The notes beneath the pieces are model-generated. The model was given only the letters and a program-made list of their open reading frames with translations, searched no databases and was not told where the DNA came from. A stretch of DNA of 64,000 nt from Sipunculus nudus (taxonomy: Eukaryota; Annelida; Sipuncula; Golfingiida; Sipunculidae): NCBI GenBank assembly GCA_026874595.1, contig CM049306.1, forward strand, positions 79,944,142 to 80,008,141. Direction: 5' to 3'. Of this stretch, positions 1 to 64,000 are shown piece by piece. The stretch's first letter is position 1. Each line of letters starts with the position of its first letter. The position numbers and the translations under genes are program-made.

Positions 1-719
1 ATCCTCGTGTAAACATAATCAGGCGACTACAGAAACTGCGGGCGTGGTTGTATATCACTTGCCCTCCCACCCACTCCCTTTGATATGTCATTACACCCCC
101 CCGGCCCCAAAAATCGCATTGATTGGCTTCATGGGCTTCATCCCCGCAGTTGGTGACCCAGCGGCTACTGAGCTGTTCATCATATTGTTCAAGCCTGTGC
201 ATAAGTGAAATACTGACAGAAAAACAGAGGAAAAGTTCTGATCCTAATATTAATCAATATGTCAGAGTTCAATCATGTTTATAACCTTCAGCCCCTGAAG
301 AATATGTAATATTAATTAGTGGTATATCTGAAATGAATATCACAATATCGCTTAATTATGATTAAAAATTTAAATATACATGTATATAACATTTTTTTTC
401 AATATTGACCGAAGAACTTTCTGTATTTTTCTTATTTTTCTTCTGTATAAGTTCTTAATGTAAAAAAGACCATAATATGAATGACGGTATGACATAATAA
501 AATGAATACTATGTCGCTATTCTAATATAATTAAGGATGAATATACCGTCAAATACAGAGGCGGCACTTTTCATGAAACCTCGATGCCGCCCTTCTCTGA
601 TAGGTAATTTACACAATATTTCAAGTCCAATGGTTCAAGGTCTATATCTTCTATACGCCCTGGCCATAGGAAATGTCATTGGCATAACATGAATTATTCA
701 CAGGGCAAAGTTACTTTTT
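1..719. other. AT-rich sequence, upstream part of gene 1 (intron)
   Basis: Probably intron of gene 1, since exon A begins mid-protein in phase 2. I see no exon here that matches the TM1 or early finger regions of the family, nor a repeat I can name. Confidence 0.4.
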
Positions 720-1012
720 TAAAAAGTGAACTTGGTGCTAGAGCTGGTCACAGCATATGTCCGCAACGGCTCCCTCGACCAGAACTTTCACAGTTCGAGT
801 CTGTAATGGAAGGTCCGAGCTTATAGGCGAGTTCACAGTAGATAATTTACGAAAGTGTAGTGAGAAAGGTGGAGGAAACCGGATACCCCGGAGAGAACCA
901 CCGACCTTGGACGGGTCACTACAACCCACTCTCATGGCAACACCTGTGATCGAAAACAGGTCATTAGCGGAGAGGCCCGAGCGTTTTACCGCTCTGCTGT
1001 CCAGGCCCCAAC
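720..1012 (-). mobile_element. SINE-like element in gene 1 intron
   Basis: On the minus strand there is a tRNA-like head (GACAGCAGAGCGGTAAAACG as A-box region, GTTTTCGATCAC as B-box-like) followed by a GGTTTCCTCCACC core typical of SINE central domains seen in many marine invertebrates. Long overlapping open frames here on both strands are by-products. Family name not assigned. Confidence 0.5.
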
Positions 1013-1065
1013 ATAAAACAGTGGTTTGTGTTAAAATTTACTTCTTCATATTTCATTTTTTTCAG

Positions 1066-1181
1066 ATGCACTTGGAGAGGGAAGCCGTGTAATTCGTCCA
1101 ACTTTAAACTGAGGTTCACCAGCTATGGAGTGTGCTATACATTTAACGGTGACGATGAGCCCCTGATGACGTCACAGGCAG
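1066..1181 (+). CDS. Gene 1 exon A: finger region, YG-CY-FN box
   Basis: Acceptor TTTTTTCAG at 1057-1065, donor GTATGC at 1182. One base completes a codon from the missing upstream exon, then the exon reads CTWRGKPCNSSNFKLRF followed by TSYGVCYTFNGDDEPL. The C-x(2)-RG-x(2)-C then YG-x-CYTFN pattern is diagnostic of ASIC/ENaC extracellular domains. An NSS glycosylation sequon is present. The exon ends in phase 1. Confidence 0.92.
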
Positions 1182-2677
1182 GTATGCTGGCACTTTTTGT
1201 AAAACTTTCAGGTTACCCACCCTTCAGCCTTAAAGTAGTTTCTATTCAAATCAATTTCCAATTAGGAATCGTGTTAATGACCGGGACTACTTGTCTCAAC
1301 TGTCAACTGTCACAATTTGTCAAAATTCAAGATAAAGCATTCTTTTTACATTACACTTGCGCATACCAAATATTACTTGTTGGTATAACTAAGTGCTTAC
1401 CTCAAAACATGAACTTTCATCTAATTGCCTTGAAACAGTTCTAATCCATCATATTCGAATGGACCACCTACTGGTTCACTACCTTAATACTTCCGCCACT
1501 GGTCTATTTAGAAGCCCGAATGCCTGGTGGGGTTCGGATTTATTTACCCACAATCCCTAACCTGCACAGTTGCACGCTTGTAGCCCACAATGTGGATACG
1601 TTTCTTATCAGTGTGACAGTTACCTAACAAACTAAAAAACACCGATTGATGACCACTGTTCGGTTCGGATATCCATAAATCAAGAAAAACAAATATTTCA
1701 GTCTTAAAGCACCGAATATCTTTTTTTCTATTTAACAATATAAAAACAATAATGAGGCAGTTTTAATCTAGCCCGCCCAGACATATCATTTATGATAAAT
1801 GTTAATTTTAGAATATTTGGGAGTAACAACAGATGCCCCAATAAAAGTAATTACTAATTAACTGTTTTAATACATGTACTAAAACAGGAGTTGAAATATA
1901 AGTAATGTATGTGCAAAATATTGACGATAAAATGTTTTTCCCGCTACACGTAATAATAATGCAAGTGTTTAATTGTCCAGCCATTGGCCACTTCAAAGTG
2001 CTATAGGCCTAAAGCTAATTGTTTTAGCAAGGTGTCTCCATATATGCCTTGTAAAATTATAGGCTTCAGTAGCCAGACTGGTAACTGTCTGATAAAATTA
2101 TCATAAGGCCTCCAAATTGATTTTTTTCACATCTTTGTTAAAAATAAATGTAGCTTCTCAAAATTGTTGCCCATTTTAGTTGCCTCTTCATTGCAATTCC
2201 CTTCACTACAATATTGCTTCATCCTCCTATTACCATGATACATAAAGCACTGTAAAATATCATATCTCCAGGATTTTTAACAATATTTTGTATGCATAAA
2301 ATTCAACAAATCTATAGACGGCTATTGTTATAGGTACAGAAAATTCTCGATAATCAAATTATGTAAGGTCTTTTGAACTGTTCATTTATATGCCGAGTCT
2401 GACTTAATTGGATTGAATATTGTTATATTAAATTAGAGTATTGAGACACAAAGTAAACCGAAACATCATTATAAAGCATAACTGTTCACTAACTTTCCTC
2501 CCTCTTATTAATAAAATGGCTATCACATTCTCCTCTCACCGTGTCATGAATGATTTTATAGTGCCTGATATGGCGTGCTCGACTTGCATGATCTCCATAG
2601 AACTTAGACAAGCCACAAGAATGTACAGCCTGATAAGGAAGGAAGTAACTATTACCCCTTATTATACCTGCTATTCA

Positions 2678-2719
<42 letters not shown>

Positions 2720-5700
2720 CACATATATATATATATGTACGTAGAAATGCAATGTTACGACCTGCAGTTAAAATTCAAGGGTGTTTTTAAGAAGATAAAG
2801 TATGTTATAAATATTAGTAATATTTAGTTACATCTATAAGCATTGGCTGCAGAGAGCTATTAAGACTGACTTGCATTTTTTTTTCGTTCGTCCAAGGATC
2901 GGGTTCAAGTCTGAGTTTGACAATGAACACGGAACAATACGAAAAGATGCCAGGACCTCACCACGGGGAAGGGCTTAAAGTAAGTAATCCGGATTATCTA
3001 AAAGTCAGTTAAAATATTTTTTTTCTGAAATTGCCATCACAGGCGTACGCAGAATTCCTCCTGTCTAGGGAACGGTTGGAATAGCTGCGATGTGAACAAT
3101 TTGTAAACAAGTGCTAGGCGCTTGGCAAATTTTGGATACATAAATGTATAATTTATAACTTCTGTTAGCCTTGTAAATGTTTATAAACCAGAAAAATATA
3201 AAATAAAAATTGGTAAATGTTTTGAGCCACATTTATACATCTTAACCATAATTTCTTTTCGATTTGATGGGATTTTCGAAATAACCCCTTTAATTGTCGT
3301 GTTGATTGGGTGGTCGTTATGATCAGGTTGTTCCCAGTGCTGATAGGTTTTATTGTATTATACTTGTTATCATTACGTAAGTCACTTCAACATTTAATAC
3401 ATTTTTATACTTGGGTTGCTATTAATGGTTCACTTACTGGAATCATTACATCTGTGTACGTCACTTTAGAGTCATACCCTAGCAAAATGTTTTCGAGGGT
3501 TTTCCTGTACACAATTTGTCCCAAACACCAAATAATGAAAATAATAAAATGTCAATATCATTTCAGGTTCTGTTGCATGATCAAAGTGAGGAACCACTGG
3601 TCAAGGACTTGGGGTTTGCTGTCGGCCCTGGAACACATACGTTAGTTGGAGTGAAGAGGGTTGAGGTAGTGTATTCGAAATAAAGAATATAGTACAAAGC
3701 CTGTTGGTGCCAATTTCAACGAATGTTGATGAAGGTTTCCTCATGATAAGAATATTTTATTATTTAAACTTAATGATTAGAGGTTTTTGCATATGACTTT
3801 ATTTATATGAAATTTACCTTAAATTAATACATTAGAATACATCTCTGCTGTATTCTTGAAATATCACCAATCGCCATCAATGCTTTTGGTTGGATCGACA
3901 CTGGACGTTCATATGCGTATCCATAAATTGAAAGAGATATGTTGTCCACAAAAGGAGAAAATTATTTCCATACACTCAGCACAGCTACATATTGGTCACT
4001 AAGCTATATATAAGTCCTGTTTATATAAGGATCCGGGGTCACATTATTCTAATGACTACGGTACCAGTGCCATAATGATGAAAGAGATAAAGAGGAGATA
4101 GATGGTGCTCAAGCTGCACTTTTGACCCTGAGAGAACCGTTATATTATAAGTTTTCGATGAAATTTCAAATGATCAGCGGACAACTGGTTTATAAAAGAA
4201 ATGCTTTGCTGAACAGTTACAAAAAAGGAATGTAGAAAAAGAAATTTGATTGAAAATTAAGTATTTTATTTATTAAAGAACGGAAGCTTGGAGAAGACAA
4301 ATTTCTAATGCACATCAGAATAATAAAAACTAACGTGCGTCATGCCGTAGAAACGATATTATTTTTGGCTTAATGCCTAGGAAATTTACTCACGTTTGGT
4401 ACCTCACGGATGTCAAATATTGAAAACAGAGTTGACATAATTATTTAGACAATTTAACCAAAGACCTAAGGTTACAACCCATAAATCTCCATTGTTCATG
4501 TTGCTATTCTTGCAGATGCTTTTATTTCTTTATAGATAAGGGCTTCCTGTACATCAGTAAACTGCAACAAAATGTACTATATTATTTCATTATTTTTTAT
4601 TATGTTATATTAATTTTTTAAGATTTCAAGTTTACCAGACCCGCACGGTAACTGTCTTCATGACATCGAAGCAATGTCCACGTGCAAGTTCACCTGCCAG
4701 TCAAGGGAAATAGGGTCCAGGTGTGGCTGCGGAGTAGGAATGATGCCAGGGCTGGAGGCAGGTCAGTTTACTTCTATTAATATTGGTATACATATATGCA
4801 TGAGCAGTTAATTATATATGTGAATGCGCCAGAGGTCGCAATAAGAATACAGAGAACGGCCGAACCGCTTAGGAATTGAACCCTGGACTTTCAAAATTTC
4901 ACGTCCAGTACGATCACCACGTATCATTAAGCTTTTCCAACAGTATTTGTATTTTTTGTTTCACGGGTTAAACCCTCGGATATGAAGCAACGGACCTTTA
5001 CTCAAAGTTCCTTCTTCCGTGAAAAGTTAATTGAAAATATTAATGCTGCCACTCGATACTATTTAAACTGTATTATGCTACTTTCAATAAAACTATTTCC
5101 AGTAGTCGTTTCATGCATTTTTCACGTTATTTATATTTTTATTTATTTTTACTTCTTAATATTATAAACAGTTTTTATGTATATCGTCATCTAAAAGATG
5201 CGATATTTTGGCTGCTTACACATATATTTCAAAGCTTGAATTAAACTGTAAACTGATTTTGACAATATGCGTTCATTGATGCATGATAAAAAAATATAGT
5301 GCATTTGTGCATGTTTTTTTTCAATCCACGACAGTCTTCACACTTAACTCCTTTCATTTTAATGCCTCATCTGATAGTGTTTGAAATTTTATATCCAATT
5401 TTCTGTTCATACTTCAAACGGCATATGTATCAATTATTTAAAGTTTCGAACCTTATCGGTTCAACCACGTTTTGAAATCGAGCTTGTGAATTCTTGCAGG
5501 TCATATCAAAATATTTATTGTTATACAGCTTCTGCGCTCACATTTTTCGCGAATATTTTATTTTCTGAATGAAGACAAGGTCCTTAGTAATGTCGCTAAT
5601 TTGCTGCTATCTTGCAAGAATTCGTTGAGGTACGGAAAATAGAGGAAATTTTATATCGATCGTATAAAATCATTCATGAATTGAAGCACATTCATTTTAT

Positions 5701-8700
5701 TTCCTAGACAAGCTGGCAAAATTTCTAGTTTTGCTTCTCAACCAGCAAAGAAAAGCAAAAAAGATCACACTATATTTATTTTTGTTTCCAGAGTCCATGA
5801 AACATTTTTTTGTGTAGCCTCAATGATATGAATATTCAAAAGTCGTGTGTGTCAAATAGCTTTTTTGAATAAACACACTACCGGATTGTATTCAATACTT
5901 TTTCTTTGGATGAATGGCAACGCCATTATAGGCCGACATGAATACAGAATTACAGTAACAGATCGTCTTTTTTAACTTAGTGTACGGTGACAGATCTAGC
6001 ATGATCACCTGCAGGACCAGCCAAATTGGTCGTGTTAGCGGGAGGTTTTTATGATGATTTCATCTGTACGGGACCTAAAAAAAGTGGTTGATTTTGCAAG
6101 GGGTAGTTATTACAGCTGGGTGGTCGTCAGGGGAGATTTCACTGTATATGTGCCCAATCAATGTGTTTGTTTCTTTTGCAGATGTCGCTCCCTGTAACAT
6201 TAATTCCACCTTCACCTGCGTTCTGCCTTACTGGGGTAAGTACAGTTATCTTACGACCATTAATATCTTCTGTCTGGATGTTTTGATAACAAAGATGATG
6301 ATGTCTGGCACTGTAAAAGGTTCTGTTCTTTTAACTTTTTTTGCTATGATGCATTATGATAATGTTTTATCGTGAGTTCAATTATATTTTTACTGTAAAA
6401 GACTTAAGTCGGTTTAATCGTTGAAACTTTCATGTTGTTTGGAATTGTGACACATTATTTTTTGTTTTTTAAACCTTGACCCTGGTGGTCTTGGCCTTGT
6501 TAGGTGTCAGTATAAGCTTCTGAAGAAGGGGTCTTTATAAAAATGGGTGAATGGGTTAATAGTACAGATGCCAGGAATGTCTAGTATTCTCAAATGAGCA
6601 TCATCAGCCATCTGTCACTTTTTTTAAATGAGCATCATAACCCACCGGTCAATTTTCTTAAATGAGCATCATCACTGATTGGTCACTTTTCTCAAATGAC
6701 CACCGTCACCCACCGATCACTTTTCTCGAATGAGCATCATCACCCATCGGTTTCCTCTTTTTATTCTATCTAACAGAAACCGCCAAACATACCCAAAGTC
6801 ATTTGTAAAGAGGGCAGAATATAGATAATCTGTGTTTAATGATTATTCATAATTTTATTGACTCAATTGTTTAGAACTATAGGATTGTATACCATAATAT
6901 ATATAATGTTTCAGACTCTCTTACCGAGAAGGACCTTGACTGTGATTGCCAATTGCCTTGCCAACGTGTGACATATGAACCTATTTTGTCATATGCCCAC
7001 GTGTCTTGGTCGGGAGCGGTGCAAACGCAAGAAACGGAAAAGGGAATAGACGAGAAGTTCAAACATGCACGAGAAGTTGAACGAAGGGTGAAAAAGCACA
7101 TCGCTATCCGTGACAAACAGAAAATCGAAGATGTAGTTAACATAGTAAGTATGCCTCCCTAAAAGTATTGCCTCGGTGTTTATTTTTTTAAAGTCACATA
7201 AGCTCCATTGAGTTTTCCAAATTTACACTTTATACTGTGATTACCATTTTTTTTTATTGTAAGTAACAGAACACACCTTCTTGAAACAAAGATGCTTATG
7301 TCATACAGTACATAGAAAACATGACTTTAAAGCACCTAAACATTTTAAACTAATATTCAACATTACATCCAAATGATATAAGCCCAGCGGGTGGAAAAAA
7401 AATGTTATTCCTGTTAGACATAGAACCAGTGACATTATAAACACTTTAATTTCTAAACTGATGTTCAACATATAGTCTTTCACATATAATATTATATTAT
7501 ATATACATTTATTTTTAGATAGCGAAGCGATCACAAGTAGGCAAAAGTTTAATTTTCTTGATTGAAGAGCAGCCTTTGTCCAACGGGACGAAACGATCTG
7601 CGGTTGAAGTGTATTCACGTCTCACCATAGAATTTCAAAAAGTGATCAAAGAATTTGAAGTGAAACTACAACAGATTAAAACATTTCCTCCCCTGACATC
7701 CGTGTATTGGATTTCAAAAGAATTTCCAAAATTATTAGACCTCAATGTCAATTTGTCTGGATTTGCCACAATGTTATATAATTGTTCCACAAGTCTACCA
7801 CAAGCCGAGCCTGACGCATGCGGATTCGTTTGTGAATGGAATAAGAAAAAATATATAGGATGTCGTGAACACGAACTTCGCAGGTTTGAGCGAGAACTCG
7901 GGGTGACAGAGGATGATCTGGAGGGTCTTTATAAAGCATATATGTTTTTAGTAGAATTTCTGTTCGATGGAACAAATATGGCCTACAATGAAAGTGAAGT
8001 TCACCTCAATTGTTCAAATATGATATCAACCTCAGTATCAATCTGGAAGCCAGACTTTGAAAAAGCGTTCTGCGCTATAAAATCATACAAAAACGCATCT
8101 GTAAATGATTGGTTATCCAAAATCAGTGCTGTTGCGGAACTCCTTTTAGTATATCCACAAATGATGAAAAATTTGATAAAAGTTACAGACATCGCAGGGT
8201 CTTGCTCCTGGTTCACGCCTACTAAGAGCAATCTAGATATATACCACACATTCTACATGCATTTTCAATCGGCCGCTAAATCAAGCGGTTCCGCTTTAGA
8301 GATTCTCGGGTTCTTGAAAGACTGTCTCTGGAAAAGTTATGACAGAATAGGTCGTGTGAGCGAGTGGCTGGAAGAGCATCTCCAAAGTTATCTGGTGGGA
8401 AATATAACAAAGCAACAGATGCAGGTGGCATTGCATGAGATAAAAATTTCTAAATCACATTGGGATCTCTTGAATTGTGGCAATAGTTTAAAAAATCTAA
8501 ATCTACTCCTAGACAGAATGAATAAACTTTTCCTGGAGAACCTTAACGAAACAAATTATCTATTTCCTCCAGTGCGACCTGACTTTAAGAAATCAATTGC
8601 CGAGTATCTTGGACTCGGGTCATCAGATGAAACAGCCCTTCGCAACCAGTTGAACACATTCTTTGAAGCCTATTTTCAGAATGCAAAAGATGGATATACC

Positions 8701-10603
8701 GAAACGTTTGGTATTTATACAGAGCTGGACAGGACGATTGATTCCTTGGTGAATGAGTTCGACAGCTTCGTGGAAGGACTTGCCACTGATGAGGAGTTTT
8801 ACAAGTGAGTGTGGCGCCCATTTATAACACAGTATAGCGTATTTCAACTAAATAGTAGCTTGTTGTTCAAGCGTTTGATGTTGTTGCCATTATAACTGTC
8901 CCTGACTTTTAATCACTAAAACCTAAATAATTCAATAGCAAATGCAATTGCTATATTATTCACTCGGTCAATCTGAAACTAAATCATTGTCGTTGATGAT
9001 ATAGTAAAACCCCACCGTACGACGATCTCGGTTAAGGGGCCACCTCAAAATAGCGATCACTTGCTTACGGTTCCTTGTTTTTTTTGCTTTTTATGTAAGA
9101 CCCCGCTTAAACTACCATCTTGAAAATGCAACCATTTTATCGAGGTCCGGCTGGTGGTCGTAAAACAGTGACTGTGTAACAGTGTGTATTATATAGGTAA
9201 TTGTTTTATTAATAAATATTCAGAAAAATGGCTTTTTTAATATTTTTTAAATTAAAGGTACTTGTACTTGTACTCAAGTACAGACCCCTGTACTTGTAAT
9301 TGTACTCAAGTACATTAAAAAATTGTGTACTTGTACTTGTACTTGTCAAATTCTGAAGTTCTTGTACTTGTACTCAAGTACTGACCCCCTGTACTTGACC
9401 CAAGCCTGTTAGAAGTTGTGCCTAATAAATATGTGTGAAGTGATAAACGTGTGTCTATTGATGAGTCTTTTATCGAAAACGCACAAAAAAATCACCTTTT
9501 GCGGCAAGTCAGATAAACCAGGCGAAATGGCTTTTTGCAATAATTAATCTTTAAACTTCAGTACATATGCAGCCAAAAACCCTAACTTGCATGTTTCTTA
9601 TTTTTTTGTGAACATGGGCGAATGTACCATGTTTACTATCAGCTTGTAGATAAACAAGTACAAGATCCGTAACATTCGCCACAGCTGGCAAGTTACCGAT
9701 TATGCCAGGCGTAATTTCTCTATACAGCTATATTTTATTAGTAGGTCCTAGGCTTAAGAATACTCTATCCCAGAGTCTCAGAAATACAGAAGATATGTCA
9801 ACTACAAGCAACACTAAAGACTCGTCTATTAAAACTCCGTTATGACCATTAAGCTTTTGGCTACTGTAAAATAAATGCTCTAAATAACTTGACAATTTTA
9901 ACTGTGAATGTATGTGTGTGGTACATATGTTTTTGATGAACGTCTTTAATGTATATTTGTATAGCACTTATGCATATGATGAGTATGGACTTAAATAATA
10001 TGTAACTGGTACACATTGACATGATGGACATGTCTTTTAAAAGTAAATATTTGTGTATAAATGTTGTGTATATGCCAGTGATAAGCATGGACCTGGCATA
10101 TACACATATTATATATGTTGGAGAGGACTCAATAACACGTGTATCTATCTGTACTAAAGTGTACTAAAACGAAAAAAAAAAAACGAGTACGGACTTGCTT
10201 TATAAAACTGTGCTTGTTGGATATCCTTTTGGTGAATATGTATGGTACAAATTGGTTGGGAAGATGTATTTTGTTAACATTAACAAGAAAGCTTAAATGT
10301 AAATTGCCAGAGCTGTTTCCTATTCATTTTTTAATGTAATATCATAAATAAAATCGAGACATTCCCGAATATTTAGCCTATTGTATAATATCTATTTACA
10401 GTGAAAACTTCATCAAGATGGACATTTTCTACAACTCGCTGTCCTACGATAAGATTTCTCAACACAAGGCCTTGGAGGTGTTCAGTCTCCTGAGTGAGGT
10501 CGGGGGTTTCATGGGCTTGTTGCTTGGCGCCAGTGTCCTCACACTGTTTGAATTCCTCGACTACCTGACTCACAGAATCATCAATAAGTGGAGAAGTAAG
10601 TGA
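1066..10603 (+). CDS. DEG/ENaC (ASIC/FaNaC-like) channel subunit with giant extracellular insertion; 5' partial
   Basis: Amiloride-sensitive-type cation channel subunit of the plasma membrane. Eight exons join in frame: 1066-1181, 2897-2979, 3567-3665, 4623-4761, 6182-6235, 6915-7144, 7519-8804 and 10402-10603, all with AG acceptors and GT donors and compatible phases (2/1, 1/0, 0/0, 0/1, 1/1, 1/0, 0/2, 2). The ~735 residues seen include, in order, the YGVCYTFN box, GPGTHTLVGV box, SLPDPHGNC, a Cys-rich thumb region, CDCQLPC...LSYA, a ~470-residue insertion, ENFIKMDIFYNSLSY, then GGFMGLLLGAS and TM2. The N-terminus, TM1 and first part of the extracellular domain lie upstream of the window or were not found. 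The GAS filter triplet and all-open frames argue for a functional gene. Gating stimulus (protons, FMRFamide-type peptide or other) cannot be read from this. Family assignment is secure; subfamily is inference. Confidence 0.93.
2680..2737. repeat. (TA)n microsatellite
   Basis: About 15 uninterrupted TA units, a short ACACATACACA interruption, then more TA, inside the gene 1 intron between exons A and B. Confidence 0.9.
2897..2979 (+). CDS. Gene 1 exon B: GLSL-like strand and loop
   Basis: Acceptor TCCAAG, donor GTAAGT at 2980. Joined to exon A in phase 1 it reads GSGSSLSLTMNTEQYEK then MPGPHHGEGLK. This matches the conserved family stretch where a G-L-x-L strand is followed by an acidic loop before the LLHDQ motif. 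27 full codons plus the split glycine. Confidence 0.9.
3567..3665 (+). CDS. Gene 1 exon C: LLHDQ and PGTHTLVGV boxes
   Basis: Exactly 33 codons in phase 0 between a TTTCAG acceptor and a GTAGTG donor. Reads VLLHDQSEEPLVKDLGFAV then GPGTHTLVGVKRVE. This is the palm/beta-ball core of the channel and one of the best-conserved blocks of DEG/ENaC proteins. Confidence 0.93.
4623..4761 (+). CDS. Gene 1 exon D: LPxPxGxC and Cys-rich thumb
   Basis: Acceptor TTTTTTAAG, donor GTCAGT. Encodes ISSLPDPHGNC, then a run with cysteines in the pattern TCKFTCQSREIGSRCGCGVG and the MMPG motif. In ASIC the matching block carries thumb disulfides and ends in HMPG. Ends in phase 1. Confidence 0.92.
4838..4930 (-). 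mobile_element. tRNA-derived SINE-like fragment
   Basis: The minus strand reads GATACGTGGTGATCGTACTG then CCAGGGTTCAATTCCTAAG. The second part is a good Pol III B-box (GGTTCAATTCC) and the first an A-box-like start at tRNA-like distance. It does not fold convincingly as a complete tRNA, so a SINE head is more likely. Located in the intron between exons D and E. Confidence 0.4.
6182..6235 (+). CDS. Gene 1 exon E: short Cys exon
   Basis: A 54-nt exon, too short to be found by ORF length, supported by a TTCTTTTGCAG acceptor, a GTAAGT donor and phase 1/1 compatibility. Reads DVAPCNINSTFTCVLPYW, equal to the ASIC block between the MPG motif and the EKD..C.C..PC block. One NST sequon. Confidence 0.88.
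6592..6752. repeat. ~34-bp minisatellite, 5 copies
   Basis: Units begin AAATGAGCATCATC and include CACCCACCGGTCACTTTTCTC-like text at 6592, 6626, 6660, 6694 and 6728. Intronic, between exons E and F. Confidence 0.85.
6915..7144 (+). CDS. Gene 1 exon F: CDC-x3-PC block and start of the insertion
   Basis: Reads DSLTEKDLDCDCQLPCQRVTY then EPILSYAHVSWSG, the conserved C-x-C-x(3)-C block with the LSYA strand. The remaining ~43 residues are highly charged and helix-prone (EKGIDEKFKHAREVERRVKK) and have no counterpart I can place in ASIC/ENaC subunits. Donor GTAAGT in phase 0 at 7145. Confidence 0.91.
7519..8804 (+). CDS. Gene 1 exon G: giant exon encoding an unrecognised ~430-residue extracellular insertion
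   Basis: Acceptor ATTTTTAG, donor GTGAGT at 8805; 1,286 nt with no in-frame stop, far beyond chance in this AT-rich DNA. It sits between the LSYA strand and the last palm strand before TM2, so topology places it outside the cell. The 428 residues are mostly predicted helical by eye (for example ELRRFERELGVTEDDLEGL). There are nine cysteines at exon residues 89, 101, 105, 115, 165, 185, 229, 269 and 320, and eight N-x-S/T sequons at 22, 78, 88, 157, 164, 192, 295 and 343, fitting a secreted/extracellular fold. There is no convincing TM segment. I do not recognise the domain. Its length is not a multiple of three, so skipping it breaks the frame. Confidence 0.88.
9003..9178. repeat. Dispersed repeat, copy 1 (related to 33995-34185)
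   Basis: Contains a GACGATCTCGGTTAAGGGGC-like start, GACCCCGCTTAAACTACC and TTTTATCGAGGTCC. A second copy at 34.0-34.2 kb has CGACCACTTCGGTTTAGTGAC, CTCGCTTAGATGAAA and CTTTATCGAGGTCCCGTTGG. The blocks are collinear, so this is a transposed, non-coding family, probably a MITE. Confidence 0.5.
9256..9402. repeat. GTACTTGTACT-rich repeat
   Basis: Dense iteration of ACTTGTACTTGTACTCAAGT, in four clusters separated by CAGACCCCTGTACTTG-like blocks. Intronic, between exons G and H. Confidence 0.75.
9490..9690 (-). repeat. Dispersed repeat family X, copy 1 (diverged)
   Basis: Collinear with 46670-46960: GGCAAGTCAGATAAACC, GCTTTTTGCAAT, ACATATGCAG, CATGTTTACTATC and TAGATAAACAAGTACAAG occur in the same order. 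The copy near 23.2 kb is in the opposite orientation. No coding potential seen. Confidence 0.5.
10402..10603 (+). CDS. Gene 1 exon H: last palm strand, pore, TM2 and C-terminus
   Basis: Acceptor CTATTTACAG at 10392-10401; the first base completes an Asn codon. Reads ENFIKMDIFYNSLSYDKI, then ALEVFSLLSEVGGFMGLLLG, then ASVLTLFEFLDYL. The GG-x-MG-L and G-A-S selectivity motif and TM2 are complete. The frame ends in WRSK-TGA at 10601-10603, giving a very short cytosolic tail. A good donor (GAA/GTAAGT at 10596) precedes the stop, so the transcript may instead splice to a further tail exon that I could not identify. Confidence 0.93.
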
Positions 10604-10712
10604 AAAAAAACAGTGATGATCTGGCGGGATAAAACAGATGCATAACCGTATTGGTGGTCTCAATATAATGTATACAATAGTAAAAGTTTTTTTTATAAAG
10701 GTACGTTATATG

Positions 10713-13700
10713 GGTGAAGAAAGTTTTATTTTCATAATATATTAGAACATTTAGAAAATAAGACCTGATTTTGTGGTTAAGGCAAAGTAATATAGAGCGG
10801 ACGGACCCGGGTTACAACCCGTTTGTGTCTCAACTGCACGCGTCTCAACCCCGTTCAGCTCTATAAATTTTTTTCCCCGAATATTAGTGAATTGCGACGG
10901 TCTTACCATGTGCCGAGACAAACAAATTAGCAATGGTAAAACAACTTTTATACTAAATATTTACGGTGATCAAGATTAACTCGAAATTTAACGGAATATT
11001 TCTCTGTTGCTACCAAAAGCCCTCACCCAATATTTCATTGATATCCGTTAAACAGAAAAAGCAATCAACCAAAGGCAAAACAAAATACCACCTCGTGGTA
11101 CAAACTGTGATACTTAAAGTTTGATGTAATCGTTGGTATTTTGTATTCAGATATATAGAATCTGGTTTGAATCTTACATGAAGTATAACAAAAATAAATT
11201 CTTGAATGTACTTTACGAACCCGTATATATCAAGAATCAAATCCATCCTTTAACCTACATATATTATGAGTTGCAAAAAAGACTATACTGCATAGTCGTT
11301 CAAATTGCTAGGTTCAATTCATATAAAAATTTATAACACATATAAAGATCACTGTAAAAATATCAATTAAACTTTTTTATTTAAAGTACAATTTATAAAA
11401 AAAGAATTTTACAATATGTTTGGTATGGTCACTTTTATTAAAATTAAAAATATATAAATATGATTTAAAAAAGTTCTATGTTCGTTGTTAACTTTCATGT
11501 CAGAGTATTCATGATTTTGGTTGTGTAATACGGTCTTTAAACAATGCATGTGAAAAAGTGGTATATATAATTGCGCCATATACAAAATGTATTGACTATC
11601 TTTAGAAGACAAACATGCAAATAATGCATGTGGAAATTTGTATATATAAATTGCGTCATATAAAAAGCTTATTGAATATCTTTAAAAGACAAACATAGCT
11701 GATTATATCAATTTTCAGAATTTGCAGAAAAAGATTAAAATCTTTCTCAGTGTACAGTTTTGAAGGTGAAGAAAGTTTAGCTTTCATAAGAAATGTGAAT
11801 ATTAGGTTAGTTATACCGGGACTTGGTTATAACGTAGATTTACAGAGCGGACTTTCCTAGGTTGGAACCCTCCTGGGTGTCAAAGGCATAGTGGTGAAAT
11901 GTTATTTATATGATTTATAATATATTCTTAATAATTGATCTACCAAATCCATCAAAAGAACATTCAACATTTATTTATTTCAAACTTTGATTTATGCCTC
12001 AAATCGTATATAAATCGAACATAAATTTTGTTGGCAACAGCAATGAATTATCAAAATTCAAGCAGTTTCCTTATGACGTTGAGTAACATTGGAAAGTAAA
12101 AACAAGACACCAGCTCGTGCAACGTGGTATATACATTTTGAAATAAACGTAGATGTTTTGTATCCAATTTTATAAGATCTGTTTGGATTCTTACATGCTC
12201 TACAGTATAAATATATCCATGATCTTACTTTATGTACACTTGGATAGAAAGAAACAAATCCATTTATTAACCTACAAATATTTTGATTGGCAAAGAGGGC
12301 TATATTGCAAAGTCCTGCAATTTCCTTTGATCCATTTATTTTAATGCTTATAACACATATAATGCACTCACTGCAAAATATCAATAAGAATTGGGGCACA
12401 TGATTTAAAAAAAGACTTTTGCATGTGTCATGTGGCACTTTGTTTGGTTGTCGGTTTTATTAAAATTAAAAATATAATAAAAATGATTTGAAAAAGGTCT
12501 ATGTTCGCTGTAAACATTCATGTCAGAGTATTCATCATGTTGTTGTTTATTACAGTCTATAAATATTGGATGTTGAAAGTGGTATATATATAATTGCTTC
12601 ATATTCAAACTTTATTGAACCTCTTTAGAAGACAAACATAGCTGATTATATATAATTTCAGGATTTGCAGAATATTATTTAAATATTTTACATCGTACAA
12701 TCTTGAAGGTGAAGAAAGTTTAGCTTTCATAAGAGTTGAATTTTGGGTTAGTTATACCGGGACTTGGCAATGACATAGCATTACAGGGCAGACTGTCCCA
12801 GGTTGGAACCCTCCTGGGCGTCAAAGGCATAATGGTGAAGCCTTATTTCTATAAATTATAATATTTTTTTAATAATTGATCTACCAAATCCATCAAAAGG
12901 CAATTCAGATTTGTTTTATTCCACATTTTGATTTATGCCTAAAGTCGTATATAAATCGGACATAAGTTTTCTGTCTTGTTGGCAACAGCAATGAATTATC
13001 AAAATTCAAGCAGTCTCCTTATGGCGTTGAGTAACATGGGAAAGGCAAAATACGACACCACCTGGTGCAACGTGGTGTATAAATTTTGTGATAAACGTAG
13101 ATGTTTTTATCCAGTTTTATAGGATGTTTGAATTCTTACATGCCCTTAAGTATATATATATCCTGGAAGTTACTTTAAATACACGAGGATAGAAAGAATC
13201 AAATCCATTAATTAACCTACATGTACTGATTGGAAAAGAGGGCTATATTTCAAAGTCCTGCAATTCCCTTTGTTCCATTAATATAAATGTTTAAAACATA
13301 TATATTGCACTCTCTGCAAAATATCAATTAGAATCTGTATATTCAGAGCACATAATTATAAATTATGCATGTGACATGTGGCACTTTGTATAGTGTGGTC
13401 GCTTTTATTAAAATAAAGATTTAACAAAAATGATATATAAAAAGTTGTGTATTCCTTGTTAACATTCAAGTTGTTGTCTATTATTGTCTATAAATTTTGC
13501 ATGTGGAATGTGGTATATGTCATTGTTTCATGTACATACTTTATTGAATCTCTTTAGAAAACAAACACAGCTGACCTTGTTTATTTTTCAGAATTTTCAG
13601 AATATTCTTACTGTCTTTATAATGTACAGTGTATAGGTCAGCTGAAGGTGAAGAAAGTTTAACTTTCATCAGAAATTTGAATATTAAGTTAGTAATACAG

Positions 13701-14070
13701 AGCGGACTGTCCCAGGTTGGAACCCGCCTATGTGTCAATGGTATAGTGGTGAAGAGTAATTTCAATGAATTATAATATATTCTCAATAATTGATTTACCA
13801 AATTCATCAAATGGACATTCAGAATTAATCTTATCTAATTTTTATTATTGTCTCAAGTCGTATAAAAATCGTATATAAATTGTTTTGTCTTACAATGATT
13901 TATCAAAACTCAAGAAATTTTCTTGTGACGTTGAGTAAAATGAGAAAAGCAAAACACGATGCCTCCTGGGCATGGTAGTGTATAATTTTTTTTTAAACGT
14001 TGGTGATTTGTATACAGTTATAAAGGATCTAGTTTTAATTCTTACATGCCTTATAACATATATAGTCTTT
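10713..14070. repeat. Four-copy diverged tandem array, unit ~0.94-1.05 kb
   Basis: The marker GGTGAAGAAAGTTT recurs at 10714, 11765, 12708 and 13647. Each unit continues with GAGCGGAC...GGTTGGAACCC, AATTGATCTACCAAATCCAT-like text, CTGTTGGCAACAGCAATGAAT-like text, and a pair of internal sub-repeats around CATGTCAGAGTATTCAT and ATTGCTTCATATTCAAACTT. The GGTTGGAACCC block resembles a Pol III B-box. The array starts about 110 bp after the gene 1 stop codon. No ORF is conserved between units. Confidence 0.85.
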
Positions 14071-14159
14071 GACTTAATTTATTTTTAAATGAAATATATC
14101 AATCTATGTAACCTTGTACGTTACCATACACCTCTCGGTAGCATTAAGAAGTACATAAA

Positions 14160-14260
14160 CACCAACCCCCCCACCCCCCACACACACACACCCACATACA
14201 CACACGCACACAAACACATATCGTGCCCCAAACCAAAAAAGAAAAAAAAAAAAACGAAAC
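14160..14260. repeat. CA-rich/A-rich simple sequence
   Basis: A C-rich and CACACA-rich tract followed by A-rich sequence. The open frames over this tract are low-complexity artefacts. Confidence 0.8.
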
Positions 14261-14399
14261 AAAAACAATTATTTACCTGTAATATCACGGTAGTAAATAT
14301 TGCAGTTCTCATTTTTAACTTTCTCTTTCTCAGTGTATATGACACGACAGCTGAAACCACTACTTTTTATTCTCATTATATAGGCGGGATGATTTAATT

Positions 14400-16740
14400 T
14401 CAGATTTTGATGTACCATTGGCCTGATCGTTCGGTGAGATTTTCACAATCTTTTAAGACAATTCTCGACCATGGAGACGATTCTTCTAACTTCTGCGCCA
14501 GAATAACGGTCTTTCCTATTAAATCGCTTCAATTCGAATTATATCCATTTTTTGACACAGAAAATATTCTAACTTGCAAGTCACTGACAATTTCTTTCAC
14601 AGATTTATGCTTTCCGGTTTATCTTTTTGTGGCTAAACCAATTCCTCGCAGGCACAGTTCTGTCCAGGGCATATATTCTATGGTCTCCGACTATATTGAT
14701 TTTCGACATACCCAGCAAGTATTTCCTATTTTTGCTGTTAATTTATTGACAGTGCAATGATCCCATCCTTTTATTGGAAACTCATTGACAACCTGTCAAC
14801 CGACCAAGCTCTTTTCACTATTCTCAATTGTGGCATTAACACGCGCGCTCAAAACCATGGTTGATTCGTTTAAATTAAAACCGGCTTTGAACTGGTCCTT
14901 GATACAAATTGCAATAACAAAAAAATAAGAAATTTTGACATCAAGACAAGTATTCTACTGAAACTGATTTAATGTGCCAACACCTATAGAATCAGACGTG
15001 GTAGTGCCATGCACGGGTCATTATGACTTGCATAGCCTAACTCTGATATTGCTCTTATATTGCATTTATTCGTATGTTTTGTTTTTAATTCTGGGATATG
15101 GATTTGATTTATTCGATTTTTTGAAATCTTGTAGATACTATCCGCATAACACACCATGAGACATTTCAATGGAACTGGTACGTTTACCACCGAGATAGTA
15201 TGTGTCAAAAAGCGGGGCGTTTTTCTGGAACACCCGATATAGTCAAGGAGCCGGGTAGGGAAAAATTTACATGACGTGTCCCTTAAATTACTACAAATTC
15301 CAAGTTTATTTTTTTACACACCATTGGTATTAGGGAGTTTATTTAATGTAGTCTGCTCGGGGCCTGCTATTGCAAATTATATCTAGCGCCAATGAGAGCC
15401 TGTTGGGGGAAAAATCAACCGACTTATGAACGCCTTTCAGCTAATAAATCTGTCAGTCTATAGAAAGCAGTACGTATATGTTCGAAAGGTATTGAAATGC
15501 ACTTAATATTGAATACTCATTTGAGACAAAGAAAGGGAAATTGCAACATTTGCAGCTATATAGGGTACCCTTTACCCCTAAGTTTTGCGAAAAAAAAACA
15601 ACCTACATAGAAGTTCATCAGGGACCGTATTTGAGGACAGAACTCCTATTGTTTTACAGGTTTGTCGTAACTATATACTTGGCATTAAAAGGTATACTTT
15701 TACTGGCCCTTTTTTTTATAATTTTCAAGCAAAATTGAATAAAAGTACAAAAAAGGCTTACATTTGTTCAACTCTATTTTCCCCGCTGCTGTAATATTTG
15801 TCATTCATTAGTTAAACAAAGGGACTCGTGTTTCACAGGTGAATTTTACTATGAATATAAATTTGTAAATTTTAGCAAATGGAAACGGGCTTAATTGTAT
15901 AGTTATATGTTCTTGTATATAAGCAATCAAAAAGCTCAGAGGAAATTGTCCTTACATTTTGAAATGGTCAAATACAAAATATAGATTGCAAAACCAAATT
16001 AGTGACATGATTGCAATTTTCAACTCTCAAAATAATCATTAAACTGGCACAAAAAGTGATAAACATAGCTGTTATATTTATTAAATGAATATGGTCAAGT
16101 TCAACGTGAAAAACAAATATCAGGCCAATCCATACTTTAATATTTTAGACATGGATCTTATATCGGTTTTGTACAAGTTTTTACTCTGAATGAACCAATT
16201 ATAGTAAAATTACAGAGCTGTTGGTCACTATTTTTTAGAAGTTGTTGAATTTTTATTGTTTAATTTTTTCTACATTTGCTTGATATTTTAGATCAAGTTA
16301 CTCTAAATTAGATTAATGAAACAATATGCCAAATAACATGCAGGATGTTCCAATGACTTTGTAAATTTTCTGACAAAGAGAGCTCATTATACCTCAGTTG
16401 GTGTACTTGGAGGCAACTTACGAAATCTGGAAAGTCAGATGCACAACCATGGGATACAACGCGACATTAGAAATATAAAGATACTCAAGAGACAGTTGAT
16501 GATGGCAACAACATTCATTAACATAGATTTATTGTCAGAATTGATAGAATGCAAAGATGGGATATGAACCTCGCATTTGACCTCCGATCAGGCTAAAACG
16601 CTTATTAATTTATTATCAACCGAATTTTGTAATAGGTACGGACTGAACTTCCATTTTTTTTTCCTTCTTTTTGTATATCTTTCATTTATTTCATATTTCT
16701 TTTCATTGCTTTTAATGAACTGTACTTCCTTGTACGAATA
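14400..16740. other. Intergenic AT-rich sequence, no gene seen
   Basis: A 117-codon open frame at 14407-14760 has no recognisable motif and weak coding character, so I do not call it. Weak Pol III-box-like sequences occur at about 16385-16450 (+) and 16552-16605 (-), too short to be tRNAs. Confidence 0.4.
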
Positions 16741-16746
16741 AAGATA

Positions 16747-16748
<2 letters not shown>

Positions 16749-16799
<51 letters not shown>
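16749..16799. repeat. (TA)n microsatellite
   Basis: About 24 TA units in an intergenic region, just 5' of a SINE-like core. Confidence 0.95.
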
Positions 16800-16801
<2 letters not shown>

Positions 16802-16842
16802 GGTGCTGAGGTATCGAAGTAAACATTAGATTAACGTGAGAT

Positions 16843-16990
16843 TTTGTTAAAGTGGCCCGTCCATGGCCTGTAGTTTTCTTCGGGTTCTTCGGTTTCCTCC
16901 ACCTCCAGACACCGTACGCCACCCCCTAAGCCATGGGGAGAGCCCAGTGTAGTTAAAATAACTATCTGACCTTGGAACTGCCATGACAAT
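16843..16990 (+). mobile_element. SINE-like core fragment
   Basis: Carries CTTCGGGTTCTTCGGTTTCC followed by TCCACC and CACCGTACGCCACC, the same kind of GGTTTCCTCC core as at 720-1012 but on the other strand. No clear tRNA head; likely 5'-truncated. Confidence 0.45.
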
Positions 16991-17102
16991 CCATCCACAT
17001 AGCCACACCGGGGGTTTAACACGGGTCGCCAGCGGACCATTACGAATAATACATCTTTTGTTGAAAAAAAACCGGAAGACAGAACTATTCTTGATATCTT
17101 TC

Positions 17103-18690
17103 TTTTTAGCTCAGCTGGCAGAAAGTCATCTGAGCTATAGCGATCACTCTTCGTCCGTCGTCTGTCCATCTGTTCTCCATTGTCGGTTAACAAGGTACAA
17201 ATCGCAACTGCTGGACCTAGAAACTTGTAACTGAATACCCATATAGGTCCGCAAAATATCTCCTTGGAACCTGGAATATGGTCTCTGTTAACCATGTCCT
17301 CTTAGCTATGGGGCTCGAAAGTATCCCCTAAATACAAAATTTATATCATCTCAATAATTAATGCATTGATGGCCATAATTGTTTATATGCATATTGATCA
17401 TGCAGTGTTTCATCAGTTCCAGGAGACTGGTGGCGCCACCTGTATTTTTTCGATTTTTTACGCATTTTGTCTTTTTTTGGGATCTTAAAAGAAGCTGTCG
17501 TCCTTCAACAGGGCACAAATCGTGAAAATTGAACCTAGAATCATCTACCTTGAGATCCTGGGAGGTCCAGGAAATTATCCTTTAAAACCTGAAATTAGGT
17601 CTCTGTTACAAAAATCCTTTGAGCTATTTGATTCGAAAGCTACAGTATCTAAATAACTAATGCATTGATGGCCATGAATTTTGCATGCATAGTGATCATG
17701 GAGGGATTCATCAATTTCTGCGGACTAGTGGCGCGATCTGTTTTTTAAATTTTTTACTCAATTTTCTCTATATTTCAGACCTTCAAATGAAGCGATCCTC
17801 CATTAACAGGGCACAAATCAAAACAGGCATCTTTTTTCGATTTTAACGCAATTTCCTCTATTTTTCAGACCTTCAAACGAAGCATCCTTCATTAAAAGGG
17901 CACAAATCATAACAGCCAACTTTTTTTTCGATTTTCACGCATTTTTCTCTATTTTTGAGACTTTCAAATGAAGCGGACCTCCATTACCAGGACACTTATT
18001 GTAACCGCTGGACCTAGAATCTTCTTACTCGAAAACCAGGGAGGTCCATTAAAATCTCCTTTTAAAAATGAAATTAGATCTCTGTTACCCAAATCCTTTA
18101 AGCTATTTGATTCGAAAGCACCAGTATCTGAATAACTAATGCATTGATGGCCATGATTCTTTGCATGCATAATGATCATGCAGTGTTCGATCCGTTCCTG
18201 CAGACTGGTGGCGCCACCTGTTTTTTTATTTATTTCACTTATTTTTTTAGACCTTCAAATGAAACAATATGGCTATTCATAGGGCACAAACTGAAACAGT
18301 TAGACCTTGCATCTTATAAATGTATATCCGAAGTCCTAAGCAAATCTCCTTGGAAAACTGTTTTGAGAACATGATTTGTGTACCCTATAGGACAGATATG
18401 CATTATTGGTTACTGTTGGGCCTAGAAACCTCTAATCCGATTAAGATCCTGTAAAAATCTTGGACACCTCAAACAATGTCTCTGTGATCTATATTCTGTA
18501 AAATTCTCTATGAGAACATAAGTATAACTTTCTATTAGTTAGATGATCCCAATGGTAGCAGCTGGATGTAGAATAAGGTCACTGCTACCAATATCTAAGG
18601 TCTTTTGTCAGAGTGCATGATTTTGAGCACTCTGGGAATCATGTTACCCATTCTCCAAGGTTCCTTGAATTCAGCTGAGCGTCATGGCTA
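17103..18690 (+). mobile_element. Non-autonomous element with internal tandem core
   Basis: Begins TTTTTAGCTCAGCTGGCAG...CATCTGAGC followed by CACTCTTCGTCCGTCGTCTG and ends near CAGCTGAGCGTCATGGC, so the ends are short inverted repeats. Inside are three ~300-bp units marked by AATGCATTGATGGCC at 17359, 17657 and 18137 and by GGCGCCACCTG or GGCGCGATCTG at 17432, 17730 and 18209. The third interval is lengthened by ~90-bp sub-repeats (TTTTTCAGACCTTCAAA...GGGCACAAATC). A minus-strand relative lies at 50285-51545. No coding capacity seen. Confidence 0.6.
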
Positions 18691-21600
18691 ATTGGTCATT
18701 AGTGTTGAGAAAAGAATAAACAGGCAAAATTACTTTATTTCCTCTTAGTGATATTTATAATTAGTTCATATAAATGAAGTACAGCCCAGAGAAGTAAACG
18801 GCAATATCTCAGTGATGCCGATGTCAAATAAAATTTAAGATCTGGAATTATCGTTTAAAATTACGGGGTAGGGGTAACACTTTTTTTTCCATTTATGCTA
18901 CATTTCAGTATGATTTCTAAAATGTATGCATGCAATAATATGACCGGGGTCATAACTATCCATTTATAACCGATTTCTGTACTTTTACTCAATTCAGCTT
19001 GAAAGCTTAACAAAAGGCCACGTAAGACTCATTCAGGTATGCATTTTAGCTACTGTTTGTAATGAGTTTTCAAATGAGTTTTCATTATAAAGTGCATGTT
19101 CTTATCTTTCGAACAAGCCCATATACGTATTGATTCCGGTTAATGGCTTTAATGTGTTCCTAAGTTGGTTAACTAAATTTTAATTTTTTACCAACAGGCT
19201 CACTTTGACGCTGGATTTAAAACCTTTTGCAAAATTAGATCCCGAACAGACCTTTATACATAATATTATTTGTGAAAATAACTTTGGAAGTTGTACTATG
19301 TTTAGGGACAATTAACACCGTTTTAGAGCACTTTTGCCAACTTGGTTCCCGGACTAATATATCAGAGGAATGTCGCCATGCCGAGTATCTGTTATTGAAA
19401 ATTTCTTTTTTGAATATGGAATGGTGAGAGATACAGACAGTTATATAAAACATCCTGATTTCCCGTGCCATCAAACATGTGTTAAATCTTCACACACACA
19501 CACACGCGACTATCAGGGGACCGGATCGAGTTCCTTATTTACAGTTCAAATTTATTGCGAATTGCTTAATAATCAGTTATTTAAACAAAAAAATATATTT
19601 CTTGTTTTAATTTTTTTCCATTTCTCATTTACGTAAGTGGTGTATATTTTTTGGTCCCCCGATATTCATCGTGCTTTTTCACATAAAATTACAACCTTCG
19701 GGAGACGGATCCCGGTCCCTATACAGTCGTGTTTCATATATAACGTCTCAGAGTTTATTTTAGTGAGATATAAACTTGACTTTATATAGATCTGGGCTAC
19801 GACTTATATATCTTGTCACCAGTATGTGCCTAAGAACAGGAAGATTTGCATCTGTTAACGATTTTATTTGTGACAATCATAATTTCACATTTAATGAACA
19901 TTTTTCTTGGAGTGCCTGCCAAAAAAATATTTGCCACAAGCACAATGTTCTGTGCAGGGCCTCATTATGGTTGTCCGTAGGTCTCATCCGCGTGCCCTGC
20001 CTTGCCTCCCGCCTGCTGCGCCCGGCTGCCGCGTCTCAGTATAAACCTTACTTGCGTTGTTCTTTAATTCTGGCTAATACACAACATTTTATTAAGTATT
20101 CAGCTAAATCCTGTTCGTGCTAAACTATCTTACACTTACACTCTGCCCAGCGGCTACTTGAAGGTTTTCCCCAAACAATGACTTTTTTCAAGAGAGTTGG
20201 TGTTTCCTGTCTATTAATAAATACTACATTCAGCAAATTACAATAAATATAAATCATAGGAATTTCGACTGGAAATTACACTTCAAAAGGATATATATGA
20301 TGTGCGTTTGTTTTCAAAGTGTTTGTGAGAGAAAACCCAAAATATCATTAAGTTTGGAATTTAGCCCCGCCTCAGCAGCAAAATATATCGGAAAAAAAAT
20401 AAAAATCCACTTTTCTTAGACAAACATATGCCTCTTTAAACTGGATAAAGTCATCAAAGAATCGAATTCGGTTATAGACGTGACATTTTGGTCCGAGATT
20501 TGAATGTTCACTTTTAGTTTTCGAAGTTTCAAATAGCAATACATCATAATATTGAAATAAATGAGAATATTTAAATTTTTGTTGAAAGACTGGTCCCAAC
20601 AATTCACCGACTGGTTCTCCATAATAAATCATGCACGATGATATGACGGATTAAAAAATGGGAATAGCTAATACGAAGAAATGCATTTCATCCCTCTTCT
20701 TCTAAATTTGACATTTATTCTTCAAGCTTAATAGATCATAATTAAAAGTTCATACAGGGCCTATGACATACATTGTTGCTTATCAAATTAGGGTATTAAT
20801 TCACAGGCTGTATAAAGAATCTGTCAAACTATGAAACACAACTAAATCAATTTGCCTGAATTTGCCTGAGAGCCATTTTTGGGCCGCATTATGATGATTT
20901 AATTCAGGTAAGCCTGAAGTTTTAAAATCATTCCCCTAAAATAGTCTCGTGATTTTTCTCCTTGTTTTCATTTTCTTCTTCTTGATTCTTCTTTACATGC
21001 TTCATCAAATTTTCAATTCAATCATCAATTAACTCATTTTGTGGTATTTTTATTTAAATAACAGAAACAAAACCAGCGAAATTGAACGCAAATAAATATT
21101 TTACTCAATACTACAAGCAAGCTTGTAAACCAATTGTACACATACATTTAGTATTATTACCGTCCTTAGACTAACAAACATGAAGTTGGCCTATCAAGCC
21201 TTCCTTGCATTATGTAGGGTAACAAGAAGGCTCTAACTGTTCTACGCTCAAACTGCCAGGACTGTTAAATGAATCCTTAACGTGAACTTCTGTATACTAA
21301 CAATTAAAATACCTTGGTATATGTCTGTCTTGTACAAGGGATAATACTTGAATAAATTAAATATATATATTCCTTTCATGCACCATAAATGAGGCTATAT
21401 ATATACTTATCTCATATCATACAAAACTATGCATTATAACGTGTTCATATATTTTGTTTAAATAAAATGTTCAACCAAATGAAAATTTATCGGGCCTAAT
21501 TTTATATGGACCGTTCAAAAGTTACTTTTGACGCTAGGGATCCTCCAAAATTCTTTGGCACCCTCCTGGACTTTACAAAATGTGGTATAATAGCCAGAAA

Positions 21601-22860
21601 TTAAGTGGTAAGTACTGGGGCGAGGCATGCGTATAAGACTTGCGGGCCATCATATCTCATGGATTATTTTGGGCAGTGTGCTAAATGTATTCTCCACCAA
21701 TTTGTCATGCAGACTTGCGGATAAATGCCGCCAAAATATTACCTATTTCATGTCGTCCTGCAATGAATTTAAATTAAAGGTCTTGGGATGTATCTTTCCA
21801 TGTATTTTTACACTTAACATGTATTTTATGATACGATGTTTGTGTATTGTTATTTGTCGTTGAATAAATTTTCTCGAAGGTACAGAATTCTAGTCTTTTG
21901 GGAGAAGCATAAACGGGTCATGGTGTTGTATGTGAATGGCCGTTAACTTTTTTATCAAGTAGTGTTTGAATATGTTTATAAGTATTATTACGTACAATAG
22001 CTCTATAGTAAATGTTGATATTCGCAAACTGGCCAAATGAAAGTTATATCTTCACGATTATTATGTAGGAATGTCTGTTCATACAAATGCTAGCTTTAAT
22101 CCGTGTGTTAATTGTTCGCGTTGCATAAATATGAAAAATGAAGGAGCTGATGATCCACTTATTTTATAGCGTAAACCCACTAACAAGATTAGCGTAATAG
22201 GTCACATACTTGATAGTGAAATGGTTCAAAAATGCATTTCAAAGCATGTCAAAGCAAGTCCGAAAGCAACATCTCAAACAGAATATGCTTGATCGATATA
22301 GTTATATCACCACAGACAAATCTGACATCCAATATGACCACATGGCTGCCATATTTAGGAACTGGCGATAGCCAGGCCCTGATTGAGGACCTGTCATCGG
22401 TGTGATAAGTTCAACAAGATCTATTCATATGTGAGTTTGGGGAGAAAGAGAGAGGCCCCTGTCATGTGTAAACAAAATTGGATCTCCAGCTAACGCGTAC
22501 CTCTATCAAGTCCAAGACACTCTATTCTTCCCAAAACTGTACCTGATCCACGTTCAACCTTTGCAGTTTCCTTGTAATCGGAGTAGATTTTGTGAATCGT
22601 GATGGTCAATTAACAAACAGATGCATCAACGTTTGTTAATTGACATAGATAGTTTAAATTAGACAGACAGAGACAGACAGGACGTCAAGAAATGGTGAAA
22701 TAAATTGTGCATATCCTGGGTGCAGTAGGAACAAACCATACGATTTGCTATAACTTATGAAGATACAATCATTTTTTACAAAGATCTTTATAGAAAAGTC
22801 AGACTTTTCACTGCCTTTGAACTCAGACTGTTTTATATAGGATAAATAAAGGTACCGGTA
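18691..22860. other. Intergenic AT-rich sequence, no gene seen
   Basis: No open frame with recognisable protein features. A short GC-rich patch at about 19975-20035 has no match I know. The region 19316-19760 contains GGTTCCCGGACTAATATA, also present near 33000, which suggests another dispersed repeat. Confidence 0.4.
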
Positions 22861-22866
22861 ATGTTA

Positions 22867-22867
<1 letters not shown>

Positions 22868-22921
<54 letters not shown>
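22868..22921. repeat. (TA)n microsatellite
   Basis: Roughly 26 TA units in intergenic DNA. Confidence 0.95.
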
Positions 22922-22923
<2 letters not shown>

Positions 22924-23219
22924 AATCGCAGGCAAGAAAAGTAACCAGATGAAACTGAAGACCAAACATCCCGAAAGATTAGCATACCCTTAAGGAAAGG
23001 TCACCAGACAATATTATAAATAGAGGGTTGACGATGAAAATGATATTTTGAAAATGAAATTTTTATATTTTTAATCAATTTTGACCAAAAGCAATCGGAG
23101 TTTTGTTTATACATAATATGTTTGACTCAAAACGTTTGCGTTTGCTGCAAAACTGTGCCCTCTGATAGAGAAAAAATATGCCTCCATTTTTGTATTTAAA
23201 ATTTTTACATTAAAGGTGC

Positions 23220-23510
23220 TCATTCACCTACATTTTGAAAAAAAGAAGTTATGTAATTGCTTGCTTCGTCTCTGTATATATAAATGGTCTAATAATTTTG
23301 GTTTTATAAATTTCTAATTACGCCTGTGTGAAGGATGTAGGAACTTGTTTATCAACAACATGTATGTTTACACAGTAAAATTAAGGGAAAAAAAGGGAAA
23401 ACGCGTAACCTAAGGTGGTAGGTTGCATATATGCAGAGATGAGGTAGAAAGGTTACTTGTTGCAAAACGCTATTCGCAAAGCTCTTGCTTATCTGACTTG
23501 CTACCAGATG
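23220..23510 (+). repeat. Dispersed repeat family X, copy 2
   Basis: Shares with the reverse complement of 46670-46960 the blocks TGTATATATAAATGGTCTAA, GAACTTGTTTATCAACAACA, TGTTTACAC, GCATATATG and TTGCAAAACGCTATTCGCAA, then CTTATCTGACTTGC. Non-coding; terminal repeats not identified. Confidence 0.6.
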
Positions 23511-25984
23511 CCCTTACTGATTTTCTTTGGTTATTTAGGCTGACCCCCATATTAAAAACCAATTCATATAAACAAAAACAAGCAGTCTGTGTGAGGTGAT
23601 ATCCATGTTTTCAGCCTATTTAAATAAAAGCTCCAAGGGATTACCTTAAGTTTATAAAGGTCAAATCGCTGATCGGGTCCCAAGGACAGTGACCGTAGTG
23701 ACCAAAGGAATAAGTCCATGGATCCTAGTTTTGAGATGCTGTATGTAAAGTTTTGATATATTTTATAGTTGCTGAGGTATGTAATCATGTTTTTTTAGTT
23801 TTCAACGCCCCCTGATAGCATTTTCCAAAGATGAAATATAGAGTTTTGAGAGATTAATGTTTAATCTAATATATATTTGCAGCAAAATGATTGCTGCCAA
23901 AATACACGCTTTAAAGCATCTCTGGATATGTGATTATGTCACATGAAGCTATAGAAATGCTACGTCTGTTTTTTACCAGACATCTCTGGCTTTAAAAAAA
24001 TGTCACAGTTGATAAAAATAAGGATCCATATTTTCGAATATCAGACGTAACCAAAGTAACTGCAGAATGCCCACAAATAAATAAATGAAATGAGCTAAAG
24101 TTTATGTGGGTACGATCATTTTTTAAAAGGGATAGGTTAAGACTGTTTAACGATAACTTTGACCTATCGTGACCAAAAACAATAAGCTTCCAGGAAAAGA
24201 AGTTAATACTTACTTTGTAATTTTTTAGCTGATTACTACAAATTGTTGACTGTAGACACGGACAGTGAAACAATTAAACAACAGGAAAAATTGGACCGAG
24301 CAATATCAAAGACTGGGCCAACAAAAAAAGGAAGACGGGTGTAAACATAATTAATGCGGCTGAGCTTACCTCCGTACCAATATTGTGGCATATGAATATT
24401 AATTGATAAGGCCAATTGATATCTGCTTTCAAATCACGATCGATAGTGTATCAACCAATTGTAAACCGTGACATCCAGCCTGTAGCGTCCATTTATTGTC
24501 AAGGGTCTGGGGGCGGGTGGGGGGTGGAGGTGAGTGGTGTAGCCTTTGGAGGGAAATCTAAGTTGTACAAATGTGTATGTGTTTGTGTGTTTACATTTCA
24601 TTGTATGTTTGACACAAATATAGTCAAATTTATTTAAATTGAGTATAAAATTATAGAAAAAAATAAGGTGTTATGTTCCAAAATTCCGGTATCGGATAAT
24701 TATTAACCAGGTTTAGATAAAAAATAAATCATAGAAATCTAAGAAATGGAAAAAAGAATTTTAATATATAAATATTATTCTCTGAATAGCAGGAGGGATG
24801 ATAACACTGACCATCTTTCTTGCTAAAATTTGGGAGAGGGATATTTTATGTATTGACGCCCCTAGGCACGGGTGAAGACATAGCCTAATCTCCGTACCAA
24901 ATTTCTAGACACAAATTCGTTCACGGCCAATGGATATCTGCGTTTCATGCTTTTTTTTCACATCACAACAGAAAGATTGTAAACAATGTGTGACCCCATG
25001 TCATAGATCAGGTTTCATAAAAGCCACACATGTATATCAACCCAATGCCTTATCCCTTCATTCTGTTTCACCGACTGAATATAACATGTAGGTTTAAACA
25101 GAGGGGCCGACACGCAACACTTCTAAATGATTCAATACCAACCATCGACCTACCCGTATCATCATAGCAACTTCGAACATCAAAAGGCCACAAAAAACTA
25201 TACACTAGTCCCCCGGGCTGTTGGAACAAACGTATGGGGCGATTCCTGTTTTTTCTTAACTGAAAATTTTCAGGGCCAGCGACATATGTGACATGGTGTA
25301 TCAACTGACTGGAGGGAATTTGCTAAACAATTGATCTATTTACGCTTGGTGGCCACTTTAGCGCGGAGTGGCAGTCAAATAATATGGTTAATGCATCGAA
25401 ACTTGGGCCCTTTCGAAGGGATTGTCACATCATCTTATCCTCCCGAGTTATTAAAATTTCAAATGTAATATGTGTTTTAAGTCAAAATTTCATTAGCAGT
25501 TCAGGAGGTTTGTTTAACTAAAGAAGCTACATAATAAACTCACAAGTAGAAACCTGTCTGTATCGACATCAGAGAGAACGAATGGGGTATCCTGTAATTT
25601 TCTGCAGTGCTCCTTTTAATCTCCCGGAAGTTCTCGCTTACGGTCGTCTTTCACTTTGTTCCTCATGGAGTAAAATTGTCATCTGAAAACAAAATTCACC
25701 CTGAACATAACAGTTGAATTATTAGGTTTATATGTTATTAAAGTTTTAAGATTTATCTCAAGCTGTTTTCCTCTTTATTATTTTTAAAACCTTAAATGCA
25801 TAACGCGTCGACTGCGTGGTAGAATATTAAAAAGGCGTTTAATGACCTGACACTGCATAATAGCAGTGGACTTGATTTTGAGATGTGCATTATAACTGTA
25901 GGAAAGAGTCAAGGATAGAATTTACAACTGTATTAGATGATACAACACTTTAAACAAGTTATATAACCAAGGCATGTCAGACAA
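23511..25984. other. Intergenic AT-rich sequence, no gene seen
   Basis: Two stretches around 23690 and 24170 share a GTGACCAAA..AATAAG motif and may be diverged copies of one repeat. Nothing else supported. Confidence 0.35.
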
Positions 25985-26612
25985 GGGCGAACAACTGAGA
26001 GGAGTAGCTAAATTAGTTAGCATAGAAATTAATACTGAAAAGACAAAATAACTGAGAGTAAACAACAACAATAGAAAATCAGATATCATCAGTAGGACAG
26101 AAATTACAGATATAAATAGTTAACATATTTAGGAGAGGAAGTTAACAAGGAGGACGGATTGAAGGAAGACTAATGAGAAGAATAAATTAAGTAGTCCTTA
26201 TGTGAAATTAAACTATCAAACATAAAACAGACACAACGTTAGAATCTTCAATGGTAATGTACAAACCGCGCACTCTTATGAAGCTCACAGACTTGGAGAA
26301 TGGCAGAGACAGACAAGCATAAACAGAATGTTTTTCATAGAAAATGTTTATGACGGATACTCGCAGATTACGAATGAAAAACCTTATTGAATTACAAAAG
26401 TGAATCCAGTAATAGAGTACATCTGAACTAGACCATTAAGGCGGCTAGGGCACGTCATTAGGAAAGAAGACAACAGCGTCATTACAGTATTAAACTTGGG
26501 CAACAGAAGGGTAGAGACGGTAGGCGTATGCTGAAGACGAAGCTGACAACTAGATGGAATCCTGGAGGTAGACAAGTACGTGAAAGATCGAGAGAGATGG
26601 AGGGGGTGGTTT
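25985..26612 (+). pseudogene. Non-LTR retrotransposon ORF2 3' relic
   Basis: Reading across stops and frameshifts gives YLGEEVNKEDGLKED, then a SQTWRMAETDKHKQ-like block, then RLGHVIRKEDNSVITV and VKDRERWRGW. These fit the C-terminal region after the reverse transcriptase of LINE ORF2 proteins, where YLGS.V..DG, LLYGSETW, RLGHV.R and DR.RWR blocks occur. Many stops make it clearly dead. The endonuclease and catalytic RT core were not found upstream. The clade is not assigned. Confidence 0.6.
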
Positions 26613-29600
26613 TTTTATATCATCATAGGGATATGAGAACAGGTAGGTTTGTAATGACCTAAGAATAGTTTTCAGGAAGATTTCTGATTATCAAAAATAT
26701 TGTAAATTTGACCTGTTCTTCTTATAGTGTCCATCCGGTGCTCCTCTGACTGTCCAACACTGTTGGCGCCAATGATCACTGACGTTACGGGTGGTTTCTG
26801 TAGCAACCAGCGCAGAGCCACCTGGTTTGGTCCCGTGCCTTTTTAAATGAGAGATCACCATATTCAGTATAATTATTATTACGCAACTTTTGAATTCTGA
26901 TTCGCTTAAACCCGATTTTTTTCCTGTTTTATTTCATATCCTATGAAAGCTTTATTAAAAATAATATTAAATAATAGAAAGAGAACAGCCGGTAAGTTGG
27001 GATAACATTAATATTTAGATTAAAATGTTCCTTTAATTGTAATTTGAGTTCAATCTTAGCATAACTTTATAAAAATAATGGAAGAGACAATAGTATATAT
27101 ATTAAAATAACAATTATGCTGCATGCTATCAGCGGCATATTGAAAGACATGCAAGCCATATGTAATATCAAACAGCCCTATATCCCTGTTCTTGTTTAAA
27201 ATATCCCCGAAATCTCTGTTTAATACGTACTGTATGGTTAATATATGAAAGAATAGGAAGTTGATATTTTTGTATGACGCACATTCCCGGCCAGAGAAGA
27301 TGCACAAGGATAAATTGTATGAGGGTATTGTTGTAAGTTATGGTTTTTTTTTTCAATATGTGTATATTAAGTGATAGTTGTATGAATGCAGATGTCCCCT
27401 TTTGGAAAAAAAATCATTCTTGTTTTACTCCGAAGATTTTAGACAGCCTGGAGCACCACAGTCGAGGTCAACCCCTAGGCTTGACAAAACAAAGTGAAGC
27501 ATAGTACTTAAATAAACCGCTTGCCTAAGAGACCATACAGACCGGCCTGTGCACCTAAATAATAGACCTCATCAACTGTCAATGAAGCACAGAATATGTG
27601 CACTAATTTTACCCCCGTAACAAAACAGGTCATCTTTTTGGATTTAAATGTAAGTTAAAGTCTTTTAAATACAATATCCAATTCACAAGTGTAAGATAAC
27701 CATGACACCCCCTTTATTGTTTTTGTTATGAATGAAGAAGAGGACCAAATTAGTCAATTATAACAGGTGGAAGTTCCTTCACAGGAAGCTAATTTACTTT
27801 TAATATTTTGGTACGAGATCTAAGAGAAGACATTTAACCAGACAGCCAAATGGACAGACAAAATTAAATTAGATACACATGGTTGAATTTAATCTCTGTC
27901 CAAATAGGAATGTTAAAATAAGAACAGAAACGCCTTGACGCGAAGCTAACCGTCTCAATGGTGAATAAGGCAGTACACTAAGTCCTTCTTTCTTACAAAC
28001 TGCAAACGCCTAAAAATCTCCAAACCGCTGAGTAAGCCTATAAAAATATTGCCATCATTGTAAGTATATAGGGTATTCTGATTTAATGAAAATTGACACA
28101 TCACAATAACACAATGATACTTGCTTTTTCGAGACATATTAGACCAGCAGATAAGTACAAATATGGCCAAAATGCTTCAACTGGTGATACAAGCACCATA
28201 TTTTGCATTCTTGTTAGTTCAAGACACGAAAAAAATAGAGCCAGTCAAAATCCGATTTGGCCGCCATTTTTCAAGCCGGCCACCATTTACCCTGTTCTCA
28301 TACCAATTTCGATGTAACATTTGTAAGAGTGGTCCGATGTCAATGATATTTACGTTAATTAGTAGGTTTTGAGGTATGGAGAATCCAATGAAGCCTTGTT
28401 CAAAGATCTACGATGCATATGTAACCATTTTGGTATACATCAAAGGCAATCCTTGCCATTAAATGAGAAACAGGGGTTTCTCAATGCGCCGCTGTCTCTT
28501 TCTTTTGTGCTTTGCAAGTAAAATTGTCATACTTACTCTGCTGAAGGGACAGTTTAATGGAGGGGGTGATGCCCAAATACCGGTCTGTCTATCCGTTGGC
28601 CTTTATGTCAATCAGTATGTCAGTCGGTTTATATTCCTTGTAAACGTGACCGTAATTATACTGTTTGCCATGGGCATTGATTAAAATTATCCTCAGAGAT
28701 GACAATATGTTCCATTTATTGCATAGACTTATGACAGTTGAGAGCGTAATTTGACATTAATGAGGATATACCGGGAATGACATCATGCTAGTGGTAAAGT
28801 ACAGGCTATCAAACGTTCTACGCTTCACTGTGTTGAATCATATGCATTTTTCTTTGAAAAGTTAGGCTTGTAGTTTCCGGTTTTCATAGACTCACCTGAA
28901 CAATGCAATTTTGGCCTCAAGATTGATTAAATTATATAACATTTACTCTGGGAAACTGCGAGAAAATGAAAACTTTTTGATAAGTTTCCAAAGTGTATCT
29001 TGAAACAACAGTAACATTCATTTGGCCAAATCCACCTAATCATCTGGATCATATTTCATGTGTTAAAATTGTTCCATAATCTGGTGACCTAGATAGAAGT
29101 AACTTAAATATTAAAATATTGATGGATGGAGATGGTTTCCATGAAAGTACTAATACTTTCAATCCCGTGTCTGTTTCACAAGTGTACAACGAACTTAGAA
29201 CACACCATTCATTATAATATGATTTTCATATTTGAAATATATGTTTTAATTACGTTATATAGTAAGCTCATGGCAGAAAAAGAAAGTACACCAATTCAGG
29301 TTTTTTACACCGACTAAAGCAAAACATTAAACAAAAATAGGCGTTTGACATTTAGGCCCCTTGGAATGTTGACGTTTTGTTTATGTAAGCTAGTACAATT
29401 GCTGTAATACTTAAACAATTAAGATGTTGCCTTTTCAATATGAGTAATCTTGCTTTTGGAATTAATATTAAAAAATGTATAAATAGTTTGCAATGTCTTG
29501 TTTGCTCCTTTTAACTTTTCATGCTGTACTAATTTTCTGCTTGTCAATGTATTTTCTGGATATATCTTCCACCTCTGAACTAGAAATTTCCCATATAAGT

Positions 29601-30001
29601 TAAAAATGGTACATGTTCAATGAATATTCACATGTTGTATTCACTTTATAACATGAGCTGAAAGATGATAATTGTAAACAAAAGATATGGAAATTTAAAC
29701 GTGATGGATGAAGAAATTTTATTCAAAATAAAATTTCTGTCCAAGTGAATAGTTTAATTAAATTTAGAAATCCTCTCCAGTACACACATAAACCCATTTT
29801 TTGTCAACAGGATAAAAAGTCTTTATTTTCTTATTTCAGAAAGGTGTTATTAAAAACAAGGAGTTTTAGTTAACAAACAGTGTAATTAAAGATTGATTCT
29901 CATGTTTGCTTCTTTCACCTAGAGTTACAATAACATGCAGACTGGAACTTGATATAGTATATTTGAGCTTGAAGCAGGTTCATTGATATTGCAAAGGTCC
30001 A
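26613..30001. other. Intergenic AT-rich sequence, no gene seen
   Basis: No supported gene. Around 28240-28300 a GGCCGCCATTTTTCAAG patch resembles text common in dispersed repeats. Some ORFs of 60-80 codons are present but featureless. Confidence 0.35.
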
Positions 30002-30005
30002 TTAA

Positions 30006-31427
30006 CACATTCGCTGCCAATGACGTGTATACTCGTCATTTATTATGATTCCCCAAGTCCCAAGCACGTGTATACACGTCATTTATTTATAAGCCATTTT
30101 CAGCAGGAATTCTCATAAATTATTCAATAAATTCCTTGCAGATGAGTAGTAGACCATTTATAAAATAGTCTCGCAGTATGAAAATGAATTATTTGTTATT
30201 CAACAGTGCGCTGCATCATTCTAAAGCAGGAAAGATATATAGATGGTGACAAAATCCACGGCTCCGGTCCATTGCCGTGAAATAACTTTACGACGCGCTT
30301 CAGTTTGAAGTCGATTCCTTGTATGAATACTACTTTGAATCAAACGAAAAGGAGGATCGTAAATATATGTAGCTAGTTTAATATTAGAACATGTTCTGGC
30401 CACTTATTTACGACAGATCCGGTTGGGAGGCCGAGGTGCGATAGATCGCACCTTAGGCGTGAACTCAAGATAGCGAGGCGTTAGGTCGTTCAGGTTTATT
30501 GCCCCGCGAGGACAGGGTATTGCGCAATCAACAACATAGGGCGCGTGTCACATGATTGACACACAGAACGGCAGTGTAATCAGAACGCGGCTGCAAATGA
30601 TAATGTCGGCTTATTTATTGTTCCTTATTTAATTATATATAGATAAATGCATATATTAGTAACTTCACAAACAAGTGCTCGTAAATTGCAAAACCGAAAT
30701 AATCTCCGTGTTTCTTGTGACTGTTACATTGAGTGGTCAGTTACCCGTCAAGGCTCAAGCATGTCGGTATATATAAACAGTCTGTGACAATGTTTGAAAA
30801 TTATATGTGAAATGTAAAGTTATGTATATATTTTTTGTTTTAATTATATTGATCGGTTGAATTGCTGTGTTCGTTTCAAAAGAGAGAAAATGTATATTTG
30901 AGCTAAAACTACATGTTTGTAAAAAAAAAAATCTTACTGCGCAGGTTCGAACACACGCGGTGGGGTATGTTTCAAAATCAGACCACCTGTTCTAACCACT
31001 GTGCCATCCCGGATCAGTTATGGTAACGTTACATAAATGTATATAGGCCTATATTTGTTAGTGCCTCTCAGTCATTTGACTCTTCCCAATTCCGCATTCG
31101 CGCCAACATACACATTTTCATTTAGTTCATCATTTACAATAAATATAGATCTTCATTTGAATCAGTTGTTAGCTTTATGCTGGTGACAAAGTAGACGCTA
31201 TGAGACCAGTCCTCCGGGGCCAAGCTTTGACTATTATCACGGTCATTTGGTTCAGTGCCCAACTTCACACCTCCCCCGAGTTTTATTGCCCCTGTGTTAT
31301 CCGAAGTCACACCTTCTTATCAGGTAATTAGTACCTAGTCTTGGTACCACTGCAGCTCTCGGGGCTGCTGGGGTCCAAGTGTATGGCCCTGGCACTGAGG
31401 GTGAACATGGGCTTTGCAGTGAATGTG
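30006..31427. mobile_element. piggyBac-like non-autonomous DNA transposon
   Basis: Both ends are flanked by TTAA (30002-30005 and 31428-31431), the target duplication of piggyBac elements. The terminal inverted repeat is CACATTCGCTGCC on the left and, on the minus strand at the right, CACATTCACTGCAAAG: 11 of the first 12 bases match. Just inside the left end are two copies of GTGTATAC(T/A)CGTCATTTAT. The 1.4-kb interior has no transposase frame and carries a SINE-like fragment and a GC-richer stretch at 30415-30600. Confidence 0.7.
30940..31016 (-). mobile_element. tRNA-like / SINE head inside the piggyBac-like element
   Basis: The minus strand reads GGGATGGCACAGTGGTTAGA and, about 35 bases later, GTGTTCGAACCTGCGCAG: a clear Pol III A-box (TGGCACAGTGG) and B-box (GTTCGAACC). 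No clean acceptor stem closes it, so a tRNA-derived SINE or tRNA pseudogene is likelier than a working tRNA. Confidence 0.5.
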
Positions 31428-31431
31428 TTAA

Positions 31432-33990
31432 TGCAAAAAGTTTAATAATATGTTTTTTTTTATTTTAAAGTGCAATTTAAATCAAATGTTGGTAATCCGG
31501 CAATATAACTCAAGAGGTTGTAAGTTAAGACATACACAGATTTCCGGATTTCTTGAACTCAATAAAGCTGAATATACGTTTCGCACTATTATATTAGTTA
31601 TTAGCATTAACGGATTCAGAAAATAAAGTAAGAGCATATTTCTGTCAGTCATTTTTAAATAAATGTTAGTTTGTGTAAAACGGTTAAAATCCAATAAAAC
31701 AAGTATGAATGCAGATTTCATGTCATTTAATTAGGTCCTTATTGAATATAAGAGATAAACCCTCAAATTAGGCTATATGAAGCTGTGCAGAGGAAAGATT
31801 TACAAACAAGCAGGTAGTTAAATTATTAAATGCATAATTAATCAACCTTTAGTATGAAAGGGTCCTTGCATGGAAAGACAGAATCTGAAAACATCATAAA
31901 ACACTACGTCTTGTGGCTGCATTATAATTTTCATGTGCACTTTTTTTTATTTAAACTATGAAAGGCACACCATAGATTTTTGTAGTAATAACAGTATAAG
32001 CTTCTACAGGCACTACATATAATAAGATTGATTTAAATAAGTTGAAATGAAAATCATGTGAGCATTTCAATACTTGAAAAATGGCCGCCACCTTAAAATT
32101 TGTGCTGAAACTTTTTTTTATGAAATAGATAGGCCCTCGGGAATACACATACAAATTTGCTGCTTGTAACACCAACTGAAGTATTCTGTACTGTTCTGCA
32201 GGACTCTAGTACCAATTAATCGATTTGCTAAAACTTATATGTATCAGAATGTTGTTTTGTAACATTAATGCATAGATTTCCGTTCAATACCTGTAAAGTG
32301 ACCCATGGGTTATTACCCTGACATTGATTCAGGTCTACTACCTTCTGCAGGTACCAGCCAGTCATGCTTGAAGATCAAACATAGTGGACCGTTCTCTCAA
32401 GAACCAATCCATCCATCGTTGATAAATCTTCCTTCAGCGGATTTCCATTGTCCCTGTTGTGGATCTAAAAATAACATAAACCACACACACATCCTCACAC
32501 ACCATTACCTACACCAATACACACACACACGCATACTTACATTTGCTGTCTTATGGGGCTTCGTCCTGCGGGGTAAATTGGTAAGCTCTTGATCGGTCTT
32601 GTGGGGGAAAAAGATACCTCACAAAGTATATACATATTACGCCGTAAGTGTGTACGCGTGACCCCATAACATTATGAATACCCACACTAGAGCTTAGATT
32701 CATTCCGAACCTGCAAATATCGCCAAATTTTGATTTGCTAAATCATCCACACACACCATGTGTGCTTGTGTGTATGATCGGATATACACACGGTCTTTTG
32801 GGGTAAAAAATTTATGTGATGTCGAGAGCATCGTTCCGAGTGCCGTGATTATAAAACTGTCCTAATATCTATGGGGTACATTTGTATTACCCTACAAGAA
32901 TTTTATCCCAGAAGAGTGTCTAATACGTACACGTTTCCCCAGAAGACTGTAGATGTGCGTCAGCACACACACATACAGTGAAATCCCACCACTTTCTTGG
33001 GTCCCGGACTAATATAGATAATTACAAAAGAATCTCAATAACTCAACCACTTTATCCGTGAGAGCTTTCACTGTATATTTGGATTAGTTTGACAATCTGA
33101 CACTGAAGTTTTGCATCCATACCTGCATAATTCGGCAATTCAGTACAGCCAAAGAAAAAGTAGTGAATGCTATCCGGTTGTATGTCCAATGCAAAAACGG
33201 TATCTCACACGCACGAATTCTATCAAATGTTAACACTGACACATCGCAAAAACATTTATTGATCAATCAACTTTTGGGACAAATAAATATGCTGCGAGCG
33301 TAAATTATTTTTATTAGTCGAGTAGCAACAAAATTTTGAAATGGTTTATACGATCAATATAAAATTGAGTCTTTTTTACAAACCTTTTATGGCCCATCCC
33401 AGGTCCCGTGTCTGCATGTTTTTCTGGGATAAATTTTCAAACAAGTAAAGTAGTGTAAACCTGTCTGGTCCAAAGGTTGCAGGAGCTATTCTGTCGACTA
33501 CCTGCGTAAAAGGTTATGTAACCCTGCTGTTGTCTAACAAACACAAAACGCAGTCATAGACATGGAAAGTGAACCATAGAAAAATGTAATGTCAAGCAGT
33601 GCCGGAAAGACGCCATCCACGGTATTTCAGCATAAATAACACAAAAGAGTCGCAATGTAAATACGTTTTACATTATATATATAACTATTTTACACAAAAT
33701 CGGCGGAATATCTTCTTATTTATTTCTGATCAAAGGGCATTTTCAAAGAATATTATTAAATAATTATAGCGAAAAAAAAACCATGCGGACAAGGGTTTCT
33801 GGACGGACTATAGAATTAGGAAACGGTGCCATAGCACATATTCACAACATAACCAATGACCTTGTCTTCATTCACAAAAAAATCTTTGATCAACGAAAAT
33901 TAAGAACGGCGTTCCGTAGAACGATTAATATTTATTGTATAACTTAAAAGAGAATGTGTATATATTTGAATTAACTTGAATTAATTGATA
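31432..33990. other. Intergenic AT-rich sequence, no gene seen
   Basis: Contains CA-rich simple sequence at about 32485-32530 and a short inverted-repeat candidate at about 32977-33077 (CAGTGAAATCCCACCAC ... TTTCACTGTA) that may be a MITE fragment. No coding region supported. Confidence 0.35.
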
Positions 33991-33994
33991 GGTG

Positions 33995-34185
33995 TGTCAA
34001 ATAAAGTAAAACATCGCCTACCGACCACTTCGGTTTAGTGACTACTTAAAAATATCGACCCCTTTTTACAGTCCAAATTCTTCTTTTTGCTCTGTGTATC
34101 ATACCTCGCTTAGATGAAAACCTTGAATACGTGACCACTTTATCGAGGTCCCGTTGGCGAATAATTTCTCGGTTTCAATGTATAA
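33995..34185. repeat. Dispersed repeat, copy 2 (related to 9003-9178)
   Basis: Shares GACCACTTCGGTTTAGTGAC, a CCTCGCTTAGATGAAAACC block and CTTTATCGAGGTCC with copy 1. Non-coding. Confidence 0.5.
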
Positions 34186-34389
34186 AGATGTAAATTTATT
34201 ATTATAAATGTCTATTCCAATACATTAAAATGCCTACCAATGCCTACTATTTAAAAAGAAAAGTTTAATTATATTTCTGTGTATTTCCCTGGATCATGAT
34301 ATTTAAGGCTTTGTACCGAGGATATTCCCCAAAATATATTGTTAATGTATGCACCATCACCTCACCTGGTAGGCCTACTGATCGATGTA

Positions 34390-34950
34390 AACCGTCTGAA
34401 GTCGTCTCAGACTGGTCTCGAGTTCCTGGAGAATGTATTTCCATTGTTTACTGTATATACATGTACCATAGCGTTACCTGGTCATAACAATGTAATATGA
34501 ATGTAGTCATCTGAGACTGGCCTCGACTTCCTGTAGAATTTTTTTTTTCTGTGTTTATTGTTTATACATGTACCATCACGTTTCCTGGTACAATGTAATC
34601 TGTCTGTAGTCGTTTCAGGCTGGCCTCGACTTCATGTAGAATGTGTTTCCTGTGTTTATTGTTTATACATGTACCATTACCTGACCTGATACAGATTAAT
34701 GTAATCAGTCTGTGTCGTCTCAGAGTGGCCTCGACTTCTTGTTTCCTGTGTTTATTGTTAATACATATACCATCACGTTACCTAGTACAGATCAATGTAA
34801 TCTGTTTGCAGTGGTCTAAGACTGGCCTAGACTTCCTAAAGGATGTGTTTCCTGTGTTTTTTTATACATGAACCGTCACGTCATCTGGTACACATCAATG
34901 TAATCTGTCTGAATTATTCTCAGACTGGCTTTAACTTCCTGTAGAAAGTG
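34390..34950. repeat. ~105-bp tandem repeat, 6 copies
   Basis: The marker ACTGGCCTCGACTTCCTGTA (with variants) recurs at about 34416, 34521, 34624, 34729, 34825 and 34928. Each unit also has TGTTTATTGTTTATACATG and ACCATCACGTTACCTGGTAC. Internal unit divergence is moderate. Confidence 0.85.
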
Positions 34951-35513
34951 CTCAGGCCTTTTCCGTTTGGGTTGCCCGGGTTTATCAGAGAGCGGCATTT
35001 GGTGGCGAATCGCCATTTTATCCCTGTTTTGTCTACAAAAGATGAAAAAAATGAAGAAATCTAGAGAATGCCATATATCCGCCAAAGGCGTTTTTTATTC
35101 ATTTTTATTACTCAACGTTTTAAATGCTTCATACTTTGCCTGGCAAACGTTTGATTTAGTATGACTAGTTTCCACTGGGAGAGGCAACCAATGTCACTGA
35201 TGTTAGGCCGAAATGTGCATAAAATGATCCTACACACAGCTGTAGACTAAAATATTACCAGGTGTTTCTGACATACATGCAGAGGGAGCCACACGTTTAT
35301 ATTATACCTCCGCAAGGCGTTGAGAAAACGACCTCGGTTTGTTTCTCGGTTTGTTTACCCAAAACATTCGAAACAGATTCTGCTGAAATTTTGTGGAGCC
35401 AAAGAAAACATGTAAGGGACATTCCATTAAATTTTGGAGAAATTCTGGATCATCAACAAAAGAGAATTCAAACCTGATTGTGTAACGGATATCTCATTAT
35501 AATAGAGCTATTG

Positions 35514-35514
<1 letters not shown>

Positions 35515-35593
<79 letters not shown>
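35515..35593. repeat. (TA)n microsatellite
   Basis: Nearly 80 bp of TA with one C interruption. It adjoins a CCTCCGCAAGGCGTTGAG-type repeat start at about 35290. Confidence 0.95.
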
Positions 35594-35835
35594 AGTGGGT
35601 ATCCGATGATTTAATGTCTCGGACAACATATTGTTAGCGGTGCTGTAGAAAAAATACAATGGTGTCCCCGGGTCAAGCACTTATTTTTTTTCAAATTTCT
35701 GTTACCTAGACAAATAAACGGAAAAACAAAGAACCGAGCCGAACAAACCAATTAAATGTACCTAGCCACAGAAACGTTAGAGGCCCGTCTGCAGCTAACT
35801 GCCAATGTATTCTTCAGATTTTTCACTACAGTAGT

Positions 35836-36123
35836 TGTTCGAGATGTCGAGAGCTCATCGAATCTAGCCAGTATCTGATGTGCCTTCTTCTCTGTACTTT
35901 GCTGCCCTATGCCCTGTTATAACAGGAAGGAATATAAAGGTCACTTTGTAAGTTGAATTCCTGCATTTGATGACAGACTGTATTATTAAGCTTTATACTA
36001 CTGTTTTGACCCCCCCTATGATAAAGAGTCCAGTCATTGTTTCTTAAACGAGAAGTTTGTTCAGCCTTTATTTCTTTGTGTAGGTGACTGCCACAGTGTT
36101 GAGCTAGTCTTTGGTTCTCAACA
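35836..36123 (+). mobile_element. Putative 5' LTR of a BEL/Pao element
   Basis: Begins TGTTCGAGATGTCGAGAGC and ends CAACA, with an ATAAAGAGTCC block and a downstream primer-binding-like site. A ~290-bp size and TG...CA ends fit a BEL/Pao LTR. No 3' LTR was found downstream, so the boundary cannot be checked by comparison. Confidence 0.5.
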
Positions 36124-36124
36124 C

Positions 36125-36143
36125 TTTGGTGCTGAGACCAGGG
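36125..36143 (+). promoter_or_regulatory. Primer-binding-site-like sequence
   Basis: TTTGGTGCTGAGACCAGGG directly follows the putative LTR and resembles the TGGTGCCGAAACCCGGG leader often seen in BEL/Pao elements. Some decay is evident. Confidence 0.45.
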
Positions 36144-36198
36144 AATGTTCTCTGTTTGAGGAAGCAGACTGGAGAGAAAAAGAGCATGGCTTTAGGGA

Positions 36199-36960
36199 AT
36201 TTCTTGAAAATGAGACGGGGCGCAAGGAGCATGACTTCACTAGCCTTGAACAACCTTGATAAAATATTCAAGCAAAAATATGGCGCGATTATTCATTTTT
36301 ATTCAGCCCTTATCGCAGAGTTCGATCGACGTTAAGCGATTTATGATACGGCAGAGGCTAAGTTCGAGATTTTGTTGGACACCGAGGAAATTAATAAGGA
36401 CTTTGTTGAAGCGACAGAGTTTCGGGAGAAAATCCAAAAGCCGAGGGTCGCGGCCGCGGAGCTTCTGTCAAGCCTGGTAAGGTCGCACACGGACGGCACT
36501 GAAAGTGATTCGGGGGCCGGTTTAGCGAGGCCTCCAACGAGAGTAATAGTTCACATGCAGGGAGGCTTCCAAAAAAGGAATTGCCTGATATTTGTGGCAT
36601 CTTTATAGAATGGCAAACGTTCTGGGACAAGTTTACCGCGATTGTGGACCAATCGAACATTCCGTTTGTAAGTACAAATGCACTTATCCTGAATCGTTGC
36701 AAGAAGATGAAGCTAAATATTGCTTACGAGGCTTCACTATTACAGCGGGCTATTACTCGATTGTATTTGAACTCTTTAAAGAGAGATATTAACGGAAGAA
36801 ATGAAAAATATTCTAGCATATTCAGGCTTTACTTTATCTGTCAGTGCAAGCAACTAAACAAGGTAGGAGAGGTGCTGCCAACTGGCGGTTACAAGATGAA
36901 CTACATGAACATGTTCCCAGGCTGGAAGGTTGGGCATTGATTGATTCAAAAATGGTTATA
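36199..36960 (+). pseudogene. BEL/Pao Gag-like relic (DUF1759 type)
   Basis: Reads FLKMRRGARSMTSLALNNL..., the usual start of Pao Gag proteins, then a charged helical stretch (LLDTEEINKDFVEATEFREK). After a frameshift comes LPDICGIFIEWQTFWDKF, then in another frame FTITAGYYSIVFELFKERY. LP.F.G...EWQ.FWD.F and L...NY..A..LLKERY are DUF1759 signatures. At least one stop and two frameshifts make it non-functional. The rest of Gag is displaced beyond the tandem array at 37045-39830. Confidence 0.7.
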
Positions 36961-36988
36961 TTATGGAATGGGCCCGAGAAGTGGAGGC

Positions 36989-36992
<4 letters not shown>

Positions 36993-37021
<29 letters not shown>
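36993..37021. repeat. (GA)n microsatellite
   Basis: Fourteen GA units, immediately 5' of the tandem-core element. Confidence 0.9.
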
Positions 37022-37025
<4 letters not shown>

Positions 37026-37044
37026 GAACTGGCTGCTGTTATTA

Positions 37045-39830
37045 TGCCCCCGCCACAAAGTGGCCGGGGCATATAGTATTACCCATGTCCGTCATTCCGT
37101 CCTTCCGTCCTTCCGTCCTTCCGAAATCAAACAGTTGTACGGGGTTTTTTTCGCAATGCCTGCAGATATTGGCCTGATTTTTGGTGTGTGGGCAGATATA
37201 GACCAGTTACAGATCGAGTTCGCGTTTCGTCCCGGTTGACCTATTTTTGACCGTTTTACGGCTCCTAAACTTCGAAAATTTCATGAAAAATAGAAATATT
37301 CATGACAGATACACATGTACGGACTTTTTTTCGCAATGCCTGCAGATATTGACCTGATTTTTGGTGTGTGAGCAGATATAGACCAGTTACAGATCAAGTT
37401 CGCGTTTCGTCCTGGTTGACCTACTTTTGACCGTTTTACGGCTCCTGAACATAGAAAATTTCATGAAAAATATGAAATTTCATGACAAATACAAATGTAC
37501 GGACTTTTTTTCACAGTGCCTGCAGATATTGGCCTGATTTTTTGTGTGTGGGCAGATATAGACCAGTTACAGATCGAGTTTGCGTTTCGTCCCTGTTGAC
37601 CTACTTTTGACCGTTTTACGGCTCCTAAACTTAGAAATTTTCATGAAAAATAGAAATATTCATTACAGATACAAATGTACGGACTTTTTTTCGCAATGCC
37701 TTCAGATATCTGCCTGATTTTTGGTGTGTGGGCAGATATAGACCAGTTACAGATCGAGTTCGCGTTTCGTCCTGGTTGACTTACTTTTGACCGTTTTACG
37801 GCTCCTGAACATAGAAAATTTCATAAAAAATATGAAATTTCATGACAAATACACATGTACGGATTTTTTTCACAGTGCCTGCAGATATTGGTCTGATTTT
37901 TGGTGTGTGGGCAGATATAGACCAGTTACAGATCGAGTTCGCGTTTCGTCCTGGTTGACTTACTTTTGACTGTTTTACGGCTCCTGAACATAGAAAATTT
38001 CATGAAAATATGAAATTTCATGACAAATACACATGTACGGACTTTTTTCGCAATGCCTGCAGATATTGGCCTGATTTTTGACGTGTGGGCAGATATAGAC
38101 CAGTTACAGACCAAGTTCATGTTTTGTCCCAGTTGCCCTATTTTTGACCGTTTGACGGTGCTCTAACATAGAAAATTTTATAAAAGGTGCACATGTATGG
38201 ACTTTTTTTCGCAGTGCCTGCAGATACGGGCCTGATTTTTGGTGTGTAGGCAGATAATGACCAGTTACAGATCGAGTTCTTGTTTTGTCTCAGTTGACCT
38301 ACTTTTGACCATTTGTCTGCCCCTAAACTTAGAAATTTTCATGAAAAATAGAAATATTCATTACAGATACAAATGTACGGACTTTTTTTCGCAATGCCTT
38401 CAGATATCTGCCTGATTTTTGGTGTGTGGGCAGATATAGACCAGTTACAGATCGAGTTCGCGTTTCGTCCTGGTTGACTTACTTTTGACCGTTTTACGGC
38501 TCCTGAACATAGAAAATTTCATGAAAAATATGAAATTTCATGACAAATACACATGTACGGACTTTTTTTCACAGTGCCTGCAGATATTGGTCTGATTTTT
38601 GGTGTGTGGGCAGATATAGACCAGTTACAGATCGAGTTCGCGTTTCGTCCTGGTTGACTTACTTTTGACTGTTTTACGGCTCCTGAACATAGAAAATTTC
38701 ATGAAAAATATGAAATTTCATGACAAATACACATGTACGTTTTTTTTTCGCAATGCCTGCAGATATTGGCCTGATTTTTGACGTGTGGGCAGATATAGAC
38801 CAGTTACAGATCGAGTTCGCGTTTTGTCCCAGTTGACCTACCTTTGACCGTTTTACGGCTCCTGAACTTAAAAAATTTCATGAAAAATATGAAATTTCAT
38901 GACTAATCCACATATACGGACTTTTTTTTCGCAATGCCTGCAGATATTGGCCTCATTTTGGGTGTGTCGGCAGATATTGACCAGTTACAGATGGAGTTCG
39001 CATTTCGTCCCGGTTGACCTACTTTTGACTGTTTTACGGCTCCTGAACATAGAAAATTTCATGTAAAATATATATTTTCATGACAAATACACTTGTACAG
39101 ACTTTTCTTCACAATACCTGAAGATATTGGCCTGATTTTTGGTGTGTGGGCAGATATAGACCAGTTACAGACCAAGTTCATGTTTTGTCCCAGTTGCCCT
39201 ATTTTTGACCGTTAGACGGTGCTCTAACATAGAAAATTTTATAAAAGGTGCACATGTATGGATTTTTTTTCGCAGTGCCTGCAGATACGGGCCTGATTTT
39301 TGGTGTGTAGGCAGATAATGACCAGTTACAGATCGAGTTCTTGTTTTGTCTCAGTTGACCTACTTTTGACCATTTGTCTGCTCCTGAATATAGAAAGTTT
39401 CATGAAAAATATAAATTTTCATAACAAATGCATATGTACTGACTTTTTTTCCTCAATGCCTGCAGATACCACCCTGATTTATTTTGTGTTGGCAGATAAT
39501 GACGGTTACAGATCGAGTTTGCGTTTCATCCCGGTTGACCTACTTTTGATTGTTTTACGGCTCCTAAACAAAGAAAATTTCATGAAAGACTGAAATTTTT
39601 ATGGAAAATGCACATGTATGGACTTTTTTTCACAATGCCTGCATATCCTGGCATGATTTTTGGTGTGTTGCTTGATAATGACCTGTTACAAATCGAGTTT
39701 GCATTTTGCCCTTGTTGACCTACTTTGACCATACGACACCTCCTTAACTTAAAAATTTTCCAAATTTTACAAATGTTTCTAATTTGCCCAAGGCGGGGGC
39801 ATTCGTGTTGTTCCGACATATCTAGTTTTT
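37045..39830. mobile_element. Tandem-core element: 15 units of ~180 bp with inverted GCCCCCGCC ends
   Basis: The left end carries TGCCCCCGCCACAAAGTGGC and a GTCCTTCC microsatellite; the right end reads GCCCAAGGCGGGGGCATTC. Between them are 15 units, each with a variant of GCAATGCCTGCAGATATTGG and GCAGATATAGACCAGTTACA, at about 37153, 37333, 37513, 37693, 37871, 38051, 38214, 38394, 38573, 38752, 38934, 39113, 39277, 39458 and 39638. Most periods are ~180 bp, two are ~163. The layout (flank, tandem core, flank, short microsatellite) recalls the bivalve pearl / Helentron-type non-autonomous elements; that name is inference. It interrupts a BEL/Pao relic. Confidence 0.8.
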
Positions 39831-39894
39831 TAGAGAGAGATAGAACGGAGAGACAGTTCAGTGACATTTAAAGACGCAAATAACATTAATACTG

Positions 39895-40620
39895 TAAAGG
39901 CTGCTACCGAGAAGATGCGTCCAGTACTCGTTGCTACAGCCACAACACTCAAAACTACGACTTATTTGAGGAGTTTTGTGTTTCGTGGGAAGCATCACAC
40001 TTCAGTCTAGTGTTTTGACATACTGAAGGTGCAAGATACAGAGTGCCGGAATTTATTTAAGATGTCAAGGGTACTGCTAGACTCACCTTCTGTTTGATAA
40101 GGGTAGCAATGCTGTCCATAGAGATAAATTGCCTACTTCTAGTGCAATACAAACTTAACCTACAAGGTATGCATGGAGGCACAGAGACCCATAATGCTGT
40201 TGAAGTAAAAACAATTCATGAATCTAGGTACCGTAATAGTGTCCCTCCTGAGATGTTAAAACACTTGGGTAACCTTGAATTTGCGGAAATAAATTTGATA
40301 AAATTCGATATCAGTAGATATCTTAGTTGGTCTTGACTTCTATTGGAAGATATTATTAAACTTTCTAAGGGTCTTGTTTTTTTATGCTGTAGTGAGCTTC
40401 TGAGACATGAAGTAGTGGGAATCCAAGCCATTAGCCTAAAGATGTCTCTCACCGGTTGCATCGTTTGTCTGATGTACCAGTCACTACCCTTGAGAAATTT
40501 TGTGGTCTCGAGCCATTGGGTATAAGTAAATTAGAACATATTGAGGACAAAGTCCTGTCCAAATTTGGTAGTCTGTTATTTTTTTTACAGAGGAACGTTA
40601 TGAGGTCTATAGAAGGACAA
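39895..40620 (+). pseudogene. BEL/Pao zinc-knuckle, protease and pre-RT relic
   Basis: Fragments in shifting frames: YLRSFVFRGKHHTSV followed by KVQDTECRNLFKMSRVLLDS (Gag zinc-knuckle region with lost cysteines); VPPEMLKHLGNLEFAEINL (end of the DUF1758 retropepsin-like domain, before the LVGLD.YW motif, seen degraded); and LEPLGISKLEHIEDKVLSKF (Pol segment before the reverse transcriptase). Order and orientation match the Gag relic at 36199, so both halves come from one element. No RT catalytic motif follows; the 3' part is lost. Confidence 0.65.
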
Positions 40621-40639
40621 TGATTGGTTACTTAAGTTT

Positions 40640-43380
40640 TGGAATCATGAATGGAAAACTATAAAAAGATTGGATAGTTTGAATAGTTATCCAGAAATCC
40701 TGAATTACACGACAGGTATGATAAGGCATTGGGGAAATGGAAGCCCAAAGGATCATTGAGGAGATTTGGGATTTGGCTCCTAGCATTTAGATTCGGAGTC
40801 TGTGAAGATACTGGAACTTAGGTGGTCAACAGGTTCAGACTGTTTTATTTGAAGTTGTACAGATCTCTACAGATTTAGCGTTTAGTTTTGAGCTTACTTG
40901 ACAGTCAAACGGCTTAAATGTTAATGTTGTGAAATTAACATAACTGGCATTTTACTCGGGAAAAACAGTCACATGTATCAAGCACAGATGGAATAGACGT
41001 CACAGGTCATTGCTGCATAGTATGATCTTGTATCGTCTAAACAGGGGATACTTATGGAAATGATGGGATTTTATGTTCATCTGTGTAATACAATGAAAGA
41101 TAAGTGCATAAAATTGTATCAAAATGTTCATTTACAGTGCCTAAATATTTGAAAATGAGGTTTTCAAGGCTGGAAAAATAATGGTTGACTTTTCAGGCAC
41201 CATACACGTCAATTGGGACCCCCTAAAGTATTTGTAGTATTTTCAGTGGACATGTAGCAATTTTTAGCTTCAGGCACTCGGGCACTACATACAGAAAATA
41301 ACATGTTTGATTTTGAGAAGATTTTGTTTTGTTAAGATATGTATTAACCTGTATAGCAATACAAATGTTAGTTTCATGGTGTTCCCTCATCATAAGAACC
41401 TTTTAACAAAATTTCAAAAGTAAAAGCGAAAAAAGTAATAAAAAATATAATAGCCTCCCACACTGATTCTGAGTGAATTGCCTGAAACGTCAACTGTTTT
41501 TAGAGCAGAATGAATCGACAATATATCTTATGAATACCTAATAATTATACAAAATGTTCTTTAAAGATGCTCTAATGTCACAATTATTGGTCTCTGTTCT
41601 TGGGCCACTGATAATATATTATGATGTTCAAAATACTTGTTATATAATGTATGTTGTAATGCTTTAAACTCCAAAACAGTTTGCTGTCACTATACTGTAT
41701 TACATAAATCAGTGACATAGAGAGGCTTGCAGGCTGGCTGGCTGGCTATTTTACCCTTTATTGCTGGCCTGGTTTTAAATAATCACATCAGCAGGGAGCT
41801 GATAAGCTAGCTTAGGAGTGACCAACGCTGATACTAATGAAATCAATAAACCTCATAAATACATGGAAATCTGGTCTTGTGTGTTTGCTATCTAACACAC
41901 ACACTTTGGGGGCCTTGAATCACAGCATGATCATAAAGTTACATTTATGAAAATGGTTATCATTCATACATTATATTACTTGATATACCTTTAGTTTATG
42001 TACATAATGCCTTTTGAAGTTATATAATGTACATAATGTATATTATGATTTCCACAAAACAGTTTAATCAGATTTTAAACCACTGTATCATTGTTTTAAT
42101 GCTAAAATCAAATGTGCATCTTTATGGTAATCTATGATGCACAAGATATTTGTGATGACATTATGTACAACATATAAACACTTGCTCTACAAATTACAGA
42201 AATCGGTGTTCAACACCAACATTATTGGCTAACTGAAAAATATAATGTAAATCATGTTTCTTCTGGCTGAATGAATGATATAATTCGTTTCTTAGTTCGC
42301 TGATTAATTAGTGCATGGCTTTTTCTGTGCATGTAACCATATCTAAATGGAATTCCATTCTTTTTTTCTAAAAAAACTCCATACAATATTATATGTTCAA
42401 ATGTTTCCTTTGTCCAGGATTAATAGTGAATAATAAAATTGTTGTTCATTATTTAATTATATTAATTATATTGATAATAAATATTGTTTTACATTTGAAA
42501 TTCCCAATATATTCCCATAGTCACTTAGCTATTGTGCTATGTAAATGGTATTGCTAGGGATGTTTTTCCGAGTGACCTACTTGTGAGTAGTGCTGGGACA
42601 GGGTCATGCTCTAAAAACAGATATCGTGGCTTTCAATATTGACATTTGTATGGGTATTTTTCTTATAATATAAGTTCATATCACAAAAACGTAATTTTTA
42701 TTCACAGAGTGAATTTTATTCACAAGCGTAGTACGCACACAAGCCGAGTAGTTCAGAATACCGACTGTCACTGTTATAAAATCCGTTACGACAATGCCGA
42801 TTGGAACCTCCCCGCAGGGACCTTTGCCCTTTAGCACTGCTAGTGTCTGGAGTGAGTGGACACATGCCTTTCTTATGCGCTATTTCTCGAATAACGAAAG
42901 TCCTGCGGCAGTCGTACATATGTCGCGCAATTATCTTGCGACCGGCGATTCGACCAATACTTCGGCAGTAATGTGCATTGCCAGCATCAATTCTTGCCAA
43001 GAGGTCAGAGAAGAACAGAGATCAACCATCAAGCTTTCAATTTTGGGCTGACAGGCCATGCATGTATAAAGAGGAAGCTTTTGGTATTGAAGAGACAGCT
43101 TATAAAAAACGCTGATTTTTTTCGCATCTGTCAAGCTTTATCTTGCGAACGACGTAACATGCTCGCATTGTGAATAGGTAAAGAAATGATCGGAGAAACT
43201 TCCGCGAGACAGGCTCGAGTCATTCTCTAAATTATCGGAATCTTTTCAAGGTTTACGAAGCGTTAGCGAACATCACACACGTTGTGAGTAGATCGAATGC
43301 ATATGACGAGGGGTTTCAGACATTTTCGAGAGCAAATCAGGAGCAAAACACGACCCGGGATGCTCGAAACTACGATGTTC
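40640..43380. other. Intergenic sequence, no gene assigned
   Basis: 40640-42640 is AT-rich with nothing supported. 42716-43170 is less AT-rich and open in several frames on both strands (a 94-codon minus frame and an 85-codon plus frame overlap), but no motif is recognisable. It may be part of a TE relic. Confidence 0.35.
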
Positions 43381-43382
43381 TT

Positions 43383-43566
43383 CCAAAATTTTTTTTTGCT
43401 TCCTAATATTTTTTTTTGCTTCCTAAAAATTTTTTTTTTGCTTGCTAAAATTTTTTTTTTTGCTTCCTAAAATTTTTTTTTTTGCTTTCTAAATTTTTTT
43501 TTTGCTTCCTTAAATTTTTTTTTTTGCTTCCTAAAATTTTTTTTTTGCTTCCTAAAATTTTTTTCT
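43383..43566. repeat. Poly-T minisatellite, unit ~23 bp
   Basis: About eight iterations of a run of 8-11 T followed by GCTTCCTAAAA, with small length variation in the T run. Confidence 0.9.
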
Positions 43567-43579
43567 GCGAAATTCTATG

Positions 43580-43612
43580 TCGAGATCTCGAGATGTTATC
43601 TCGAGATCTCGA
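43580..43612. repeat. Perfect palindrome, 15-bp arms and 3-bp spacer
   Basis: TCGAGATCTCGAGAT / GTT / ATCTCGAGATCTCGA: the arms are exact reverse complements and are themselves made of overlapping CTCGAG and AGATCT palindromes. It lies 14 bp after the poly-T minisatellite. Confidence 0.9.
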
Positions 43613-43860
43613 GATAAATATTTTTTTTCTGTCCTAAATCAGCCACCGTACGAAACGTTCCAAGAAATTTCAAACTTTTTTTTTTCAAATATCCGTCGAA
43701 CTAAAAGCGACTTCAGCGAACAAATGACGACGCATCCAAACTCCTGCGCATCTTTGGCGATTTTTTTTAAACTAAATTTCGAAGGTTGGATATTTTTATT
43801 CAATATTCGCATCCTTCGCGAATCGTTCGAGTGCCCGTGAAACCCCTGCTTTAAAGTTAA

Positions 43861-44388
43861 GTATCTCACTTGGCTGCAACAACCTTGCGACTTGCTGGAG
43901 ACGCAACAATTGCAAGAATATACGCGATTTAGCGACAATTTTCAGTTGCAACCACACTAAATTGTACTTACGGACATCGTAGGAGTGTTTGGCCCACAAT
44001 TCGGCTGGAGTTCGTATGCCTGTCATGCGATGTTCATAAGACATTCGGACGACATTCGTGAAAATCGCATGACAATTCGCGCCCAGAATTTCAAATTATT
44101 ATTTTTATCTCCAATTTTTCGTAATAAAGGTGCATAGTTCGCAAGCCCCTCTCAAAATTATCTCGCAGTTCTGAAACTTCCTGACTCGCAGAAAACAACT
44201 TGAGAATAGTTCGAGAAATTTTGTTTTGCGAATTAACATGATCAAAATATGTGCGACGTGTAAGCCACATTTTGCGAAATACGCGAGGAAATTGAGAACC
44301 ATCGCGAAGGTTCTAAGACAATTTTGAGACTTTCTCGCGACATTTGCAATTTGTCGCTAGTTAAGTTGCCGCAGCCCAGTAAGATACA
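43861..44388. mobile_element. CpG-rich MITE-like inverted-repeat element
   Basis: The left end GTATCTCACTTGGCTGCAAC and the reverse complement of the right end GTATCTTACTGGGCTGCGGC match at 16 of 20 bases, followed by AAC. The interior is rich in TTCGCGAA, TTGCGAA and GCGACA words, unlike the AT-rich surroundings. No ORF. Confidence 0.6.
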
Positions 44389-44399
44389 GGCTTTATTCA

Positions 44400-46665
44400 A
44401 GCGGATAAGTTTGTTTTGCTTGTTCCAAGCCAACACACGCATGCGCGTGGGCAAGATCTAAATATAGCAGGTACGTTGGACTTGTCCCGATCATTGTTAT
44501 CCTCACCAGCAGTCTGTCTGTAAACTGATACTTTACTCTCCCTGGCCAGTGGTTCTTTCCCAGTGGCTAACGGGTCACACAGTGGCCAAATACCATGTGA
44601 GTGGGCAGAGGCCAAACATAATTGCTTGCTTTTATTTACGTGGCTTAAGGGTAACTGAGTTATGGTCACCAGTCAAATTGAACATTCTTGCAAATGCTGC
44701 CAACATTTTTTTGCATACTGATGAAACACCAGTACTGGAAGAAAGGTATCATAGATGTTATTGAAATTAATCATTCGTACTGTGAAAGTGTCCAGGATGT
44801 TCTCGGTGTAAATCCAAAGTTAATAACCCCGGAATAAGTGTTTTATAGGTTATACGAGAAGCCGTGTCTGTTTTCTTGAAAAGCTATTTGTAATTATACT
44901 TCATCCAATGTATCAATCTTTTATTGGCATTATATGCTGTTACAAAGCTCAGTTTACTTCAGGTAAATACCCTGATCAGTATTGTCATGGCGTTGAGAAA
45001 AAAATAATTTGTATATAGATAGTATAAAATAAGTAATAATACATGTATAATACCTGTATAATACATGTATAATAGATTATCTTATAACTTGATTGAGTAA
45101 ATGCAAAAAAAAGTTATAAATATAGTTATGAAATTAAGATCTACTAGGCCGGTAAATTAGGCTTGGATATGTAAACGTGTGGGCTACTGGAGGTAATTCT
45201 GGTGAAAATAGGAGGATAAGGACAACTGGCCCCGACATAAACCCACTGATATATATAACATTTCCTGTTGGTGTTGTATTTTCTCCTGATTCGTTGGTTG
45301 ATTATTTGGTTGCCTCTTGGCAATCCTCAGTATACATGTATATGAACTTCTTAGCACAGTGACATCTGGTGTAGTCTTCATGTATCAGGACACTTCTAGG
45401 AAACCATACACTAAATAAAAGCGAAACCGAAACTGCATGGTTTCGGCGAAACTGAAAAACCATCTCCGGAGATTGTTTCGGTCTCGCAAAAAACCGTCCA
45501 CTCGCTATTTAAACTGGCATTATGCCGGTGCAGGGGCAAAGTAGTGCAATTTTGTTATTTTATATTTTATATTTTGCCTTTTAGAGATAAATTAGCAATT
45601 ACCGAGGTATAAACATTCTTTCGGGAGTGTTTTGAATTCAATATTCCCTACTTTAACCCTGTAGAGCTAAAGATTACATGCACGTATCCTGAATGTCCAT
45701 GTGGTTTGACAAGTGGATATATTATAGGACACAGAGAACCAGGCTATTTTAATCATAATTGCAATATAATTTGGCTAGTCACAATTAATAATGCCCTTAC
45801 ATGGTCTGAAAAGGCCGAGGCATTGTTCTCTAACTTTTGAAAATATGTTCATCATTAATTAACTCACCCTTAGTCAAAATATCTGGTTAGATTTTGTGGA
45901 CTTTTTTTTCAGAGTTAGGTTTACGCCAAATGAACAACCATTAAACTTCTAGAAGAGTGTTGGAAAATAATGTGCGAAGAAATTCTAACACGGCTACCTG
46001 ATGGATATTTTTGTATTTTTATCTATTAATGGTTTTGAAGGAAATCCAACATGGCTCTTGCCGTCAAACATGCCATACCACAAATATGGCCAGGCACTAA
46101 TACTGATCATGGTCTCAGATGTATTACTGTGAGTGAAAATTAAGTGGTTATTAAGGAATGTTATATAATTAATGATGATCTGCTGAAAGATAATGATTTC
46201 GCCCAAGAATATAAAATGTTATTCAGAAAATATTGAGCAATAAAGAAATAAAAGCACTGCTTGAGGGCTTTTGAAGTATGACGTGTGTATTAAATATTAC
46301 GCTGCAAATGTATGAAGATTAGAAGAAGATTTAATGAATAGTGAATTAATGAATTAAAGAAAGAAATAAAATGATATAATACATGTACTAAAATAAAAAA
46401 AATAATATCGACTAGATCGACAATGGGGCAGTGCGCATCCGGCATCCCTGCAAAAAATATGCAATTATGCAATTTTCATTGTGATGCATGTAATGTCTGC
46501 ATATTAAAATTGTGTGTAAAATTTAAAGGGTCCCAACCACCTATCTGTCCTTTATTAACTAAAGGTAATCTCTTGGACATTTATAGGAAACATGGATTAC
46601 ACCGCACACAGGTTGCTTGTTTTGATTATATCAACGTGTAAATAATATCTGGGGCACACTTAAAT
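44400..46665. other. Intergenic sequence, no gene seen
   Basis: No supported gene. A small inverted repeat at about 45418-45490 (CGAAACCGAAAC ... GTTTCGGTCTCG) may be a fragment of a foldback element. Confidence 0.35.
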
Positions 46666-46669
46666 ATAA

Positions 46670-46960
46670 GCAAGTCAGACAAGCCAGAGTTTTGCGAATG
46701 GCGTTTTGCAACGGCTGACCCCCCTCCTTCTCCATATATGCATACTACCACATTAAGGAAGCATGTTTTTCCCGAATGTCAACATTGCCGTGTTTACAAA
46801 CATGTTGTTGATAAACAAGTTCATACATACTTCACGAAAGCCTTATATAAACCGTTCACATCCAAATTACCCTTAGATCATTAATATATACAAAAACGTA
46901 ATCCAGAAATCACAGTTTGCGAAAAGTTGCATTATTAATTGATGTAAAAATTCTGTTTAG
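46670..46960 (-). repeat. Dispersed repeat family X, copy 3
   Basis: The reverse complement matches 23220-23510 over many blocks (GAACTTGTTTATCAACAACA, GTTGCAAAACGCCATTCGCA, GTCTGACTTGC). The plus strand is collinear with 9490-9690. Confidence 0.6.
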
Positions 46961-47114
46961 ACGTTTCAGAACTACTTTTAAGCGCTATCAAATGAGACCA
47001 AAAACTCTTTAAATGTGTTAAAGGAAATAACATGTTGTGCTTTACGAAATATTTAGCTCAGCTTCATATATTATTCACAAACCTTTAATAAAAATCGAGT
47101 TTCAATATCAAAGC

Positions 47115-47527
47115 AATATTTGATATGTTCCAGTTGAATACCGAGTCTGAATTACAATAAACAACATTCACTGATATGATACAATTGAATACCGTGTCTG
47201 ATTAACAATATAAAAATCATAAATTGATGTGAACCAGTTGAATTACAATATACACAAACATTCATTGAGATGATAAAGCTGAATACCGCGTTTGAATGAC
47301 AATATAAAAACATTCATTGATATGATCCAGCGGAATACCGCTTTTGAATTAGAGTATAAAATCATTTATTAGTTTGATCCAGGTGAATATTGAGTCTGAA
47401 TTACAATATAAAAACATAAATTGATCTGATCCAGTTGAATACCGCGTTTCAATCACAATATAAAAAAATAATTGATATGATCCAGTTGAATAATGAGTCT
47501 GAATCACAATATAAAAACATTGATTAT
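47115..47527. repeat. ~52-bp tandem repeat, 8 copies
   Basis: The unit is roughly TATGATCCAGTTGAATACCG followed by GTCTGAATTACAATATAAAA and ACATTCATTGA. Copies start near 47118, 47175, 47228, 47270, 47323, 47374, 47426 and 47477; one is shortened. Open minus-strand frames here are repeat artefacts. Confidence 0.85.
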
Positions 47528-47539
47528 TCCTAACCCCTT

Positions 47540-49230
47540 GCATATAAAACCGGGAACCCAGTAGGCTTAATAATAACATATTCTTAGTGCATAATTTGCT
47601 TCATTCTCTCTTCTCTTCAAGCCTTAACCTTGGCAGGAAATGAATGGATGGTAAATAAAAAAATGGGTCTTAATGATCTTTATGATAACTAAATCAATAC
47701 AAGATTTATAATAAGACAATAATTAAAACCATGTATGCGACATGCTATCTCAACAGACACAACGTATAGCTAATAGAATTATGTGTTAGAGTTATTTGGT
47801 CAGAATTAATTTCAAGGGCTACCCATAAAAATAAATAACTAAAAAAATAGCCAAAAAAAAAAAAATAATACAGTGAAGTGAACAGAGATAGGGAAGTTGG
47901 TTGAACACCATTGACAGCATTTAAAAAAGCGTACAAACCTTTCATAGGCAAACACACACCCTTTAAAAAATTTACTGTGGGAAGTCTTTCCTTGAGACGG
48001 CCCGGTGGTTGCAGATATTTAGTTTTTCCGGTTCGACAAGCTAAATGCAGCCAACGGTGCATCAGTTCATTGTACCAGAAACGTAAGCAAATGCAGCGCA
48101 CCGGAGAATAAAGTTGAAACTTAGAAAGTGGAAGTAACTAGGTGTACATTCTGAAAGTCTCCCTGGTCATATAACTTTTGTTGAAGTCATGGTTTATGAA
48201 TATTAACAGCATTTGGTAGTTACCATCATGGTCCCAATAAAAACAAGGGACCCATGGGTCACGGCGTCATTGCACTATAAATGTTTTTCCACTGTGATAC
48301 TATATCAAGTCGATAAAGCTTATGAATATCATGGACATGTTGGGCTATTATAAAGGAATTTAATGTAATATGTGAGTAAATGATAAATGAAATCATCTGA
48401 CTGATGGATTAAAAGAGTCAAATATAGTGGTTTATTTTTTATTTATTTAGGAGGGGTTGAAAATTGTGATATATTTGAGCAAATATGAATGCAATGACAG
48501 CAGTAATAAACAGTAGTAGAATGATGATAAGGCTATTTGTTGAAGGATCTAAAGTGTACGGTAGTCTGCAAGCTTTCAATTTGACAGATATGATGTTATG
48601 CTTAACTATTCTGATGAAGTGATTCATGAATTTGTGACTGTATGACACAATATCTCTTCAGTCTTGACAAGGTACATTATTGTGATGCCCACTATGTCTA
48701 CATATTACACAATACTGACATAATTTTTGGCATGTACATAGGTACCTATGGACGAATAGTTATACAAAATATTAGGTATGAATATATCTGATTCATCTTG
48801 TTCTTGCTTACTGAGGCTGACTTTTGGATGGGGTTCGGAGAAGGGAAAAGTGAGGCCAGCACGAAGGTGGATGTAGAAATATTCTTTTGTAATGTTTTTC
48901 ATTTATATAAGAATATGAAAAGCTAAGAAAGAAAGGGACCCTCCTACTTGGTTACAGTAAAGTTCTAAATATATGATTGCAATTAATACTCTGACAAGAC
49001 TGTCATGAAGAAAAACAGTAAAAGTTTTGAGATACTATGATGCATATGAAAATTTACAGATGGACAGACAAGTTGACAGAATGGACCAAAACCTTTATTT
49101 CACTTTCAAAGGAATAATGCATTTAAGTTTATATATAATCCTATTTTTTTAAGCATATCCACTTTTTCCATTAAGAAGTTTATATCTGATTCATTCTTTT
49201 ATTTACAGGTTTTATAAATTTTTAATATAA
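47540..49230. other. Intergenic sequence, no gene seen
   Basis: A 118-codon minus-strand frame (47745-48101) lacks recognisable motifs and contains a low-complexity run; not called. Confidence 0.35.
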
Positions 49231-49239
49231 AAAACCCTG

Positions 49240-49375
49240 AAAATATAAGTTAAAATATTAGAATTGTTGCAAACGTTGCAATCATTATATATACAGAGTA
49301 AAAAACTGAAACTATAAGTTAAAATATTAGAATTGTTGCAAAAGTTGCAATCATCATGTATCCAGAGTGTAGCTC
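49240..49375. repeat. ~68-bp tandem duplication
   Basis: ATAAGTTAAAATATTAGAAT followed by TGTTGCAAACGTTGCAATCAT occurs at about 49246 and again near 49314, with few differences. Confidence 0.85.
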
Positions 49376-49730
49376 ATATTGGGTCATATTATGCATACAC
49401 ATATATTTTATTATTTTTAAATCATAAATGTTTAAACTGAATTTAAAAGAAAATAATGCCACAACATGGCATCTACAAGAATATTCCTTGAATCACTATT
49501 GAAAAGTTTTGCACATTGGAGTTTTCAGTACATGCTTAATTTTATTCACCAAAATAAAATAAAAGATTCAGTGAATTTGATAAAATAAAACATCTTTTTA
49601 AATAAAGTAAACACACTGTTGGTTGAATGAGGGACAAACAATATCATTGTGCTAATTACTATGCCAGTTTTAATTAATTACTGGAATTAATACTCAATTT
49701 CACACCTGGTGAAGTTTTTTATTCCTCTGA

Positions 49731-50088
49731 AGTAAGGAATTACTTATCTCATGAACATCCACACTTTCATAGCAATACACCACTTTGTTGACACAATTAA
49801 ATGTACACTTTAATCACTGTAACCCTGGTGGTAAAATACAAAATCTAAAATGTAGCATAGCCTAGAATAAGAATGAATCAAATAAAGAAAATAATAAGGA
49901 AAGTATGAAAGTAAGGAATTACTTATCTCATGAACATTTACACTTTCATAGCAATACACCGCTTTGTGGACACAATTAAATGTACACTTTAATCACTGTA
50001 ACCCTGGTGGTAAAATACAAAATCTAAAATGTAGCATAGCCTAGAATAAGAATGAATCAAATAAAGAAAATAATAACATTCATCTAGT
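49731..50088. repeat. 179-bp tandem duplication, nearly identical
   Basis: AGTAAGGAATTACTTATCTC begins copies at 49731 and 49910. About 170 bp match with only a handful of substitutions (for example CATCCAC/CATTTAC and CCACTTTGTTG/CCGCTTTGTGG), indicating a recent duplication. It ends next to a G run at 50102-50119. Confidence 0.9.
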
Positions 50089-50284
50089 TTATGCACCTGC
50101 TGGGGGGGGGGGGGGGGGGAGTGCAGGGCAGAGGGGAAGCCTGCTGGTAGTGGCCAAGCTGACCCAAGGCAAGCTGCCTGGGGTGGGTTACATAATGCAA
50201 GTGAAGGCTGTACTACTGGGTGGGCTAGATGTAAAAAACACTTGACATGGTGTATGAAAACATGAATAAAAGCTATTATTTCCA

Positions 50285-51545
50285 ATCAATTTCTTTAAAA
50301 TTTCAGATTTTAAAAGATTAAATCCTTATGTATATATGCTGTGAAAATTAAATCAACAGTGCCAAACTTGGACAAAAATTTAAGGTATTGATTTTTTATT
50401 TATGCTAATAACTTGAAAAATTTGCAAAATTCAGATCTAATTTTTGGTAAACACTTGAATCTTGATTAAATAAAGTTATATTCCTGAAAAAAAGTCTCTA
50501 GGTTCAGCAATTCTCATGTTAGGTGAGTAAATATATTTCCTGATTTTTTTAAAAATTGCATTCTGTTTTGCCCCATAACTTCAAAATAATACCCAATACT
50601 GACCTAATTTTTGGTATGTTCGTAGAAAATGTATGAAAGAAAGTGTATACTAAATACAATCAAAAACAGATCAGTGGTTTTGATATTAGGCAGCCTTGAA
50701 GTGTAACAATGGCTTTTTTTATGGAAAACGGAGTTTTTTTTCCCTTAATATCTTGAAGGAACGAAGTCCTAATGACCAAATTTTTGGTATGGTAGGAGAT
50801 TTTGGGGACATCTAAAATTATGCCAACAGCCTTGGGAGCATAGAGATGTGCACTGAATGACCTACAGTCATCAAAGTGGACTGCTTGACAATGTAAGGGA
50901 ATACAACAAGAGCCTCCAAAAAATTCAATAACTAGCCTAATTTTGCAGCTTTTATTTTCAAATCTCAGATTTTAACAGATTAATGTATACATGCTGTGAA
51001 ATTTAAATCCACAGTACTTACAGGAAAAAAAGCGTGCCGTGGCCAAATTTGGGCAAAATTTAAGGTACCAATTTTATATTTTTGCCAATATTTAAAAAAA
51101 TGTACCAGATTTTGATCTAATTTTTGGTATACAGTTTAATTTCGATTAAATAAAGCTGTATTACTGGAAAAAAGTCCCTACCTTTAACACTTTGGGTCTT
51201 AAGTGACCAAATATCTTCCTGGTTTTTTTACAAAGTCCATTATGTTTGGGCCCATAACTTTTTTAAATTATATATAATACTGACTTAATATCTGGCATGT
51301 ACATAGAAACTATATAGAGGAATATTTATGGTAAATATAAAGAAAAGCAGATGAGTGGTTTTTATATAAGGCAGTCCTGAAGTGTGAATATAGATTTCTA
51401 ATAAAAAATTGAGGTTTTTCCTTAATATCTCGAAGGAACGAAGTCCTATTGACCCGATTATCGGCATGGTAGGAAATTTTTTAGGGACATCTAACTGAAT
51501 GACCACGACTATAGCTCAGATGACTTATAGTCAGCTGAGCTAAAA
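50285..51545 (-). mobile_element. Minus-strand tandem-core element related to 17103-18690
   Basis: The reverse complement of the right end reads TTTTTAGCTCAGCTGACTAT then AAGTCATCTGAGCTATAGTC, matching the start of the element at 17103. Two diverged ~680-bp units are marked by GATCTAATTTTTGGTA (50434, 51114), CCATAACTT and GGAACGAAGTCCTA. No coding capacity. Confidence 0.6.
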
Positions 51546-51757
51546 ATCAATATCCCAGGTTTGGTCTTTCTGGACACTATTTAGAAACCAGTTCCACATG
51601 ATATTTTCTATTGTTAGCAAGAGACAATTAGGTGAAGCAACAAACGTTGTTTTAATGTGCATTTCTTCAGATAATCCACTCTAATGAGTTAAAGAAAGAA
51701 CATTATTTAACATGTCAATATAAATTTACTTTTAGATCAAACTGAACCCAAAAATAC

Positions 51758-52056
51758 ATGTTTTGTGTGTGTGCGGTGCGTGCCACACAAGTGCGACCAT
51801 TTACGGTTAATGTTCAAGAATGGGATGAAAATATGCAAGATAAAAAGGAGGAAGAAAAGGAGAAAGAAAAGGATAAAGAAAATGAGGAAGAAAAAGAAGC
51901 AAAAGAGGAAACAAAAGAGGAAGCAAAAGAGGAAAACGTTGCAAAGACAGCAGAGAAAACGAGTTCTGGATGGGCAAGCTGGCAGGAGTTCATCCAAGAT
52001 ACGACCGTACATGGCGTCAAATATGTCTTTCCGGAACAGCCTTCGGCAGTTAGACG
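51758..52056 (+). CDS. Gene 2 exon 1: K/E-rich N-terminus and His-Gly motif
   Basis: An in-frame TGA at 51743-51745 bounds the frame upstream, so translation starts at Met1 (51758) or at Met26 (51833); the latter has A at -3 and is the better context. Residues ~28-60 are almost only K, E, D, A, T, encoded by a purine-rich strand. The last ~30 residues match the conserved pre-TM1 region. Donor GTGTGT at 52057. An AG acceptor at 51734-51735 could start a 5' UTR-containing exon. Confidence 0.85.
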
Positions 52057-54228
52057 GTGTGTTACACTTTTTGGGAATGAAATAACATTTTGAATAAAAA
52101 TAGGTATATAAATAGGTAAGCTTGTGAGTTTACTTAATATATAAGGAAACAGCCAGCTGAAAGGTAAAAAAAAATCTTCAACTTGTTTTCCCAATTAACT
52201 TTACAAAACATATTTATTCAAATGGTTATGGAAAAAGTTCGTGCGATCTTAATTCAACAGATTTAAGCTATTTAAACAGTTATAAAATAATATATAATTA
52301 GTTTTTAAATCACAAGCATATTCATATATATACTTGTACATATATGTAAATATTTATATTATCGGCTATATAGTTAAATTTTGTCAAAATTGGAGAAAAT
52401 ATTGATTTTATGCTAAATTTGAATATTGGTTTGTGTACCATAGCGCAAGGAGCATCTGCACAGATGATCTTCGCAGACATTCAAATTATCAGAGGAATCT
52501 AACAGTAACATCTTGTTAACCGCGAAAGTTATTAAGGCATCTTGTATCATGCGGCAGATAACGCGGAAGGTTTAACACAGTACAGTGCAGCACCGTATCG
52601 GAACACTTGAGGAGGGGGTCAGAGGTCGAGACCGGGAGTAAGCACACGTGCGACAATCTGTTATTCCGCATCAATAAATAACAATTGCAGACCAATTGTA
52701 TAAATTTAGCAAATAATCGGGGAAAAGTTTGGATAAAAGGTTTTCGGGAAAATGATGTTCAGATGAACTGTTTTATGTAAAATTTTATAATGTAAAACAA
52801 AAACTTCAAATACATAAGTAAAATAGATGAAGCCTTACGGCAGCCCCTTCATCAGTAATGATGATGACAATGGCAATTTAGCTTAAATGTTTGGTTTATC
52901 TATCACCTGTAACTTATAAAATAGTTATGACTGGCAAATAATTCAGGGTACACGTACGACCTCGGAAATTAAGTTTAGGTCTAGTATAAATATCAGGATA
53001 TTGGTTGAATTTTTTAATTCCCCCAATGACCAGTCCTGCTAATAATTAACTAAAATATAAAAAAGGAAACCAGTATGCCTCAGAAGTTATTGTTAATTGA
53101 TTCTAGCGAAGTAAAAGTGAATCTCCAAGATTATTTGTCAACACCATACAAATTAGAAGAAGCAGCACCATGTAACGTGTAAGATATCATGTCATATACG
53201 CGTTTCTCATCTCCGTCAGTTAATCATTCTATGGATAACCAGTCGGGTCAAAGTCAAAGCTAAGCTGAAGCAAAAGGAGTGGAAGACGGCGTCCCAGTTG
53301 TACTTTTGACACAGCGAAAATCTTGGCCAGCCAGTTCCCTTAGCAACAGGATAGTGGATAGATAAGATCTTTTCGAGTTTTAATTTGTCCAAGTTTGAGG
53401 GGATTTTTTTGGATGATAGAAGCGAGATGTCCTAAGCTATAATTTTTAAGATGCCCCGCCAAGCACAGCGTAAAATTTTCCAAGAGACATGATCCGGCCG
53501 GAGGCGAGCCGAGAAGTCCGACGAGTCGGCAAAGAATCAACACCCTCACCTATTCGATGACGAACGAATATACACCGCTACCACTAACCGCCGACAGCGA
53601 CATGCATTATCCAAAATTTGATCAACATAAGATGCATAGTAAAAGACTATAGGTGAAAAGATGGAACTATAAACCGCTTGACGGAATTATTCTAAATTTA
53701 GGGGAACAAATGGTGAGTTATCACCAACCCTTTAAAAACATATCCCCTGCCCCCACCCCCCCCCCCCGATAAAAACCATTTGAAAATCTATTTAGGATGA
53801 ATTGACTTTTTTTTTATTCATTATTATCAATGCGAAGCAAGATAACTTATCACCTGTGTCTGATATGCTGATTTGTCAGCCGGTTTACGCATAAATTACC
53901 AACCCAGTTACCACGAACCCTTTTTTCGGGGTCCGGAGAGGAGGCAATTAGATTCTAGTACGATTCCGGATGAAGGGATGGGTCCCGTAAGAATAGTATG
54001 TCTTGGTGGAGGTATGGACTCTATGTGTACCTTTCTAGCTACTGATGTATATTTTCCTAGGTTTATCTGGGCGTGCCTGGTTCTGACAGCCGCTGGTCTC
54101 TTCACCTGGCAGGTCGTGAACAGAACGTCTGAATATCTGCACTACAACAGCACTATCAACATCGAAGTAGACCACGCAGACAGCTTGGATTTCCCAGCCG
54201 TTACCATCTGTAACCAGAACAGTTACAG
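51758..54228 (+). CDS. Second DEG/ENaC channel subunit, N-terminal exons; 3' partial
   Basis: Two exons, 51758-52056 and 54061-54228, join in phase 2 to give ...QPSAVRRFIWACLVLTAAG. The product so far is 155 residues: a Lys/Glu-rich cytoplasmic N-terminus, WQEFIQDTTVHGVKYVF with the His85-Gly86 gating motif, RR before TM1, TM1 (about residues 101-120), an NRT sequon and the LDFPAVTICNQNSYR box just outside the membrane. These are the defining N-terminal features of the family. A strong donor CAG/GTAAGT ends exon 2 in phase 2. The finger, thumb, palm and TM2 exons were not found up to 64000. It is on the same strand as gene 1 and likely a paralogue in a cluster. Confidence 0.9.
52057..54060 (+). 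other. Gene 2 intron 1
   Basis: GT at 52057, AG at 54059-54060. AT-rich with a C run at about 53756-53768; no other exon or repeat identified inside. Confidence 0.75.
54061..54228 (+). CDS. Gene 2 exon 2: TM1 and FPAVTICN box
   Basis: Acceptor TATTTTCCTAG ends at 54060. Encodes FIWACLVLTAAGLFTWQVV (TM1), NRTSEYLHYNSTINIEVDHA and SLDFPAVTICNQNSYR. Donor GTAAGT at 54229. The frame is open upstream of the acceptor to 53873, leaving room for an alternative first exon. Confidence 0.92.
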
Positions 54229-55265
54229 GTAAGTTTGTATTGATCTTTTTTCAATACAGGACTAACAGAGGGAAAGAACAAATGCAGAAATTAGAGACTG
54301 TTCTCAACTGTATTACAGACGACAAAGAATGGGTTAAGGCAAGGGCTGGCAAACTTTCCCTCAAGGTGGCCACATTGAACATCAGCCAGGTCTCTAGCGG
54401 GCCGCATTGAGAGAAAGCCACATTTTCCTAATAAGAGGGATATTTTTTTTATCAGGAACATAAATATAATTTAAATATCTATGTTATTTGGTACACACAC
54501 AGATCATCGACAAGAATGAAGTTATGGTGTGTTGCTTTATAAATGATACCAAACAGTTTCTCAAGCTTTTATTGGAATATATGCGATTGCACACCGTTCT
54601 GAACACAATTATTTGCAGCCATGGATTAGTTGATGATGTGTGAATATATAAGTAAAACTGATTCCTCATCAAACTGATCTTTACCTAAAATTTTAAAACA
54701 GGTGCCCTGTAAAGACATATTTCAATGCGAGAATGGTTGAACCCCACAAATTGACCTCGCGAGCCACTGAGAAGGACAGATGCAGGATTTAGGAAAAGGA
54801 GAGGTCCAACAAAAGAGGACTTTAACAAAACCTAAAACATCTTTCCAGGCCAGGAAAGGGGGGAAGGGGGGCAGGCCACAAAAATAGGTCTCAAACATTT
54901 AATATAAGGTTGCGGTGGCTTAAAGGGGGGAGAGGTATCGGACACCCTTGACCCTCCCTTTTGATTCGCTTCTGGAGAGTCCATAAAACTGTTTAGTATT
55001 AGGTGTACCTTGATTAACAAATCGTACATAAATGTCATTGAAGTGGTTTTAATGGTATGTACGTAATATTGATGATACGGAATTCAAGGGCGGAAGTTAC
55101 GACCGATTATAAATGTCATTAAAATACCGGCATAATGTTAATGTGAAGATTACATTTGATACGGGACTTATCAATTTAATGCCCCTTACTAACCTTTGTT
55201 TGAGAAAATGAGCAGATGTGAGCCGTTGTAATTCATTGTTGTTTCTTCATGCCTAATAAATGCAC

Positions 55266-55324
<59 letters not shown>

Positions 55325-57265
55325 ATATATATATGCATGTACGTATCCTTAATATAGATAAGAATACAGCAATTTTTTTCTGGCAAATTATCAAATACAG
55401 TGGCTAAGTATACGTGGTGTTAAAAATCAATACACCCATTTATATATAGTTAAAATTCTAAATAAATGGCAATATGAAACGCTTTGGAAAATTTAATTAC
55501 ATGATCTTATTTTTCAAGTATGGTCAATTTAATAATTCAGTTATCACAGATCACAGTTACCACCCCGTATGTACATATCTAGGTTTTTCTTTGTGCTAAA
55601 CATTCAAATGATAATTGCTTTTATCTTCTTCGGTTTTCTGTCCCTGGTTTGCTTCAAACATCGAAACATAGATCAATCATTTACTTCCTAAATGATCTAT
55701 CAATAACTTTATGTTTCTTTAATGATTAAGAGCTCTGCCAATAATAATTTGTTCACAAAATATTAAATATGAAGTGTAGCCTCACCTGGATTGAGTAGAT
55801 AGGCAAGGGTGGATCCAGGATTTAGGAAAAGGAGGGGCCCAGTTCAGGATGACTTATGACAAAACCTATGAAAATGGTCTTCAGGTCGGCAAAAATTGGT
55901 CTGAAAGGTTTAAAAGAAGTTTGCGGCGCCTTGAAGGGGGGGGGGGGGGGGCTCACAATAATTAGTCTTTTACACATTTTGGCCTGAATTTTAAAACGTA
56001 TTGTTTATTATACGTATTAACTTTTCCATATTTAAGCCGATATCTTAACCCTCCTAGAGATGAATTTCACCGGGGGGGGGGGGGTTAGGGTAAGGGGTGG
56101 CGAGGGGCCGATGGAGGGGCGGGTTGGTAAAAAGGAAAATATTATATTATCCACATTGTGGCCGGAATCTTTTCAGTTCTCTCAAGATATTCTCCCTCCG
56201 TTACTATAAATTGAGACTGTCTTCGCTCAAATGACAGGGACAACTTTCTGTGATCTTGATTCAAATCTCCGAATTGGCAGCTCCATAAGGATCTATGGTT
56301 TGGCGAAAGCATTTTGATCTCAAGAAATAGACTATTAAGTGTGGTTATTTATAAAAATTACTTTCGTTTAACAAAATTTGTAATTGAGGGTAACAACGAT
56401 CTTGACTCTTTTCCTAAATATTTGTAAGGAATTGGATCTTCGCACCGGACAGCTTTCCTTGGCATCATTGCATGTTAATATCACAAGATTTCTGCATAGG
56501 TCTAAGATTAGTTAAATGCTTGCTTTGATTATTTTAAAAATTGGGATAAAGCCGTGACGTATGTAGGGTTAGTGGGGTAGTAAACCGACCAAGATGGTAT
56601 ATTCTAATTCTTATATGACGTTTTAATGTTTTACATGATATTTATTGACACAAAGCTACACTTGTATAGGGAATAGAAATAATCAAAGACTTCTTTCCCT
56701 TAAGCCTGTGTCACATTTACAACAACCTCCGGCCATATTTGTTGCTCGCCAGAAGTCGCCAAATTCCAAGCCCACAGGGGCGTCAATATAGAAGGGATGG
56801 GGGGGGGGGGGGGTATATATCCCAACCATCTTTTAGCAAGGAGGGATGGTCAATGTAATCATTAATCAATGTAAACCCCACTATTGAGAGAATAATATTT
56901 ATATATTACAAATGATATATATATATATAAATGAATAGAATTTTAGAGTTTGCTATGAAATATTTCATATGTTAAATGATTAAGAATTAACATATACCTT
57001 ATTTTTTGAAACCCTGTGTCACATAGACAATCAGAGGTGTATATATATATATAAATATATAAATATATATATATATATATACATTCATACATACATTTCT
57101 GTTTTGTCCCAGCTTTGATTACCCTCCCACCCTGTCAACCCCCCCCCCCACCACCACACACACTCTTGCAAGTCATCTCTCCAACCTGCGACTAATCGCC
57201 CCCCCCCCACCCCCCACCCTTGTAGATAAATTGACGCCACTGCAAGCCCGCCAGCGTATTTTTCG
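54229..57265. other. Region after gene 2 exon 2 (probable intron), no exon found
   Basis: Contains (CT)n followed by (TA)n at about 55267-55335, G runs near 55937, 56073 and 56802, C/A-rich simple sequence near 57140 and 57200, and AT tracts near 56920 and 57040. Two stretches (54770-54960 and 55800-55950) share AGGATTTAGGAAAAGGAG, CCAGGCCAGG/CAGGTCGGC and GTTGCGGTGGCTT/GTTTGCGGCGCCTT text and are diverged copies of one repeat. Confidence 0.5.
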
Positions 57266-57269
57266 CTTA

Positions 57270-58118
57270 AAATCTAACCTGTTACATATCGGACGGAGAT
57301 CGGGTTGTGCCCATCGAACAACGGTGATATAAAATCGCCCGGCAGCCAACAGTAAACAAAAGGTGGTCGGGCGAAGGCCGCCCGGCATAACGGCAGGCGC
57401 CGTCCGAGTTTCGTTCGATGGTCATTTGGTCTGTCGATGATAGACACCAGGGCGAGCTCCGTCCAACGTCCTGCCTGACGTTGTCCGACGTCCGCGCCTC
57501 GAGTATATATATGGCATGTAAAAGGTTTGTCACATCATATTTCTTAAGTCTTACAGAGTGAAGAGCACTGCACAGCTACTAAATAATAGTGGCGTAAAAA
57601 ATGCCGCGTAAGAATACCAAGGAGCAAAGTAACCGGTTCCCCAGAAGAAGGTGGCACAAGTGCTTGAGTCTGCTTCATCGGAGCATGAACTTGAAGCTGA
57701 GTTGACAGGGGGAGCCCTGCCGGGGGCCGCAGTATCCACCCGACGGCGACCCGACACCAGCACGGAGCGCACTTGCAGCACGTTCGACTTTGTACAAATT
57801 GGGCTGGATACGGGAGGGGGTCGTTCGACCACCGAGAAAAGCAAAAATTTGTCTAAAATCGACGGATTGCTGCCCGAATATCGATCGCATGTTTGCCGCT
57901 CTCCAAGCGATCTACAGGCGACATGTTTACCAGCTCTGCGACCTCAAAATCGCCATTAGAAAATGCTTAATGAAGAACAGGTTTCGGTGCCCTGCGTACG
58001 TCGGCCGACCTCTAAAATCGCACTGATCGAGCAAACGCCGGCCGCATTTCTGCCAAAAATGCTCTTTTCATTTCGCAGAGAAGTCAGACGGGCTCCGTTT
58101 TGGATATGTGACGGCCCC
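57270..58118. mobile_element. GC-rich element with candidate terminal inverted repeats
   Basis: The left CTGTTACATATCGGACGGAG and the reverse complement of the right end CCGTCACATATCCAAAACGG-AG align well around ACATATC and ACGGAG. The interior is far richer in GC and CpG than its surroundings and is open in several frames (102 codons at 57651-57959, 78 codons at 57790-58026, 97 on the minus strand), none recognisable. Short frames could be decayed TE coding sequence or merely reflect high GC. Confidence 0.45.
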
Positions 58119-58433
58119 TTTATATGTTAAAATACTATGTATTGTCACTGGTCATCAATAATGGCAAAAATAACGTTGTCAACAAACAGCTTAAACAAAC
58201 ACTCAAAAAGTCTGAAATTTTGGGAGGAAATATCATATATTCAAATGTCCAAGACTGACTTCCAGAATCAGTTCTTTAACTGGTATTGTTCTGAACGTAA
58301 AAAAAGGAAAAGTCTTTTGGAAAGGACAAGCTTAGGTTGCATTTAGTTGCGTGAAGACATTGGAAGGTTATATGTTGTAGACTTTGTCGCTGCTAGAATA
58401 AAGGCTTACGAGAAGTCGAGCGCTTGAAATAAG

Positions 58434-58461
58434 ACAGACAGACAGACAGACAGACAGACAG
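58434..58461. repeat. (GACA)n microsatellite
   Basis: Seven GACA units. A similar tract occurs at 61433-61456. Confidence 0.9.
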
Positions 58462-58464
58462 GGG

Positions 58465-59555
58465 AACGTGGAATTGGGCAATAGTTCATATTTTACTTAC
58501 GAAGTGCATAAAGGTGCATCGAGGCAACTGAAACAAACAACCCATTGTAGGTTTCAGTGTCACAGATGGTTCCGGTCTGTCAGGTCAATAAATGCAGGCT
58601 CTCCACTACTGGCCTTCTGAGCAACTACTCTTTGTTTCATGTTTTTAGCTTGTTTTGGCAAAGTTACGATTTTTACTGGCCCTGGTTATATGTATGTGTT
58701 ACAATACAGATAGACAGATTGTTTGACAATAAAAAAAAATGAACATTATAGTTATTCATATAAAGGGTAATAACTGACCCATTCAACGGTCTGGTATATT
58801 AGGGGGAGTAGTACTGGTTCATCAGTCCTTCGGCTCATTGGCCCGTTATATCTCAGCTCGTCTGATCAATGGATCGTTGGACTATATATGCTATGAATGC
58901 CTTACATATACATATAAATATATCATTTAAAAATCACGTTTTCATTCCTGTATGCGCTTTTGGGAGTTATGTCTCAATAAGACCAAATGGAGATAATATT
59001 CTGAATTTTCTGTCGCCCCTAGATCGTGGGTGGCGGTTTGAAACAATCGTGTCAGTATTGCTTAGCATTACTCATATGACCAAATAGATGTTAATTCATT
59101 CATAAGGGACTCAACCGTCAGCTTTTGTGAGGTGCTCCTATACAAGAAATATGATACAAGGGAGTTTCGGTTCTATTCTAGCAAACCACGCATTTCACTA
59201 AGCAATAAAAAAAAACAAAGACCTTTCAGATGATAAATAACACCAAAAACCAAGTGTTGATAGACAGGGCCACCCTTAGTTCTGCGAGGTGGGTTGAAAG
59301 CGGGATATGACCAGGTTATGAGACTGCCACATTACATGAGAACTGTATTATATACAACCATTGACACCTACACAAATATCTCATGTCTGAATAAATGATC
59401 TGCTCCAAGGAAATTAAGAAATTAGTCCATGGGATTTCCGATTTAATAATTATATAAACTTTTAATTTAATCTGGGAATGTCTCTGTACAATAATAAAGT
59501 GGGCATTATATAAATGTATACCGTAAAATTGTTGACATGCTACGACATCAATATA
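58465..59555. other. No gene seen
   Basis: AT-rich sequence, no exon with channel motifs or other protein features on either strand. Confidence 0.35.
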
Positions 59556-59557
59556 AA

Positions 59558-60066
59558 GGTGCTTTTCCATTGGGGCGTAGTTCGCAAGCGTAGTCAGCAA
59601 AAATCGCTTTGTGGACTTTTTAACTGAGCCGTTTACATCCATTGCCATGCGTAGTCCGTATGCTTGGTCCGTATCCGCATGCTGCCAGCAGCAATTTTTG
59701 TGCACTACCCATACCAATCACCTTTTCAATTACATAGTTTTCCTGATCAGGCAGTGCTGTATGAACAACCTCTATTTACACTGGTATAAATGTCGTTTCT
59801 GATATTAGTCTTTCGTAAATCAAACATATTGGCATTTGGTTGAATTTTGTTGTCCTCTCTTTAACACACTGTGTTTGCCAAATGTCTGAGCCGTAAACAT
59901 CAGAACTGCGTGTAAAAAAAAAATCCTTTTTTATCCTTTCTTTTTTTACAACGAAAGGAAATCTTCAGCCATCGAGCACCTATCAACTTATGGAAAACAA
60001 ACTTTGCGAATACAGACCACGCATACGGTCTGCGGTTACGCACTACGCACCTATGGACAACCACCT
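59558..60066. mobile_element. MITE-like inverted-repeat element, CpG-rich ends
   Basis: Left end TTTTCCATTGGGGCGTAGTT then CGCAAGCGTAG, with CCGTATGCTTGGTCCGTATC further in; the reverse complement of the right end reads GTCCATAGGTGCGTAGTGCG then CCGTATGCGTGGTCTGTATT. The two matching blocks in inverted order define a ~0.5-kb foldback element. Confidence 0.6.
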
Positions 60067-60345
60067 CAAGCCTGCTTTTCCATGTACGCGGCATTTCCTG
60101 CCTCGCAGCAAACGCGCGGCAAGTTCTTTTCCATTTATATTCATTTGTCGCGCGGCAATCGCATGCTCTCCTGGCATTGCTGGACCGACTCAATGACACG
60201 AGGACAGCAGTTTATACGAGGAAACCCCACATGTGAGTTTATGTTATGCAGAATTCCCATGCAGTTACCGGGCGGAATAAATAGATTAAAAAACGGACGC
60301 GTGCGTTTGTCCCGCGGCAATCGCACACATGGAAATAGGTCATAG
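60067..60345. mobile_element. Second MITE-like element, adjacent
   Basis: Left CTGCTTTTCCATGTACGCGG and, on the minus strand at the right, CTATTTCCATGTGTGCGATT then GCCGCGGGAC. GTCGCGCGGCAATCGCA at 60148 is repeated as GTCCCGCGGCAATCGCA at 60308. Its ends share the TTTTCCAT start with the neighbour. Confidence 0.45.
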
Positions 60346-60675
60346 TTATACAGGCTCAGGAAGGTAATGTCAGTGGACAGGGTTTTTATAGAACCTTCTG
60401 AATATCCGAAATATCAACATATTCATAATTAAAACATAGACATGCTAATATTGTAAAGTAGTAGTAATTTTATTAAAATAATATTATGATAAGTAACATG
60501 CAAATTTTGTTTAGTTACACGATAACATACCATGGAACATGCATGGATAAGATATGATATAAATGCGAGTTATATATAATTCTTCGTTAGCCAAGGTTTA
60601 ATAAAATAGTGAAAAAAACACGTGGTTGCGATTGCAATCGGAAATAAAATACGGAGCCCCGTTAGGGACATGAGT

Positions 60676-61016
60676 AAAACTTATTATTTCGTGCGCACAA
60701 CTTATTATTTTGTGCGCACGACTAATTATTTTGTGTGCATGACTTATTATTTCGTGCGCATGACTTATTATTTTGTGCGCACGACTTATTTTTTTGTGCG
60801 CACGACTTATTAATTTGTGCGCACGACTTATTAATTTGTGCGCACGACTTACTCTTTCGTGCGCACGATTTATCATTTTGTGCGCACGACTTATTTTTTG
60901 TGCGCACCGCTTACTATTTCGTGCGCACGACTAATTATTTTGTGCGCACGACTTATTATTTTGTGCGCACGACTTTTTACTTGTGCGCACGAGTTATTAT
61001 TTTGTGCGCACGAGTT
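60676..61016. repeat. 21-bp minisatellite with GTGCGCAC palindrome, 16 units
   Basis: The unit is GTGCGCACGACTTATTATTTT. The palindrome recurs at 60691, 60712, 60733 (variant), 60754, 60775, 60796, 60817, 60838, 60859, 60880, 60900, 60921, 60942, 60963, 60983 and 61004. A period of 21 leaves most frames open on both strands, which explains several overlapping long ORFs; none is a gene. Confidence 0.95.
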
Positions 61017-61019
61017 AAC

Positions 61020-61970
61020 AAGTGATGGAAACGAGGTATTATGTCAATTTTGTCCGTCAAGGCACAGGCGCATATGGCTCCATCTCACCTATAAGTTGTA
61101 AACATAGGTCTGGAACAATACTATACTAGTATACATCGATACATTTAATATACACACACACATATATATATGTGTGTGTGTGTGTGAGAGACAAAGTCAA
61201 AATACACAGCAAAATTATCTTGATATACCTCGCAGGTTTGTTTAAATATATATTGCTAAGATAATAATTATGATCCAGGAGTTCTATAATAGATAGCTGA
61301 CACGCCAATATGTTTCATGTTTTAAGGCCAGCCACAGTTACAGTAGCTGGCCATTCAGTTACCAGCTTTAAGTTCGAGGGCCACGACCGACCGTCTGTTA
61401 CGAGCATAACGGTATGCTGTAAAAGAATTGGTCAGACAGACAGACAGACAGACATCTTTTATATATGACCATGCATGTGAGGTCATGGAGACATAAATAC
61501 CTCAGTGGAGGTAGCTCAGGAAAAGTTTTTATAAGTTTAATCAGATCATGCGATGTGTTTATGATATTGATATAAAAAATTGTAGAATGTTACATTTTGT
61601 ATCGATGGTGTAAATCATGATTTCGGAGCACAACGAGCAGGGATAAATAGCCAAATTTGTGCCAATTACACATCATTATAAGCGATTGTAGTGATGAAAG
61701 TTCCAGTCTAATGGACATTCTATCTGATAACATGCAGAAATGATACCAAAGTGACGTAATTTAACATGTGAAAATAGATCTTACCAAAAGTGAAGGATAA
61801 ATAAATAGCCCTGAAAAACGGTGTCATGTTCAAGGTCTCATAAAAATTCAGGGCCAGATATTTAACATTTTCATTCTTTATCACACAGACTAAATGTAAC
61901 TTTGTTTTACTTGTGAAACTAGGTTATGGGAGAATTTATTGTATCCCTAGACAAAGTCGGGTTAGTATGG
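61020..61970. other. No gene seen; short simple repeats
   Basis: A CA/TA/TG tract at about 61150-61190 and a GACA tract at 61433-61456. Nothing coding. Confidence 0.4.
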
Positions 61971-61974
61971 TTTA

Positions 61975-62525
61975 AGCACAGTCGCGCCGCCGCCGCCGCC
62001 GCCGCAGAGATTTCGTTTCGACGCGATTACTCAAAAAAAAAATATTTTATGGATCTTTACCAAACTTGGCATTTGCATAGATACTGGTGAGAGGACGAAG
62101 CTTATTTTAAATGGGGTCATTACCTTAAATAGGAGAGTGACCTTGAACTTGAATAGGTGGATTTTGGGGGAAATTCACACAAATTCTTAAATATCTAAAA
62201 AATCTTGCATGGATTGATCCAGAAATCAACTTCACCGAAGATCTTGGATAGTGTTGTCACATACCGGAATCTATTGGCGCCACCTGTTATCCTTTTCTTG
62301 ATTTCGTGCCGTTTAATACCCCTATCATTGCCACTCAACAGTACTGTGAGTATTATAAGTCAAAAACTAATGGTCAGAATTTTTTCATATTATGCATATA
62401 CATAGACATGGGTTATGAGAATGATGTATATATAAATTGGGGTCATGGCCTTTTCTATGAGAGTGGCCTAGACCTTGAATATTGCCATATATGGTGAAAA
62501 TCACAGAAAATCATAAATATCTTAA
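61975..62525 (+). repeat. Tandem-core-type dispersed repeat with (CCG)n
   Basis: CGCGCCGCCGCCGCCGCCGC at 61983 precedes a TTTACCAAACTTGGCATTTG block, and two ~320-bp units are marked by CACAAATTCTTAAATATC and CAGAAAATCATAAATATC (about 62177 and 62503). It contains TTGGCGCCACCTG, also seen in the 17.1-18.7 kb element. Confidence 0.5.
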
Positions 62526-62529
62526 TAAT

Positions 62530-63530
62530 AGTGTAGGGGCATATTTGGCAAATTCGTCCTGAGTAAATTTTGTTTGTAAAAATGTGACACCCCATGCATT
62601 TTTCTTCTTCACCTTTGTATGAAGCTTTAAAAGCATGGTGCCAATTTATTATTAAGTTTTGACATGTCTTTCAGCTTGTATTAAAATAGTATTTAAAATG
62701 TTAAATTAATAAACTTTGACCGAAACATAAACAAAGTAAGCTGGGACAAGAGGATAGGAAAGGTTCTTTGGAATGTATTTACATACTAAACACACAAACT
62801 TAGTGCTCTGACTAGTTTGGGATTGTCTAAAATTATTTTTTGGTTATATTAAATGTACCTATTAACATACCAAGTATATTTAATAAACACATATAGTGTT
62901 AAATGCGTAATACACATAGCTTGTTTTTTTTCTCCTAAAAATATTATGGTATCTGCTAATATTTCATTGTAAACCATTTGAGTACTCCTGTACACAAGTG
63001 ATGTTAGGTCTGCGAGATCAGTGGTACAAATGTAAACATAGCGCGCATGGCATCTGGCGGCTAAACCGCGCTATTTTACAAATCAAGATTTTCTCAAGCA
63101 TCACAATAGTGTATCTTTTTTTTTATCTTCCATATCATTTCTCCTTGTTTTGAGTTGTGCACGCGCAAGAACAGACGACCTCTAGTTATGGTCTTTTTAT
63201 GGTACACAGACACACGTGGACTGTGTTTACTCACACACAGAACCATAACAAAGAATGAAACAGGTGAATTGGAAATTGTAAGTCCGTGTACAGGGATAGT
63301 TTTGCCAAACTGATGAACAAATGGCATGAGATAATTTACATACTGTTGCAAATGTTTATGTACCTTGACAGTTTTTTTTTCTTCAGGGGATGTGTTAATT
63401 TTTTTTCTAAAAGCAATGGTAATCTCTAGTAATTTAAGCTATCCCATAAGGTAGCTCCCACCCGTGTAGTTTCTTAGACACTTAATGTTCCTATACATTG
63501 AGGTAAAAATGAATGACAGACACACACAAA
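62530..63530. other. No gene seen
   Basis: AT-rich sequence without supported features; the minus-strand 85-codon frame at 63094-63351 has no recognisable motif. Confidence 0.35.
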
Positions 63531-63700
63531 CACATATGTGTGTGTGCGTGTGTGTAGAGAGAGAGAGAGAGAGTAAGAGTGACGCCTTTTAGATAGTAAC
63601 ATGTTTATTGATATTAGTCTATCTGAAAGGCATCACTCTTATTCCAAACCTACACTTCCACTACAGACTAACACAGCTATACCACTAATCATTATACTAA

Positions 63701-63744
<44 letters not shown>

Positions 63745-63929
63745 TAATCTAATGGTTTACTGGAATTAGCAACTGCTAGAGTGCTCAATGGTATGACATC
63801 AGAGCTATATAATCAATCAGACCGTGATGAGTGCAGTACGTTGCACGAAACTACGTAGTAGTAAAAATGTCTGACAAAATTTGATCCGTCTATTTGTATA
63901 ATTACACACACACACACATAAATATATAT

Positions 63930-64000
<71 letters not shown>
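63531..64000. repeat. Microsatellite cluster: (TG)n(GA)n, (TA)n, (CA)n(TA)n(GA)n
   Basis: TG then GA tracts at 63537-63574, (TA)n at 63702-63741, CA at 63904-63919, and a long (TA)n with a terminal (GA)n from about 63923 to the window end. Confidence 0.9.

Follow-up and report, generated by a model that had tools for sequence, protein, structure and literature searches.

The window, by which we mean the whole 64,000-nucleotide stretch of DNA analysed here (G000:C1:79944142-80008141, within a 1.43 Gb genome), contains eight exons of a gene whose product, judged from its sequence, is a subunit of the DEG/ENaC family of sodium channels. Alignment indicates that the knuckle helix alpha6 of this protein is replaced by an insert of 470 residues, and inserts of this kind recur in other channels of the same genome. 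The reading that we prefer, though tentatively and at somewhat less than an even chance, is that the insert recognises a ligand or partner outside the cell.

The complete gene comprises 12 exons, four of which lie upstream of the window, and encodes 948 residues in one open frame that runs from an ATG to a TGA (10601-10603). All 11 introns have GT-AG boundaries, which bears out the claim of the initial annotation that some 470 residues lie here in one open, correctly spliced frame. The Pfam ASC profile (PF00858) matches the whole protein with an E-value of 2e-78 in two stretches, the best of which covers profile positions 1-389 of 455. Exon 6 matches up to position 391 and exon 8 picks up at 403; exon 8 by itself matches 403-455 with an E-value of 2.1e-15. 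Both TM1 and TM2 align to ASIC1, and the GAS filter is present in TM2. The exons found in the window are listed below, exon numbers 6, 7 and 8 being counted within the window only.

1066..1181, forward strand: exon, finger and palm; splice sites and open frame, aligns to ASIC1
2897..2979, forward strand: exon, palm and beta-ball; splice sites and open frame, third tandem copy 96% identical
3567..3665, forward strand: exon, palm (LLHDQSEEPLVKDLGFAVGPGTHTLVGVKR); splice sites and open frame, two distant paralogues 77% identical
4623..4761, forward strand: exon, thumb region with conserved Cys; splice sites and open frame, aligns to ASIC1
6182..6235, forward strand: short exon, thumb region; splice sites and open frame
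6915..7144, forward strand: exon 6, end of the thumb and strand beta10 (CDCQLPCQRVTYEPILSYAHV); ASC profile 353-391, ASIC1 alignment stops at query residue 301
from about 7004, forward strand: tail of exon 6, start of the insert, with the motif HAxEVxRRV; motif kept in two paralogues
7519..8804, forward strand: exon 7, insert of 429 residues, predicted helical, Cys- and sequon-bearing, in place of knuckle helix alpha6
10402..10603, forward strand: exon 8, the last; final palm strand, TM2 and GAS filter, ASC profile 403-455

Two repeats are also seen in the window. The intron directly before the beta10 exon holds a 34-base tandem repeat (6587-6751), and a minisatellite with a 180-base unit in about 14 copies is found at 37136-39730.

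The PDB chains closest to the window protein are those of ASIC1 (E 1.8e-48) and ASIC2, followed by ASIC5, FaNaC (7.7e-24) and the ENaC subunits. ASIC1 (PDB 7cfs), the closest solved relative by sequence, has the TM1-ectodomain-TM2 plan, cysteines and GAS filter in common with the window protein, but has just 15 residues at this place in the knuckle, which in the alignment stand opposite all 470 of query residues 302-771, a segment made up of exon 7 and the tail of exon 6. The initial annotation had placed this segment in the wrist and lower palm, just above the pore. That placement was dropped, since the insert directly follows strand beta10, whose proximal end joins the thumb and whose distal end joins the knuckle in the available text of PMC9052164; by the alignment, then, the insert takes the place of alpha6, and its location is the knuckle, at the end of beta10 that is farther from the pore. 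What survives of the earlier interpretation is a real, large, mostly helical and sequon-rich ectodomain insert in which no homologous domain is recognised. The FaNaCs (Aplysia, 7yvb; Malacoceros FaNaC1, 8on7) belong to the same family as the window protein, and in them the knuckle helix helps to build the peptide site: alpha6, which moves comparatively little, forms part of the FMRFamide pocket beside the finger of the adjacent subunit (PMC11026163, text available in part). The knuckle region of 7yvb is some 85 residues longer than that of ASIC1, as estimated from the match ends, but 7yvb matches the window protein less well (E 7.7e-24), and the window insert exceeds this extra length several-fold, with no relation seen between the two.

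Channels with such an insert are not confined to the window. In a search of the genome with the ASC profile the best 93 of 400 candidates were scored, so that all locus counts given here are lower bounds. Among the matches listed, 11 TM2-exon matches start at profile positions 398-401, as expected of an exon that follows the insert, and an insert frame lies just upstream of every one of them, the window gene included. Ten of these frames are open: nine over 429-478 codons, and that of locus L032 for 479 codons from the end of beta10. The eleventh, at L034 (C13:3870), is broken by a TAG and has 238 codons open. The insert is absent from all 17 listed ASC matches that cross the site unbroken, as judged from the length of the match against that of the profile; the largest excess among them is about 110 residues over the whole match, and the eight that were read at the site contain no such insert. 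When the window gene's other exons were used as queries, all 11 were recovered in order at L036/L041, although one match was weak (11 residues, E 0.033); L037/L042 gave nine in order, with no match to the first exon or to the exon of the thumb Cys. The insert frames at ten other loci, together with a third tandem copy that is about 78-79% identical to the window insert at a dN/dS of around 0.5, indicate that the insert is more than a chance frame, and the presence of at least 11 such loci argues for an established subfamily rather than a single odd gene. The Pickpocket 26 structure is a weak match to the window protein (E 0.00085), and we know of no comparable knuckle insert in the Drosophila Pickpocket family. 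In that family, too, DEG/ENaC channels have radiated extensively within one lineage, according to the part of PMC12304301 available.

The window insert matches no family in Pfam, and the 11 inserts together hit nine Pfam families, each from one member only and at a best E of 0.014. PDB sequences reached a best E of 0.97 against the single window insert and of 0.012 against the insert profile, the latter with a designed helical protein. AlphaFold, supplied with the 11 inserts, produced an all-helical model (mean pLDDT 67, pTM 0.46; average pLDDT 54 to 67 over five models), which, at low confidence, supports a mostly helical insert as first claimed. Foldseek of this model against the PDB gave 578 matches, none at E <= 0.001, the listed rows being a mixed set of mostly helical proteins. 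Viral and prokaryotic contigs scanned with sequence patterns likewise gave no significant relative. A known inserted domain was rejected on the basis of these four types of search, and the earlier statement that no homologous domain could be recognised holds for Pfam and for the PDB, by sequence as well as by fold. In the available text of the open-access literature, which leaves most subscription journals outside it, a large DEG/ENaC knuckle insert is not described, and the same applies to the accessible portions of PMC9975279, PMC9052164, PMC11026163, PMC10148893, PMC9822975, PMC7958617, PMC9234716, PMC9949801 and PMC12919962. Predicted proteins with the same insert may already be present in public databases.

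The exon-7 part of the insert contains nine Cys and eight N-X-S/T sequons, the same counts as in the initial annotation. Shuffled versions of the window insert have a mean of 3.5 sequons, and in eight of the 11 inserts the sequons are in excess at a shuffle fraction of <=0.022; no clear excess is found in L020 (0.098), L039 (0.216) and L034 (0.467). All ten aligned inserts share two invariant Cys, and the nine that have a residue at a third Cys position all keep it. The insert could, in principle, be a glycan-bearing tether to the extracellular matrix, with shear or touch pulling on the knuckle to open the channel. A mechanistic precedent is provided by human alpha-ENaC, in which the glycosylated knuckle residue Asn511 matters for the response to shear force, and by delta-ENaC, which becomes more shear-responsive when a sequon is added at the matching place (N487), the response being lost after hyaluronidase (PMC7958617, text available in part). 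The knuckle of alpha-ENaC has no large domain, and the channel is a weaker match to the window protein (6wth_A, E 3.8e-20); the alignment breaks off at query 304 and chain 494, 17 residues before Asn511, which would therefore fall within the replaced segment. Long predicted helices and the sequon content of the open inserts, eight of ten of which carry 8-14 (L020 has six and L039 seven), also suit a tether. Against it, many ectodomains carry sequons, the Pfam search brought up no known domain, whether matrix-binding or other, and a tether would not require such strong divergence from copy to copy. The tether is the main rival of the recognition reading but, in our judgment, a doubtful one.

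The extent of this divergence becomes clear when the copies are compared. With the window insert as genome query, matches were obtained at C3:64598266 (E 1.2e-18), C13:3870303 (E 2.6e-6), C3:20145482 (E 1.6e-4) and C13:9147045 (E 0.019), and L040 and L036 as queries connect the remaining inserts. Three single-insert genome searches gave 10, 11 and 13 rows, and every row at E <= 1e-3 falls on the 11 insert loci, the decayed second tandem copy (C1:80029029) or a partial copy on C14; two weak rows lay elsewhere, at C9:77987712 (E 1.31) and C13:9090367 (E 0.009, with two stops). Across nine full-length copies (36 pairs, the interrupted L034 and L032 being left out of the averages) the mean identity is 25% in the insert and 79% in TM2, and the lowest insert identity between copies is 13%. 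Compared with two distant paralogues, the window gene is 14-17% identical in the insert and 33-77% in the core exons. For the pair formed by the window gene and the third tandem copy, dN in the insert is 0.107 and dS 0.213, a ratio of 0.50 (bootstrap 0.35-0.76), whereas five core exons of the same pair (235 codons, three further core exons being left out) have values of 0.021 and 0.166, a ratio of 0.13. The ratio in the insert therefore exceeds that in the core about fourfold but stays below 1. Bootstrap medians for the thirds of the insert are 0.65, 0.35 and 0.52, with the intervals of the first and last including 1, and the insert of the C6 pair L033/L035 has a dN/dS of 0.59 (0.37-0.92). From the ratios of 0.50 and 0.59 against 0.13, the insert is coding and constrained, but less so than the core. 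Faster evolution at a dN/dS below 1 would suit diversifying recognition and relaxed constraint equally, and these ratios do not demonstrate positive selection.

One locus stands apart. The L032 insert (G000:C13:51312100-51315600) is of equal size, rich in sequons and located at the same site, but no link between it and the other inserts could be detected by sequence: as a genome query it matched itself only, and hhalign against the other inserts gave an E of 0.097 over 19 columns. It was left out of the ten-row insert alignment (A3) and of A4. The TM2 of L032 is 55-69% identical to those of nine family members, against 26-36% for eight channels without the insert, and for this reason L032 is taken as a probable relative of the insert family, with the homology of its insert unproven; that insert may reflect either extreme divergence or an independent insertion.

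The divergence also allows for an insert that has no sensing role, whether as a cap, as an assembly or trafficking element, or as an insertion that is tolerated and drifts with little constraint. Copy identities that fall as low as 13%, the dN/dS of about 0.5 and the lack of a detectable relation between L032 and the rest would all be compatible with this. Set against them are a frame that is open in ten of 11 loci, conserved Cys and a homology between copies that remains significant down to about 22% identity, and we consider a non-sensing insert quite improbable. That exon 7 is part of another gene or is normally skipped, a concern in that the gene model is built from genomic sequence, is highly improbable and was dropped, because exon 6 spliced straight to exon 8 runs into an immediate TGA, at all ten other loci the insert ends before a GT donor of matching phase, and L032 holds its thumb-end Cys, beta10 and insert in one exon, within a 524-codon open frame; the two further paralogues described above also have the window gene's other exons in order around the insert, with two exons missing in one. 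An AG acceptor lies directly before the start used at seven of the ten other loci and six bases further up at L037; L032 has none at the start used because its exon runs on, and at L034 the start used is past its stop.

At the positions that we take to correspond to ASIC H73, D78, K211, E411 and E416, the ASIC1 alignment places S, E, Q, N and D in the window protein, none of the five being identical. In the available text of PMC9949801 these residues are described as fairly conserved throughout the ASICs, and no putative ASICs are reported for the molluscs sampled. Since the five residues are not kept in the window protein, we infer that the window channel is unlikely to be triggered by acid; on the five residues compared it would not be an ASIC. 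In a tree of 52 TM2 residues ASIC1 and the insert family group together (0.90) against eight insert-less channels, with a support of 0.145 for the node that separates the insert family from ASIC1.

Remnants of other copies are also present. A decayed second tandem copy starts in the window (51938-54229 onward) and extends from C1:79996079 to about 80034000; two of its parts were located within the window.

51938..52081, forward strand: first-exon region of the decayed second tandem copy
54062..54229, forward strand: TM1 exon of the decayed second tandem copy; ASC match, window gene TM1 exon 94.6% identical

Of the exons of this copy, that of TM1 and one from the finger/palm region are nearly intact; a search for four from the middle of the gene came up empty. 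Its beta10 exon survives in part and continues straight into a partial insert, 75% identical to that of the window, and its TM2 exon has been split. A detached, incomplete copy of the insert lies at G000:C14:29806840-29807801; it shares 75-76% identity with the window insert and carries one in-frame stop. The same genome contains an FMRFamide precursor with many repeated FMRF units (L043, G000:C14:34780723-34781072), a possible ligand source for channels of the DEG/ENaC family and a feature that would suit a mollusc. COX1 gave nine matches of near-equal score and length on the G000 contigs C60, C61, C62, C66, C72, C74, C75 and C89; one translated COX1 is of bacterial type and at best 58% identical among the 80 named prokaryote records listed, which points to symbiont or contaminant genomes within the assembly.

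The reading of the insert as a recognition domain draws on its position at the alpha6 site, which in FaNaC forms part of the FMRFamide pocket beside the neighboring finger (PMC11026163, in the text available), on the insert frame shared by all 11 listed TM2 matches that start at profile 398-401, and on its ectodomain character, as seen in the sequon excess and conserved Cys. The 25% mean identity of the insert against 79% in TM2 describes a changing module on a constant pore, which fits recognition. On this reading the gene encodes one subunit of a channel, trimeric as is usual in the family, that has exchanged its knuckle helix for a large, probably glycosylated domain, predicted to be all-helical, which would stand at the outer corner, near the finger of the neighboring subunit. 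The domain would bind an extracellular ligand, a neighboring protein or a surface, and binding would shift the finger and thumb so as to open or modulate the conserved pore. The module diverges between gene copies over a core and pore that change little, as would be expected if the members of a receptor family differed in ligand or partner. It is a rather unlikely proposition that a new helical ligand- or partner-binding domain has taken over gating, giving rise to lineage-specific receptor channels that diversify copy by copy in the manner of a chemoreceptor repertoire.

As the insert is unmatched to known domains, these channels may sense what other DEG/ENaC channels do not. The DEG/ENaC family responds to inputs as different as protons, peptides, force and proteases, and how a single scaffold can serve them all has yet to be explained. 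Channels that naturally bear a knuckle domain of more than 400 residues, beside insert-less channels in the same genome, would offer a direct test of how input is received, and a knuckle of this size would revise the view of the knuckle as a small, static element.
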